Counted from the first letter of the stretch, positions 1 to 64,000 are shown. The stretch is 64,000 nt of DNA from Rhodocyclales bacterium (GCA_016235805.1 JACRIY010000124.1:1-64000), one strand, 5' to 3'. Translations and numbers: made by a program. Notes: generated from the sequence alone by a model not told the origin.

Positions 1-150
1 AGAATTCCAACCAACCCTGAGGAGGATCCGAACTTAGAGAATACGCTACACTTATCCACAGCCATGCCTATGACAGGCGGCTTTAGCCCCTGGTCAAAAT
101 TCAATGCGCACAGCTGGTCAGTTTTAAACGCGCGCCGACAGCATGGATGA
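1..150 (+). CDS. C-terminal fragment of an unidentified protein, truncated by the window edge
   Basis: Frame 1 reads RIPTNPEEDPNLENTLHLSTAMPMTGGFSPWSKFNAHSWSVLNARRQHG* and its TGA overlaps the next ATG (ATGA at 147-150). Confidence 0.4.
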   Translation, partial: RIPTNPEEDPNLENTLHLSTAMPMTGGFSPWSKFNAHSWSVLNARRQHG

Positions 151-638
151 TTTCGCTTGTCCAATTTAAGCACTCGGATCGCCTTTTCGGGCGCCAGATC
201 AATCTCTACTATCTCGGACGTGAATCCCTAAAGGGCGTCGATCGGGATGGTGCGGGTTATCCACTCTTTTGCATCGATACATCGAACACCAAACGCAACA
301 TGCACGATTTAGAGCGGCCGCTAATTAAGCATACCGAGCCGTCGGCAGCGACGGCGTTCTGTGAATCGCTTTTCGTAGACGATGGAGGTTTTCTGGGGCG
401 ACCGTTCATCTTGAATGACATTGACGGCCTTTTTGACTTTCCACCAGAATCCAGCGCAGAGTATATAAAGTATCGCAAGGCTTACGATGAAGGATCCTTA
501 CCCGTCGCTGTCACAAAACTGGAAGCTGACGTTCAAACATCGGACACCTCATTGGAAATGAACACCCTCAAGCGTTTAGAAGCTCGAGTCGCTGCTTTCA
601 AGAAAGCTAGCCGGCAAGATCTCGAGGATAAGCAATAG
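147..638 (+). CDS. Hypothetical protein, 163 aa, lower GC than the rest of the window
   Basis: Open frame coupled by ATGA to the upstream fragment; no family recognised. Confidence 0.55.
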   Translation: MISLVQFKHSDRLFGRQINLYYLGRESLKGVDRDGAGYPLFCIDTSNTKRNMHDLERPLIKHTEPSAATAFCESLFVDDGGFLGRPFILNDIDGLFDFPPESSAEYIKYRKAYDEGSLPVAVTKLEADVQTSDTSLEMNTLKRLEARVAAFKKASRQDLEDKQ

Positions 639-787
639 GGCGCTTTCCCCCTGAAGCCTTGTAGTTTGGAAGGCTGGCTTTTGGCGATGCGGCGAACTAT
701 CGGGCCAGAGCGCCCGGAACCATTTTAGTGGGGGCAGAGATTCTCCTATTCCCACCCAGTTTCCCACCCAACGACGAAGAATGACGA

Positions 788-808
788 CCGGCCAATTTTT
801 TTGGCCGG
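788..808. terminator. Hairpin CCGGCCAA-TTTTT-TTGGCCGG, possible bidirectional terminator
   Basis: Perfect 8-bp inverted repeat in the intergenic region downstream of 147-638. Confidence 0.4.
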
Positions 809-1161
809 CAATAGTTATAGTATTGGCAAGGGTTACAGGCCGTTAATGCAACTTGCATCAGCGCTATTCAGCCAGTAACGCATTGCGGCTTTCCTCGAAT
901 TCGATGGCGCAGGTTTTACCGCGCTTTTCCATATTGCGACAGAACTTTCTTGGTGGCGCCCTGGCCGATGGCGTTCGGCAACATGGTCATCGAACCTGCG
1001 GCCGGGGTCCCGGCGACGCCCGGTGTTTCCAGCGCCGTCCCCGGCTTACTCGGCGATATCGCCGACGATTGCGGCGTCCTTCCCGCCCGGCAGATCGCCG
1101 ATTGCCTGCTACGAAGATAACCCGCTAATCCAATTAGTTTTCCCGGTCCCCGGATAACAAA

Positions 1162-1197
1162 ATTTGTTGTCGGCCAACTGCGCGTACAACAACAAAT
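1162..1197. promoter_or_regulatory. Inverted repeat ATTTGTTGT-N18-ACAACAAAT, candidate operator
   Basis: Perfect 9-bp arms 67 bp upstream of the acyl-CoA synthetase start. Confidence 0.35.
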
Positions 1198-1263
1198 GCA
1201 GGGCACAATCGCGGTTCTCGCAAAGTCTTGTAGAAGACTGACAACTTACCAGAGATAGGCCCC

Positions 1264-2787
1264 ATGTCCGACGCAACCACGCTCCAGACCCTGCTGTCCA
1301 CCGGCACCGAAACCGCCGCCGCAATCGGTGCACCCTCGCGCAAAGCGCTGACCCACGGCGAACTGCGTGCCCTGATAACGCGTACCGTCACCCGCCTCAA
1401 CGAGCTCGGCGCGGGCCGCAACGACCGCGTCGCCATCGTCCTGCCCAACGGGCCCGAGATGGCCGCCTGCTTCCTTGCCGTAGCCACCGGCACGGCGTCG
1501 GCGCCGCTCAACCCGGCTTACCGCCAGGATGAATTTGAGTTCTACCTCGGCGACCTGAATGCCAGGCTGCTGATTGCCATGCAGGGCGTCGACACCCCGG
1601 CGCGCGCCGCAGCGGCCAAGCTCGGCGTGCCCATCGTCGAACTGGTGCCCGACACGGCGGCCGGCGCCGGCAGCTTCACACTGCAAGGTGCCGGGGCGGG
1701 GAAGCCCGCCGCCGAAGGCGGCTTCGCCCAGCCCGACGACGTGGCCATGGTGCTGCACACCTCGGGCACCACTTCGCGGCCGAAGATCGTGCCGCTGTCG
1801 CAGAAGAACCTCTGCGCCTCGGCCGGCAACATCCGTCGCACGCTGGCCTTCACCACGTCGGATCGCGGCCTCAACATCATGCCGCTTTTCCACATCCACG
1901 GCCTGATCGCCGGGGTGCTGGCGCCGATCTCGGCCGGCTCGGAAGTGTTCTGCTCGCCCGGCTTCGATGCGCTGAAATTCTTCGGCTGGATGGACGAGTG
2001 CCACCCCACCTGGTACACCGCCGTGCCGACCATGCACCAGGCCATCCTGACGCGCGCCCCGCGCAACAAGGAAATCATCGCGAAGAACCCGCTGCGCTTC
2101 CTGCGTTCATCGTCCTCGTCGATTCCGCCGCAGGTCATCACCGAGCTCGAAGCCGTGTTCGGCGCACCCCTGATCGAGGCTTACGGCATGACCGAAGCCA
2201 CCCATCAGATGGCCAGCAATCCGCTGCCGCCGGCCAAGCGCAAGCCCGGCTCGGTCGGCCTCGCCGCCGGCCCGGAAGTGCAGATCATGGACGAAGCCGG
2301 CAACATCCTGCCGCCCGACACCGTGGGCGAGATCGTGATCCGAGGCGCCAACGTCACCACCGGATACGAGAACAATCCCAAGGCCAATGCCGAGGGCTTC
2401 ACCAACGGCTGGTTCCGCACCGGGGACCAGGGCGTGAAGGACGCCGAGGGCTATGTCTCGCTGACCGGCCGCCTCAAGGAAATCATCAACCGCGGTGGCG
2501 AGAAGATCTCGCCGCGCGAGATCGATGAAATCATCATGGACCACCCCGCCGTCTCGCAGGTGGTCTGCTTTGCCGTGCCGCACCCCAAACTGGGCGAGGA
2601 AGTCGGCGCCGCCGTGGTGCTGAAGGAAGGCGCCAGCGCCACCGAGAAGGACATCCAGGCCTTCGTCGCCACCCGCGTCGCCGATTTCAAGGTGCCGAAG
2701 AAGGTGCTGATCCTGCCCGAGATTCCCAAGGGCGCCACCGGCAAGCTGCAGCGCATCGGACTGGCGCAGAAGCTCGGCCTTGCCTGA
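1264..2787 (+). CDS. AMP-dependent acyl-CoA synthetase (oxalate-CoA ligase-like)
   Basis: HTSGTTSRPK, YGMTEATHQM and GWFRTGDQG motifs, C-terminal PKGATGKLQR. Confidence 0.88.
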   Translation: MSDATTLQTLLSTGTETAAAIGAPSRKALTHGELRALITRTVTRLNELGAGRNDRVAIVLPNGPEMAACFLAVATGTASAPLNPAYRQDEFEFYLGDLNARLLIAMQGVDTPARAAAAKLGVPIVELVPDTAAGAGSFTLQGAGAGKPAAEGGFAQPDDVAMVLHTSGTTSRPKIVPLSQKNLCASAGNIRRTLAFTTSDRGLNIMPLFHIHGLIAGVLAPISAGSEVFCSPGFDALKFFGWMDECHPTWYTAVPTMHQAILTRAPRNKEIIAKNPLRFLRSSSSSIPPQVITELEAVFGAPLIEAYGMTEATHQMASNPLPPAKRKPGSVGLAAGPEVQIMDEAGNILPPDTVGEIVIRGANVTTGYENNPKANAEGFTNGWFRTGDQGVKDAEGYVSLTGRLKEIINRGGEKISPREIDEIIMDHPAVSQVVCFAVPHPKLGEEVGAAVVLKEGASATEKDIQAFVATRVADFKVPKKVLILPEIPKGATGKLQRIGLAQKLGLA

Positions 2788-2858
2788 TTCCCCGCGCGGC
2801 GACGAGATCTCGCCGCGCAGCCCCGCATACAAAAAAGCATGTCCCCAAGGAGAAGACC

Positions 2859-3851
2859 ATGAAACTGACCACGATCGCCGCCGCACTGGGCGCCGCAGCA
2901 CTTTTCGCCGCTCCCGCCGCGCAGGCCTGGGAACCGACTAAACCGGTCGAGTTCGTCGTTCCCGCCGGCACCGGCGGCGGTGCCGACCAGATGGCGCGTT
3001 TCATCCAGGGCATCGTCACCAAGCACAAGCTGATGAAGCAGCCGATCGTGGTGGTGAACAAGTCAGGCGGCGCGGGCGCCGAAGGCTTCCTCGAGGTCAA
3101 GGGCTCGGCCGGCAACCCGCACAAGATCATCATTACCCTGTCCAACCTCTTCACCACGCCGCTGGCCACCGCCGTGCCCTTCAACTGGCGTGACCTGACC
3201 CCGGTGGCGATGCTGGCGCTCGACGAGTTCGTGCTCTGGGTGAATGCCGAATCGCCGCACAAGACCGCCAAGGACTATGTCTCGGCGATCAAGATGGGCG
3301 CCGACAACCGCTACAAGATGGCTGGCACCGGTTCCAAGCAGGAAGACCAGATCATCACCGTGATGATCGAAAAGGCTACCGCCAAGAAGATCACCTACGT
3401 GCCCTTCAAGGGCGGCGGCGACGTCGCCGTGCAACTGGTCGGCAAGCATGTCGATTCGACGGTGAACAATCCGATCGAGGCCGAAGCGCACTGGCGCTCG
3501 GGCAAGCTGCGCGCCCTGTGCGTGATGGACGCCAATCCCCTGCCCTACAAGGCCAAGGTCACCGCGACACAATCCTGGGCTGACATTCCCACCTGCAAGT
3601 CGGCCGGCATCGATGCCGAATACCTGATGCTGCGCGGCATCTTCATGACGCCGAACGCGACGCCGGAACAGGTGGCCTACTATGTCGACCTGTTCAAGAA
3701 GCTGCGCGAGCTGCCGGAATGGAAGGAGTTCATGGAGAAGGGCGCCTTCAACCAGACCTTCATGACCGGCAAGGAGTATGCCGACTGGGTGGCAAAGGCC
3801 GAGGCGCAGCACGTCGCGTTGATGAAGAGCGCGGGCTTCCTCGCCAAGTAA
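2859..3851 (+). CDS. tctC: Tripartite tricarboxylate transporter substrate-binding protein
   Basis: Signal peptide, EFVVPAGTGGGADQMAR, followed by tctB and tctA. Confidence 0.93.
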   Translation: MKLTTIAAALGAAALFAAPAAQAWEPTKPVEFVVPAGTGGGADQMARFIQGIVTKHKLMKQPIVVVNKSGGAGAEGFLEVKGSAGNPHKIIITLSNLFTTPLATAVPFNWRDLTPVAMLALDEFVLWVNAESPHKTAKDYVSAIKMGADNRYKMAGTGSKQEDQIITVMIEKATAKKITYVPFKGGGDVAVQLVGKHVDSTVNNPIEAEAHWRSGKLRALCVMDANPLPYKAKVTATQSWADIPTCKSAGIDAEYLMLRGIFMTPNATPEQVAYYVDLFKKLRELPEWKEFMEKGAFNQTFMTGKEYADWVAKAEAQHVALMKSAGFLAK

Positions 3852-3854
3852 GCC

Positions 3855-4355
3855 GTGTCGGATCAGGAACAGGGAGCCGGCCTCAACCGGCGCATCCCCG
3901 AGGCGGGAGTAGCGGCGCTGCTCTTCGCGATCGGCGGCATCGTGATCATGGACAGCCTGCGCGTCGGCATCGAGTGGGCCGACGACGGCCCCAAGGCGGG
4001 TTACTTCCCCTTCTTCATCGGCCTGCTGCTGAGCTTTTCCTCCGGCTGGACACTGCTGCAAACGCTGCTCGGCTGGAGCCGTGAGACCAAGCTGTTCTCG
4101 CAATGGAGCGAGTTGCGCGATGTCTCCGCAATGCTGGTGCCGACCACCGTGTTCATCGTCGCCGTGCCCTTGCTCGGCCTTTACTTTCCGGGCGCGCTGC
4201 TGATCGGCTACTTCATGAAGCGCCATGGCGATTTTGGCTGGGCGACCACGGTGCTGACCGCGCTGGGCGTGCCGCTCACCTTTTTCCTGATCTTCGAACG
4301 CTGGTTCCTGGTGCCGCTCGCCAAGGGTCCGATCGAAGCCTGGCTGGGGTTTTAA
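3855..4355 (+). CDS. tctB: Tripartite tricarboxylate transporter TctB family protein
   Basis: Four TM small subunit, GPKAGYFPFFIGLLL; GTG start. Confidence 0.87.
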   Translation: MSDQEQGAGLNRRIPEAGVAALLFAIGGIVIMDSLRVGIEWADDGPKAGYFPFFIGLLLSFSSGWTLLQTLLGWSRETKLFSQWSELRDVSAMLVPTTVFIVAVPLLGLYFPGALLIGYFMKRHGDFGWATTVLTALGVPLTFFLIFERWFLVPLAKGPIEAWLGF

Positions 4356-4411
4356 CGTGAAGCAACAGGATCAATCGCTGGTGATATCGAGCGAAGCGAG
4401 CCAATCAATAG

Positions 4412-4429
4412 CCTCCCCGCGAGGGGAGG
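4412..4429. repeat. Hairpin CCTCCCC-GCGA-GGGGAGG
   Basis: Perfect 7-bp stem with GCGA tetraloop in the tctB-tctA gap. Confidence 0.55.
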
Positions 4430-4460
4430 ATGGGAGGGGTGGGCCTTCAATTCGCCTTTG

Positions 4461-4528
4461 GTTCCGGCCGCTGCGCTTAACGCCGATGATGCCGGCGTTA
4501 GCCTTCACCGAAACTTCGTTTTCGCGTG
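4461..4528 (+). repeat. 68-nt hairpin repeat module, copy 1
   Basis: GTTCCGGCCGCTGCGCTTAACGCCGATGATGCCGGCGTTAGCCTTCACCGAAACTTCGTTTTCGCGTG closely matches 17163-17230; 7-bp stem AACGCCG/CGGCGTT. Confidence 0.8.
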
Positions 4529-4581
4529 TTCCATCATCGACGGGTGGCTTTCGCCGCCATCCGCGTTAGGAAAGCTCTGAG

Positions 4582-6096
4582 ATGGATGAACTAAACAGCC
4601 TGATGCAGGGCTTCGCCGTGGCGATGACCCTGCCCAACCTGGGCTTCATGCTTCTCGGCCTGCTGCTCGGCATCCTGATCGGCGTGCTGCCTGGCCTTGG
4701 CGGTGCCAACGGCGTGGCGATCCTGCTGCCGCTGACCTTCTCGATGAACCCGACCTCGGCCATCATCATGCTCTCCTGCATTTACTGGGGCGCGCTGTTC
4801 GGCGGGGCGATCACCTCCATCCTGTTCAACATCCCCGGCGAACCCTGGTCGGTGGCCACCACCTTCGACGGCTTCCCGCTGGCGCAGCAGGGCCGCGCCG
4901 CCGAGGCGTTGACGGCGGCCTTCACCTCGTCCTTCGTCGGCGCGTTCTTCGCCGTGCTGGCGATCACCTTCCTTGCCCCGCTGCTGGCCAGGTTCGCGCT
5001 CCAGTTCGGCCCGCCGGAATTCTTCGCCGTGCAGATGCTGACCTTCTGCAGCTTCATCGGCATGAGCAAGGATCCCCCGATGAAGACCCTGGCGGCGATG
5101 ATGCTGGGCTTCGCCCTCGCGGCCGTCGGCATGGACACGGTGACCGGCCAACTGCGCATGACCTTCGGCTTCACCGAAATGCTCAAGGGCTTCGACTTCC
5201 TGATCGCGGTGATCGGCCTCTTCGGCATCGGCGAGATCCTGCTGACCATGGAAGAAGGCCTGGCCTTCAAGGGCAAGTCGGCCAAGATCAATTTCCGCAT
5301 CGTCTGGCAGACCTGGAAGGAGTTGCTTCAATACTGGCGCACCTTCATCCGTTCGGTGCTGATCGGCTGCTGGATGGGCATCACGCCGGGCGGCGCGACG
5401 CCGGCCTCCTTCATGGGCTACGGCATGGCGCGCCGCGCCGCCAAGGACAAGGAGTCCTTCGGCCGCGGCAACATCGAGGGCGTGGTGGCGCCGGAGACTG
5501 CGGCCCATGCCGCCGGCACCAGCGCCCTGCTGCCGATGCTGACGCTGGGCATCCCCGGTTCGCCGACCGCGGCCGTGCTGCTTGGAGGCCTGCTTATCTG
5601 GGGCCTGCAGCCGGGCCCGCTGCTCTTCGTCGAGCAGAAGGACTTCGTCTGGGGCCTGATCGCCTCGATGTACCTCGGCAACCTGGTTGGGCTCTTCGTC
5701 GTGCTGACCACCGTGCCCTGGTGGGCGGCGATACTGCGCATCCCCTTCCCGGTGATCGCGCCGGTGATCATCTTCATCTGCGCCATCGGCGCCTACACGG
5801 TGCATAGTTCGATTTTCGACGTGATCATGATGCTGGTGTTCGGCGTTCTCGGTTACCTGTTCAAGAAGCTGCGCTACCCGATGGCGCCGCTGGTGTTGGC
5901 GCTGGTGCTGGGCGACATGGCGGAATCCTCGTTCCGCCAGTCGATGCTGCTCTCGCAGGGGGCCGTGAACATTTTCTATTCCAACTGGCTGGTCGGCGGC
6001 CTGATGGCACTGTCCATCTTCCTGTTGCTCCTGCCGGCATGGGGCGGCATGAAGAACATGCTGCGGCGGCGCGAGGCGCGCGCCTACCTGGGCTGA
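4582..6096 (+). CDS. tctA: Tripartite tricarboxylate transporter permease TctA
   Basis: GVLPGLGGANGVAILLPLTF, GITPGGATPASFMGYGMAR. Confidence 0.95.
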   Translation: MDELNSLMQGFAVAMTLPNLGFMLLGLLLGILIGVLPGLGGANGVAILLPLTFSMNPTSAIIMLSCIYWGALFGGAITSILFNIPGEPWSVATTFDGFPLAQQGRAAEALTAAFTSSFVGAFFAVLAITFLAPLLARFALQFGPPEFFAVQMLTFCSFIGMSKDPPMKTLAAMMLGFALAAVGMDTVTGQLRMTFGFTEMLKGFDFLIAVIGLFGIGEILLTMEEGLAFKGKSAKINFRIVWQTWKELLQYWRTFIRSVLIGCWMGITPGGATPASFMGYGMARRAAKDKESFGRGNIEGVVAPETAAHAAGTSALLPMLTLGIPGSPTAAVLLGGLLIWGLQPGPLLFVEQKDFVWGLIASMYLGNLVGLFVVLTTVPWWAAILRIPFPVIAPVIIFICAIGAYTVHSSIFDVIMMLVFGVLGYLFKKLRYPMAPLVLALVLGDMAESSFRQSMLLSQGAVNIFYSNWLVGGLMALSIFLLLLPAWGGMKNMLRRREARAYLG

Positions 6097-6142
6097 GCGC
6101 AAGCATGCGACGACGGTTGCCAAACTCGAACAAGGACGTGTC

Positions 6143-6916
6143 ATGAAGTGGTTGCGTTTCAGGCATCAGGGCAGGACGGCGTTTGGAGTCCTCGATGGAG
6201 ACCATGTCGCCGTTCATTCCGGCGACATGTTCGGCGACCGGCAGGCGACCGGCGAGCGGGTGCCGGTGGCGGAGCTCGAGTGGCTGACGCCGAGCGTGCC
6301 GGGCAAGATGATCGGGCTGTGGAACAACTTCCACGCTGCCGCGGAGAAGAACGGCTGGGCGACCCCGGCCGAACCGCTCTACTTCCTCAAGGCGGCCAGC
6401 AGCTTTTGCGCGCACGGCCAGCCGATCCGCGCGCCGGCCAGCTATGACGGACGGGTGATCTACGAAGGCGAACTGGCGGTCGTCATCGGCCGGACCGCGA
6501 GCGCGGTCAGCGTCGAGGAGGCGTCGTCTTGCATCTTCGGCTACAGCTGCGCCAACGACGTGACCGCGATGGAATTGCTCAACCGCGATCCGAGTTTTCC
6601 GCAATGGTCGCGGGCCAAGGGCTTCGACACTTTCGGCGTCTTCGGTCCGGTGGTCGATACCGACTTCGATCCGGCGCAGGGCGAGGTGGTGGTGCTGCTC
6701 AACGGCCGCGAGCGGCAGCGCTACCCGCTGGCCGACATGATATTTCCACCAGCGCAGCTGGTATCGATGATCTCGCAGGACATGACCCTGCATCCGGGCG
6801 ACGTCATTCTTTGCGGCACTTCGCTCGGCGTGCTGCCGATGAAGCCGGGCATGCGCGTCGAGGTCGTCATCGATGGCATCGGCACGCTGGCCAACGACTA
6901 CGTGAAACTGCCATGA
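6143..6916 (+). CDS. Fumarylacetoacetate hydrolase family protein
   Basis: EGELAVVIGRTASAVS, GYSCANDVTAMELL, WSRAKGFDTFGVFGPVV. Confidence 0.92.
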   Translation: MKWLRFRHQGRTAFGVLDGDHVAVHSGDMFGDRQATGERVPVAELEWLTPSVPGKMIGLWNNFHAAAEKNGWATPAEPLYFLKAASSFCAHGQPIRAPASYDGRVIYEGELAVVIGRTASAVSVEEASSCIFGYSCANDVTAMELLNRDPSFPQWSRAKGFDTFGVFGPVVDTDFDPAQGEVVVLLNGRERQRYPLADMIFPPAQLVSMISQDMTLHPGDVILCGTSLGVLPMKPGMRVEVVIDGIGTLANDYVKLP

Positions 6917-7914
6917 AGATCTGCATCGTCGGCGCCGGCGCGATCGGCGGCATGATCGCCGCCCGCCTGGCCCATGTCGGTCATGAAGTCACGGTGATCG
7001 TCCGTGGCGCCAACCTCGACGCCGTGCGTCGCAACGGCGGCATGAAGCTGATCTGGGAAGACGGCACGGAGATCCTGGGACCATTGCGTGCCACCGACAG
7101 CCCGGCCGAGGCCGGGCCTCAGGATTGCGTGATCCTGGCACTGAAGGCGCATCAGTTGCGCCCGCTGCTGGGCCAGATGCCGGCCCTGCTGGCGGAGCAC
7201 ACCTCGATCGTCACCATGCAGAACGGCATTCCTTTCTGGTATTTCCACCGCCACGGCGGCGAGTACGAAGGGCGCAGGGTGGAAAGCGTCGATCCCGGCG
7301 GCGAACTGATCGCCGCGCTGGGCGCGGCACGCATCATCGGCTCCATCGTCTACCCGGCCTCGGAGCTGATAGCGCCGGGAGTCGTCCGCCATATCGAGGG
7401 CAACCGCTTCACGCTGGGCGAGCCGGACGGCAGCGACAGCGAGCGGATCCGCGCCATCGCCGGCGCGATGCGCGACGCCGGCTTCAAGGCGCCGATCAGC
7501 AACGACATCCGCAGCGAGATCTGGCTCAAGCTCTGGGGCAACGTGATCTTCAATCCGGTCAGCGCGCTGACCCACGCCACGCTCGAGGACATCTGCCGCT
7601 ATCCGCTTACCCGTGACCTTGCGGCGAAAGTGATGGCCGAGGCCCAGGCCATCGGCGAGAAGCTGGGCGTGAAATTCAAGGTGTCGATCGACAAGCGCAT
7701 CGCCGGCGCCGAGGCGATCGGTGCGCACAAGACCTCGATGTTGCAGGATGTCGAAGCCGGCCGCGCCCTGGAACTGGATGCGCTGGTCGGCTCGGTAGTC
7801 GAAATGGGCCGCATCACCGGCTTGCCGACGCCGCACATCGATGCGGTCTATGCCTGCGCCAAGCTGCTGGACAAGACCCTGCAGGACGCCAAGGGTCGCC
7901 TGCAACTGGGCTGA
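6913..7914 (+). CDS. Ketopantoate reductase family (2-dehydropantoate 2-reductase-like)
   Basis: MKICIVGAGAIGGMIAARLA, KLWGNVIFNPVSALTHAT; ATGA overlap with the FAH gene. Confidence 0.9.
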   Translation: MKICIVGAGAIGGMIAARLAHVGHEVTVIVRGANLDAVRRNGGMKLIWEDGTEILGPLRATDSPAEAGPQDCVILALKAHQLRPLLGQMPALLAEHTSIVTMQNGIPFWYFHRHGGEYEGRRVESVDPGGELIAALGAARIIGSIVYPASELIAPGVVRHIEGNRFTLGEPDGSDSERIRAIAGAMRDAGFKAPISNDIRSEIWLKLWGNVIFNPVSALTHATLEDICRYPLTRDLAAKVMAEAQAIGEKLGVKFKVSIDKRIAGAEAIGAHKTSMLQDVEAGRALELDALVGSVVEMGRITGLPTPHIDAVYACAKLLDKTLQDAKGRLQLG

Positions 7915-7971
7915 TCGGCGCCAGATTCCGTAATTCGCCGGTTCCGCCTTCGTGTCCCGGCGACGCGCCGC

Positions 7972-8163
7972 CTACTGGTCTACGCCGACGATGTCGTCCG
8001 CTTCGAATTCGTCGGGAATCGTGCCGTCACCGATGCCGGTGACCATGGCCGCCATGCTCTCGCTCTGCTTGACGAAATACTCGGCGCTGATCGGGTCGTA
8101 GAAGCGCTGGCCGAGGGCGAGTTCGCTGAACTTGATGCGCTGGCGGGTGGGTTGTGTGGACAT
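7972..8163 (-). CDS. Small conserved-looking hypothetical protein (63 aa)
   Basis: MSTQPTRQRIKFSELALGQRFYDPISAEYFVKQSESMA...; start trimmed from the longer ORF. Confidence 0.55.
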   Translation of the reverse strand: MSTQPTRQRIKFSELALGQRFYDPISAEYFVKQSESMAAMVTGIGDGTIPDEFEADDIVGVDQ

Positions 8164-8329
8164 GCAGATCCAATAATCGGTCAGATGGTGTGTCGGCTGT
8201 GAGTTGCCGGCGCCAGCAGGGGACAGGCGCCGGTGGCGATTGCGCGAGCAGTGCCGCACAACAGAATTTGATTCCCCCGCGAGTGCCGTTTGGCCGGCAT
8301 CCTGAACCTGCGTTCAGAGTGGCCACGTT

Positions 8330-8470
8330 CCTGCCGCTTCAGGTTCGCCCGCCGGGGGCGATCACAACAGCGGCGTCTTTGGGCTGCGGCCGATGCCAAT
8401 GGATATTGGTTCAAGGAATGTATGGCCTTGGCGAACACCGCAGGGGAAACCCGGGGAAACCAAGCAACCC
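8330..8470 (-). ncRNA. ssrS: 6S RNA candidate (boundaries approximate)
   Basis: Minus strand downstream of zapA reads CCTGCGGTGTTCGCCAAGGCC...CCTTGAACCAATATCCATTGGCATCGGCCGCAGCCC; closing arms GTTCGCC/GGCGAAC; zapA-ssrS synteny. Confidence 0.7.
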
Positions 8471-8497
8471 ATTCGCGTATCGGCGGCGGAACCTGCC

Positions 8498-8824
8498 TCA
8501 GAACAACTGCGAGTGTTGCGCCAGCGATGCGTCGAGCTTGGCCTCGATGGAATCGATTCTACGCTGAATCGTTTCGCTTTCAAGTGCCGCCGCAACATGT
8601 GCGGGAGTGTCGTTGGCCGCGAGCAATTCGTGGGCAAGATTGAGGGCCACCATGACCGCGACGCGCTCGCCGCTGCCGCGTGCGCCGGTGGCCGATTTGT
8701 CGCCCGCTTCCTTCAGCTTCGCGTCGAGCAGGGCCACCGCAGCCTGCAATTTCTCGCGCTGGTCGGGTTCGCAGGCAACGCGGTAATCCTTGCCCAGCAG
8801 CTTGATGTCGAGGGTTTTGCTCAT
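8498..8824 (-). CDS. zapA: Cell division protein ZapA
   Basis: MSKTLDIKLLGKDYRVACEPDQREKLQAAVALLDAKL. Confidence 0.9.
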   Translation of the reverse strand: MSKTLDIKLLGKDYRVACEPDQREKLQAAVALLDAKLKEAGDKSATGARGSGERVAVMVALNLAHELLAANDTPAHVAAALESETIQRRIDSIEAKLDASLAQHSQLF

Positions 8825-9015
8825 TCTTCGGGCAACCGGGTCATCAGGGCTTCGAGGCGTTGGCGGGCAACTTCGATCTTGGTCGTCAGCGCCGCTTTCT
8901 CCGCCTCCAGCCCGGCCACGTGGGCGCGCAAATCCTGATTCTCGCCGCGCAGGCTGCTGCACACGGCCAGGATCTGTTCGACCTTGTGCTCAAGTTGATC
9001 GAGGGAAACGCTCAT
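8821..9015 (-). CDS. ZapB/coiled-coil protein upstream of zapA
   Basis: MSVSLDQLEHKVEQILAVCSSLRGENQDLRAHV; ATGA overlap with zapA. Confidence 0.75.
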   Translation of the reverse strand: MSVSLDQLEHKVEQILAVCSSLRGENQDLRAHVAGLEAEKAALTTKIEVARQRLEALMTRLPEE

Positions 9016-9166
9016 GGCCGCAAGTTTCCGGTAAAACCCCAATCAGGTCAAGCAACAAGCTTCCGATTTGAATGTGAACTATGTCCGCCGCAGCCTCGCG
9101 GTGGACGGTATCCCCGGTGGGGTGACGTGGCTCGTGGGCAGTGCCGCGCTCTGGCAAAATGGCCTT

Positions 9167-10285
9167 ATGCCCCACGAAGCCTTCTCCGCAGCCGGCCTGC
9201 GCCGCGCGCTGGTGATCAAGCTGCGCCATCACGGTGACGTGTTGCTGGCCGCCCCGGTGATCTCCACGCTGAAACGCATCGCCCCGCAGTGCGAGGTCGA
9301 TGCGCTGGTCTATGCCGACACCGCGCCGATGCTCGAAGGCCATCCGGCGCTGGCACAACTGCACCGCATCGACCGAAACTGGAAGCGCCAGGGCCTGCGC
9401 CGCCAGGGCGGCGCCGAATGGCGCCTGATCCGCGATCTGCGCGCCCGGCATTACGACCTCGTGGTGCATCTGTCGGTGCATACGCGCGGCGCCTGGCTGG
9501 TGCGCCTGCTGCGGCCGCGCTGGTCGGTGGCGCCGAAGTTCCGCGGAAGTTTCTGGGCGAGCAGCTTCACGCATTACTACCCGGCGCAGTCGGATCCGCA
9601 ACGTCACACGGTGGATACCAACCTCGACAGCCTGCGTGCGCTCGGGATCACGCCGATCGAGGCCGACCAGCGCGTCGTCCTGGTGCCCGGCGCCGCGGCC
9701 GAGGCGCGCGTCGGCGAACTGCTGGCACAGCATGGCTTGAGTGCGGGCCGCTTCATCCACGTCCATCCGGCTTCGCGCTGGGCCTTCAAGTGCTGGCCGG
9801 CCGAGCGCGTGGCGGCGCTGTGCGACGCGCTGGCGGCCAAGGGCTGGCCCCTCGTGCTGACGTCGGCGCCGGATGCCGGCGAGAAGGCGCTGATCGGTGC
9901 CGTGAATGAATCGCGTGCCCAGAGTGCCGTATCGTCGGCGCCGACTTTCGATTTCTCCGGCCAGCTTTCACTCAAGGAACTCGCCGCATTGACGGCGCAG
10001 GCTCGGTTGTTCGTCGGCGTAGATTCGGCGCCGATGCACATCGCCGCCGCGATGGGCACGCCGGTGGTCGCCATCTTCGGCCCGTCGGGTGATCGCGAAT
10101 GGGGACCCTGGGGCGCGGGACACCGCGTGGTCGCTTCGCTGAGCCATCCCTGCCGGCCCTGCGGCATGGCGGGTTGCAACGACAGCAAGGTCAGCGACTG
10201 CCTGACCACGCTGCCGGTGGCGCAGGTGCTTTCCGCTTGCGAGGAACTGCTGGCCATTCCCGTCCCGCTGAAGGGCGCGGCGTGA
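9167..10285 (+). CDS. Glycosyltransferase family 9, lipopolysaccharide heptosyltransferase (RfaQ-like)
   Basis: ALVIKLRHHGDVLLAAPVISTL, FVGVDSAPMHIAAAMGTPVVAIFGPSG. Confidence 0.88.
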   Translation: MPHEAFSAAGLRRALVIKLRHHGDVLLAAPVISTLKRIAPQCEVDALVYADTAPMLEGHPALAQLHRIDRNWKRQGLRRQGGAEWRLIRDLRARHYDLVVHLSVHTRGAWLVRLLRPRWSVAPKFRGSFWASSFTHYYPAQSDPQRHTVDTNLDSLRALGITPIEADQRVVLVPGAAAEARVGELLAQHGLSAGRFIHVHPASRWAFKCWPAERVAALCDALAAKGWPLVLTSAPDAGEKALIGAVNESRAQSAVSSAPTFDFSGQLSLKELAALTAQARLFVGVDSAPMHIAAAMGTPVVAIFGPSGDREWGPWGAGHRVVASLSHPCRPCGMAGCNDSKVSDCLTTLPVAQVLSACEELLAIPVPLKGAA

Positions 10286-11367
10286 AACTCGCCATCGTGC
10301 GCCAGAAATACACGCCCTTTGGCGGCGCGGAAAGATTCGTCGCGCGGGCGCTGGATGCCTTGCGGGCCAAAGGGGTCGATGTCAGCATCATCGCGCGGCA
10401 ATGGCAGGGCGACGTGCCGGGCATCCGCGTCGATCCCTTCTACCTCGGCCGCACCTGGCGCGATGCGGGTTTCGCGCGCGGCGTGCGGCGCCTGATCGCG
10501 GAGCGGCGCTTCGGGCTGGTGCAGAGCCACGAGCGCATTCCCGGCTGCGACATCTACCGCGCCGGCGACGGCGTCCATGCCACCTGGCTGGAACTGCGCG
10601 GCATGCCGCTGGACCGCTTTGCGCCCTGGCATCGTTACACGCTGGCGGCGGAGGCGGCGATGTTCGGCCACCCGGACCTGCGCGCCGTGATCTGCAATTC
10701 GCGCATGGTGAAGGACGACATCGCGCGCCGCTTCGGCCTGCCTGGGGACAAGCTGCAGGTGATCTACAACGGGGTCGACCTCGAAGCCTTCCATCCGCGC
10801 CTGCGCGACGAACAGGGGCGCAGATTGCGCGCCAAGACCGGCGTCGCCCCGACGACGCCGGTGATCCTCTTCGTCGGTTCCGGCTACGAGCGCAAGGGCC
10901 TGCCGACGCTGCTGCGCGCGATGGCGCGGATGCAGCGGCGCGATGCGCGGCTGTGGGTGGTCGGCCGCGACAAGCAGGAAACGCTCATGCGCAAGCTGGC
11001 GCAGACGCTCGGCGTAGACGATCGTGTGATGTTCCTCGGCGCGCAGACGGACGTGCGGCCCTTCTATGGCGCGGCCGATCTGTTCGCGCTGCCGACGCGC
11101 TACGACCCGTTTCCCAATGCCGCGCTGGAGGCGCTGGCCTGCGGCCTGCCCTTGGCCACGACGACGACTTGCGGTGCGGCGGAGCTGGTGACGGCGGCGA
11201 ATGGCTTGGTGGTCGCGGCGGGCGACGTGGCGGCGCTGGCGGCAGGCCTCGACACGCTGTGCGACCGCGCGCCGCTGATGCGCGATGCCGCGCGCGCCAG
11301 CGTCGCCCATCTCGAACTGACGACGATGGCGGCGCAGTTGATGGCGCTCTATTCGCGGCTGGTGTAA
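10282..11367 (+). CDS. Glycosyltransferase family 4 (WaaG-like)
   Basis: MKLAIVRQKYTPFGGAERFV, YNGVDLEAFHP, PNAALEALACGLP; GTG start. Confidence 0.85.
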   Translation: MKLAIVRQKYTPFGGAERFVARALDALRAKGVDVSIIARQWQGDVPGIRVDPFYLGRTWRDAGFARGVRRLIAERRFGLVQSHERIPGCDIYRAGDGVHATWLELRGMPLDRFAPWHRYTLAAEAAMFGHPDLRAVICNSRMVKDDIARRFGLPGDKLQVIYNGVDLEAFHPRLRDEQGRRLRAKTGVAPTTPVILFVGSGYERKGLPTLLRAMARMQRRDARLWVVGRDKQETLMRKLAQTLGVDDRVMFLGAQTDVRPFYGAADLFALPTRYDPFPNAALEALACGLPLATTTTCGAAELVTAANGLVVAAGDVAALAAGLDTLCDRAPLMRDAARASVAHLELTTMAAQLMALYSRLV

Positions 11368-12488
11368 GCCCGGGCGTCGGCCACGATCGGCCGCAAGCGC
11401 TCGACGAAGGCCTCGAAGGAAAACCGCGCGAGGTGGGCCTGCGCCAGTTCGGGTTGCGGGCGCGGACGGCCGGCGAGCAACTCGTCGAGCAGCCGGGCGA
11501 AATCCGCGCCGGCATCCTGGCGCGGATCGCGGTAGAGGAAGCCGGTCGACCCATCCTGCACGGTTTCGGTGAAGGGCGGCGCATCCACCGCGATCACCGG
11601 CGTGCCGCAGGCCTGCGCCTCGATCACGTTGAGGCCCAGCGCTTCCTTTTCCGGCAGGCCGGACAGCAGGTAATCGATCTGCCGGTAGATGCTGCCGACG
11701 TCGCCCTGCTGGCCCCAGAATCGCGCCTGGCCGGGAGGCAGCGTAGCGAGCGCACGGTCGAGGTCGCGCACCGAGGCATAGCCGCCGCTGCCGAAGATCT
11801 CCAGGTTGACCTGCGGATGCCTGGCCAGTACCGGCGCCAGCTGCGCGAACAGTTGCGGAAACTGCTTGATCGGCGTCAGGCGCGAAACGATCCCCAGCGT
11901 CAGGCCGCTGCGCCGCACGAATGCGGGATGCGACCGCAGTGCTTCTGCCATGGGTTCCAGCGCGCCGAGCAGGCGGTCGCGAACCTTGCGCCGGTCCCAG
12001 TCGTAACGGCTGCTGCGGCGTATGTCGGCCGCCCCCTGCGTGGCACGCGCGCCCAGTCCGGCGACGCCCAGCAGCGGCGTATCCCAGGCCGGCAGTCCGG
12101 CGCTGAGCAGACCGTCGCGCACCCAGCATGACACGGTGTAGATCCGGTCGTATCCGGCGAAGGCGGCCGGATTGCGACCCTGTACCGGCATGTGGGCGAT
12201 GGCGCTGCGCAGGCGCCTTGGGCTCGGGTGCCTCAGCGCCGCCGACAGCGGTCCGTGCGAAAGCAGCCAGAGGGGGCCGGACGGTATGTGGCGGGGCAGG
12301 TCGGCCACGCTGGCCACGGCGATGCGCTCGGTATCCGCAGGCAGGCCGAGGCGATCCCAGAAGCCGGCGCGCGGGTGCACCAGCAGGGTCGTCGCCACGC
12401 CGAGCTGCGACAGGGCGCGGCAGAAGAAGGTGGTGTAGACCTCGCCGCCGCCGAAATGGCTCTGCAGGTTGATCTGGACGTGCTTCAT
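11349..12488 (-). CDS. Glycosyltransferase family 4
   Basis: MKHVQINLQSHFGGGEVYTTFF, GLNVIEAQACGTPVIAVDAPPF. Confidence 0.85.
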   Translation of the reverse strand: MKHVQINLQSHFGGGEVYTTFFCRALSQLGVATTLLVHPRAGFWDRLGLPADTERIAVASVADLPRHIPSGPLWLLSHGPLSAALRHPSPRRLRSAIAHMPVQGRNPAAFAGYDRIYTVSCWVRDGLLSAGLPAWDTPLLGVAGLGARATQGAADIRRSSRYDWDRRKVRDRLLGALEPMAEALRSHPAFVRRSGLTLGIVSRLTPIKQFPQLFAQLAPVLARHPQVNLEIFGSGGYASVRDLDRALATLPPGQARFWGQQGDVGSIYRQIDYLLSGLPEKEALGLNVIEAQACGTPVIAVDAPPFTETVQDGSTGFLYRDPRQDAGADFARLLDELLAGRPRPQPELAQAHLARFSFEAFVERLRPIVADARAYTSRE

Positions 12489-13762
12489 GTCTTTGTCGCC
12501 GTCCTCTTCATCGCGGCGACCAGCACGCCGCAAACGAAGGCGAACAGGCCCAGCCGCCAGCCGGACAGGTGGCCGTCGAGCAGGCAGCGCAGCAGATAGC
12601 CACCGACCAGCAGGCTCAGCATCAGGCCGGCGGCGTCCTCATGCTGCCTGAATTGCCGCCAGCCGCCGCGGATCGCCAGCCCGGCCGTGAGCAGCAGCAG
12701 GCCGAGTCCGGGCAGGCCGCTGCCGAGGGCGAAATCCAGCCAGCCGCTGTGGCTGCTGACCATGCCGCGGTGGCTGTAGGCCTGCTCGATGGCGCGGCCG
12801 AAGGCATCGCGGCCGAAGCCGATGCCGAGTGGCTGCTCGGCGATCGCCGTCACGGCGCGGTGCGCCCAGGCGGCGCGCATGTAGGCGGAGTCCTCCAGGA
12901 ACGCGCCGGAGGGGGTGGTCGGCTGCAGGTCCGGGTCGGGCGTCAGCCAGTAACGGCTGGGCGAATTCCAGCCGATTGCGGCCGACTCGGTAAAGCGGCT
13001 CCAGCGCGCGTCCAGCGTCAGGGACACGCCGCCCAGAATCGCTACCGCGAGCAACAGGAGCATGAAACGCGGCCGGCGGCCGGTCATCAGGGTCGGTGCC
13101 AGCAACAGCAGAAGCAGGCTCACTAGAGTGCCGTTGCGCACTCGCAGCGCGAGGTCGGCAACCAGCGCCAGACCCAGCGCGGCCCAGCCCGGCCCGGTGG
13201 CAAACACCGCATTGCCGGGGCGCGCCGCGAGCCGTTCCGCGAGCAGCAGGGCGAGCAGGAAGCCGTTCAGGCTGCTGTGGTAATCGCGTTCGCCGAACGG
13301 CACCAAACCCTTCGATCCGTCGCCCACGGCGCCGGTGGTCGCCAGCAGCCAGAGCTGCCAGGCGAACATCCACAGCATGTGCGCCAGCAGCGCGGCGACC
13401 ACGGCGCGCAGCGCGAGGCGGGGCTCCAATCGGGCCGCGACCCCCGCCGCCAGCGCCGCAACCAGCAACGGAACGATCCAGTCGCCGCGCAGGTTGTCCA
13501 GCGCAAGAGTCGGCGCTGGCGCCACGGCAAGCGAATGCAGCAGCAGCCAGGCGGTGGTCGCGCCCAGCGCCCAGGCGGCCGGCAGCAGGGAGGGCGGCAG
13601 CCGCGGACGCGCCGCGCCGCGCCAGGTGGCGAGCAGCGCCGCCAGGCCGACCAGCAGCAGCAGGTTGCGCAGCGCGATGGTGTGCGGGATCGGAAAGACG
13701 AAGACGATCGCCGCGAGCCAGGCTTGCCAGAACCCGGTCATGGCGGGAAGCGCGGGATTCAT
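12485..13762 (-). CDS. O-antigen ligase/polymerase-like membrane protein
   Basis: Multiple TM segments; HRAVTAIAEQPLGIGFGRDAFGRA, HSGWLDFALGSGLPGLGLLL. Confidence 0.8.
   Translation of the reverse strand: MNPALPAMTGFWQAWLAAIVFVFPIPHTIALRNLLLLVGLAALLATWRGAARPRLPPSLLPAAWALGATTAWLLLHSLAVAPAPTLALDNLRGDWIVPLLVAALAAGVAARLEPRLALRAVVAALLAHMLWMFAWQLWLLATTGAVGDGSKGLVPFGERDYHSSLNGFLLALLLAERLAARPGNAVFATGPGWAALGLALVADLALRVRNGTLVSLLLLLLAPTLMTGRRPRFMLLLLAVAILGGVSLTLDARWSRFTESAAIGWNSPSRYWLTPDPDLQPTTPSGAFLEDSAYMRAAWAHRAVTAIAEQPLGIGFGRDAFGRAIEQAYSHRGMVSSHSGWLDFALGSGLPGLGLLLLTAGLAIRGGWRQFRQHEDAAGLMLSLLVGGYLLRCLLDGHLSGWRLGLFAFVCGVLVAAMKRTATKT
13508..13528 (+). repeat. 21-nt core repeat in the O-antigen ligase-like gene
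   Basis: AGTCGGCGCTGGCGCCACGGC, one mismatch to AGTCGGCGCTGGCGGCACGGC; encodes AVAPAPTL on the gene strand. Confidence 0.7.
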
Positions 13763-13793
13763 CGGTCGTTCCCGACCCGTGAAGGGCTCGGCA

Positions 13794-14774
13794 CTAGCGG
13801 CATGTCTGCCCCCGATGCGCGTGCCAGGCCAGCAGTCTTTCGCGCAGCGTGGCGGCGCGGTGGGCGTAGGTGTGGCAGGCCATGACGTGTGCATGACAGC
13901 GTTCGGCCAGGTCGCGCGCCGCGTCGAAATGCGCCAGCCAGTGGTCGATTTTGGCGACACAGTCGTCCAGCCCGTCGAACTCGGCCCAGTTCTCGCCCAG
14001 GGTGAAGTCGTCGCGCGCATGGGTGCGCTTGTCGCAGAGCAGGAAGCCGCCGCTGGCGGGGATGCCGTAGCAGCGTTCGGGCAGTCCGGAGGCGACGGGT
14101 GCGTTGAAGTCGCAGGAGGCGCCGAAGTTGAGGTTGATGCGGCTGGACTGGATCAGCGCCACCTGGTCAGCCACGCTCATGCCTGCGGCTTCGCGGATCA
14201 GGACGCGCAGGCCCTTGCCGGCGAGGCGTTCGCCCAGCGCGGCGAAGAACTCCTGGCGCGGACGCATTTCCTTGGCGCGGGCCCCGTCCATGGCGCCGAA
14301 GAAGGACAGGTCGTACTGGTAGTGGCTGGCCTCGCGAAATCGGCGCCAGGTTGCCGCCGAGGCGTCGACGCAGTAGTTCTCGGTTTCGGCGGCGTTGCCC
14401 AGGTAGAAATTCGCTTTGCCGAAACGCCGGCCGTCGATGGTGCTGTGGCTGGCATAGAAATCGAAGGGGCGCAGGGCTTCCTGCAAGCTCAGGCGCCAGC
14501 GCGGCTGGTTCAGGTAGTGCGGCGCGTCGCGATTCCAGGTCACTACCGGCACGCCCTGCGCCCGTAGCGCGCGAAAGCGGCGCAGGGAACGCAGCGGCGA
14601 CTTCAGCGTGGCGTAGAAGCAGGCGAAGTGGGCGACGGTCTGGCGCGGGTCGGGAGGTGCGGCGCTGTCGTCGCTGCGGCGCACGTCGTAGCCGAGCTTG
14701 CGGAAATGCGCGGCGAGCGGGATGAAGGTTTTCGCGCCGTCATGGGTGATGACGCTGCGCGGCGGGCCGCTCAC
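13794..14774 (-). CDS. Glycosyltransferase (CgeB/Glyco_trans_1_2-like)
   Basis: LIQSSRINLNFG, LPERCYGIPASGGFLLCDKR. Confidence 0.7.
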   Translation of the reverse strand: MSGPPRSVITHDGAKTFIPLAAHFRKLGYDVRRSDDSAAPPDPRQTVAHFACFYATLKSPLRSLRRFRALRAQGVPVVTWNRDAPHYLNQPRWRLSLQEALRPFDFYASHSTIDGRRFGKANFYLGNAAETENYCVDASAATWRRFREASHYQYDLSFFGAMDGARAKEMRPRQEFFAALGERLAGKGLRVLIREAAGMSVADQVALIQSSRINLNFGASCDFNAPVASGLPERCYGIPASGGFLLCDKRTHARDDFTLGENWAEFDGLDDCVAKIDHWLAHFDAARDLAERCHAHVMACHTYAHRAATLRERLLAWHAHRGQTCR

Positions 14775-15370
14775 GGCGCCACCGGCGGCACGGTTGCGTC
14801 GCTGCCGCGCGAGCCGATGACGCGGGCCGGGACGCCGGCCAGGATCGAATACGGCGCGCAGGAGGCGGTCACCACGGCGCCGGCGCCGATCACCGAGCCG
14901 CGGCCGATGACGATGCCTTCGAGCACGATCGCGCCGGCACCGATCCAGACGTCATCCTCGATGGTGACGTTGCCCGAGACCATGCCCTGCGTGTTGATCG
15001 GTTGTTCGCGCGAGGCGAATACGTGGCGGTAGGCGATCAGGTGGGCGCGCGGCCCGATCAGGACGTCCTTGCCGATGGTCACCGTGCCGCGCGCGTCGAT
15101 CGCGGCATTGCGGTTGATCGAGGTGCGGTCGCCGATTTCGAGCCGGCCGAAGGCGCCGAGATAGACGCCGCGATTGAGGTCCACGCCGTCGCCGAGGACG
15201 ACGCAGGCGAGGTTGTCCGGGGCGTCGATCACGCAGCCGGTGCGTATCTTGCAGCCGCGGCCGAGGCGGACGTTGCGCGGGTGCTTGATGTGCGCGCCGA
15301 GCGATATCGTCGAATTCCCGCTCAGCCTGGCGAGCAGGGCGAACCAGAGCAGGCTGAACCAGAGCTTCAT
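14771..15370 (-). CDS. LbetaH acyltransferase
   Basis: Hexapeptide repeats; DDVWIGAGAIVLEGIVIGRGSVIGAGAVVT. Confidence 0.87.
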   Translation of the reverse strand: MKLWFSLLWFALLARLSGNSTISLGAHIKHPRNVRLGRGCKIRTGCVIDAPDNLACVVLGDGVDLNRGVYLGAFGRLEIGDRTSINRNAAIDARGTVTIGKDVLIGPRAHLIAYRHVFASREQPINTQGMVSGNVTIEDDVWIGAGAIVLEGIVIGRGSVIGAGAVVTASCAPYSILAGVPARVIGSRGSDATVPPVAP

Positions 15371-15927
15371 GTCCGTGCCTTGCGCACCGTGGCGGGGACG
15401 CCGGCCACCACGGTGAATTCCGGCACGTCCTCGCGCACTACGGCGCCGGCGGCGACCACGGCGCCGTCGCCGATGCTGACGCCGGCCATGATGACCGCAT
15501 TGGCGCCGAGCCAGACGTCGCGCCCGATGCGGATCGGCGCGAGGATCACCGGCTGCGACTGTATCGTCGCGCCGCGCGCGTAGCGGTGCTGGTAGGAAAT
15601 GATCTGCACGCCGGGACCGATCAGCGTGTCCTCGCCGATGTCGACGCCGCCGCTGCCGTTGATGATGGCGAAGTTGTTGACCCGCACCCGGTCGGCGATG
15701 CGCACGCCGCCGTTGCCGCCCTGCACGTAGGCATAGCGGTTGATCTCGACCTTGTCGCCGAAGCGCACGCCGGGGCTGCGCGTGGCATCCACCGAGGCGT
15801 CGGCCTGTATCTTGCACCCGCGGCCGAGGCGGATGCCCTCGTGGCCCTTGATGTAGGCGGAGAAGGACACCCGGTTGCCGGCGCGGCGCTGTTGCACGAC
15901 AAAGAAGAGGTGCTTGAGAAGATTCAC
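15367..15927 (-). CDS. LbetaH acyltransferase (paralog of the adjacent gene)
   Basis: Hexapeptide repeats; RDVWLGANAVIMAGVSIGDGAVVAAGAVVR; GTG start. Confidence 0.85.
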   Translation of the reverse strand: MNLLKHLFFVVQQRRAGNRVSFSAYIKGHEGIRLGRGCKIQADASVDATRSPGVRFGDKVEINRYAYVQGGNGGVRIADRVRVNNFAIINGSGGVDIGEDTLIGPGVQIISYQHRYARGATIQSQPVILAPIRIGRDVWLGANAVIMAGVSIGDGAVVAAGAVVREDVPEFTVVAGVPATVRKART

Positions 15928-15928
15928 A

Positions 15929-17839
15929 TCAGGCGTCCAGCGGGTGCGTTTCGAGCCAGGCCAGCAGCACGGCGAAGGTGTAGAACAGGCGGACATTGCC
16001 CTCGCCCTGCCGCGCCTCGCGCCACAGCGCCTCGATGGCGGCGGCATCGAGCCAGGGAGCGCGCATTTTAGCTCCCGCCACCTGCGCGGCGCACCAGTCG
16101 CGCCAGGGGCCGGCGAAGTTGGTCCGCAGCGGCACCGAAAATCCATGTTTCTCGCGATTCCAGACCACTTCGGGCAGGTGCTTGCGTGCCAGCGCGCGCA
16201 GGATCGCCTTGCCGCCGCCTCGGTCGAAATGCACGCTTGCGGGAAGCCTGAGCATGCGTTCCTGCAGCGCCTTGGCCAGCAGCGGCACCCGTACTTCGAG
16301 GCCGTGGGCCATGCTGGCGCGGTCGGTCTTGGCCAGGCAGTTTTCGGAAAGGTAGGTCCACAGGTCGGCGCGCAGCAGCGCGCCGCGATCGTAGCCGCCG
16401 TGGCGCGCCGCGAGGTCGCGCCAGAGTTGCAGCGTGGATTCGGGATGCGCCGCGCGCGCGACGTCGGGGACGAGATACCGGCGCAGGTCCTTGCGGCTGC
16501 CCGGGTAGTCGCCCAGTTCGACGCGGCGGTAGAGCAGCAGGTCGGCGCCGGCCAGCGCGCGCCGGGTCAGGCTGGCCGGGGCCAGTCCGGTGCGCAGCAG
16601 GGCACGCAGCGCGCGTTTCGCCATGCTGTCGGGATGGCGGTCGGCGCTGTCGAGGAAGCGCGGATAGCCGCCGAACAGCTCGTCGCCGCCGTCGCCCGAG
16701 AGCGCCACGGTGACATGCTGGCGCGTCAGGCGCGACAGGGCCCAGGTCGGGATGTAGGCCGGGTCGGCCAGCGGCTGGTCGAGGTCGGCCAGCGCCGCGG
16801 CCAGCGTGTCGGCGCCGAGTTGCGGCGCGTCGAGCACGTGGTGCTCGGTGCCATAGAGATCAGCCACGGCGCGAGCGGCAGGGCTTTCGTCGAAGCCCGC
16901 CTCGGCGAAGCGCACGCTGAAGGTCTTCAGCGACCGCGCGGTGGTCGCTGCGGCCTGCGCCATGTAATGCACGATGAGGCTGCTGTCGATGCCGCCGGAA
17001 AGGAAGGCGCCGAGCGGCACATCGGCCACCAGCTGGTCCTTGACCGCCTGCGCCAGCAGGACGTCGGTTTCGGCGACCAGCGCTTCGTGTTCGGGCGCCT
17101 TTTCGCTGGCATCGGGGATGGTCCACCACTGCCGGGGCGCCGTCCCGCCAGCGCCGACTTTAGTTTCGGCCGCTGCGCTTAACGCCGATGAGTCCGGCGT
17201 TAGCCTGCACTGAAGCTTCGCTTTCCATGTCAGGCAGGCGCCGGGCGGCAGGGCATGAATGTCGCGCACCAGCGTACGCGGCGCCAGCGGCGTCTGGAAG
17301 GCGAGGTAGTCGCGCAGGCCTTCGGCATCGAGCTTTTTCGGGAAGGCGGTTAGCGCGAAGAAGGGTTCCAGCGTCGATGCCGCGACGAAGTTGTCACCCT
17401 GCGCCCCCCAGAACAGCGGCTTGATGCCGAGCCGGTCGCGGGCAATGAAGACGTTGCCGTCGGCGCGGTCGTGGATGGCGAAAGCGAACATGCCGTCGAG
17501 CTTTTCCAGCACCGCTTCGCCCCAGTGCAGGTAGCCCGCCAGCAGCACCTCGCTGTCGGAGCGCGTGGCGAAGGCGCGGCCGGCCGCTTCGAGTTCGCGG
17601 CGCAGCGCGGCGAAGTTGTAGATCTCGCCGTTGTAGACCATGGCGTAGCGACCCTCGGCCGCCGTCATCGGCTGGCGTCCGCCGTCGATGTCGATCACCG
17701 CCAGCCGCGCGTGGCCGAGCAGGGCGGCGCCGTGCGCCAGCACTTCGCGCGCATCCGGCCCGCGCGACTTGAGGCCTGCCAGCGCGGCATTGAAGTCGGT
17801 ACGGAAGGCCTCGCCGACGGCGAGCAGGATGCCGCACAT
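15929..17839 (-). CDS. asnB: Asparagine synthase (glutamine-hydrolysing) family, carrying an in-frame repeat-derived peptide
   Basis: MCGILLAVGE, NGEIYNFAALRRELE, LSGGIDSSLI, SGDGGDELFGGYPRF; repeat-encoded KLQCRLTPDSSALSAAAETKVGAGGTA in the middle. Confidence 0.92.
   Translation of the reverse strand: MCGILLAVGEAFRTDFNAALAGLKSRGPDAREVLAHGAALLGHARLAVIDIDGGRQPMTAAEGRYAMVYNGEIYNFAALRRELEAAGRAFATRSDSEVLLAGYLHWGEAVLEKLDGMFAFAIHDRADGNVFIARDRLGIKPLFWGAQGDNFVAASTLEPFFALTAFPKKLDAEGLRDYLAFQTPLAPRTLVRDIHALPPGACLTWKAKLQCRLTPDSSALSAAAETKVGAGGTAPRQWWTIPDASEKAPEHEALVAETDVLLAQAVKDQLVADVPLGAFLSGGIDSSLIVHYMAQAAATTARSLKTFSVRFAEAGFDESPAARAVADLYGTEHHVLDAPQLGADTLAAALADLDQPLADPAYIPTWALSRLTRQHVTVALSGDGGDELFGGYPRFLDSADRHPDSMAKRALRALLRTGLAPASLTRRALAGADLLLYRRVELGDYPGSRKDLRRYLVPDVARAAHPESTLQLWRDLAARHGGYDRGALLRADLWTYLSENCLAKTDRASMAHGLEVRVPLLAKALQERMLRLPASVHFDRGGGKAILRALARKHLPEVVWNREKHGFSVPLRTNFAGPWRDWCAAQVAGAKMRAPWLDAAAIEALWREARQGEGNVRLFYTFAVLLAWLETHPLDA
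17140..17160 (-). repeat. 21-nt core repeat in asnB
   Basis: Reverse complement AGTCGGCGCTGGCGGGACGGC, one mismatch; encodes KVGAGGTA; abuts the hairpin module. Confidence 0.8.
17163..17230 (+). repeat. 68-nt hairpin repeat module, copy 2, inside asnB
   Basis: GTTTCGGCCGCTGCGCTTAACGCCGATGAGTCCGGCGTTAGCCTGCACTGAAGCTTCGCTTTCCATGT; abuts the core repeat 17140-17160. Confidence 0.8.
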
Positions 17840-18921
17840 CAGAAGCTCTCCCGCGCCAGTTCTTCCCAGGCGGATAGCGCGCGCTCGGCGGCGTAGGGGG
17901 CGAGCGCGGCGGCGACGACCTCGGGCGCGGGCTTCGGCGCCGCCAGCGCGGCGACCATCGCGCGGGCCAGCGCATCGGGATCGTTGCAGGGCACCAGCCA
18001 GCGCGCCAGCTCGCCGCCGAGGATTTCGCGCGGCCCCGACGGGCAGTCGGTGCTGACCACGCGCGTGCCGCAGGCCAGCGCTTCGATCAGCACGTTGGGC
18101 AGGCCCTCGTGGTCGGAGCAGAGCACCAGCAGTTCGGCGCCCGCCATCCACGGGTAGGGATTGGCCTGAAAGTCGGTGCTGGCGACACGGTGTTGCAGGC
18201 CATGCTGCGCGATCAGCGCATCGAGCCGGGGATCGGGCGGGGTCAGCAGCAGCAGGCGCTGCGGCAGCTTCGTTGCGGCGAAGGCGGCGAGCAGCAGGTC
18301 GTGGCGCTTTTGCGCGGCGTAGCGGCCGACGTGCAGGATGTAGGGAGTCGTCGGCCGTGCCGGGCAGGGCTCGGCGGAAAGGGCGCGGATCGCGGCGAGG
18401 TCGAAGGGATTGGCGATGGTGCGTATCCGTCCGGCATCGATCGCGAACGAGGACCGCAGGTCGACGGCCACGCCCTGCGAAACGGCGACCAGCGGGCGCG
18501 TGCCGTAGAGTTCGCGATAGCGCGCGGCACGGCGTCGCGCCTTGGCGGGCGGCAGGCGCGCGATCTCGGCCGACAGCGTGTTGGCGATGCGGCAGACGTG
18601 GCGCGGGGCGCCGGCCAGCGCGGCGACTTCGTCGGCGAAGGGCAGGGTCGACACCAGCAGGTCGGGTTGCCGCGTCGCCAGCAGGCGCGCCAGGCGCCAG
18701 GCCAGGCGGCGCTTGCCGAGCCAGCCGTGGCCGGCGCTGGCCGCCAGCGCGTGGAAACGGCAACCGGCGGGCGGCGCGTGCCTGCCGGCCTGGCGATCCC
18801 CGTCCTCGCAAACCACGAAGTCGACCTCATGGCCGCGCGCGGCGAGCCCGCTGCCGATCTTCGCCAATGCCTTTTCGGCGCCGCCGCCGGCGAGGTTGGT
18901 GGTGAACAGGACCAGGTTCAC
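17839..18921 (-). CDS. Glycosyltransferase family 4
   Basis: LVLFTTNLAGGGAEKALA, LCSDHEGLPNVLIEALACGTRVVSTDCPSGP; GTG start. Confidence 0.88.
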   Translation of the reverse strand: MNLVLFTTNLAGGGAEKALAKIGSGLAARGHEVDFVVCEDGDRQAGRHAPPAGCRFHALAASAGHGWLGKRRLAWRLARLLATRQPDLLVSTLPFADEVAALAGAPRHVCRIANTLSAEIARLPPAKARRRAARYRELYGTRPLVAVSQGVAVDLRSSFAIDAGRIRTIANPFDLAAIRALSAEPCPARPTTPYILHVGRYAAQKRHDLLLAAFAATKLPQRLLLLTPPDPRLDALIAQHGLQHRVASTDFQANPYPWMAGAELLVLCSDHEGLPNVLIEALACGTRVVSTDCPSGPREILGGELARWLVPCNDPDALARAMVAALAAPKPAPEVVAAALAPYAAERALSAWEELARESF

Positions 18922-19736
18922 GGCGCGCGATAGACGTACTCGTCGCAGCCGGATCCGAACAGGCCGGAGCGGCGCTTCACGTTGCGCTTGAGGGCCTTGA
19001 ATCCCAGCGGTTCGAGGATCGCGTCCAGTTCGGCGGGCGAAATCGATTCGTAGGGATAGCCGCCCAGCCAGTCGCGGACGTCGTGCAGGAAGTCCATGCC
19101 GCGCTTGTTGCGGTAGCTGGCGATGTGGTCCTTCAGGCGCTTGCCGCGCAGCAGCAGGTAGGCGCCGAACAGTCGCACGTACCAGTCCTCGGCGGCGCGC
19201 TTGCCGGCGTCGTCGGCCTGGCAGTACCAGCGCTTGATGCGCGTCCAAGTGCCGCAATAGCGGGTCTTGCCGTAGAGCGCCAGCACCAGCAGGCCGCTGG
19301 GCGCGACCAGGCTCGCGGCGGCGCGGATCGCGCGGTTCATGTCGCCGGTATGGTGCAGCACGCCCCAGGAGTAAACGACTTCGCTCGACGGGAGGCCGAG
19401 GGATGGGGCGAGGATGTCGCCGCGTTGCACCCGGTAGCGGCCGCCGTCCCAGAACTTTTCCAGCACGGCGGTCGTGGTGGCGACCGAAAGCGGGTCGTAG
19501 TCGATCGCCTCCAGGCGCGCCGCGCCCAGCTTCAGCGCGGCCAGGCTGTGCAGTCCCGAGCCGCAGCCGATGTCGAGGAAGGAACGGCCGGCGATGTTGT
19601 CACGGCCGACCAGGGTGTCCATGCGCGACAGCGACGCGTCGATCTGTTCCTGGTCGATCAGCCGCGAATAATCCTGCCAGTTCGCGCCGAAGGCGAAGCG
19701 CAGGTCGGGATCCGGCGAGGTCGATTCATTGGTCAT
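18918..19736 (-). CDS. Class I SAM-dependent methyltransferase
   Basis: RSFLDIGCGSGLHSLAALKLGA, VYSWGVLHHTGDM. Confidence 0.87.
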   Translation of the reverse strand: MTNESTSPDPDLRFAFGANWQDYSRLIDQEQIDASLSRMDTLVGRDNIAGRSFLDIGCGSGLHSLAALKLGAARLEAIDYDPLSVATTTAVLEKFWDGGRYRVQRGDILAPSLGLPSSEVVYSWGVLHHTGDMNRAIRAAASLVAPSGLLVLALYGKTRYCGTWTRIKRWYCQADDAGKRAAEDWYVRLFGAYLLLRGKRLKDHIASYRNKRGMDFLHDVRDWLGGYPYESISPAELDAILEPLGFKALKRNVKRRSGLFGSGCDEYVYRAP

Positions 19737-20778
19737 GGCGCGGGCCTTGCAGGGAAGTCGTCAGCCGCCGTTCGACGGCCTGCCACACGGTGTCGACGGA
19801 AATGTCCGCCATCGGCGCTTCGGGCGTGCAGCGGTCGACCAGCGGGTGGTCGATGGCCGTAGCGCAGGGGTGGTCGAGCGGGCGCAGCACGCGGCTCGGC
19901 GAATAGCCGTGGTAGAGCGCCACCATCGGGCGGTGCAGCGCGCCCATCAGGTGCGTGGGGCCGGTGTCGACGCCGACGTAGAGGTCGATGCGATCCATCA
20001 GTGCCGCCGTCTGGCGCAGGCTCAGCCGGCCGGCGCACAGTGTCGCGGCGGCGCCGAATTCCGCCGCCAGCGATTCGGTGCGGGATTTTTCCAGCGCGCC
20101 GCCGAAGATCAGGAAATGCACCTCCGGCCAGCGCGCCTGGATGGCGCGGCACAACTCGACGAAGCTGGGCAGCGGCCAGTCGCGGTAGGCCTTGGTCGGA
20201 AAGCTGGCCACCTGCAGGCCGACCAGCGGCCGTGCCTGCGCGATGCCATGCTGGTCGAGGAAGCCGCGCGCCCAGTGGCGTTCCTCGTCCGTCACGCGGT
20301 AGGCGAGTGCCCTGCCGGCCGGCGCGATGCCCAGCGTGGCCGGCAACATCAGTTGTATGTCCACGGCATGCATCGTCTGCAGCGCCGGATGTTCGACGAC
20401 GCGGTACAGCCGCCGGTTGAGCGCCTCGTCGGGCTGGCGGAAGGCCACCACGCGCCGCGCCACGCGCAGCGCATACTCGACCAGGGGCGCATCCGTGTTG
20501 CAGACGAAGGCGAGGTCGTAGCGGCGGCCCGCCAGGCGCCCCATGAAGCGCGCCCGTCCCTTGGTGATGCTGCCGCTGCGATGAACGAAGGGCAGGTTGC
20601 GCAACACCTCGACGCGTTTCGGGTGTGCCAGCAGGTGGATGCGCGCGGCCGGCCAGTGCGCCGCGACGGCGCGCACGGCGGGGGTGACCAGCAGCGTGTC
20701 GCCGATGCGCGAGACATTGATGTACAGGATGTCGGCCGGTGCCGGCAGTTCAGGCTCAGTCCGGCCGGACGAATTCAT
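19726..20778 (-). CDS. Glycosyltransferase family 9
   Basis: ILYINVSRIGDTLLVTPAVRA, LYVGVDTGPTHLMGAL. Confidence 0.87.
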   Translation of the reverse strand: MNSSGRTEPELPAPADILYINVSRIGDTLLVTPAVRAVAAHWPAARIHLLAHPKRVEVLRNLPFVHRSGSITKGRARFMGRLAGRRYDLAFVCNTDAPLVEYALRVARRVVAFRQPDEALNRRLYRVVEHPALQTMHAVDIQLMLPATLGIAPAGRALAYRVTDEERHWARGFLDQHGIAQARPLVGLQVASFPTKAYRDWPLPSFVELCRAIQARWPEVHFLIFGGALEKSRTESLAAEFGAAATLCAGRLSLRQTAALMDRIDLYVGVDTGPTHLMGALHRPMVALYHGYSPSRVLRPLDHPCATAIDHPLVDRCTPEAPMADISVDTVWQAVERRLTTSLQGPRHDQ

Positions 20779-21475
20779 ACAGGTAGTCCGGAAACGAGAA
20801 CTCGGCCGGCTCCAGGCGCCAGCCGATGGCGCGCTTGATCGCCAGCGAGACGCCGGAGATCGGCTTGATCAGGTGGTAGGCGGCCAGCGCGATGCCGGCG
20901 CGGCGGGCCAGTTCCATGGCCTGCGTCGGCGTGATCCAGGCGATGTGGTCGAGGTTCACCACCATCACCCCGTCGCGCTTGAGCTGGCGGAAAAACTTGC
21001 GCGAGAACGGGTTCGGCGTCGCCACGTAGAGGCGCCCGCCGGGTGCCAGGTGGCGCGCGGCGAACTGCAGCAGGCGCACCACGTTGTCCACGTGCTCCAC
21101 CACGTCGCCGGCGAACACCATGTCGAAGCGTTCGCCGAGGTCGATGTCGGAGGTGGCGTCCACGCAGCGCACATTGAAGCCGCGCTTGCCGAGTTCCGCG
21201 GTCAGCGATTCGAGGATGTCGATGCCCAGGCAATGTGCCGCCGCGCGGGCGATGCGGGCGTGGCGCCATTGCGGCTGGTCGACGTAGCGCATGGCGTGTG
21301 CCGCCATGCCGATGTCGAGCACGCGGCGCCCGCGCGCCATGGTTTCGACATAGTCCATCAGTTCGCAGTCGACATGGATGCGCTGCGCCGCCTTGAGCCA
21401 GGCGCGCACCGCGTCCTTGGCTTCGCTGTTGTTGGGGTCGTCGGACACCGAGGTCCAGTCCAGGGGTTTGCTCAT
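20756..21475 (-). CDS. Class I SAM-dependent methyltransferase
   Basis: RRVLDIGMAAHAM, DMVFAGDVVEHVDN, GGRLYVATPNPFS. Confidence 0.82.
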   Translation of the reverse strand: MSKPLDWTSVSDDPNNSEAKDAVRAWLKAAQRIHVDCELMDYVETMARGRRVLDIGMAAHAMRYVDQPQWRHARIARAAAHCLGIDILESLTAELGKRGFNVRCVDATSDIDLGERFDMVFAGDVVEHVDNVVRLLQFAARHLAPGGRLYVATPNPFSRKFFRQLKRDGVMVVNLDHIAWITPTQAMELARRAGIALAAYHLIKPISGVSLAIKRAIGWRLEPAEFSFPDYLYEFVRPD

Positions 21476-22557
21476 GGCGATGCGGCCCGGCGGAAAGTGG
21501 CTTCCATGCGATCGAGCATGGATTCCAGTGAAAAGTCGGCGCTGGCGAGACGGCGCGCTTCGGCGCCGAGGCGCGTCGCGAGCGCCGGGTCGTCGAGCAG
21601 GCGGCCGATGGCGGCGGCCAGCGCCCCGGCGTCGCGCGGCGGCACTACCAAGGCGGTCGTATCGTCGCTGACCGCTTCGAGGATGGCGCCGACCGGCGTG
21701 GTGACGATGGGCAGGCCGCAGAGCATGGCCTGCAGTATCGCCTGCGGCACGCCCTCGTTGGCGTACGACGGCAGGCAGAACACGTCGAGCGCCTGCAGCC
21801 AGCGTTCCGGATCATTGCGCTGCCCGGCGAAGCTGACGCGATCGGTCAGGCCGAGCGCGGCGACGCGTTCCTCGATCGGCGCGCGCATCGGGCCCTCGCC
21901 GACGATCAGCAGGCGCAACTGTGGCTGCGCCAGTTGCACGAAGGCGTCGAGCAGGTAGAGGTGGCCCTTCCAGCTGCGCAGCGTGGCGACGATGCCGACA
22001 TGCCGCTCCTGCGGCGCGAGGCCGAGCGCGGCCTTTGCCGCGGCCCTGTCGACCGGCGCGAAACGCGTCGTGTCGATCCCGGTCGGCACCGAAACGACGC
22101 GCGCCGGGTCGAGGCCGAGCGTGTCGAGCAGGTGGCGGCGCAGGCTCTCGCCGGTGGTGGCCACGCCGCGCGCCTGGCGGTAGAGCCAGCGGTTGGCGAA
22201 GTTGCCCGACACCGGCGCCGAGATGTGGCGCGTGCGGACGATGGCCGGCGGCGCCGGCAGCGTGGCGCAGGCCAGCGCCACCAGCCAGGAGTCGGCCGAA
22301 CTGTGGGTGTTCACCACGTCGGGGCGCGCCGTTGCGAGATGGCGGCGCAGGGCGCGGAATCCGGCGACGGTCTTGAATTCGATCGGCAGCGTCGTCACCG
22401 GCACGCCGAAGCGCGCCGCCTCGGCCGCCATCCGCGCGTGCGCCGGGCAGGCGACGCCCACCTCGTGGCCGCGCCCGATCAGGCCACGCGATTCTTCGAG
22501 GATGCGGATTTCCTGGCCGCCCCAGCCACAGGAGGCTTCGGTGTGGAGAATCTTCAC
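21472..22557 (-). CDS. Glycosyltransferase family 4
   Basis: MKILHTEASCGWGGQEIRILEE, PSYANEGVPQAILQAMLCGLPIVTTPVGAI; GTG start. Confidence 0.88.
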   Translation of the reverse strand: MKILHTEASCGWGGQEIRILEESRGLIGRGHEVGVACPAHARMAAEAARFGVPVTTLPIEFKTVAGFRALRRHLATARPDVVNTHSSADSWLVALACATLPAPPAIVRTRHISAPVSGNFANRWLYRQARGVATTGESLRRHLLDTLGLDPARVVSVPTGIDTTRFAPVDRAAAKAALGLAPQERHVGIVATLRSWKGHLYLLDAFVQLAQPQLRLLIVGEGPMRAPIEERVAALGLTDRVSFAGQRNDPERWLQALDVFCLPSYANEGVPQAILQAMLCGLPIVTTPVGAILEAVSDDTTALVVPPRDAGALAAAIGRLLDDPALATRLGAEARRLASADFSLESMLDRMEATFRRAASP

Positions 22558-22603
22558 GACGAAGACTCCTCGTAAAACCTACAGGCTTCGGTGTGGAGAA
22601 GCT

Positions 22604-22608
<5 letters not shown>
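22533..22608. repeat. 50-bp tandem duplication of a glycosyltransferase 5' end
   Basis: AGGCTTCGGTGTGGAGAA(T/G)CTTCACG at 22533-22558 and 22583-22608, exactly 50 bp apart. Confidence 0.85.
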
Positions 22609-24348
<1,740 letters not shown>

Positions 24349-24352
<4 letters not shown>

Positions 24353-25533
24353 GGCTTCATCCCCGGCAGGGTCCACGGCGTCCAGCCGCTGATCGCCGTC
24401 ATGCCGTCGGCGATGTCGAAGGGCTGCGCCGTGGTGCAGGCGACGAAGCCGGGCAGGGCCGGCTGGTCGTAGAACTCGCGCAGGCGGCGCAGGCCGCGCA
24501 GGTCGTGGCTGTCGGGCCGCTCCTTGTATTTGCACTCGATGCCGAACAGGCGTTGCTGCCATTCCACCAGCAGGTCGACTTCGTGGCCGCCGGAGTCGCG
24601 CCAGTACCAGAGCGTCGCCTCCGGATGTTGCCAGTGCCGCCAGCGCAGCCACTGGCCGACGACATGGTTTTCCCACAGCGCGCCACCGACGTGCTCGGGC
24701 GGCGGCGCGTCGTCGGTCAGCCCCATCAGGAAGGCGGCCAGCCCGGTATCGGTGAAGTAGAGCTTGGGCGACTTGACTAGGCGCTTGCCCAGCGAACGGT
24801 GGTAAGGCTCCAGCAACAGGATCTGGTTCGAGGCCTGCAAGGCACCGATCCACTCGCGCGCGGTGGTGGCGGAGATGCCGACATCGCGGCCGAGGTCGGA
24901 CATGTTGAGGGTCTGCGCGCAGCGCGCGGCGCAGGCGCGCAGGAAGCGCTCGAAATCACGCAGGCTGCCGACGCGCAGGATGTTGCGCACGTCGCGCTCA
25001 AGGTAGGTGGCGAGGTAGCCCTGATACCAGCGCTCGCGCGAAACGCCCGCGTCGCTCCACAGGCCCGGATAACCGCCGCGCAACCAGAAGCGTCCCCAGG
25101 TGCTGCCGTTGGCGGCGGGCGAGGCCAGCCATTCTGCGCCGGAGAGGCCGAGGAAGGGGATCACCGCCGCGCGGCCCGCCAGGCTGTCCGAGATCTCCTG
25201 CATCAGCGCGTAGTTCTGCGAACCGGTGAGCAGGAACAGGCCTTTTTCGTTGCGGTGCGCGTCGACGTAGGCCTTGATGTGGCGGAACAGCGCGGGTGCG
25301 TACTGCACCTCGTCAATGATGACCGGCGGCGGGAAGCGCTGCAGGAACTCGGCCGGCCGCGTCTCGGCCATTTCCGCCTGGCTCGCGGTGTCGAGCGAGA
25401 CATAGCGGAACTCGGGAAAGTCATGCTCCAGCAGCGAGGTCTTGCCGACCTGGCGCGGACCCACCAGCGCCACCACCGGGAAGCTGGCGGTGAGCTTGCG
25501 CAGTTCGTCGGCGAGCGTCCTCTTGATCCACAT
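24349..25533 (-). CDS. AAA+ ATPase with DUF4143-type C-terminus
   Basis: VALVGPRQVGKTSLLEHDFPEFRYVSLD, FLLTGSQNYALMQ, ALWENHVVGQWLRWR. Confidence 0.87.
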
Positions 25534-25631
25534 TTTGCAATTTTAAGGCGGCGGCGCGAAATTGCAAAGCCGGCGGCGCGAATCCGTCGGCCAGCGCGGG
25601 CACCGCCGCCGCGGCCGCGGCGGCGACGGCG

Positions 25632-26417
25632 TCAGGCCGCCGGGCGACAGCGCAGCGCCTTGAAGATGAAGCAGGGCTTGCCGAAGCTCTTCTTGCATTC
25701 GATGTCGAAGCCGCGCTGCTCCAGCCAGTCGAGCAGTTCGAAATCGCGCTCGCCGTGCAATTCGCCGACGATGTACCTGACGGTGGCCAGCTGCTCGGGC
25801 GCGAGGCCCTGCAAAATTTCCTTTTCCGCGCCCTCGGTGTCGATCTTGATCACGTCGATGCGGTCGAGCCCGAGCTCGCGCACGAAGGTTCCGGCCTGGC
25901 GCACCGGCACCGAGATCTTTTCCTCGCTGCCGCTGGCGCCGCGCTGGTAGAAGGACCAGCCGCCGTGGTTGTTGGCGCCCGGCGAATGGATCATCTGCAG
26001 TTCGCCGTCCTTGTCCGACAGCGCCAGCAGGTGGCACTCGATGCTGCCCGGGCGGCCTCGCGACTGGGCATTGCGCTTGAGCATTTCCTGGTTGGCCGGA
26101 ACCGGCTCGAAGGCGTGGATCTTGGCGGCGGGATAGAGTTCGCTGAAGAAGACCGTGGCGGCGCCGATGTTGGCGCCGATGTCGAGCACCACCGCGACGT
26201 CCTCGGCGCGTGGCAGGCGCGCGTGCCAGTACTCGGACTTGCGTCCCTTGAGCAGGATCTCGTAAATGACCAGCGCATCGCTGGTGCCTTCGCGGTAGTG
26301 CACCGGCTTGTCGCGGTAAGCGACCTCGACGATCGCGCCGGTGGGCGCGGGACGCAGGGCGGCCTTGGCGAAGCCGACGCTGCGGGCGCGCAGCGCGTAC
26401 TTGAGGAATTTCTTCAT
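25632..26417 (-). CDS. FkbM family methyltransferase
   Basis: VVLDIGANIGAATVFFSELYPAAKIHAFEPVPANQEML, DVIKIDTEGAEKEIL. Confidence 0.87.
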   Translation of the reverse strand: MKKFLKYALRARSVGFAKAALRPAPTGAIVEVAYRDKPVHYREGTSDALVIYEILLKGRKSEYWHARLPRAEDVAVVLDIGANIGAATVFFSELYPAAKIHAFEPVPANQEMLKRNAQSRGRPGSIECHLLALSDKDGELQMIHSPGANNHGGWSFYQRGASGSEEKISVPVRQAGTFVRELGLDRIDVIKIDTEGAEKEILQGLAPEQLATVRYIVGELHGERDFELLDWLEQRGFDIECKKSFGKPCFIFKALRCRPAA

Positions 26418-26474
26418 GGCTGGCTTTCAGCGGAATTCAGCGGCGAATTTTAGCCGATCGGCGATTAGCCGGCC

Positions 26475-29207
26475 TTAGTGCGCCGCGTCCCAGTTGGCGC
26501 CGACGCCGACTTCCACCAGCAATGGCACCTTGAGCTGTGCCACGCCGCCCATCAGTACGGGCAGGGATTCGCGTACTACAGAGAGTTCGTCCTCGGGTAC
26601 CTCGAGTACCAGTTCGTCATGCACCTGCAGGATCAGCAGGGTCCGCAGCTGCTGTGCGTCGAGCCAGGCCTGCACCGCCAGCATCGCGCGCTTGATCAGG
26701 TCGGCGGCGGTGCCCTGCATCGGCGCGTTGATCGCGGCGCGCTCGGCGCCCTGGCGGCGGCCGGCGTTGGAGGAGCGGATTTCCGGCAGCCACAGGCGGC
26801 GGCCGAACACCGTTTCGACGTAACCCTTGTCTCGCGCCACGGCGCGGGTTTCCTCCATGTAGCGGGCGACACCCGGATAACGCGCAAAGTAGCGGTCCAT
26901 GTAGCTCGCCGCCGCCGTGCGGTCGACGCCGATCTGCTTGGCCAGGCCGAAGGCGCTCATGCCGTAGATCAAGCCGAAGTTGATCGCCTTGGCGGCGCGG
27001 CGCTGCTCGCTGGTCACCTCGGCCGGCGTCAGGCCGAAAACCTCGCCCGCCGTGGCGCGGTGCACGTCCTCGCCCTGGGCGAAGGCTTCGAGCAGGCGCG
27101 GGTCGTCGGACAAGTGGGCCATGATGCGCAGTTCGACCTGCGAATAGTCGGCGCTGACGATACGGTGATTTGCGGGCGCGACGAAGGCGGAACGGATGCG
27201 GCGGCCCTCCGGGCTGCGGATAGGGATGTTCTGCAGGTTGGGGTCGGTCGAGGCCAGTCGTCCGGTGACGGCGGTGGCCTGTCCGAAGCTGGTGTGGACG
27301 CGGCCGGTGGCCGGGTTGATCATCTTCGGCAGCTTGTCGGTGTAGGTGTTCTTCAGCTTGGCGAAGCTGCGGTGTTCGAGGATCTTCTTCGGCAGCGGAT
27401 AGTCCTCGGCCAGCTTTTCCAGCACTTCCTCGTCGGTCGAAGGTCCGCCCGAGGGCGTCTTCTTCACCACCGGCAGGCCCTGCTGGTTGAAGAGGATCTC
27501 GGCCAGCTGCTTGGGCGAATTCAGGTTGAACGGCTGGCCGGCCAGTTGCTGCGCTTCGGCTTCGAGGGCCATGATCCTGCGCCCGAGTTCGTCGCTCTGC
27601 TGCGCCAGCGTGGCCGCGTCGATCAGCACGCCGTTGCGTTCGATGCGGAACAGCACTTCGGCGATCGGCAGCTCCAGGTCGCGGTAGAGCGCTTCCAGTT
27701 CCGGCTCGGCGGCCAGTTGCGGACGCAGCACCTGGTGCACGCGCAGCGTGACGTCGGCATCCTCGGCGGCATATTCGGCGGCGCGCGCAACCTCGACCTG
27801 GGCAAACGAAATCCGGTTGGCGCCCTTGCCGGTGACGGCGTCGTAGCTGATGGTCGCCAGCCCGCAATGGCGTGCGGCGAGGGCGCCGAGGTCGTGCGTC
27901 TTGTCCGATTCGAGCACGTAGGATTGCAGCAGCGTGTCCTCGACGATGCCGCGCAGCTGTATGCCGTGGTTGGCGAAGACGTGGCGGTCGTATTTGAGGT
28001 GCTGGCCCAGCTTGCCGTGGCGCGGCGATTCCAGCCAGGGTTTAAGCCGCGCCAGTGTTTCCGCCAGCGGCAGCTGCGCCGGCGCGCCGGCGTAGCTGTG
28101 GCCCAGCGGCAGGTAGGCCGCATGGCCGTCTTCCGTGGCAAAGGAAATGCCGACCAGGTGCGCCTGCATCGGGTCGAGGTCGGTGGTTTCGGTGTCCAGC
28201 GAGACCAGCGCCGTGGCGTCGAGGCGCGCCAGCCAGGCGTCCAGTTGCGCCGAGTCGAGGATGCATTGGTAGGCGCTGCGGTCGGGTTCGACCGCGGGTT
28301 TTGCTTCAAGAGTCGGCGCTGGCGGCACGGCGCCTTTTGCGCGCGTGGCTGGCGTTGGCGTGTCACCGCCCAGTTCGCGCAGCCAGCCCTTGAATTCAAG
28401 TCGGGTGTACAAGCCCGTCAGCTTCTCCGTGTCCGGCGCTTGCGGCACGAGATCGGTCACCGTCTGCGGCAACGGCAGGTCGCAGACCACTGTGACCAGC
28501 TTGACCCCCAGCGGCAGGAAACCGAGGTGCTGGCGCAGGTTCTCGCCCACCGCGCCGCCGATCTCGGCGGCATGGGCGACGATGGCGTCGAGCGAGCCCC
28601 AGGCCTCCAGCCATTTCACGGCGGTCTTCGGCCCCACCTTGGGCACGCCGGGGATGCCGTCCGAGGTGTCGCCGACCAGTGCCAGGTAATCGATGATGCG
28701 CTCCGGCGGCACGCCGAACTTGGCCTTGACGCCGGCCTCGTCGAGCACTTCGTTGCTCATGGTATTGACCAGCCTGACGCGCGGATTCACCAGTTGCGTG
28801 AGGTCCTTGTCGCCGGTGGAGATCACGCAGTCGATGCCCGCTTGCGCCGCCTGCCGCGACAGGGTGCCGATCACGTCGTCGGCCTCGACGCCGTCGATCA
28901 TCAGCAGCGGCCATCCGGCGGCACGGATGCATTCGTGCAGCGGTTCGATCTGCGCCACAAGGTCTTCCGGCATCGAGGGACGGTGGGCCTTGTACTCCGG
29001 ATACCAGTCATCGCGGAAGGTCTTGCCCTTGGCATCGAACACCACGGCGCGAAAATCTGACTTATAGTCGGCTTCGAGCACGCGCAGCATGGACAGCACG
29101 CCGCGGATCGCCCCGGTCGGCTGGCCGTTCGCGGTGCGCAGGTCGGGCAGCGCGTGGAACGCGCGGTAGAGATAGGACGAGCCGTCGACAAGCAGCAGCG
29201 TGGGCAT
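26475..29207 (-). CDS. polA: DNA polymerase I
   Basis: MPTLLLVDGSSYLYRAFHALPDL, SADYSQVELRIMAHLS, AINAPMQGTAADLIKRAM, LQVHDELVLEVPEDE. Confidence 0.97.
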   Translation of the reverse strand: MPTLLLVDGSSYLYRAFHALPDLRTANGQPTGAIRGVLSMLRVLEADYKSDFRAVVFDAKGKTFRDDWYPEYKAHRPSMPEDLVAQIEPLHECIRAAGWPLLMIDGVEADDVIGTLSRQAAQAGIDCVISTGDKDLTQLVNPRVRLVNTMSNEVLDEAGVKAKFGVPPERIIDYLALVGDTSDGIPGVPKVGPKTAVKWLEAWGSLDAIVAHAAEIGGAVGENLRQHLGFLPLGVKLVTVVCDLPLPQTVTDLVPQAPDTEKLTGLYTRLEFKGWLRELGGDTPTPATRAKGAVPPAPTLEAKPAVEPDRSAYQCILDSAQLDAWLARLDATALVSLDTETTDLDPMQAHLVGISFATEDGHAAYLPLGHSYAGAPAQLPLAETLARLKPWLESPRHGKLGQHLKYDRHVFANHGIQLRGIVEDTLLQSYVLESDKTHDLGALAARHCGLATISYDAVTGKGANRISFAQVEVARAAEYAAEDADVTLRVHQVLRPQLAAEPELEALYRDLELPIAEVLFRIERNGVLIDAATLAQQSDELGRRIMALEAEAQQLAGQPFNLNSPKQLAEILFNQQGLPVVKKTPSGGPSTDEEVLEKLAEDYPLPKKILEHRSFAKLKNTYTDKLPKMINPATGRVHTSFGQATAVTGRLASTDPNLQNIPIRSPEGRRIRSAFVAPANHRIVSADYSQVELRIMAHLSDDPRLLEAFAQGEDVHRATAGEVFGLTPAEVTSEQRRAAKAINFGLIYGMSAFGLAKQIGVDRTAAASYMDRYFARYPGVARYMEETRAVARDKGYVETVFGRRLWLPEIRSSNAGRRQGAERAAINAPMQGTAADLIKRAMLAVQAWLDAQQLRTLLILQVHDELVLEVPEDELSVVRESLPVLMGGVAQLKVPLLVEVGVGANWDAAH
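28311..28331 (+). repeat. 21-nt core repeat in polA
   Basis: Exact AGTCGGCGCTGGCGGCACGGC; encodes AVPPAPTL on the polA strand. Confidence 0.85.
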
Positions 29208-29222
29208 GGGGAGCGATGCTAA

Positions 29223-29975
29223 ATGAATGAAATGGACAAGTTGCCGAAGAGCCTGGCCAGGGGCGCGCGCAGCGCCGAGGCCGGCTCCGCCGCGCAAACC
29301 GCGACCAGCGCGCGCGAAGCCTGGCGGGTGTTCGGCATTATGGCAGAGTTCGTCGAGGCGACCGAGCGGCTGGCGGCGGTGCGGCCGGCCGTGTCGATCT
29401 TCGGTAGCGCGCGCGTCAGCCCCGATTCGAATTACTACCAGCTCACCGAAAAAATCGCCCGCCTGCTTTCCGATGCGGGCTTCTCCGTGGTCTCGGGCGG
29501 CGGACCGGGCGTCATGGAAGCGGCCAACAAGGGCGCCTTCGAAGGCAAGAGCCTGTCCATCGGCCTCAATATCCAGCTGCCGCACGAGCAGCAGGCCAAC
29601 CACTACCAGGACATCTCGCAGAGCTTTCGGCATTTCTTCGCCCGCAAGTACATGTTCGTCAAGGTCGCCGCCGCCTACGTGGTGATGCCCGGCGGCTTCG
29701 GCACGCTCGACGAACTTCTCGAAGCCTTGACCCTGATCCAGACCGGCAAGACGCCGCGCATCCCGCTGATCTTGGTCGGCAGCGAGTTCTGGGCCGGGAT
29801 GCTGGACTGGTTCCGCGACCGGCTTGTCGCCGAGGGCATGATCAATCCCGAGGACATGGACCTGCTGCAGGTGATCGACGAACCCGATGCGGTGGTGGCG
29901 GCGATCTTCGACCACTACGAAACGCGCGGCTTCGGGCCGCTGCCCGAAGAGCACGAATTGCTGCTGAACCTTTGA
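29223..29975 (+). CDS. LOG family / TIGR00730 Rossmann-fold protein
   Basis: VVSGGGPGVMEAANKGAFEG, VVMPGGFGTLDELLEALTLIQT. Confidence 0.92.
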   Translation: MNEMDKLPKSLARGARSAEAGSAAQTATSAREAWRVFGIMAEFVEATERLAAVRPAVSIFGSARVSPDSNYYQLTEKIARLLSDAGFSVVSGGGPGVMEAANKGAFEGKSLSIGLNIQLPHEQQANHYQDISQSFRHFFARKYMFVKVAAAYVVMPGGFGTLDELLEALTLIQTGKTPRIPLILVGSEFWAGMLDWFRDRLVAEGMINPEDMDLLQVIDEPDAVVAAIFDHYETRGFGPLPEEHELLLNL

Positions 29976-30043
29976 TAAACTTGCCCCCACGGTTCGTCGT
30001 CGCGGGATTCCCGCCGCACGGGCCGTTTCCCCGAGGACCCGCC

Positions 30044-30376
30044 ATGCGCCGCACCATCGTCTTGTTGCTTTCCGCCCTTGCGCTGAACGTCGCCGCGCAG
30101 ACCCAGCCGCCGAAACTGGAGCCGATTCCCGAGCCGCCCCCGCCGCCGCCCGGCGTCCTCAACGAGGCGCTCGAACCACAAGTCACCATCAGCCGGCGCG
30201 GCGAAGACAAGGTCGAGGAATTCCGCATCAGCGGCAAGCTCTACATGATGAAGGTGACGCCGCCGCACGGCGTCTCCTACTACCTGCTCGACCACAGCGG
30301 CGAGGGGCAGTGGGTGCGCCAGGACTCGAAGGATGCCGGCCTGCGCGTCCCGATGTGGGTGATCGGCACGTTCTGA
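30044..30376 (+). CDS. DUF2782 family protein
   Basis: Signal peptide; small protein next to polA: VEEFRISGKLYMMKVTPPHGVSYYLLD. Confidence 0.75.
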   Translation: MRRTIVLLLSALALNVAAQTQPPKLEPIPEPPPPPPGVLNEALEPQVTISRRGEDKVEEFRISGKLYMMKVTPPHGVSYYLLDHSGEGQWVRQDSKDAGLRVPMWVIGTF

Positions 30377-30429
30377 TCGCTGCCAACGAAGCCGAAGATC
30401 CCGGCTCCGCGCCGGGATTTCTTTCAAAC

Positions 30430-30450
30430 GCCGTGCCGCCAGCGCCGACT
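30430..30450 (-). repeat. 21-nt core repeat at the start of the DNA methyltransferase gene
   Basis: Exact reverse complement copy; contains the in-frame GTG at 30433. Confidence 0.85.
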
Positions 30451-31611
30451 CTTGACATAGCCCGCTACGGCCAGGTCTTTACCCCGCCTGAGATCGTCGC
30501 GCGCATGCTCGCGCTGCGCCGCAACCATGGCCGCGTGCTCGATCCCGCCTGCGGCGATGGTGCATTCTCGAACCACATTCCGGGCTGCGTGGCAATCGAA
30601 ATGGATCCGGCCCACTGTCCTGCCGACGCCTTGAACCTCGACTTCTTCGCCTATCCGGAAGGCGAAAAATTCGCCACCATCATCGGCAATCCGCCTTACG
30701 TCAAGGCGCGCGACATCCTGCCGGAGACCGCGCTGCGCCTGGGTTCCAGCCTGCTTGATGGCCACGCCAACCTCTACCTGCATTTCATCGAGAAATGCGT
30801 GCGCCACCTCGCGCCCGGCGGCGAGCTGATCCTGATCACGCCCAGAGACTTCCTCAAGGCTACCGGCGCCGGGCGGCTCAACACCTGGCTCTGCGACCAA
30901 GGCACCATCACCGACTTCGAGGACCTCGGCGACGCGAAGATATTCGCCGGCGCCACCCCCAACTGCGCCATCTGGCGTTTCGAGAAAGGCAACGCCAGCC
31001 ATCGCCTGAAGGACGGTCGGCGCATGGCGCTGTCGGGTGGTCAGCTGATGTTCACCCGCGGCATCTACAGCCTGCCTCTGGCCAGCGTGTTCGCCGTCAA
31101 GGTCGGCGCGGTTTCCGGTGCCGACGAGATCTTCAGCAACGCGGAATTCGCCAATGCCGACTTCGTCTGCTCGAAGACCGCGCAGAGCGGCGAAACGCGG
31201 CGCATGATCTGGCGCGACCGCGAAGGTCCGATCGCCTGGCTGGAGCAGCACAAGCAACGCCTGCTGGCGCGCCGCGTGACGCGTTTCGACGAAGCCAACT
31301 GGTGGAAGTGGGGACGCCGCCACCATGTTTCCGAGGCTCCGCGCATCTATGTCAATGGCAAGACCCGCAATGCGCGTCCCTTCTTCCTCCATCCCTGCAC
31401 CAACTATGACGGCGCCGTGATTGCCCTGTTTCCGCACCGCGCGAACCTGAAGGACGCCGAACTGCGGCGCCTGGCGGAAATGCTCAACGATGTCGACTGG
31501 AGCGAACTGGGTTTCGTTTGCGACGGCCGCTTCCTCTTCGCCCAGCGCAGCCTGGAACAGGCCCTGCTGCCGGAGGCCTTCGCCGAATTCGCGGTCAAGG
31601 GTCTGGTGTAA
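30433..31611 (+). CDS. TaqI/Eco57I-class N6 DNA methyltransferase, orphan (no restriction gene in window)
   Basis: YGQVFTPPEIVARML, RVLDPACGDGAFS, IIGNPPYVK (NPPY catalytic motif), LILITPRDFLKATG. Confidence 0.87.
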   Translation: MPPAPTLDIARYGQVFTPPEIVARMLALRRNHGRVLDPACGDGAFSNHIPGCVAIEMDPAHCPADALNLDFFAYPEGEKFATIIGNPPYVKARDILPETALRLGSSLLDGHANLYLHFIEKCVRHLAPGGELILITPRDFLKATGAGRLNTWLCDQGTITDFEDLGDAKIFAGATPNCAIWRFEKGNASHRLKDGRRMALSGGQLMFTRGIYSLPLASVFAVKVGAVSGADEIFSNAEFANADFVCSKTAQSGETRRMIWRDREGPIAWLEQHKQRLLARRVTRFDEANWWKWGRRHHVSEAPRIYVNGKTRNARPFFLHPCTNYDGAVIALFPHRANLKDAELRRLAEMLNDVDWSELGFVCDGRFLFAQRSLEQALLPEAFAEFAVKGLV

Positions 31612-31658
31612 GATCATTTGCAAAAACCGTCAACGGTTCGTCCAGGTATCAGAAACCC

Positions 31659-32954
31659 ATGGTTCCACACCTCACCACTGCGCTCACCGGCCCGTTGCTC
31701 GACCTCGAGCGGCGCATCCTCGACAACGGCACCACGGTCGAGCGCTGGCTGCGCACCCAATGGCTGGAGCACACGCCGCCGTTCTACACCTCGGTCGACC
31801 TGCGCAACGCCGGCTTCAAGCTCGCACCCGTCGATACCAACCTGTTCCCGGGCGGCTTCAACAACCTCAACCCGGCCTTCCTGCCGCTGTGCGTGCAGGC
31901 CGCGATGTCGGCCATCGAGAAGATCTGCCCGGAGGCGAGGAACCTCCTGCTGATTCCCGAAAACCACACGCGCAACCAGTTCTACCTGATGAACGTCGCG
32001 CGCCTGGCGACCATCCTCGGCCACACCGGGCTCAATGTGCGCGTCGGCAGCCTGCTGCCGGAGATCACCGCGCCCACCACCCTGGACCTGCCCGACGGCC
32101 ACAAACTGGTGCTGGAACCGCTGAAGCGCATCGGCACCGAAGGCCGCCGGTTAGGACTCGACGACTTCGATCCCTGCGCCATCCTGCTCAACAATGACCT
32201 TTCCGGCGGTGTTCCGCCCATCCTGGAGAACGTCCACGAGCAGTTCCTTATCCCGCCGCTGTGGGCCGGTTGGCACGTACGCCGCAAGTCGAAGCATTTC
32301 GCCGCCTACCAGGACGTCGCTATTGCTTTCGCCAAGGAACTGGGCATCGATCCCTGGCTGATCAATTCGGAGTTCGAGACCTGCGGCAAGGTGAATTTCC
32401 ACGAGCGTTCCGGTGAGGAGTGCCTCGCTGCCAACATCGACACGCTGCTCTACCGGATGCGCGCCAAGTACAAGGAATACGGCATCGAGTCCGAGCCCTT
32501 CGTCATCGTCAAGGCCGATGCCGGCACTTATGGCATGGGGATCATGACGGTGAAGGATGCCAGCGAGGTGAAGAACCTCAACCGCAAGCAGCGCAACAAG
32601 ATGGCCGTGGTGAAGGAAGGCATGCAGGTCACCGAGGTCATCATCCAGGAAGGCGTGCCCACCTTCGAGCGCGTCGACGAGGGCACGGCCGAACCGGTGG
32701 TGTACATGATCGACCGTTACGTCGTCGGCGGCTTCTACCGCGTCAATACGGCGCGCGGCATTGACGAGAACCTCAACGCGCCGGGCATGACCTTCAAGCC
32801 GCTGGCCTTCGAGACCGGCTGCAGCCTGCCCGACGCCCAGCTCGCGCCCGACGCGCCGCCCAACCGCTTCTATGCCTACGGCGTGATCGCGCGCCTGGCC
32901 ATGCTGGCGGCATCGCTCGAACTGGAACGTGCGGCGCCGGTGGAGCTGTCGTGA
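31659..32954 (+). CDS. gshA: Glutamate-cysteine ligase (proteobacterial GshA type)
   Basis: FYTSVDLRNAGFKLAPVDTNLFPGGFNNL, IVKADAGTYGMGIMTV; followed by gshB. Confidence 0.88.
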   Translation: MVPHLTTALTGPLLDLERRILDNGTTVERWLRTQWLEHTPPFYTSVDLRNAGFKLAPVDTNLFPGGFNNLNPAFLPLCVQAAMSAIEKICPEARNLLLIPENHTRNQFYLMNVARLATILGHTGLNVRVGSLLPEITAPTTLDLPDGHKLVLEPLKRIGTEGRRLGLDDFDPCAILLNNDLSGGVPPILENVHEQFLIPPLWAGWHVRRKSKHFAAYQDVAIAFAKELGIDPWLINSEFETCGKVNFHERSGEECLAANIDTLLYRMRAKYKEYGIESEPFVIVKADAGTYGMGIMTVKDASEVKNLNRKQRNKMAVVKEGMQVTEVIIQEGVPTFERVDEGTAEPVVYMIDRYVVGGFYRVNTARGIDENLNAPGMTFKPLAFETGCSLPDAQLAPDAPPNRFYAYGVIARLAMLAASLELERAAPVELS

Positions 32955-33898
32955 AGCTGGCCTTCATCGTCGATCCGCTGGAGGACATCAAGGCCTACAA
33001 GGATTCCAGCGTCGCGATGATGCGCTGCGCAGCGAAGCGCGGGCACCAGATATGGACCATCCAGCGCGCGGCGCTGACCTGGCGCGACGGCGTCGTTGCC
33101 GCGCGCGCGCAGCGCCTGGAAGTCGGCGCTGGTGACACGGCGTGGTACTCCGTCACCGAGGAATCGGTGCTGCCGCTCACCGCCTACGACTCCGTGCTGA
33201 TGCGCCAGGACCCGCCCTTCGATTTCGAGTACGTCGCCGCGACATGGCTGCTGGAACGCGCCGAGGCTGAGGGCGCGCGCATCTGGAATCGGCCGCGCTC
33301 GATCCGCGACCACTCCGAGAAGGTCGCCATCGCCGAGTTTCCGCACTACACGCCGACCACGCTGATCGCCCGCGACCCGGCCGACATCCACGCCTTCATC
33401 GACGAACTGGAAGACGTCATCCTCAAGCCGCTCGACGGAATGGGCGGCAGCAGTATTTTCCGCGTCACGCGCAGTGATCCCAACCGAAACGTGATCGTCG
33501 AGACACTGACCGCCTTCGGCACACGCAGCATCATGGCGCAACGCTACCTGCCGGCCATCAGCCACGGCGACAAGCGCATCCTGCTGATCGCCGGCGAGCC
33601 GGTGCCCTACTGCCTGGCGCGCATCCCCAAGGCCGGCGAGTCGCGCGGCAACCTCGCCGCCGGCGGCAAGGGCGTGGCGCGCCCGCTGCTGGGGCGCGAC
33701 CGCGAAATCGCCGAGGCGCTGGCGCCGACACTTTGGGCGCGCGGACTGCTGATCGTCGGGCTGGACGTGATCGGCGACAGCCTGACCGAGATCAACGTCA
33801 CCAGCCCTACCTGCTTCGTCGAGATCGCGCAGCAGACGCGCTTCGACGTTGCGGCGATGCTGGTCGACGCGCTGGAAAGGGAATGCGCCGCCTCCTGA
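32951..33898 (+). CDS. gshB: Glutathione synthase
   Basis: MKLAFIVDPLEDIKAYKDSSVAMM, VLMRQDPPFDFEYVAATWLL, KPLDGMGGSSIFRV. Confidence 0.95.
   Translation: MKLAFIVDPLEDIKAYKDSSVAMMRCAAKRGHQIWTIQRAALTWRDGVVAARAQRLEVGAGDTAWYSVTEESVLPLTAYDSVLMRQDPPFDFEYVAATWLLERAEAEGARIWNRPRSIRDHSEKVAIAEFPHYTPTTLIARDPADIHAFIDELEDVILKPLDGMGGSSIFRVTRSDPNRNVIVETLTAFGTRSIMAQRYLPAISHGDKRILLIAGEPVPYCLARIPKAGESRGNLAAGGKGVARPLLGRDREIAEALAPTLWARGLLIVGLDVIGDSLTEINVTSPTCFVEIAQQTRFDVAAMLVDALERECAAS
33121..33141 (+). repeat. Diverged 21-nt core repeat in gshB
   Basis: AGTCGGCGCTGGTGACACGGC, two mismatches; encodes EVGAGDTA. Confidence 0.5.
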
Positions 33899-35067
33899 CG
33901 CTGCTCGTCGTGGCCTGCGTGCTCGCCGCCTGCGGGCCACCGGCGCCCTGGCGGCAGGAGTCCTATGTCTTCGGCACCCGGGTCGACCTGGCAATCGTCG
34001 GTGTGCCGGAGGATCGCGCGCGCGCCGCCGCCAATCGCGTGCTGCAGGATTTCGACTACCTGCATCGCACTTACCACGCCTGGCAGCCGTCGGATCTGTC
34101 GGCACTCAACGAGGCCATCGCCGCCGGGCGCGCCAAGGAAGTTTCGCCGGAATTCGGCGCCTTCATCCGTGAAGCGCAGTCGGTCGCCGCCGCCGGCGAC
34201 CACCTGTTCGATCCCGGCATCGGCCGCCTGATTGCGCTGTGGGGCTTCCATACCGACGAGATCCAGCCACGCCTGCCCGATCCGGGCGCCGTGGCGGCGC
34301 TGGTCGCGCAGCATCCGTCGATCGCCGATCTGCGCGTGAGCGAGGGGTCATGCCTTGAGCAGCGCAGCGGCGAACCAAAATCACCCCCTTCAGGGCGAAG
34401 GCAGGGTTTCGCGGAGCACTGCTCCGCGCTGCCGCAGCCGACTGGCTGTGCAAAGCCAGTCGTGGGACGGGGGGCGGGGGGATGGTGCGTAAAAAGCCGA
34501 AGCAATAGCGCAGCTATGGACTTCGGCGGCTACCTGAAGGGCGTCGCGCTCGACCGTGCCGCCGCATCGCTGAAGCAGGACGGCATCGCCAACGCGCTGA
34601 TCAACATCGGCGGCAATGTCATGGCGCTGGGCAGCCGCGACGGCGCCGGCACGCCCTGGCGCATCGGCATCCAGCACCCGCGCCCGCAGTCCGTCGGCGG
34701 CGCGCCGCTGGCGACGCTGGACCTGCGGGACGGCGAGGCCATCGGCACTTCGGGCGACTACCACCGCTTTTTCGAATTCGGCGGGCGGCGCTATCCGCAC
34801 CTGCTCGATCCGCGCAGCGGCTTTCCTGCCGAAGGTACGCAGGCGGTGACGGTGCTGGTGGCGCCGGGGCCTGCGGTGGGCATGAAGTCCGACGCCCTGT
34901 CCAAACCCATTTTCATCGCCGGCCGCGACTGGCGCAACATGGCACAAAGGCTCGGTGTCGACGCGGTGCTGAAAGTCGGCGCTGACGGCGCGGCGCAGGC
35001 GACCCCGGCGATGCAGGCGCGCATCAAGATCGAAATTCCGGACCTGAAACTGGAGACAGTCCAATGA
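33883..35067 (+). CDS. apbE: FAD:protein FMN transferase (ApbE) with an in-frame repeat-derived insertion
   Basis: MRRLLTLLVVACVLAACGPP lipoprotein signal, MDFGGYLKGVALDRAA, NIGGNVMALG; insertion SCLEQRSGEPKSPPSGRRQGFAEHCSALPQPTG... Confidence 0.85.
   Translation: MRRLLTLLVVACVLAACGPPAPWRQESYVFGTRVDLAIVGVPEDRARAAANRVLQDFDYLHRTYHAWQPSDLSALNEAIAAGRAKEVSPEFGAFIREAQSVAAAGDHLFDPGIGRLIALWGFHTDEIQPRLPDPGAVAALVAQHPSIADLRVSEGSCLEQRSGEPKSPPSGRRQGFAEHCSALPQPTGCAKPVVGRGAGGWCVKSRSNSAAMDFGGYLKGVALDRAAASLKQDGIANALINIGGNVMALGSRDGAGTPWRIGIQHPRPQSVGGAPLATLDLRDGEAIGTSGDYHRFFEFGGRRYPHLLDPRSGFPAEGTQAVTVLVAPGPAVGMKSDALSKPIFIAGRDWRNMAQRLGVDAVLKVGADGAAQATPAMQARIKIEIPDLKLETVQ
34357..34488 (+). repeat. ~130-nt double-hairpin repeat, copy 1, inside apbE
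   Basis: Shares GGCAGGGTTTCGCGGAGCACTGCTCCGCGCTGCCGCAGCCG with 55356-55486 (reverse orientation); hairpins 34410-34428 and 34440-34461. Confidence 0.85.
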
Positions 35068-35252
35068 CAGTCGACCCCGACATCGAACGCAACGTGCGCC
35101 GCACCGTCGGCATCGAGGCCATGCGCCGCATCCGTCGCATCGTCGATGCGGACAATGAACTCGAAGCCCAGAAAGCGCGCTGGGCCCAGCGCATCGCGCT
35201 GGCCCTGATCGGCGCGGCGGCACTCGCCTTGGCGTGGTTCGCCTTCCGCTAG
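35064..35252 (+). CDS. Small single-TM hypothetical protein
   Basis: 62 aa; C-terminal IALALIGAAALALAWFAF; overlaps apbE stop. Confidence 0.6.
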   Translation: MTVDPDIERNVRRTVGIEAMRRIRRIVDADNELEAQKARWAQRIALALIGAAALALAWFAFR

Positions 35253-35261
35253 AATGCCGCC

Positions 35262-35651
35262 ATGATCGGAATCTTCCTGCTCACCCACAGTACTTACGGC
35301 GAAGCGCTGATCCAGTGTGCCTGCCACGTGCTCAACAAGCGGCCGCTGCAGATCGCCCAGCTCGGCGTCGCCGCGCAGGACGATCCGCTCGACGCGCTGC
35401 CGCTGGCGCGCGAGATGCTGAAGCTGGTGGATACCGGGCAGGGCGTGCTGATCCTCACCGACATCTATGGCGCGTCGCCCTCCAACCTCGCCATGAAACT
35501 GCTCGAGCCGGGACGCGTCGAAGGTGTGGCCGGTGTCAACCTGCCCATGCTGTTGCGCGCGCTGACGTACCGCGACAAGGACATGGAAACCCTCGTCACC
35601 CGCGCCGTGGCCGGCGGCCGCGACGGGGTCCTCAACATGCTGAAGCACTAG
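35262..35651 (+). CDS. PTS IIA component (EIIA-Man type)
   Basis: MIGIFLLTHSTYGEALIQCA, ILTDIYGASPSNLAMKL; followed by ptsH and ptsI. Confidence 0.9.
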   Translation: MIGIFLLTHSTYGEALIQCACHVLNKRPLQIAQLGVAAQDDPLDALPLAREMLKLVDTGQGVLILTDIYGASPSNLAMKLLEPGRVEGVAGVNLPMLLRALTYRDKDMETLVTRAVAGGRDGVLNMLKH

Positions 35652-35663
35652 CCCGGGAAGGCC

Positions 35664-35933
35664 ATGCCGCGCGCCGAAGCCGAAATCCTCAACAAGCTGG
35701 GCCTCCATGCGAGGGCCTCGGCCAAGCTCACCCAGCTCGCCGGTTCCTTCCCCTGCGAGGTCTGGATGGAGCGCGGCAGTCGCCGCATCAACGCCAAGAG
35801 CATCATGGGCGTGATGATGCTGGCCGCGGGCAAAGGTTCGACCGTGATCGTCGATACCGAAGGCGAGCGCGCCGACGAAGCGCTGCAGGAACTGCTGAAA
35901 CTTATCGCCGGCAAGTTCGGGGAACCCGAGTGA
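35664..35933 (+). CDS. ptsH: Phosphocarrier protein HPr
   Basis: KLGLHARASAKLTQLA, INAKSIMGVMMLAAGKGS. Confidence 0.95.
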   Translation: MPRAEAEILNKLGLHARASAKLTQLAGSFPCEVWMERGSRRINAKSIMGVMMLAAGKGSTVIVDTEGERADEALQELLKLIAGKFGEPE

Positions 35934-35955
35934 GCGACGGGCGCCGGGGCCGCGC

Positions 35956-37695
35956 ATGACGTTCAGCATCCACGGCCAGGCGGTTTCGGGCGGCATCGCG
36001 ATCGGCCGTGCCCACCTGGTATCGCATGCGATCCTCGAAGTCGCCCAATACCAGTTGCGCGAACGCGACGTGGCGGGCGAACTGGCCCGTTTCGACAAGG
36101 CCGTCGAGGTCGCCGGCGCCGAGCTCAACGCCCTGCGCGGCGAAGCCAGCGTGCCCGGTGCGCCGGCCGAGTTGTCCGCCTTCGTCGACCTGCACGCGAT
36201 GATCCTGGCCGATCCGGCGCTGACCGACGGTGTCCGTGTCCTCATCCGCGAACGTCGCTGCAATGCGGAATGGGCGATGGTGCAGCAAATGCAGCAGGTG
36301 GTCGACCAGTTCGACGAGTTCGAAGACGCCTACCTGCGCGAACGCAAGCAGGATATCGTGCAGGTCGTCGAGCGGGTGCTCAAGGTGCTGCAGGGCAAGG
36401 CGCGCAAGCTGGCGCGGCGCAAGACTGCCGTCGACGACGACGAGCTGATCGTGGTCGCCAACGATCTGTCCCCGGCCGACACCATACAGTTCAAGAACCT
36501 CAAGATCGGCGGTTTCGTCACCGACCTCGGCGGGTCCACGTCGCACACCGCCATCGTTGCCCGCAGCCTGGCGATTCCCGCCGTGGTCGGCATGCAGCAT
36601 GCCCGATCGCTGATCCAGGATGACGACCTGCTGATCGTCGATGGCACGCGCGGCGTGCTGATCGTCGATCCCGACCTCGGCGTGCTGCAGGAGTATCGCC
36701 TGCGGCGCTCGGCAATCGCGCTGGAGCGTTCCAAGCTCAAGCGCCTGGTCACGGGACGCTCACAGACCCTGGACGGCGAGGATGTCTTCCTCCACGCCAA
36801 CATCGAATTGCCGCAGGATGCCGAGCGCGCCAAGGAAGTCGGCGCCGACGGCGTCGGCCTCTATCGCACCGAGTTCCTTTTCATGAACCGCGACGAACTG
36901 CCCGACGAAGACGAGCAGTTCGAGGCCTACCGCAGCGTGGTGCGTGCCATGGGCGAGCGGCCGGTGACGATCCGCACGCTCGACATCGGCGCCGACAAGG
37001 AAGCGCGCGCCCTGCGCAATCGGGCCGGCAACCAGGCAGCGCCCAATCCGGCGCTCGGCCTGCGCGCGATCCGCTTCTGCCTCGCCGAGCCGCAACTCTT
37101 CCTGGTGCAGTTGCGCGCCATCCTGCGCGCCTCGCACTACGGCAAGGTACGCCTGCTGATCCCGATGCTGGCGCATGCCACCGAGATCGAACAGACCTTG
37201 GCGCTGGTCGAGCTGGCCAAGCTGCAGCTGCGCGAAGCGCGGCAGAAGTTCGACGCCGTGGCGATCGGCGGCATGATCGAAATCCCTGCCGCGGCGCTGT
37301 CGCTGGGCCCCTTCCTGCGCCGGCTGAACTTCCTTTCGATCGGTACCAACGACCTGATCCAGTACACCCTGGCCATCGACCGCACCGACGGATCGGTCGC
37401 CCACCTCTATGATCCGCTGCACCCCGCTGTCCTCAAGCTGATCTCGCAGACCATCCAGGGCGCGCAACGGGTCGGCATGCCGGTTGCGGTGTGCGGGGAA
37501 ATGGCCGGCGACCCGAAGCTGACCAAGCTGCTGCTGGGCATGGGTTTGCGCGAATTCTCCATGCATCCGGCGCAACTGCTGGAAGTGAAACAGCAGGTCA
37601 TGATGTCGGACTCTGCGCAACTCGCGGTGCGCGTCGCCAAGCTGCTCAAATCCGACGAGCCCGAAAAGATCAGCGAGCAACTGGACAAGCTCTAG
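35956..37695 (+). CDS. ptsI: Phosphoenolpyruvate-protein phosphotransferase (enzyme I)
   Basis: GGSTSHTAIVARSLAIPAVVG, GVGLYRTEFLFMNRDELPDEDEQF, SIGTNDLIQYTLAIDR. Confidence 0.95.
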   Translation: MTFSIHGQAVSGGIAIGRAHLVSHAILEVAQYQLRERDVAGELARFDKAVEVAGAELNALRGEASVPGAPAELSAFVDLHAMILADPALTDGVRVLIRERRCNAEWAMVQQMQQVVDQFDEFEDAYLRERKQDIVQVVERVLKVLQGKARKLARRKTAVDDDELIVVANDLSPADTIQFKNLKIGGFVTDLGGSTSHTAIVARSLAIPAVVGMQHARSLIQDDDLLIVDGTRGVLIVDPDLGVLQEYRLRRSAIALERSKLKRLVTGRSQTLDGEDVFLHANIELPQDAERAKEVGADGVGLYRTEFLFMNRDELPDEDEQFEAYRSVVRAMGERPVTIRTLDIGADKEARALRNRAGNQAAPNPALGLRAIRFCLAEPQLFLVQLRAILRASHYGKVRLLIPMLAHATEIEQTLALVELAKLQLREARQKFDAVAIGGMIEIPAAALSLGPFLRRLNFLSIGTNDLIQYTLAIDRTDGSVAHLYDPLHPAVLKLISQTIQGAQRVGMPVAVCGEMAGDPKLTKLLLGMGLREFSMHPAQLLEVKQQVMMSDSAQLAVRVAKLLKSDEPEKISEQLDKL

Positions 37696-37748
37696 CACCG
37701 AGCCAGCTCCGATTGACAAGCCTCGCGCCACGCGGCATAGTCTGCCCA

Positions 37749-37802
37749 TAGCGCCAATTTGACTCGGCTTGCGGGCGCACTACAAATACGGCTAAGCGAG
37801 AC
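37749..37802 (+). promoter_or_regulatory. SAM-II-like riboswitch upstream of metX
   Basis: GCGCC-AATTTGACTCGGCTTGCG-GGCGC P1 stem; pseudoknot CTCG(g)CTT with AAGCGAG; GGCTAAG segment; upstream of metX. Confidence 0.65.
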
Positions 37803-37810
37803 GGAAGTCA

Positions 37811-37850
37811 CAACGCCCGGATCGCTTGTTTCACGCGCTCGCGGGCGTTG
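37811..37850 (+). terminator. Attenuator/terminator-like hairpin after the riboswitch candidate
   Basis: CAACGCCCG (37811-37819) pairs with CGGGCGTTG (37842-37850), then CTGTTT. Confidence 0.45.
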
Positions 37851-37912
37851 CTGTTTGCGGGCTGCGGATCGCGGCAATGCGCCGGTTGGCGCGCACGTTG
37901 GATGGATTTTGA

Positions 37913-39031
37913 ATGTCAGGTGTCGGTCTCGTCGCAGCGCAACGCGCGCAATTCAGCCAGCCGCTTCAATTGAAGGGCGGCGGCGTGTTGCCCGCCTTCG
38001 ACCTCGTCTATGAAACCTACGGCACGCTCAATGCCGCCAAGTCCAACGCGATCCTCGTCTGCCACGCGCTGTCCGGCCACCACCACGTCGCTGGCCATAC
38101 GGCGGACAACCTGGCCAACCTCGGCTGGTGGGACAACATCGTCGGGCCCGGACGCCCGCTCGACACCGACCGTTTCTTTATCGTCGGCGTGAACAACCTC
38201 GGCGGCTGCCATGGTTCCACCGGCCCGGCCAGCCCCAATCCCGCCACCGGCAAGCCTTGGGGCGCGGACTTCCCCGTGGTTACCGTCGAAGACTGGGTCG
38301 ACTCCCACGCCCGGCTCGCCGACCACCTCGGCATCGATGCCTGGGCGGCCACCATGGGCGGTTCGCTGGGCGGGATGCAGGCGCTGCAATGGACACTGTC
38401 GTATCCGCAGCGGGTGCGCCACGCCCTGGTCATCGCCGCGACGCCCAAGCTCTCGGCCGAGAACATCGCCTTCAACGACGTCGCGCGCCAGGCGATCCTG
38501 ACCGATCCCGATTTCCACGGCGGGCACTTCTACGAGCATGGCGTGAGGCCGCTGCGCGGCCTGCGCCTGGCGCGCATGCTTGGCCACATCACCTACCTGT
38601 CCGATGACCAGATGGCCGAGAAATTCGGCCGTCGCCTGCGCACCGGCGCCGGCAGCTATGGCTTCGATGTCGAATTCGAGATCGAATCCTACCTGCGCTA
38701 CCAGGGCGACAAGTTCGCCGGCGTGTTCGATGCCAACACCTACCTGCGCATGACCAAGGCGCTCGACTATTTCGACCCTGCGCTGGACTACGACGGCGAC
38801 CTGGCGCGCGCGCTGGCCCGGGCCAGCGCCAAATTCCTCGTGGTGGCCTTCAGTACCGACTGGCGTTTCTCGCCCGAACGCTCGCGCGAGATCGTTCATG
38901 CCATGGTGCATAACGGACAGGAGGTGGCCTATGCCGAAATCAACAGCGCCCACGGCCACGATTCCTTCCTCATGGACGAACCCCACTACCACGCCGTGGT
39001 GGACGCCTACCTGAAACGGATCAAGCTATGA
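37913..39031 (+). CDS. metX: Homoserine O-acyltransferase
   Basis: [52 protein letters not shown]. Confidence 0.95.
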
Positions 39032-39621
39032 CCCAGGCAATGGAACGAGCGGATTTCGATCTCATCGCCAGCTGGGTGCAGCCCGGCGAGCGCGTGCTCG
39101 ACCTCGGCTGCGGCGATGGTTCGCTGCTGAAACGCCTGATCGAGGAACGCGGCGCCAAGGGCTACGGCGTGGAACTGGAAGACGCCGAAGTGCTCGCCGC
39201 CATTGCCAACGGCATCAACGTGATCCAGGGCAACCTGGAGCAGGGCCTGGCCGGCTTCGACGACCAGACCTTCAACCACGTCGTGCTCTCGCGCACCCTG
39301 CAGACCGTGCGTCACACCGAGCGCATCCTCGGCGAAATGCTGCGCGTCGGACGCGAGGCGGTGGTCAGTTTTCCGAATTTTGCCTACTGGAAGAACCGCA
39401 TGGCGGTCATGGCCGGGCGCATGCCGGTGTCGGAAGACCTGCCCTACGAGTGGTTCGACACGCCCAACCTGCGCTTTTTCACCCTGCTGGATTTCGAGTC
39501 GCTGTGTTCGAAGATGGGCCTCGTCATTCGCGAGCGGCAGGTGCTTGATGAGGCGGGTCGCCAGGTCACGGAAGAGCCGAACTTCCTCGGCAGCCTGGCG
39601 GTTTACCGGCTCGGCCGCTGA
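39028..39621 (+). CDS. metW: Methionine biosynthesis protein MetW
   Basis: [34 protein letters not shown]; follows metX with ATGA overlap. Confidence 0.93.
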
Positions 39622-39634
39622 CGCCGAGCGTGGA

Positions 39635-39805
39635 TCAGTCGGGGGCTTTTACCTCGGTGGCCGGTGGCGGCGCTGCAGGCTCGGGGTTTTCGGTGCCTTC
39701 CTGAATCGCCGGACCGCCGGCCTTGCGCAGGCGCTTTTCCTCTTTCTTGGCTTTCTTCGCCAGATCTCGCTGGCGCTTTTCGAACGAATAATTTGGTTTT
39801 GCCAT
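39635..39805 (-). CDS. Small basic protein, 56 aa, missed by the supplied ORF track (under 60 aa)
   Basis: MAKPNYSFEKRQRDLAKKAKKEEKRLRKAGGPAIQEGTENPEPAAPPPATEVKAPD*. Confidence 0.65.
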   Translation of the reverse strand: MAKPNYSFEKRQRDLAKKAKKEEKRLRKAGGPAIQEGTENPEPAAPPPATEVKAPD

Positions 39806-39879
39806 CGGGGACCTCGGTCAGGGATTTGGGGAGCTGTATGCCCGCAATTGTACGGCACCCGCTCTGCGAAGCGGCGTCG

Positions 39880-40167
39880 TTACGCGTCGTAGGCAAGCAG
39901 CACCACGTCCGCCGCCTCGTGCCGCAGCGGGATCAGCGCCTGGTAGGCGGCCGACGCGTGCCAACCGGCGAGCGCCGCAGCATCGGGAAAACTGCCGACC
40001 ACCACGCCGGCATGCGCATGCTCGCCGGAAAGCACCGTGGCCAGCGTGCCGCGGAAAATCAGTTCGCCGCCCCAGGGCGCCAGCGTCGCCGGCACGCGGC
40101 TGCGATACTCGTCCCATTTCGCGGCGTCCTTTACCGTGATGTGTCCGATCAGGTAGGCCTTGTTCAT
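39880..40167 (-). CDS. DUF1330 family protein
   Basis: KAYLIGHITVKDAAKWDEYRSRVPATLAPWGGELIFRG. Confidence 0.8.
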   Translation of the reverse strand: MNKAYLIGHITVKDAAKWDEYRSRVPATLAPWGGELIFRGTLATVLSGEHAHAGVVVGSFPDAAALAGWHASAAYQALIPLRHEAADVVLLAYDA

Positions 40168-40193
40168 CTGTCGATCTCCGTCCGGGGCAAGCC

Positions 40194-41078
40194 TCAGGCC
40201 AGTTCGCCGCGCACCACGGGTATGACGCCACCACCGACGCTGATCTCGCGTCCGGCACCGTTACCGTGCGCGCGCAGGCGCACCAGCGAAGGGCGGCGCA
40301 CCTCGTAGCCCTGTTCGATGCGCAGGTCCAGTTCGTTGCGCTCCAGGTAGCCGTATTCCAACAGCCAGGCACCGAGGAAGGCGGCGCCATTGCCCGTCGC
40401 CGGGTCCTCGCGCACGCCGTGCGCTTCGAAGAAGAAACGGGCGCACAGGTCGTTGCCGGGGTGGTGGGTTTCGAGGCAGAACAGGTAGGTCAGCGGCGGG
40501 AAGCCTTCTGCCAGCAGAGGCGCATAGGCCGCCAGGTCGAGCCGCGCGCGACGCAAGGCGTCCAGACTGTTGAGCGGCACCACCATCGCTGCGGTGCTGG
40601 CGCCGAACTGCTGCACCGGCGCCCGGCAGTCGATGTCGGTCGCGGCGAGGCCCAGCGCCGCCGCCATGCGTTCCGCCGCGCAGGTCGGGCCGGCGCTCAC
40701 CGGTGGCGCCCGGAACCACGCCGTTTCCGGACCCGCGACGTCGGCCTCGAAACTCACCGGCACCTGGCCGACCGGGAGGTTGAGCCGCACCGGGCCGGGC
40801 TCCCGTGTCGCAAGGTGATGGCGCACCACCCAGGCCGTGCCCAGGATCGGATGGCCGGCGAAGGAGATCTCGCGCGCCGGGGTGAACAGGCGCACGCGGT
40901 AGCCGCCGTCGGCCTCGGGCCGAGAGCTGACGAAGGTCGTCTCCGAGTAGTTGGTTTCCGCCGCCACCAGCTGCATCGTCGCCGTGTCCATGCCGTCGGC
41001 GTCGAGCACCACCGCCAGCGGATTGCCGGCATAGGCATGCGCGGCGAAAACATCGACGATGTGGAATGGCCTTGCCAT
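40194..41078 (-). CDS. PhzF family isomerase/epimerase
   Basis: MARPFHIVDVFAAHAYAGNPLAVVLDA, ETTFV, EDPATGNGAAFLGAWL; start trimmed. Confidence 0.9.
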   Translation of the reverse strand: MARPFHIVDVFAAHAYAGNPLAVVLDADGMDTATMQLVAAETNYSETTFVSSRPEADGGYRVRLFTPAREISFAGHPILGTAWVVRHHLATREPGPVRLNLPVGQVPVSFEADVAGPETAWFRAPPVSAGPTCAAERMAAALGLAATDIDCRAPVQQFGASTAAMVVPLNSLDALRRARLDLAAYAPLLAEGFPPLTYLFCLETHHPGNDLCARFFFEAHGVREDPATGNGAAFLGAWLLEYGYLERNELDLRIEQGYEVRRPSLVRLRAHGNGAGREISVGGGVIPVVRGELA

Positions 41079-41159
41079 GATTGACCTGCCTTGCGGGAGC
41101 GATGGCGGAATTCTACCGGTCGGCTGCCTTGGGGACGCATCGCTCGCGCTTTCGCCAAA

Positions 41160-41180
41160 AGTCGGCGCTGGCGGCACGGC
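41160..41180 (+). repeat. 21-nt core repeat, intergenic between phzF-like and ampG-like genes
   Basis: Exact AGTCGGCGCTGGCGGCACGGC preceded by AAA. Confidence 0.85.
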
Positions 41181-41292
41181 AAAGTCCGCGTCGGCGACCG
41201 TTGATACCGGGTACGCCGGCTAGAATGCGTTTCGCTTCGTTACGAGATCGAATGGTGACGTACCTCCGCCGAATTCAGCTGCACGTCGAGAA

Positions 41293-42558
41293 TTGATGCC
41301 GCCCTGGCTTGCCGCGCTGTTTACCCGGCGCATGCTGATCTGCGTGTTCACCGGCTTCTCGTCCGGCTTGCCGCTGTATCTGCTGCTGAATCTGGTGCCG
41401 GCCTGGCTGCGATCCGAGGGTGTGGACCTGAAGACTATCGGCCTGTTCGCCCTGATCCAGTTCCCCTACACTTGGAAGTTCCTCTGGTCGCCGCTGCTCG
41501 ACCGTTATGCGCCTCCGCTGGGCCGGCGTCGCGGCTGGATGCTGATCACGCAGCTGGGCCTGCTGGCGGCGATCGCCTCGCTCGGGCTGTTCGCGCCGGG
41601 CAGCGAGATCGTACCGATACTCTGGCTGACCGCGGCGGTGGCGCTCTTGTCGGCGACACAGGACATCGCGCTCGACGCCTACCGGCGCGAGATCCTCTCA
41701 GAGTCCGAGCTGGGCCTGGGCAACTCGGTGCACGTCAATGCCTATCGCATCGCCGGCCTGGTGCCGGGTTCGCTCTCACTGATCCTCGCCGACCGCATGC
41801 CCTGGCTGCAGGTGTTCGTCATCACCGCGCTGTTCATGCTGCCGGGCATGCTGCTGGCCTTGTTCGCGCGCGAGCCGGCGGTGGCCGGGAATGCGCCGAA
41901 GACACTGCGCGACGCGGTGGTGGAGCCCTTCCACGAATTCATCAACCGCGCCGGACTCAAGGAGGCGTTGCTGATCCTCGGCTTCATCTTCCTCTACAAG
42001 CTGGGCGATTCGATGTGCACAGCACTGGCGACCCCCTTTTACCTCGACATGGGTTTCGCCAAATCCGAGATCGGCATCGTCGCCAAAAATGCCGGCTTGT
42101 GGCCGGCCGTGATCGGCGGGCTGATCGGCGGCTTGTGGATGGTGAAGCTCGGAATCAATCGTGCGCTGTGGCTGTTCGGCGTGGTGCAGCTGGTGTCGAT
42201 CTTCGGCTTTGCCTGGCTGGCGTGGATCGGCCGCCACGAGTCGGTCGGTGCGGTCGAACTGGCGCAACTGGCGCTGGTGATCGGCTTCGAGGCGCTCGGC
42301 GTGGGCTTGGGCACCGCGGCCTTCGTCGCCTTCATTGCGCGGGCCACGCACCCGCTCTACACGGCAACGCAGTTCGCGTTGTTCACCAGCCTCGCCGCCG
42401 TGCCGCGCACTTTCATCAACGCTACCACCGGCTACCTGATCGAAGTGCTCGGCTGGTTTCCCTTCTTCATGCTCTGCGCGTTGCTGGCGGTGCCCGGCAT
42501 GGTGCTGCTGCTCAAGGTCGCACCCTGGAATCCGGCGGCTGCGACCTCGAAGCCCTGA
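41293..42558 (+). CDS. ampG: AmpG-like MFS permease
   Basis: GFSSGLPLYLLLNLVPAWLRSEGVDLKTIGLF, YTWKFLWSPLLDRYAPP, SATQDIALDAYR. Confidence 0.9.
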   Translation: MMPPWLAALFTRRMLICVFTGFSSGLPLYLLLNLVPAWLRSEGVDLKTIGLFALIQFPYTWKFLWSPLLDRYAPPLGRRRGWMLITQLGLLAAIASLGLFAPGSEIVPILWLTAAVALLSATQDIALDAYRREILSESELGLGNSVHVNAYRIAGLVPGSLSLILADRMPWLQVFVITALFMLPGMLLALFAREPAVAGNAPKTLRDAVVEPFHEFINRAGLKEALLILGFIFLYKLGDSMCTALATPFYLDMGFAKSEIGIVAKNAGLWPAVIGGLIGGLWMVKLGINRALWLFGVVQLVSIFGFAWLAWIGRHESVGAVELAQLALVIGFEALGVGLGTAAFVAFIARATHPLYTATQFALFTSLAAVPRTFINATTGYLIEVLGWFPFFMLCALLAVPGMVLLLKVAPWNPAAATSKP

Positions 42559-42710
42559 AGGCGAGTCTTTCGGCGTGATAAATGTCACACTCAGTCGGCA
42601 TTCGTGGCGGCAATACAACAGGCTTCAAGGAATTTGACGCCCCACTCAACTTTTCCTCCGACGCGACGTTATATCCTCAGAGGCGCACGGTTCCAGTCAA
42701 GGAGACGGCA

Positions 42711-42914
42711 ATGCTAATGGTGATGGAAATGAGTACAGGCAAGCTTATCGAGGATGAATTCGGCGCATTCGAGGACGAGGTCCTCAATGCCGAATGGACG
42801 CCGCCCAGCCCCGAGCTTCAGCTCGGACTGCAGGAAGTCCAGCATCGCACGACGACCGCCAAGGACGTCGACGCCGATGCGTTCCTCGCCGCGATGTACC
42901 TCGCACAGCGCTAG
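42711..42914 (+). CDS. Small hypothetical protein (67 aa)
   Basis: MLMVMEMSTGKLIEDEFGAFEDEVLNAEWTPPSPELQLGLQ with upstream AAGGAG. Confidence 0.55.
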   Translation: MLMVMEMSTGKLIEDEFGAFEDEVLNAEWTPPSPELQLGLQEVQHRTTTAKDVDADAFLAAMYLAQR

Positions 42915-43015
42915 GCCGCTGACCCATCCGCCGCCGCCGGTAAGTCCGGCGGGCAGGGCGGCGCGTGGCGCGCTTGTTGGTATGATCGCGCGCTTTCGCC
43001 TCCAAGAAGTGCACG

Positions 43016-43465
43016 ATGACCTCCTCCGCCGAAACCGCTCCTCCCCTTCCGCGTCGCGCCGATTTCCCGCATTTCCTCGCCATCCCGACGCGCTGGATGG
43101 ACAACGACGTTTATGGCCATGTCAATAACGTCGTCTATTACAGCTATTTCGACACCGTCATCAACGAATGCCTGATCCGCGAAGGCGGTCTGGACATCCA
43201 TGACGGCACGGCGATCGGCTATTGCGCCGAGTCCCAATGCCGGTATCTGGCGCCGCTGGCCTTTCCGGAAATCATCGACGCCGGATTGCGTGTGCTGCAT
43301 CTGGGCAAGTCCTCGGTGCGCTACGAGATCGCCCTGTTTCCCCAGGGCGAGACCACGCCTGCAGCCGTCGGCTGGTTCGTGCATGTTTTCGTCGCCCGCG
43401 CCGACGACCGGCCGACCCCTATCCCTCCCGGCATTCGCGCCTGCCTCGAACGCTTGCGGGGCTGA
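43016..43465 (+). CDS. Acyl-CoA thioesterase (4HBT hotdog fold)
   Basis: IPTRWMDNDVYGHVNNVVYYSYFDTVIN. Confidence 0.9.
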   Translation: MTSSAETAPPLPRRADFPHFLAIPTRWMDNDVYGHVNNVVYYSYFDTVINECLIREGGLDIHDGTAIGYCAESQCRYLAPLAFPEIIDAGLRVLHLGKSSVRYEIALFPQGETTPAAVGWFVHVFVARADDRPTPIPPGIRACLERLRG

Positions 43466-43472
43466 ACCGCGC

Positions 43473-43829
43473 TCAAGCAGGCAGCAGGCGAATCCGGCTC
43501 GGGCGCTGCGCCTGGACCACGGCGTGGTCGCGGGGATGAATTTCGAAATTCTGCCCGGGGCCAAGGATGTAGTCTTCGGCATCGCCGTCGCGGGTCAGCC
43601 AAAGCTGACCCTCAAGGCACTGCAGGGTAAGGCGCCGGTTGTCCAGCACCAGCATCTGATCTTTTGCCAGCACCTGCTCAAGTGCGCCTGCATTCGCTGC
43701 ATGCATTCCTTGGGGGAATTCGCTAGCATGGCCGGTAATTGCTTCCTGCGACACCGCCTGGATCAGGCGGGCGCGCGAACTTCTTCCGAGGCACATCAGC
43801 GAGGCAACCGATATGGCTTGCGTAGTCAT
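43473..43829 (-). CDS. DUF2917 family protein
   Basis: LQCLEGQLWLTRDGDAEDYILGPGQNFEIHPRDHAVVQA. Confidence 0.75.
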   Translation of the reverse strand: MTTQAISVASLMCLGRSSRARLIQAVSQEAITGHASEFPQGMHAANAGALEQVLAKDQMLVLDNRRLTLQCLEGQLWLTRDGDAEDYILGPGQNFEIHPRDHAVVQAQRPSRIRLLPA

Positions 43830-43927
43830 GATTTCTTGCTCCTTCGAGGATTGCGGTGAAGGCATTGTTCGCCCGGCTGCAGAGCGTGACCAGCGATTTC
43901 GCGGCTTTCAACGCATGAGAAAATGGA

Positions 43928-44863
43928 ATGCATAAGGATGGCCTGCCGCCCTTGGAGGCACTGCGCGTTTTCGCCGCCGCAGCGCGCCACCTGAGCTTCA
44001 CGCGCGCCGCCGAGGAACTGTTCGTCACCCAGTCGGCGGTGAGCAAGCAGGTGATCGCCCTGGAGTCGGCGCTGGCGACACGGCTTTTCGAACGCCGCAC
44101 GCGCGCACTGGTCCTCACTGCCGCAGGCGAACGCCTGCACCGCTCGGCCGAATTGGCTTTCGCCGAAATTCGCGCCGCGGCGGTCGAGTTGCGCGGCGGC
44201 GACGAACCGACGGTGACGCTGGCGACGACGCAGGCCTTCGCAAGTTTCTGGCTGATTCCGCGTCTGGCGGATTTCCGTCGTCGCCATCCCGGCATCGACA
44301 TCCGCATCTCCGCCGACACGCGCTTGGTCGACCTGGAACGTGGGCGTTTCGATGCCGCCGTGCGCTATCTGCAGGACCGCAACGCGCCGGTCACGGCGTT
44401 ACGGTTGTTCGGCGACACGGTGCTGCCGGTGGCGAGCCCGGCCCTGCTGAAAGCCGCCGGACCGCTGGCGAAGCCCGCCGACCTGGCGCGCCATGTCCTG
44501 CTGGTCTATGAGGACGGCGAACAGCGGCGTCCCTGGCTTTCGTGGCCGGCCTGGCTGGAAATGGCTGGGGTGGCCGACCTGCGTCCGGCCGGCAGCATCG
44601 CCTTCAACCAGTACGAACCGACCATTCGTGCGGCGCTTGACGGACAGGGCGTGGCGCTGGCGACCCGGGCACTGGTGGCCGACCTGCTGCGCGACGGCAA
44701 GCTGGTCGCTCCGCTGTCGCAGCGCTTCTCCAATCCGCGCGCCTATTACTTTTTGCTCGCCGAGCATTCTGCTGCACGCCCTGCGGTCGAGGCGTTTCGG
44801 GACTGGCTCGCGTGCCAGGTCGAATCCTGCATCGCCGCCGACGTTAAACTGCCGCCAATCTGA
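43928..44863 (+). CDS. LysR family transcriptional regulator (GcvA-like)
   Basis: LPPLEALRVFAAAARHLSFTRAAEELFVTQSAVSKQVIALE. Confidence 0.93.
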   Translation: MHKDGLPPLEALRVFAAAARHLSFTRAAEELFVTQSAVSKQVIALESALATRLFERRTRALVLTAAGERLHRSAELAFAEIRAAAVELRGGDEPTVTLATTQAFASFWLIPRLADFRRRHPGIDIRISADTRLVDLERGRFDAAVRYLQDRNAPVTALRLFGDTVLPVASPALLKAAGPLAKPADLARHVLLVYEDGEQRRPWLSWPAWLEMAGVADLRPAGSIAFNQYEPTIRAALDGQGVALATRALVADLLRDGKLVAPLSQRFSNPRAYYFLLAEHSAARPAVEAFRDWLACQVESCIAADVKLPPI

Positions 44864-44887
44864 GCCGGTCCTGCCAAGGAGCATCGA

Positions 44888-45364
44888 TTGATTTCGCCAC
44901 ACGCCCGGATAGCCGTTTGCCTTGCTGCGCTGGCGCAACCCGTCGCCGCCGCGAACGTCACCTGTCCCGATCTGGCGACTGCGGTGCAGGTCGCGGCCTG
45001 CCCGGCCGAAGAGGAACTGCGCTACACCTTCAACGGTTATTGCGGCAGCGATGCCCAGGCCTACAAGGGTGAAACCGGGGTCTGTACCGATTACCAGGAC
45101 TACCGCAGGCTGAAGAATGTCGCGCTCTGGGAATCCGCCGACGGCGCCTTCAGCGCCTATGTCTCCTGCGATCGCCCGCCGGCCGAAGTCAAGGCGGCAA
45201 GGGTCTCCTCGCTGCGCATTGCCAGGCAGGGGAAGATGAACCTGCTGGTCTGCAGCTATGGGGAAGGACTCAGTTTCACGCTGCGTACCCGCGCCGAATG
45301 CCGTCTCGATCTGATCGAGGGCTGCGCCAACGATGCGGCGGCCTGCAGGGCCACTTGCGACTGA
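44888..45364 (+). CDS. Hypothetical secreted protein
   Basis: N-terminal signal-like segment, cysteine-rich. Confidence 0.55.
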   Translation: MISPHARIAVCLAALAQPVAAANVTCPDLATAVQVAACPAEEELRYTFNGYCGSDAQAYKGETGVCTDYQDYRRLKNVALWESADGAFSAYVSCDRPPAEVKAARVSSLRIARQGKMNLLVCSYGEGLSFTLRTRAECRLDLIEGCANDAAACRATCD

Positions 45365-45380
45365 CTATCTGGAGGAGAAC

Positions 45381-45539
45381 ATGCCGAGGAAACGCGACGA
45401 CAGGCCAAAGTCCGACCCGCAGCGGCCCGCCGATCCTCTGCCGCAACCCGTGTGCCGGCGCTGCGGCGCGCCAGGTCCGGTGGGCGACGACGGCTTTTGC
45501 GACAAGTGTGAGAAGGCGCTGGAGCAGGCCTGTCTCTGA
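45381..45539 (+). CDS. Small CxxC...CxxC protein, probable zinc ribbon
   Basis: MPRKRDDRPKSDPQRPADPLPQPVCRRCGAPGPVGDDGFCDKCEKALEQACL with GGAGGAG upstream. Confidence 0.55.
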   Translation: MPRKRDDRPKSDPQRPADPLPQPVCRRCGAPGPVGDDGFCDKCEKALEQACL

Positions 45540-45553
45540 GGTCGCGCCAGATC

Positions 45554-45961
45554 CTACTTGTTGACCGCGTCCCCGGCTGGCGCCGCCGGTTCGGCAACAC
45601 CGGTTTTGCAGCCGGTCACCGGCGTGGTGGCGCCGTCATTGAGCGTCGCGTCATTTCCCGCGAGTTGCAGCACCATGGCGCCCTTGCCATAGCGTGAACC
45701 TTCCGTGCCGATGCGGTCGAGCCGCAACTCGCGCTCGGGAAGGATCAGCCAGACCGCGTCGCCGCCGTCCTGCTTGCGCAGATAGATGCGCTTGCCGCCT
45801 GCGCAAAGGTATTCGGTGGCATTGGCCGGGCTGCGCGAGCGTTCCGGTATGGCCGTGTCGCCACCGAAGGGCCAGACCTTGATTTTCATTTCGCCGCAGC
45901 CGGCGAGCAGCGCGGCGGCTGCGAGTGCCGCGAGACGTGCGGGATTGGATTGCAGGTGCAT
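45554..45961 (-). CDS. Hypothetical lipoprotein (MliC-like)
   Basis: Lipobox LAALAAAALLAGC; YLCAGGKRIYLRKQDGGDAVWLILPERELRLDRI. Confidence 0.6.
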   Translation of the reverse strand: MHLQSNPARLAALAAAALLAGCGEMKIKVWPFGGDTAIPERSRSPANATEYLCAGGKRIYLRKQDGGDAVWLILPERELRLDRIGTEGSRYGKGAMVLQLAGNDATLNDGATTPVTGCKTGVAEPAAPAGDAVNK

Positions 45962-46045
45962 GCGGGACTCCTTTTCAGGCCGGCATGGTGCCACAGATCG
46001 GCGCCGCGCCGGGCATGGGGCGGCAAAGGTCGATCCGCCGCATCG

Positions 46046-47857
46046 TCAGAGATCTAGCGCGGCGGCGATTTCCCGCCGCGTCTCTTCGATCGCGCGTTCC
46101 AGGCTGCGCAGTTCCGGAACGCCACCGAGCTCGCTTTTGAGTGCCGACTCGAGCGCGCCGGCCTTGAGATGGAGGTCGTCGAGCCCGAGTGTGCCGGCAC
46201 GTCCCTTGAAGGTGTGTGCCATTCGGGTCGCCAGTTCAATCTGCCCGGCCGCCATTGCGCGACGAATGTCCGGCGCCACCGAGGGGGTCTCCTCGACGAA
46301 TTTTGTCAGCCAGTAGCGATAGCGCTGCTCGTTGCCGAAAAAGCGGGTGAGCGCCGCCACGGTGTCCACACCGCGCATCGACGGCAACGAGGGCCGCGGG
46401 GACTCGGGCGCCATCTCGACTGGGGCGGGGATTCCCGGCGTCCTGCGTTCGGGCAGCCATTTGGCCAGCATCCGGTAAAAGTCGTTGGCATCGAAGGGCT
46501 TGCAGACGTGATCGCTCATTCCGGCATCGCTGCTGATGCGCTTCTCGTGGGCCAGGACATGCGCCGTCATGGCGACGATCGGCAACCGTTCGAAGCCGGG
46601 CCAGGTGCGTATCAGGCGCGTCGCGGACAGGCCGTCAAGGACGGGCATCTGGATGTCCATCAGCACAAGGTCGAATCGGTCCGGGCCGGATTCCCTGAGG
46701 ATATCGACGGCCTCCTGGCCGTTGCCTGCAGTACACGGCGTGATGCCGACGGCTTGCAGCAGTTCGATGGCGATTTCCATGTTCATCGCGTCGTCTTCGA
46801 CGACCAGCACGCCAGCCTGCGCGACATGAAGCGCGATCGCCGGGTCGGCCTCTTCCTCCGACCGTTCCGCCTCGTCGCCGAGGGCGAGCCGGATGGCAAG
46901 GCGGAAGGTGCTGCCAAGGCCTTCGCCGCTGTCGACCGTGATCCTGCCGTTCATCATCTCGGCGAAGCGCTGGCTGAGTGCGAGTCCAAGGCCGGTACCA
47001 CCGTATTTCCGCGTCATCGACACGTCGGTCTGGGCAAAGGGCTGGAACAGGCCGCCGATGTCGGCGGCGCGAATACCGACGCCGGTATCGGAGACGCTCA
47101 TGACCAGGCCTGCGGAATCCGTCGCCGGACCATCGACGCCGATACGGACGTCAACCCGGCCGGCCGGGGTGAATTTGATGGCATTGCCTATCAGATTGAG
47201 CAGGATCTGCTCAAGCCGCAGGGGATCGCCAAGCAGGCGGTCGGGGACCTCGTCGTCGATATGAAAATCCAGCAGCAGCCCCTTGGCTTCCGCCTTGTTG
47301 GCCATCACACCCTCGGCGTGTCGGATCATGTTGCGCAGGCTGAAGGGAATCGTCTCCACCTCCATGCGGCCGGCGACTATCTTCGACAGGTCGAGCAGAT
47401 CGTTGATGATGCGTGACAGGTGCTTGCCGGCCTTGCCGATCTTTTCCAGGTAGTCGCGCTGCGCCGGATTCTCGCAGCGACTCAGCGCGAGCGCCGACAG
47501 GCCGATGACGGCGCCGAGCGGTGTCCGCAGTTCGTGGCTGACATTGGCGACGAAGGCATCCTTGGCCTTGTCGGCTATCCGCGCCGCTTCCAGAGCGTCG
47601 CTCAGTTCGGCGGTGCGTTCCCGTACCAGTCGTTCGAGGTGTCCCCGTTGTTCCTCAAGGGCTTTTTCGGTGATCCTGAACCCGCCGCTGTCGTCCAACA
47701 CATTGCCGGGCATGGCGCGCTGTGCAAGGCGCGGTTTGATTCGCCGCAAGGAAGGGGAACTGCGGTATCCGGCCAGTTCGGGAATCCGCAGCCTTCCCCC
47801 ACGTACCCGCCGCAGCGGGCCGCGCGCCTTTCGTGTTGAGGGATTACTTCGGGCCAT
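46046..47857 (-). CDS. Hybrid histidine kinase (HisKA-HATPase-REC-Hpt), no recognisable input domain
   Basis: VANVSHELRTPLGAVIG, SDTGVGI...GGTGLGLALSQRFAEMM, LVLMDIQMPVLDGLSATRLIR, MAHTFKGRAGTLG. Confidence 0.88.
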   Translation of the reverse strand: MARSNPSTRKARGPLRRVRGGRLRIPELAGYRSSPSLRRIKPRLAQRAMPGNVLDDSGGFRITEKALEEQRGHLERLVRERTAELSDALEAARIADKAKDAFVANVSHELRTPLGAVIGLSALALSRCENPAQRDYLEKIGKAGKHLSRIINDLLDLSKIVAGRMEVETIPFSLRNMIRHAEGVMANKAEAKGLLLDFHIDDEVPDRLLGDPLRLEQILLNLIGNAIKFTPAGRVDVRIGVDGPATDSAGLVMSVSDTGVGIRAADIGGLFQPFAQTDVSMTRKYGGTGLGLALSQRFAEMMNGRITVDSGEGLGSTFRLAIRLALGDEAERSEEEADPAIALHVAQAGVLVVEDDAMNMEIAIELLQAVGITPCTAGNGQEAVDILRESGPDRFDLVLMDIQMPVLDGLSATRLIRTWPGFERLPIVAMTAHVLAHEKRISSDAGMSDHVCKPFDANDFYRMLAKWLPERRTPGIPAPVEMAPESPRPSLPSMRGVDTVAALTRFFGNEQRYRYWLTKFVEETPSVAPDIRRAMAAGQIELATRMAHTFKGRAGTLGLDDLHLKAGALESALKSELGGVPELRSLERAIEETRREIAAALDL

Positions 47858-48045
47858 TGCAGTGTCCGGTCGTGTTGGCGGCGCGCTGTGCCGCTGTTCG
47901 CTTCGCTGTCGCGCGCCACATTGCCTGCCAACGGAAAACCAGAGCGTAATCAGGTGATGCTCACGTCGGCCAGCAAGCCCAAGCCTAGGGCAAAGCGGGA
48001 AAAATTCCTACTGACAGAAATGACAGGTTTTTCGCCAGAAACGCG

Positions 48046-48081
48046 ATTTTTTGATCGAAATCAGGCGGCTTTTCGCGAAAA
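48046..48081. promoter_or_regulatory. Palindrome cluster upstream of the cqsA/lqsA-like gene
   Basis: GATTT-TTTGATCG-AAATC at 48046-48063 and perfect 12-bp palindrome TTTTCGCGAAAA at 48070-48081. Confidence 0.35.
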
Positions 48082-48173
48082 CAGGGGCGTCGCCCCATGT
48101 CCACCTGTTTGGAACAGAATGAAACTTGCAGCCCCGATCGAATCGAAACCCTCGCCTGAAAGGACTCCTGATC

Positions 48174-49472
48174 ATGAAAACCAAAGTAACCAGCATTCGC
48201 CCAGTTTCACAATTTCGTGCCCCGGACCTCGCCGAATTCGCCGCCCTGCGGGTCGACAAATACTATCGCGAGAGAGTGCAGGACACCTGGGCTGGCGGAC
48301 ACATCATGCGGGGTCGCCAGCCTGGACCGGATGCGCTGCAATTATGCAGCAACGACTACCTGGCGCTCGCCAGGCATCCGCGCATCCTGCGCGCCATGGC
48401 CGACAGCATCCAGCGCGACGGCAATGGCCTGCTGATGTCCGGGATATTCGTGCATGGCTCCTGTCCGCACACCGATTTCGAGCAGCGCCTGGCCGAGTTC
48501 ATGCTTGCCGAGGCCGGCGTGCTCTGTCAGTCCGGTTACAGCGCCAATACCGGTCTGATCCAGGTCATCGCCGACGAAAGAACCCCGGTCTATGCGGACA
48601 TGATGGCGCACATGTCCCTTTGGGAAGGCATCAGGCTCGCCGGCGCCAAACCGGTCACCGTCTTCCACAACGAAATCGAGCACCTCGAGCGACAGATCCT
48701 GCGCCATGGTCCTGGCGTGGTGGTGGTCGATTCGGTGTACAGCACTACCGGCAGCATCGCCCCGCTACGCGAAATCGTGGAGATCTGCGAGGCGCAAGGC
48801 TGCATCCTGGTCGCCGACGAGTCCCATTCCCTGGGCACCCATGGTCCGAATGGCGAAGGCCTGGTGGTGGAACTCGGCCTGGCGGAACGCGTGCATTTCC
48901 GTACCGCCAGCCTGGCCAAGGCTTTTGCCGGGCGCGCCGGTTTCGTCACCTGCTCGCGACGCTTCGCCGACTACTTCAAGAGCGAATCGAATCCCGCAAT
49001 ATTCAGCTCGACGCTCCTGCCACACGACATTCGCGGCCTCGATGCCACGCTCACAGTGATTCGCCAGGAGGGATGGCGTCGCGACCGGCTGCGCGCCAAC
49101 GCCGCCTATCTGCGCAATGAGCTCGACGCACTCGGTTATAACCTCAACGACAGCGAATGCCAGATCGTGTCGCTGGAGTCGGGTAGCGAGCAGAACACCA
49201 TCGCCTTGCGCGACGCGCTCGAATCGCGCGGCATTTTCGGCGCGATCTTCTGCGCCCCGGCCACGCCCAAGAGTCGCGCATTGATGCGCTTTTCGGTTCA
49301 TGCCGCGCTGACGGACGACGAATTGAGGCGCATCGTCGCGGTTTGCCGCGACATTCGTGATGAACTTGATGTCGCATCATGGCCCTCGACGCGACGCAAA
49401 CAGCGCGGGAAGGCGGCCAGCGCCGGGGTGGTAAATGCGGGCCGTGCATTGCAGCAGGTCGCCGCGGCGTGA
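48174..49472 (+). CDS. CqsA/LqsA-like PLP-dependent alpha-hydroxyketone autoinducer synthase
   Basis: LQLCSNDYLALARHPRILRAM, GSCPHTDFEQRLAEFM, YADMMAHMSLWEGIRLAGAKPVTVFHNEIEHL, VADESHSLGTHGPNGEGL, RTASLAKAFAGRAG; kinase/regulator neighbours. Confidence 0.85.
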   Translation: MKTKVTSIRPVSQFRAPDLAEFAALRVDKYYRERVQDTWAGGHIMRGRQPGPDALQLCSNDYLALARHPRILRAMADSIQRDGNGLLMSGIFVHGSCPHTDFEQRLAEFMLAEAGVLCQSGYSANTGLIQVIADERTPVYADMMAHMSLWEGIRLAGAKPVTVFHNEIEHLERQILRHGPGVVVVDSVYSTTGSIAPLREIVEICEAQGCILVADESHSLGTHGPNGEGLVVELGLAERVHFRTASLAKAFAGRAGFVTCSRRFADYFKSESNPAIFSSTLLPHDIRGLDATLTVIRQEGWRRDRLRANAAYLRNELDALGYNLNDSECQIVSLESGSEQNTIALRDALESRGIFGAIFCAPATPKSRALMRFSVHAALTDDELRRIVAVCRDIRDELDVASWPSTRRKQRGKAASAGVVNAGRALQQVAAA

Positions 49473-49491
49473 CCGCGTCGCCGCCGGGGGC

Positions 49492-50523
49492 TCAGGTCGA
49501 AGGCGCCAGCCCCTGGCGCGCTTCACGGTCGAGGTGGTCCAGGTACTCGCTGTAGGGATAGACGTACTTGAGGTTGAAGGCGCCCGGATTCTTGACCAGC
49601 GAATAGAGATACCAGTCCTCGCCCTTGAATTCGATCGCCGGATGCAGGCAGGGCTGCCAGTCCTCGTAGATCGGCGAGTAGTTGCCGCCGGTCTTCCAGA
49701 AGTAGGGCAGCGAACTTCCGCTGCGCAGCTGACGCAGCAGTTCTTCGGGCGCCGCCTGGTCGCTGGCGATCTCGTAGTGCCCTTGGAGCATTTCCTCGGT
49801 CTGCACGATCAGCAGGTAAGCGGTGCCATGCATGTCCAGCATCAGGATGCCGTCCGGCGAGCAGGACAGGTAGTGCTCGACGATCCCCAGATTGCCGCGG
49901 ATCTCGGCGAAGCGCTGGGCGAAGCCCGGGTCGCGCAGGAAGGGATGCGAACCGACCGCCAGTGCATCGGAAAGCATGTGTTCGATCTGGTCGAAATGCT
50001 CCTGCTGCAATTCGGCGATGGCCGAATTCAGGAGGCCCATGACATCGTCGTTCTGCTTGCGGATGAAGCGGTCGATGACCTTCTCGTTGAAGGCACGCAC
50101 GGCGACCTGTTCGTCGGCCTTGCCGGTGAGCAGGATCTTCTTGATCGCCTTGTTGCGCAGGTTGCGGCAGAACTCCAGGCCGTCGATCTCGGGCATGTCG
50201 TAGTCGACCACGACCACCGAAACCTGCTCGAAGCGACGCTCGTTATGCACCTCGCGGTGAATCATGTCGAGACTGACGTCGATCACATGGCGCGTCTGGT
50301 TCTTGTCGCCGCGGTGCCGATAGAGCGAGAAGAAGCGTTCGGCCAAGGGTTGAGCGGCGCTCGCGCCGTTGAGCGCAACAAGCGCCGCGAAGGGCGAATG
50401 GAACAGACGGAACGCCAGCCGTGAATCGAGCTGCAGGCTGAGGTTGGCGAGGAATTGCGGGCTGTCGTCGATGAAGGCGACCGTGGTCGGGAAGTGGAAG
50501 GGCTGAATGGCGCGACTTTTCAT
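49492..50523 (-). CDS. LqsR-like response regulator
   Basis: REC domain FIDDSPQFLANL, VVVVDYDMPEIDGLEFCRNLRNK, KKILLTGKADE; overlaps the kinase gene by ATGA. Confidence 0.78.
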   Translation of the reverse strand: MKSRAIQPFHFPTTVAFIDDSPQFLANLSLQLDSRLAFRLFHSPFAALVALNGASAAQPLAERFFSLYRHRGDKNQTRHVIDVSLDMIHREVHNERRFEQVSVVVVDYDMPEIDGLEFCRNLRNKAIKKILLTGKADEQVAVRAFNEKVIDRFIRKQNDDVMGLLNSAIAELQQEHFDQIEHMLSDALAVGSHPFLRDPGFAQRFAEIRGNLGIVEHYLSCSPDGILMLDMHGTAYLLIVQTEEMLQGHYEIASDQAAPEELLRQLRSGSSLPYFWKTGGNYSPIYEDWQPCLHPAIEFKGEDWYLYSLVKNPGAFNLKYVYPYSEYLDHLDREARQGLAPST

Positions 50524-51833
50524 GATTGCGGAAAGCTCAGGACGAATTCGGTGAAATCGCCGGAAACGGAGGTGCACTCGATGGTACCGCCGAATGAGGT
50601 CATCACGTCGCGACAGAAGGCCAGGCCGATGCCGGCGCCGAGCACGCTGTCATTGCTGTCGGCGGAAGTGTAAAAGCGCTGGAAGATGTGGGGAAGCATC
50701 TCCGGCGGGATGCCGCCGCCGGTGTCTCGGACCATGAGGCGGTTCGCGGCTGGCGAGGTGAGGATACGAATCGAGACTTCGCCCTTGCTTGCCCTGGCGA
50801 TATGGCGCAGGGCGTTCTTGATCAGGTTGAAGAGTACGTGCACCATCAGCAACTCGGAGCCGCGAAACGAAAAATCCCCTTCCCCTTCACGGAACACCAC
50901 CGCCCTTTCCTCCTCGGAAAAGGGATAGCGCTGCAGCGCGACATCGACGCATGCCGCCATCGTGCAGGGCTGCAAGGTCTGCTCTGCGGCGCCGGTGACC
51001 CTGGCGTTGACCAGCAGCATGTCGATGATGGCGTTCGAGTGGCGCGCTTCCGAATCGATGCGGCTGAGCACACCTCTCAGCGAATCGACGTGGGTCGCGC
51101 GAATCGGGCTCACCGGCAGCCCGCTTCGTTGCGCCATTTCGTGGGCCTCGATCAGCGCCGGCAGGTAGTGGGCCAGGCCTGCGGCGCCGGCACGGATGCT
51201 CAGCAGAGGTGTACGCAGTTCGTGGGCGATGCTGCCCGCCGTCGCCAGCATCGCGCGTTCCTGTTCGATGCGGATGCGCTCGCTGTCGTAGTTGGAGACG
51301 GCGCCGGCTGCCACCGCGAACAGCGCGATCGCCAGGTAGTCCCAGCGCTCGAAGGCGGCCAGCGGGACGTCGCTGGTCAGCGTGAAGGCGAGCACCGCCA
51401 GGCCGCTGCCCAGCACGAACTGCCCGATCAGCGTGACCCAGTCGAGCAGTAGGATCATGACGAAGACGGCCACCAGTGCTGAACCGATCCAGACGTCGGC
51501 GCCCTGGTTTTTCAGCAACATGTAGGTGAAGAAGAAGGGGAGCGAATACAGCAGAGAGAAGTACCAGTAGTAGGGCAGCCAGGATTTCAGCCAGTTGGGC
51601 CAGTGCCGGCTGAACAGCATGGGCACGAACAATGCTGTTCCGATCAGGCGCAAGCCCAGGCTTTCGTAGCGCTGGGGAAAGACGAAGGCCCAGACGTACC
51701 AGTAAAGGGGGAAGGCGACGATCGCGATAATGGCGAAGGCTGTCAGCCGTCGCTGGATATAGACCACGTTGCGCAGCGCCGGCTCCAGCAGTCGCGTGAT
51801 CAGGTGCTTCAGGAAAGGTATGAGGGCAGTCAT
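50520..51833 (-). CDS. LqsS/CqsS-like membrane sensor histidine kinase
   Basis: N-terminal multi-TM region, then TAGSIAHELRTPLLSIRAGAAGLAHYLPALIEAHEMA, HATPase GAGIGLAFCRDVMTSFGG; ends without REC. Confidence 0.82.
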   Translation of the reverse strand: MTALIPFLKHLITRLLEPALRNVVYIQRRLTAFAIIAIVAFPLYWYVWAFVFPQRYESLGLRLIGTALFVPMLFSRHWPNWLKSWLPYYWYFSLLYSLPFFFTYMLLKNQGADVWIGSALVAVFVMILLLDWVTLIGQFVLGSGLAVLAFTLTSDVPLAAFERWDYLAIALFAVAAGAVSNYDSERIRIEQERAMLATAGSIAHELRTPLLSIRAGAAGLAHYLPALIEAHEMAQRSGLPVSPIRATHVDSLRGVLSRIDSEARHSNAIIDMLLVNARVTGAAEQTLQPCTMAACVDVALQRYPFSEEERAVVFREGEGDFSFRGSELLMVHVLFNLIKNALRHIARASKGEVSIRILTSPAANRLMVRDTGGGIPPEMLPHIFQRFYTSADSNDSVLGAGIGLAFCRDVMTSFGGTIECTSVSGDFTEFVLSFPQS

Positions 51834-52168
51834 CGAATGGGGGGCTCGGCGCGATCATCACCGGGGGCAGGTGGAAAGCGGACGCCGCCGCGCCGGAGTG
51901 CCGGCAGGATAGGCATACAGTCTGGATCTGGAAGGCATACTCATGCAATTGAAGAAAAATCCCAAAATGTCATACAAGTGCCGCCGACGCAAGCGCTCCG
52001 TGGCAGGCTCCGAGGAATTCCGGTGTGCGCGCGGCTCCAGACGCCGGCTGACGGGCCGGCTTCGTTGCGGAAGCTCTATTTTCCGCGGATGTTCGGACTT
52101 GACAAGGGAATGTTGCACGGCTACAAAGCGCATTCTGCTTGCCTTGTCGCGTCTCGTCGATCCCCATC

Positions 52169-52903
52169 ATGAGTGAACCCGTGTCCGACCGTCCGCACCG
52201 GGAATCCGGCCTCTTGCTGTATTCCGGAAGCGCACGGCAGGATTTTTTTGCCGGCGTGGTGCTCGGTGCGCGCAATCTGGGCTTCGACTATTGCGGGTAT
52301 CTGATCGGAATCCCGGTGTCGGCCAGCGAGTGGCGTTTCGTGATGACCAACAATTTTCCGCGGGCCTGGCAGCGGCGCTACCTCAGGCGCGGCTACCACG
52401 CCATAGATCCCACGGTCGAGTATGCCAAGACCGGCGTCGAGCCGATGACCTGGTCGCGAGAGTTGTTTGCCGCCGAGGCCTTGCAGGACCTGTCGCGGGA
52501 TGCCGGCGCGATCGGCTTCAACCACGGCTGGACCCAGCCGCTGCACGATGCCCGCGGCCGATTCGGGATGCTGACACTGGCGCGCGGCGATGCGGCGATC
52601 GGCGCCGCCGAGCTGCAGGTCAAGCTGCCCATGATGCAGTGGCTGGCGCAGGTGGTGCATGACCGACTGTTCGCCGAGTTCATGGCATGGCAGCGCAACG
52701 AATCCATCGTTCGCCTGACCGAGCGGGAACTGGCCTGCCTGCGGCTTGCCGCGGATGGTGGCACCGCCGGCGAAATATCGGCGGCGACCGGCGTCGCCGA
52801 GCGCACGGTGAACTTCCACATGGCCAATGCCATCGACAAGCTCGGTGCGACCAACAAGACGCATGCCATTGCGCTGGCGCTGCGACTGGGACTGATTAGC
52901 TAG
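52169..52903 (+). CDS. LuxR family regulator with autoinducer-binding domain (LuxR solo in this window)
   Basis: AWQRRYLRRGYHAIDPTVEYAKTGVEPMTWS retains the W/Y/D-P/W positions of AHL-binding LuxRs; C-terminal LTERELACLRLAADGGTAGEISAATGVAERTVNFHMANAIDKLGATNK. Confidence 0.87.
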   Translation: MSEPVSDRPHRESGLLLYSGSARQDFFAGVVLGARNLGFDYCGYLIGIPVSASEWRFVMTNNFPRAWQRRYLRRGYHAIDPTVEYAKTGVEPMTWSRELFAAEALQDLSRDAGAIGFNHGWTQPLHDARGRFGMLTLARGDAAIGAAELQVKLPMMQWLAQVVHDRLFAEFMAWQRNESIVRLTERELACLRLAADGGTAGEISAATGVAERTVNFHMANAIDKLGATNKTHAIALALRLGLIS

Positions 52904-52939
52904 GCCGGCTGCGGCGGTCCACCGTCGGCAGGCACAGGG

Positions 52940-54134
52940 TCAAGCCGCGCTTCGGCGCGCAACGAGTTCATGCAGCAGTTCGAGTTGGCGCGGCAGGCAG
53001 CGGCTCTCCAGGTCGTAGCCATCCACCACGGTCTGGCGAGCGGCGGCTCGAATCGGCGCCAGCCGGTGGCGCTGGTCGATCGCCTGCGCCAGGGTTTCGG
53101 CGAGCATCCGGTGATCGAGGAAATCCACCAGGCGGCCGTTTTCGCCGTCCCGGATGACCTCCTGTACCGGCGCGGTGCGGGAGGCGACCACCACGCAGCC
53201 GGCTGCCATGGCTTCCAGCAGCGACCAGGAAAGCACGAATGGGTAGGTCAGGTAGGCATGCACGGTCGATACCTGCAGCAGGCGCAAGTAGTCGGCGTAG
53301 GGAACCCGCCCCAGGAAATGCACGCTGCCGGCGTCCAGCTGCGCGCCAACTTCCGCGATCATGGCCTGGCGCCAGGTCCCGCCGCTTGCCGGCCTGGCGC
53401 CATAGCTCACTTCGTCGCCGCCGACGATCAATATCCGCGCTCGCGGACGCAGCCGCAGCAGCAGGGGCAGGGCGCGCATGAAGGTGTGAAAGCCGCGATA
53501 CGGCTCCAGGTTGCGGGCGACGTAGGTCACGACCTCGTCGTCCGGACCGAGGGCGATGCCGGCCTTCTGCAGTGAAATCCGGGCGGCCGGATCGGGCGCG
53601 ACGCGGCGGGTGTCGATGCCCTCGTGCACGATGCGTATCCGATCCTGGACGATGGCGGGAAAGCGGCTTTGCTGCCAGCGCGTCGGCGCCAGCAGAAGGT
53701 CGGCGCTCTACATGCTCATCCACTGCGTCGTATTCTTGATCCGAAGCCGCAGCGCATCGTCGGCGGTTGCGGGGAATTCCGGATCGAAGCCGACGTCGCC
53801 GCCGGTGGCGTGGTAGTAGTACTCCGCATGCAGGGCGATCGGCACGTCGGCGAAGACGTCGCGCACGAATAGGGCCTCGCCCCAGCCCGGATGCGCCACG
53901 ACGAGATCGGGGCGGAAGCCGCCGGCCTTGATCTGGCGCAGGACGCCCACCACCTGCTGCCCGCGCCGGATGGCGGCTTCATAGCCCTGCAGGTAGCGAT
54001 GGCCGGTGGTCGCGATTGCGGGTGGCGGCGCATACGGCAGCAACTCGATGCCGCGCAGCGAGGCGCCGCCGGGCGGGGGACGACTGTGGCGGTTCGCGGG
54101 TGGGCATGCGTGGCCTTCGCGGGCTATGTCGCCG
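52940..54134 (-). pseudogene. Glycosyltransferase (PF12000-type), 5'-truncated and interrupted by in-frame TAG
   Basis: Frame reads PGDIAREGHACPPANRHSRPPPGGASLRGIELLPYAPPP...HPGWGEALFVRDVFADVPIALHAEYYYHATGGDVGFDPEF...NTTQWMSM*SADLLLAPTRWQQSRFPAIVQDRIRIVHEGIDTRRV...; no start codon at the expected N-terminus. Confidence 0.85.
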
Positions 54135-54136
54135 GG

Positions 54137-55348
54137 CTAGAGCGCGTGCACCCGATCGCCGCGGGCGAAGCCGACCAGCGGGCCGGGGACGCCACGACCC
54201 AGCGCGATCACCTTGAACAGTTCGCCCATTTCGTTGGGCGAGATCAGCACATTCACCGCGCCGCGTGCGCGCAGGTCGACTGCGGACGCCGTATCGCCAG
54301 CGACCGCAGCAAGTCCCTGTGGGGCGCCGACTTTCTCTTCCTGCAGCAAGTCGCCGATGCCGCAATTGAGCAGGAAGTTGGACTGGCTGGCATAACCGAG
54401 CACCTCGAGGCCTGCATCGAAGCCGGCCTCGGCAACGGCCGTGAAGTCGACGTGCGAGGTGATGTCCGACAGGCCGGGAAACCAGAACGGATCATCGTGC
54501 ACGCGATGCCGGTAATGGCAGCGCAGGGTGCCGCCGTCGCGCTGCGGATGGTACAGCTCGTGGCGCGGCAGGCCGTAATCGATCAGGATCATGGCGCCCC
54601 GCTCCAGCCGGCGCGACAGGTCGCTGACCCAGCTGCGCACGGCGAGGCTGATCTCGCCGCGATAGGGTGTCTCTTGCGGCAGCGCGCGCGCCGCTTCCAG
54701 GAGAGCGCCGCGGGCCGGGCGTTCGGCGGCGACCAGCCGGCCGTCGACCACGCCGACGCCGCCCTCCATGATGTCGCCCTCGCCGCCGCTCCAGTGCACG
54801 ACGTGGGTCGGCATGGCGTCGAGCACTTCGTTGCCGACCAGGCAGCCGGAAAAGCGTTCGGGCAAGGCGTCGAGCCATTCGACGCGATCGGCATAGTGCG
54901 GCGCCTGTTCGGCCAGCATCGCTTGCTGGCGCGCCCGCAGTTCGCCGGAGAGTTCGAGGATCCGGTAGCGCTCGGGCAGGCAGCCGAGGGCGTCGAGCCC
55001 GCTTAGCAGGTCGACCGCCAGGCGGCCGCTGCCGGCGCCGGCTTCGATCACCTGCGGGGTCGACGCGGCGATGACTTGCGCCACCTGGCGCGCCAGGGCG
55101 CGACCGAACAGCGGGGTCAGCTCCGGTGCGGTGAGGAAGTCGCCGCCGGCCTGGTGGTCGCCGAACTTGTGCGAGCCGCCGGCGTAATAGCCGAGGCCGG
55201 GCTGGTACAGGGCCAGTTCCATGTAGCGGGCGAACGGGATCCAGCCGCCGCGCGCGGCGATCTCGGCGGCGATGACGGCGCCCAGCGCCGCGCTGGCGGC
55301 GCGCGCATCGTCGCCGGGCGGCGGCAGGTCGGCGGCGACCAGCGTCAT
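54137..55348 (-). CDS. SAM-dependent methyltransferase, COG1565/NDUFAF7-like
   Basis: FARYMELALYQPGLGYYAGG, FLTAPELTPLFGRALARQVAQV, VIEAGAGSGRLAVDLL, IDYGLPRHELYHPQRDGGTLRCHYRHRVHDDPF. Confidence 0.9.
   Translation of the reverse strand: MTLVAADLPPPGDDARAASAALGAVIAAEIAARGGWIPFARYMELALYQPGLGYYAGGSHKFGDHQAGGDFLTAPELTPLFGRALARQVAQVIAASTPQVIEAGAGSGRLAVDLLSGLDALGCLPERYRILELSGELRARQQAMLAEQAPHYADRVEWLDALPERFSGCLVGNEVLDAMPTHVVHWSGGEGDIMEGGVGVVDGRLVAAERPARGALLEAARALPQETPYRGEISLAVRSWVSDLSRRLERGAMILIDYGLPRHELYHPQRDGGTLRCHYRHRVHDDPFWFPGLSDITSHVDFTAVAEAGFDAGLEVLGYASQSNFLLNCGIGDLLQEEKVGAPQGLAAVAGDTASAVDLRARGAVNVLISPNEMGELFKVIALGRGVPGPLVGFARGDRVHAL
54288..54335 (-). repeat. Possible extended variant of the 21-nt core inside the COG1565 methyltransferase
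   Basis: Minus strand GAAAGTCGGC-GCCCCACAGGGACTTGCTGCGGTC-GCTGGCGATACGGC: core halves separated by 24 nt. Confidence 0.5.
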
Positions 55349-55355
55349 TTGACGA

Positions 55356-55486
55356 CCATCCCCCCAACCCCGGCCCCACTGCCGGCTCTGCATAGCCGGC
55401 CGGCTGCGGCAGCGCGGAGCAGTGCTCCGCGAAACCCTGCCTTCGCCCCAAGGCAGGGGGTGACGGTGGTTCGCCGCTGCGCGACT
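55356..55486 (-). repeat. ~130-nt double-hairpin repeat, copy 2, intergenic
   Basis: Reverse complement matches 34357-34488; hairpins 55381-55400 and 55413-55431. Confidence 0.85.
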
Positions 55487-55532
55487 CCATTGGTGGGCTG
55501 CGCCTCCCTTGGGGCGGCCCTGCGGGAGGCGC

Positions 55533-56150
55533 TCATTCGATACCGTCCACCAGCCCGGCCATCGCGAGGCTGTCCGCTGTGCCTTGCTGGCGCAGGCCGG
55601 CGACCACGCCCTCGCGGTTGATCGCGGGCTGGTTCTGGCTGACCTTCCATTTGCCGGTCAGCTCGGCAATTTCGATCTCGATGCCGACTACCGCCGCCAC
55701 CATGCCTTCGATATAAGCGGCCGGCGCATCGTCGATCCGCCAGGGATGGTCGAACCCGGATTCGTGGCGCTCGACCAGGTCGTCCAACTGCCGCCGCAGC
55801 CAGGCAGCGTCGTCGATGGCGCGCAGGCGGCCGCGGGCGTGTACCACGACGTAGTTCCAGGTCGGCACCGCGCGTCCGTGCTCGCGCTTGGTGGCGTACC
55901 AGGACGGCGACACATAGGCCTGCGGACCGTGGAAGATGGCCAGTACTTCCGTGTCTGCGGCATCCTTCCAGATCGGGTTGCCGCGTGCTACGTGGCCTTG
56001 CAGCAATCCGTCGGGCGTCAGGTGCAGCGGCAGGTGGTTCGCCCCGGGTCCGGCCTTGCCCTGCGTCACCAGCGTGGCGAAGGGCCGCTCGCGCATCAGC
56101 GCGTGCAGCACCTCGACGCGGCTTTCCGCAAAATGAGCGGGGAGGTACAT
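55533..56150 (-). CDS. PaiB-like FMN-binding negative transcriptional regulator
   Basis: MYLPAHFAESRVEVLHALMRERPFATLVT, YVSPSWYATKREHGRAVPTWNYVVVHARG. Confidence 0.9.
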   Translation of the reverse strand: MYLPAHFAESRVEVLHALMRERPFATLVTQGKAGPGANHLPLHLTPDGLLQGHVARGNPIWKDAADTEVLAIFHGPQAYVSPSWYATKREHGRAVPTWNYVVVHARGRLRAIDDAAWLRRQLDDLVERHESGFDHPWRIDDAPAAYIEGMVAAVVGIEIEIAELTGKWKVSQNQPAINREGVVAGLRQQGTADSLAMAGLVDGIE

Positions 56151-56157
56151 GACGATT

Positions 56158-57342
56158 TCAGAGCAATACGCCGCGATTCTCGCCGCGCTCATAGACGATG
56201 TTGGCGCGGCCTACCAGCAGCGTATCGAGGGTTCCGATCTGGCTCACGTCCTTGTTGGCATAAGGCAGCTTGTGCAGGATGTAGCGCAGGGCGTTCAATC
56301 TCGCGCGCTTCTTGCAGTCGGACTTGATCACGGTCCACGGCGCGTCCGCCGTGTCGGTGTGGAAGAACATGGCTTCCTTGGCCTTGGTGTAGTCGTCCCA
56401 CTTGTCGAGCGAGGCAAGGTCGATCGGCGACAGCTTCCACTGCTTGAGCGGGTGCGTCTCGCGCTCCTTGAACCGGCGCCGCTGTTCGGGGCGCGATACC
56501 GAGAACCAGAACTTGATCAGGTGCACGCCGCTCCTGACCAGGGTACGTTCGAACTCCGGCGTCTGGCGCATGAATTCCTCATACTCCGAGTCGGTGCAGA
56601 AGCCCATCACGCGCTCGACGCCGGCGCGGTTGTACCAGGAGCGGTCGAACAGCGCGATCTCGCCTGCGGTCGGCAGGTGTTGCACGTAGCGCTGGAAGTA
56701 CCACTGGCCGCGCTCGGTGTCGGACGGCTTTTCCAGGGCGACGACGTGCGCGCCGCGCGGGTTAAGGTGTTCCATGAAGCGCTTGATGGTGCCTCCCTTG
56801 CCGGCGGCGTCGCGGCCCTCGAACAGGATCACCACCTTCTGCCCCGTCTCCTTGACCCAGGCCTGCAGCTTGAGCAGCTCGACCTGCAAATGGTATTTCT
56901 GCTTCTCATAGTTCTTGCGCGTCATCAGGTGGCGGTAGGGATAGCCGCCGTCACGCCAGCCCGGCGCCAGTTCTTCGTCGGGGTGTTCGCTGGCTACCAC
57001 TTCGCGTTGCAGCAGCGCTTCCTTCAGCGCTTCGACATCGTCCGGCGACGCGCCTTCGACCACGGCGGTCAATGCCTGTGCCAGCTTGGCGCCTTCGCCG
57101 GGTTTGGCGTGGGCGACGATGTCGTGGATCGCTTCGATCTTCGAATCGCGTGCCGCCGCGGAACGGTCCTTGACCACGAAGTTCTTGATGCCGGCGGGCT
57201 TGCTCGACGGCGCGATGTCGCCGGACGCGGGACGTCGCAGGGGCTTCGCAGTTACTGTCGGCGTGGCCGCTGGTCGGGCCGGGGATTTTGCCGGGGCATT
57301 GCGTGCCTTTGCGGCAGGTCTGGTCGAGGGTTTGGCGGCCAT
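56158..57342 (-). CDS. ppk2: Polyphosphate kinase 2 family protein
   Basis: VVILFEGRDAAGKGGTIKRFMEHLNPRGAHVVALEKPSDTERGQWYFQRYVQHLPTAGEIALFDRSWYNRAGVERVMGF. Confidence 0.95.
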   Translation of the reverse strand: MAAKPSTRPAAKARNAPAKSPARPAATPTVTAKPLRRPASGDIAPSSKPAGIKNFVVKDRSAAARDSKIEAIHDIVAHAKPGEGAKLAQALTAVVEGASPDDVEALKEALLQREVVASEHPDEELAPGWRDGGYPYRHLMTRKNYEKQKYHLQVELLKLQAWVKETGQKVVILFEGRDAAGKGGTIKRFMEHLNPRGAHVVALEKPSDTERGQWYFQRYVQHLPTAGEIALFDRSWYNRAGVERVMGFCTDSEYEEFMRQTPEFERTLVRSGVHLIKFWFSVSRPEQRRRFKERETHPLKQWKLSPIDLASLDKWDDYTKAKEAMFFHTDTADAPWTVIKSDCKKRARLNALRYILHKLPYANKDVSQIGTLDTLLVGRANIVYERGENRGVLL

Positions 57343-59267
<1,925 letters not shown>

Positions 59268-59271
<4 letters not shown>

Positions 59272-59828
59272 AGGAGGCGGATGGGTGAGGCGTTTTCGTG
59301 GTGGAAGCCGGTGCGGCCCGCATAGCAGGTGGCGATGGCGGCCATGTCGGCGGTTTCGTCGCCGCTGAGGACGATGCTCGCCAGCAGCCCGACCTCGCGC
59401 TTGCCGTAATCGACGACGGCCATGATCACCGGGACCTTGGCCGCGACCGCGATCCGGTAGAAGCCGGACTTCCATCCGGCTTGCAGACTGCGCGTGCCTT
59501 CGGTGGCGATGATCAGGTGGAAACTGTCGCGGCGGCGGAATTCCTCGGCGACGCGCTCGACAAAGCCGGTGCGCTCGCGCCTATTCACTGCGACCCCGCC
59601 CAGCGTCCGCATGATGGGGCCCATGAGGCCGCGAAACAGCGTGTCCTTGCCCACCCATTGCGCGCCGAAGGGGAGGGCGACCAGGGCCAGCAGCGTCATC
59701 GGGAAGTCCCAGTTCGAGGTGTGCGGATAGGCGATCACCACGGCCTTTTGCGGACGCTGTGGCAGGTCGATCAGTCTCCAGCCAAGGAGCCTCAGAGCGA
59801 GGCGCGCGGGACCGCGCAGTGGGTTCAT
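59268..59828 (-). CDS. 1-acyl-sn-glycerol-3-phosphate acyltransferase-like protein
   Basis: VVIAYPHTSNWDFPMTLLAL, HLIIATEGTRSLQAGWKSGFYRIA. Confidence 0.85.
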
Positions 59829-60241
59829 CGGCTCATCGCCGCCAGGCGGAAGCGCTTGCGCCCAGGCAGCCGATAGGTTTCGAAATCATTGCGGTCCAGG
59901 GTCCAAACCGTGTGTATGCCGGTGCTCATGGCCGCCACCACCAGCGAAGCATCGGCCAGGTCCATCGGCCGGTCGGCGTACTTTTCGATCCAGTCGATGG
60001 CGCGCACCAGTTCGTCGCGTCCGAGCGGCAGCAGTTCCAGGCCGCCTTTTTCGATCCAGCGGTACAGCGGCAGCGTCGCCGCGATCGAGGGTGCCAGATG
60101 AGAGAACTCGGTCAGCACAGCCCAGGTCGTGACTAGCCGGCCGCGATAGGCGGCGAGGAAAACCTTGCAGGCCTCGTGAGCGTTGTCGCGCCTGTCCGCC
60201 AACGCGACCAGCGGACCGGTATCGACCAGCAATGAACTCAA
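59825..60241 (-). CDS. PIN-domain toxin (VapC-like)
   Basis: LLVDTGPLVALADRRDNAHEAC, TTWAVLTEFSHL, LADASLVVAAMSTGIHTVWTLDRNDFETYRL. Confidence 0.87.
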   Translation of the reverse strand: MSSLLVDTGPLVALADRRDNAHEACKVFLAAYRGRLVTTWAVLTEFSHLAPSIAATLPLYRWIEKGGLELLPLGRDELVRAIDWIEKYADRPMDLADASLVVAAMSTGIHTVWTLDRNDFETYRLPGRKRFRLAAMSR

Positions 60242-60507
60242 GCGGAGGACTTCTTTCCGTGTTTGCGGCGAATCGCGGCTACGACACGCTCCTTGGCGCT
60301 GGCCGCTTGTGACTTGCCGGTGCCGGAGACGCAGCCGATGAAACCGGCTTCCTGCGCCAGTTCGTAAGGCGTGCGTTCAGCCTGCGTGCCCATGAAGCGC
60401 TGCTCCAGCAATTCGACGATCACTTCCGACTTGGTGCGCCGGGCTTCGACGCAATAGGTTGCCAGCGCCTGTTCGACGCGAAGGGGAAGGCGGACGGTGG
60501 TGGTCAT
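60238..60507 (-). CDS. Ribbon-helix-helix antitoxin
   Basis: MTTTVRLPLRVEQALATYCVEARRTKSEVIVELLEQ directly upstream of the PIN gene with ATGA overlap. Confidence 0.8.
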   Translation of the reverse strand: MTTTVRLPLRVEQALATYCVEARRTKSEVIVELLEQRFMGTQAERTPYELAQEAGFIGCVSGTGKSQAASAKERVVAAIRRKHGKKSSA

Positions 60508-60576
60508 GGCGGCAGTTCCCGAAAAGGCGATGTATTAACTGTAATACAAACGGTGCCGTGTCGCAAGCAAGCGGGT

Positions 60577-62208
60577 TCATCCGAGGCCCTGGCTGGCGAG
60601 GTACTCCTCGTAGCTGCCGCGGTAATCGACGATGCGGCGATCCGGCCTGATATCGATGATGCGCGTCGCGAGGGATGAAACGAACTCGCGGTCGTGCGAA
60701 ACGAAGATCAGCGTGCCGGTGTATTTCTCCAGCGCGGTGTTGAGCGACTCGATGGATTCCATGTCGAGGTGGTTGGTCGGTTCGTCCATCAGCAGCACGT
60801 TGTTTCGCAGCAGCATCAGCTTGCCGAACAGCATGCGACCCTGTTCGCCGCCGGAGATCACGTTGACCGGCTTCTTCGCTTCGTCGCCGGAGAACAGCAG
60901 GCGGCCCAGCGTGCCGCGCACCAGGGTCTCGACGTCGCCGCCGTCATAGCCGCCCTCGCGCACCCATTGCACGATCCATTCGGTGAGCGGCGTCGTCGAC
61001 GCGAAGTCGGCGGCGTGGTCCTGGTGGAACACGCCGGGGCGGGCCTTTTCGGCCCACTTGATCCTGCCGCCCTGCGGCGTCAGGCCACCGAGCTTCTCGC
61101 CGGCCAGCAGGCGTAGCAGCGTGGTCTTGCCGACGCCGTTCTCGCCGATGATGGCGACCTTGTCGCCGGCCTCGATGCTGGTGGAGAAGGACTTGATGAC
61201 CGGTACCTTGGGCTCGTAGCCGAAGCCGAGGTTCTCGATCTCGCAGGCCAGGCGGTGCAGCTTTTCCTTTTCGTCGAAGTCGAAGCGGATCCACGGATAC
61301 TGGCGCGAGGAAGGCTTGATGTCCTCGGGGCGGATCTTGTCGATCAGCTTGAGGCGGCTGGTGGCCTGCCTGGCCTTCGACTTGTTGGCCGAGAAGCGGC
61401 GCACGAAGCCCTGCAGGTCGGCGATGCGCTCCTTGGCCTTGGCGTTGGCCGAAACCTGGCGCTCGCGCGCCACGGTCGAGGCTTCCATGAAGTCATCATA
61501 ATTCCCGCCATACACCTTGATCGTGCCGTAGTCGAGGTCGGCCATGTGGGTGCACACCTGGTTCAGGAAGTGCCGGTCGTGGCTGATGATGACCATGGTC
61601 GATTCGCGCTCGTTGAGGATGTCCTCCAGCCAGCGGATGGTGTCGATGTCGAGGTTGTTGGTCGGTTCGTCGAGCAGCAGGATGTCGGGATTGGCGAACA
61701 GCGCCTGAACCAGCAGCACGCGCAGCTTCCAGCCCGGCGCCACTTCGCTCATCGGCCCGGTGTGCTTTTCGGTGGGGATGCCTGCACCCAACAGCAATTC
61801 GCCGGCGCGCGATTCAGCGGTATAGCCGTCGTACTCGGCGAAATGCGATTCGAGTTCCGCCGCGCGCATGTAGTCGTCCTCGGTCGCGTCCGGATTTGCG
61901 TAGATCGCGTCGCGTTCGGACATGCAGGCCCACATCTCGGCGTGGCCCATCATCACCACGTCGAGTACCCGCACCTCCTCGTAACCGAACTGATCCTGCT
62001 TGAGGTAGGCCATGCGTTCGCCCGGATCGAGCGAAACGTTGCCGGCGGACGCCTCCAGCACGCCGGCCAGGATCTTCATGAAGGTAGTCTTGCCCGAGCC
62101 GTTGGCGCCGATCAGGCCGTAGCGGTTGCCTTCGCCGAATTTGACCGAGACGTTTTCAAAAAGCGGCTTGGCGCCGAACTGGATGGTGACGTTTGATGCG
62201 ACGAGCAT
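60577..62208 (-). CDS. ABC-F family ATPase, YbiT-like
   Basis: [72 protein letters not shown]. Confidence 0.92.
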
Positions 62209-62347
62209 GGGAGTGCAACCGGTTGATGCGCCGGGGAAATTCGGCAAGGGCCGTATTCTACTTGGAGCGGCTTCGAAACAGCCGTCGGCGCGAGCCGGGC
62301 GTCAACCAGGTCTATCGGCGGAAACGATCCCGCCGGTCCCATCGTGG

Positions 62348-62710
62348 CTAGCGTTGTTTGCTCAATTCCTCCCATTCGGCATCGGTAAATACCCGCGACC
62401 TCGTGTGAAAAGCCTTGCCTTCGGGGCCTTCAAGCGAGAACGTGCCCCCGGTGCCTTCGATGACGTCGATGATGAGCTGGGTGTGCTTCCAGTATTCGTA
62501 CTGCGAGGTGCTCATGTAGAACGGGCAACCACCGATGTCGCCCAGGTGAACATCGCCGGCGCCGATGGTCAATTCGCCCGGCAGATAGCAGTTGGCGGCA
62601 CTGTTGTCGCAACAGCCGCCCGACTGGTGGAAGAACACGGGACCATGCTTGCGTTTCAGGAACTCGATGAGTTCCAGGGCGGCATCGGTGGCGATGACTT
62701 TGTCGACCAT
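62348..62710 (-). CDS. DUF779 family protein
   Basis: FLKRKHGPVFFHQSGGCCDNSAANCYLPGEL; adjacent to aldehyde dehydrogenase. Confidence 0.87.
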   Translation of the reverse strand: MVDKVIATDAALELIEFLKRKHGPVFFHQSGGCCDNSAANCYLPGELTIGAGDVHLGDIGGCPFYMSTSQYEYWKHTQLIIDVIEGTGGTFSLEGPEGKAFHTRSRVFTDAEWEELSKQR

Positions 62711-62777
62711 TTTCGTCTCCATGAAAAAGGGGCGGTTGCCCGCCCCGTGTGTGGCACGCCAAAACGTCAGCGAAAGA

Positions 62778-64000
<1,223 letters not shown>

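Follow-up and report, generated by a model that had tools for sequence, protein, structure and literature searches.

Hydroxyketone signalling and acyl-homoserine lactone (AHL) signalling are usually studied as separate systems, and the locus analyzed here raises the question of whether a receptor typical of the latter belongs to a circuit of the former or is merely its chance neighbour. The locus lies in the window, by which is meant the whole stretch of 64,000 nucleotides analyzed from a Rhodocyclales bacterium. The host is a freshwater or sludge bacterium related to Sulfuritalea: its genome is Sulfuritalea-like, with a synthase 92% identical to that of the best named relative, Sulfuritalea sp. 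MAG UWPOB_SULF1. The draft, 80% complete, consists of 130 contigs totalling 3.83 Mb. Taken as a whole, the observations are quite probably best explained by an island of five signalling genes (hybrid kinase, lqsA, lqsR, lqsS and luxR) in which LuxR would activate the hybrid kinase and an export regulon beside the Lqs system. All five open reading frames are intact, and these together with the domain matches bear out the positions and strands given in an earlier sequence-only reading of this DNA. The features of the island and its borders are as follows.

45554..45994, minus strand: left border gene, a small lipoprotein, outside the system; adjoins the methyltransferase gene in the inspected lqs-negative genomes
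46046..47857, minus strand: hybrid histidine kinase, HisKA-HATPase-REC-Hpt by Pfam, which recognised no input domain; predicted LuxR target
47982..47987, minus strand: -10-like element TAGGCT, on the hybrid-kinase side of the lux box at a distance of 23 bp, with the same offset in 7/7 loci
48011..48026, no strand: predicted lux-box operator CTGACAGAAATGACAG, within an invariant 25-bp block
48174..49472, plus strand: lqsA/cqsA-type alpha-hydroxyketone synthase (NF005526, PDB matches, tree), with PLP lysine K249 and aspartate D215
49492..50523, minus strand: lqsR response regulator (PDB 6sy9), with phospho-acceptor D107
50520..51833, minus strand: lqsS-type sensor kinase (Pfam and CqsS alignment), with CqsS-like membrane sensor and H204, without receiver domain
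52099..52127, plus strand: sigma-70-like luxR promoter TTGACA-N17-TACAAA, conserved across loci
52169..52903, plus strand: luxR solo, Autoind_bind and GerE domains, WYDPWG residues intact (W67, Y71, D80, P81, W95, G120)
54137..55393, minus strand: right border gene, SAM-dependent methyltransferase family, outside the system

Within this block lqsA is convergent with lqsR, with 19 bp between the stop codons, and lqsS overlaps lqsR by 4 bp in an ATGA-type junction. Between luxR and the methyltransferase gene there is also a glycosyltransferase-like gene (52940-54043, minus strand), the window copy of which is split by an in-frame stop and represents either a real pseudogene or an assembly error. 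It is intact in the close relative G017 (L013). This gene follows luxR in the window and in G017, and is absent from the other five sites filled by the island.

The identity of the synthase bears on whether the locus concerns quorum sensing at all. The product of 48174-49472 scored 590.7 bits against the curated NF005526 model for alpha-hydroxyketone autoinducer synthases, the cut-off of which is 428, while the BioF, KBL and SPT models gave scores far under their own cut-offs. Its best PDB matches are the V. cholerae CqsA structures, and in the tree it is located with CqsA/LqsA proteins, including V. campbellii CqsA, apart from E. coli BioF and Kbl. Translation is assigned to the ATG at 48174, behind an AAGGA ribosome-binding site, and this start is conserved in aligned relatives. 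Judged by its sequence, the enzyme is a CqsA/LqsA-family synthase, as had been claimed from sequence alone; comparison with KBL and BioF, by both model scores and tree, leads to the same placement. BioF, KBL and SPT enzymes do belong to the same superfamily and their models return weaker matches, but an ordinary enzyme of one of these types, and hence a locus unrelated to quorum sensing, has next to no likelihood given the scores, the PDB matches, the grouping with V. campbellii CqsA and the tie to lqsR and lqsS, and this identity was rejected.

The two genes that converge on lqsA indicate which subtype of hydroxyketone system is present. The protein from 49492-50523 matches L. pneumophila LqsR (PDB 6sy9) over residues 5-334 with E 1e-75. 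According to Pfam, the adjoining kinase (50520-51833) possesses HisKA and HATPase domains and no REC domain. Its alignment with V. campbellii CqsS scored 501, against no more than 58 for shuffled sequences, and the sensor part alone scored 224 against the CqsS sensor (shuffles up to 70), so that both the six-helix CqsS-type sensor and the kinase are alignable. A separate LqsR-family regulator and a kinase without REC are characteristic of the Lqs subtype, and the fused receiver domain of a Vibrio-type Cqs kinase was not found by Pfam in 50520-51833; the earlier view that the kinase is closer to LqsS than to CqsS is therefore upheld. The hybrid kinase is present in the block at all seven congeneric loci. 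Distant paralogues of it are common elsewhere in these genomes, and consequently it may have a partner of its own.

Comparison of genomes demonstrates that these genes are inherited together. Among 31 congeneric genomes, lqsA was found in seven, always at one conserved site, and close homologues of the window's luxR were found in exactly the same seven; the chance of identical sets is 3.8e-7, a value that ignores kinship. At the seven filled sites the order is hybrid kinase, lqsA, lqsR, lqsS and luxR between the lipoprotein and methyltransferase genes; in G013 the contig ends first, and the block lies beside the methyltransferase gene in the same order. In 16/16 inspected lqs-negative genomes the two border genes are neighbours, i.e., the site is empty. 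In a tree built from the genes adjoining the island, the positive genomes require at least three changes and a single clade is rejected (AU p 1e-57); therefore, the block was moved or lost as a unit more than once. Moreover, in G037, a member of another genus, lqsA-lqsR-lqsS and a luxR 53% identical to that of the window stand side by side at a different chromosomal site, with no hybrid kinase beside them. In a family-wide search, LuxR matches of at least 50% identity occurred only in lqs-positive genomes. The identical sets of genomes and the empty sites led to rejection of LuxR as a chance neighbour. The luxR-lqs linkage is directly observed, and is presumably functional. The survey of gene neighbourhoods hence strengthens the proposal of the sequence-only reading that two inputs, the ligands of which are putative, are integrated at one locus, with strict co-occurrence, empty sites and a lux box all pointing that way.

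The lux box would provide the link between the LuxR protein and the remainder of the island. The intergenic region between the hybrid kinase and lqsA has diverged among the seven loci except for a 25-bp block, TTCCTACTGWCAGAAATGACAGGTT, the core of which is a CT-N12-AG palindrome, and the lux-box palindrome within it, CTGWCAGAAATGACAG, does not vary. When 32 genomes were searched for the 16-mer, 19 exact copies were returned, distributed over 8/8 luxR-positive genomes and 0/24 luxR-negative congeners. Allowing two mismatches, the operator was present in no lqs locus lacking a LuxR-type gene. The same palindrome class, CTGWCA-N4-TGWCAG, is located 63 bp before the luxI start codon in G067, G886 and G1060, and because it precedes genuine luxI genes there, the island palindrome is identified as a lux box. 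Furthermore, the window's LuxR has a recognition helix, ERTVNFHMANAI, that closely resembles those of luxI-linked LuxR proteins, ERTVNFHIANIL and DRTVNFHISNTL.

The direction in which the box would act can be read from its distance to -10-like elements. At 12 other lux-box sites, outside the island, in the luxR-positive genomes, a TAnnnT element lies 23 bp downstream of the box towards the target gene in 11 cases and at 24 bp in the twelfth. In the opposite direction, at offsets of 22-24, none of the 12 sites has one, the background being 1.3% per position. At the island, TAnnnT is found at +23 on the hybrid-kinase side in 7/7 loci and on the lqsA side in 0/7. The predicted target within the locus is therefore the hybrid-kinase gene, which the sequence-only reading had treated as a mere flank, a view that needs revision. 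Direct control of lqsA by LuxR is unsupported in this genus, and LuxR as an activator of lqsA was dropped on the same ground. A CT-N12-AG palindrome in place of the -35 region, at a fixed distance from the -10 region, is what defines a class II lux-box promoter, with binding of LuxR to it predicted. In sequence terms, the box with its fixed TAnnnT spacing is the geometry of an activator that replaces the -35 region.

The window's draft contains one exact operator copy, at the island, as does G018, whose only site is likewise that of the island. With a single exact operator and a draft 80% complete, the regulon was read from relatives. Type I ABC exporters are located behind the box in G008 (two), G017 and G037, several of them with a C39-like domain, and in G030 a type I exporter stands behind a J-domain-like gene downstream of the box. 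J-domain-like genes follow the box in both G030 and G017. In G017 a further box precedes a lipoprotein gene upstream of a Tle1-like gene, and autoregulation of luxR is suggested in G013, where a lux box overlaps the -35 of this gene. Homologous proteins of about 90 amino acids are encoded behind boxes in G008, G004 and G013. Members of this acidic family occur at L180 3148-3429, L186 2266-2538 and L188 3573-3908, and the one copy scanned against Pfam, that of L186, gave no match. They may be exported peptides or partners of such peptides, since other boxes precede C39-type ABC exporters.

LuxR itself combines Autoind_bind and GerE domains, as is typical of its family, and WYDPWG, the six AHL-contact residues, is present in all eight LuxR proteins (seven congeners and G037). 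Searching with the LuxI family model PF00765 gave no match in the window's draft and no credible score in the six related luxR-positive congeners, including the near-complete G017, G018 and G013 that carry the same luxR. Results from other genomes show that this search does detect real luxI genes, and a weak luxI-like match in G008 was discarded as a PF13444 acetyltransferase (127.9 bits versus 23.9). The sequence-only reading had noted that luxI is missing from the window, and the genome-wide search extends this to all seven luxR-positive congeners, in which no cognate luxI, and thus no complete LuxI/LuxR system, was found. With an intact binding motif and no luxI, LuxR probably responds to an acyl-homoserine lactone produced by neighbours, as far as sequence can indicate. 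Elsewhere, in G067 (L108 5657-6403), a diverged LuxR-type gene is located downstream of lqsR inside the lqs operon; its Autoind_bind match is weak (32 bits), WYDPWG is partly lost, and the genome also has a luxI/luxR pair.

Whether LuxR acts at the operator, and on which signal, can be explained in other ways. Another transcription factor might bind the operator, LuxR being a passenger of the island; the DNA sites of LuxR-family proteins resemble one another, and binding of LuxR to this operator is a prediction. This is very improbable, however, as LuxR is the sole protein of the co-inherited block with a DNA-binding domain recognised by Pfam, the exact sites are confined to luxR-positive genomes, G037 has luxR and the same operators with no adjacent hybrid kinase, and the palindrome is the luxI-promoter box in relatives whose LuxR shares the recognition helix. 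As to the signal, a source of AHL in the same cell is conceivable, either a luxI missed by the assembly, the draft being only 80% complete, or a synthase outside the LuxI family, PF00765 being the family covered. Against this stand the negative results in the three near-complete relatives, the assignment of the G008 match to an acetyltransferase and the detection of luxI in other genomes, making such a source unlikely.

A further possibility concerns the hydroxyketone, or another product of LqsA, as the ligand of LuxR in place of AHL. LqsA would then stand in for LuxI, and a membrane receptor (LqsS) and an unrelated cytoplasmic one (LuxR) would read the same signal. The perfect pairing of luxR with lqsA keeps such a role within consideration: in the genus LuxR never occurs without lqsA, there is no luxI, and LuxR-type receptors for ligands other than AHL exist (PMC4414361). 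In two genomes of another family, G207 and G744, the position beside lqsS is likewise occupied by a LuxR-like protein, one with a degenerate ligand domain (no detectable Autoind_bind), and 65-66 bp before lqsA there is a perfect palindrome, CCCTGTCA-N4-TGACAGGG (L109 8758-8773 in G207; L110 8365-8380 in G744). This arrangement, a separate coupling of LuxR-type control to lqsA with the palindrome at luxI-box distance, is an independent case towards LuxR reading the LqsA product. In the window's genus, however, no -10-like element joins the box to lqsA, and all eight proteins retain the WYDPWG residues typical of AHL sensors, most of which are lost in the non-AHL receptors PluR and PauR (PMC4414361). 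A hydroxyketone ligand is accordingly regarded as doubtful.

In the preferred reading, that of LuxR as activator of the hybrid kinase and of export genes, the gene identities, the inheritance as a block, the operator with its link to luxR and the promoter geometry are read directly from the DNA, and the working of the circuit is conditional. LqsA would make an alpha-hydroxyketone, as its family suggests, and LqsS would sense it in the membrane and phosphorylate LqsR, in line with the proposals for Legionella and Janthinobacterium. The LuxR solo, putatively on binding AHL, would occupy the lux box CTGWCA-N4-TGWCAG and, as a class II activator with the box centred near -43 in place of the -35 region, switch on the divergent hybrid-kinase gene. 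Elsewhere in the genomes it would activate genes for type I exporters, J-domain proteins and small proteins. The hybrid kinase might feed the Lqs phosphorelay, with LqsR as the obvious candidate substrate on the basis of linkage. In this manner the second input would determine how much of a phosphorelay kinase is present alongside the hydroxyketone system, and would also switch on an export programme.

The lqs part of the island is not new, since betaproteobacterial lqs clusters with lqsR are already described (PMC3566124, PMC10653808, PMC3376566). Clusters of lqsA-lqsR-lqsS occur in Janthinobacterium, where JqsA was shown to act (PMC3566124, PMC5080296), and lqs clusters extend across Alpha-, Beta- and Gammaproteobacteria (PMC10653808, PMC3376566). 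In our survey, the convergent arrangement of lqsA and lqsS-lqsR recurred in Paraburkholderia, Trinickia and other relatives, and none of these surveyed loci had a linked luxR like that of the window. Upstream of lqsA in Trinickia terrae (L018 4504-7702) there are, besides the usual convergent lqsR-lqsS pair, another kinase and another LqsR-like regulator. In two lqs-positive genomes belonging to the same family as the window, G1060 (L192 2658) and G886 (L193 2846), the lqs locus has no luxR, and a full luxI/luxR pair is found at another place on the chromosome.

Compared with Legionella Lqs (LqsA-LqsR-LqsS/T), the window shares the three protein families, the near-full-length LqsR match and a kinase without receiver domain, but differs in that no hdeD gene lies inside, lqsA converges on the lqsS-lqsR operon, luxR and the hybrid kinase are co-inherited, and a lux-box promoter is located in the locus. 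JqsA-JqsS-JqsR of Janthinobacterium (PMC3566124, PMC5080296) and the clusters of the PhcX/LqsR survey (PMC10653808) are likewise betaproteobacterial with lqsR, and strain HH01 is also without AHL synthases; unlike the window's island, no linked LuxR or lux box is described for them in the available portions of these papers. The JAI motif proposed for Janthinobacterium (TTGA-N6/7-TCAA) was not found in the window's two intergenic regions. Vibrio CqsA/CqsS has the same synthase family and six-helix sensor domain, but CqsS carries a receiver domain, in place of which the window has a separate LqsR. The solos SdiA and QscR (PMC10134790) resemble the window's LuxR in domain architecture, the WYDPWG motif and the lack of a cognate luxI, whereas the latter is genetically locked to a hydroxyketone system and has a predicted regulon including the island's kinase and type I exporters. 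In the open-access literature searched, no paper was found that links lux boxes or LuxR solos to lqs/cqs, nor could we find there a description of an island in which Lqs is locked to a hybrid kinase, a LuxR solo and a lux-box promoter.

Evolution has kept an Lqs system, a hybrid kinase and a LuxR receptor in a single block whose operator and promoter geometry can be read. Two questions are thereby made testable, namely what LuxR solos respond to and how hydroxyketone circuits reach transcription. Regarding the latter, no DNA-binding domain is recognised in LqsR, which makes a transcription factor that is inherited with it, and whose regulon is mapped, a concrete lead. Type I exporters and small proteins, as the predicted output, point to control of secretion by the island. 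Were LuxR to read the LqsA product, a LuxR/lux-box regulon would draw its signal from LqsA in place of LuxI. The wiring of this island appears to connect two kinds of bacterial "language".
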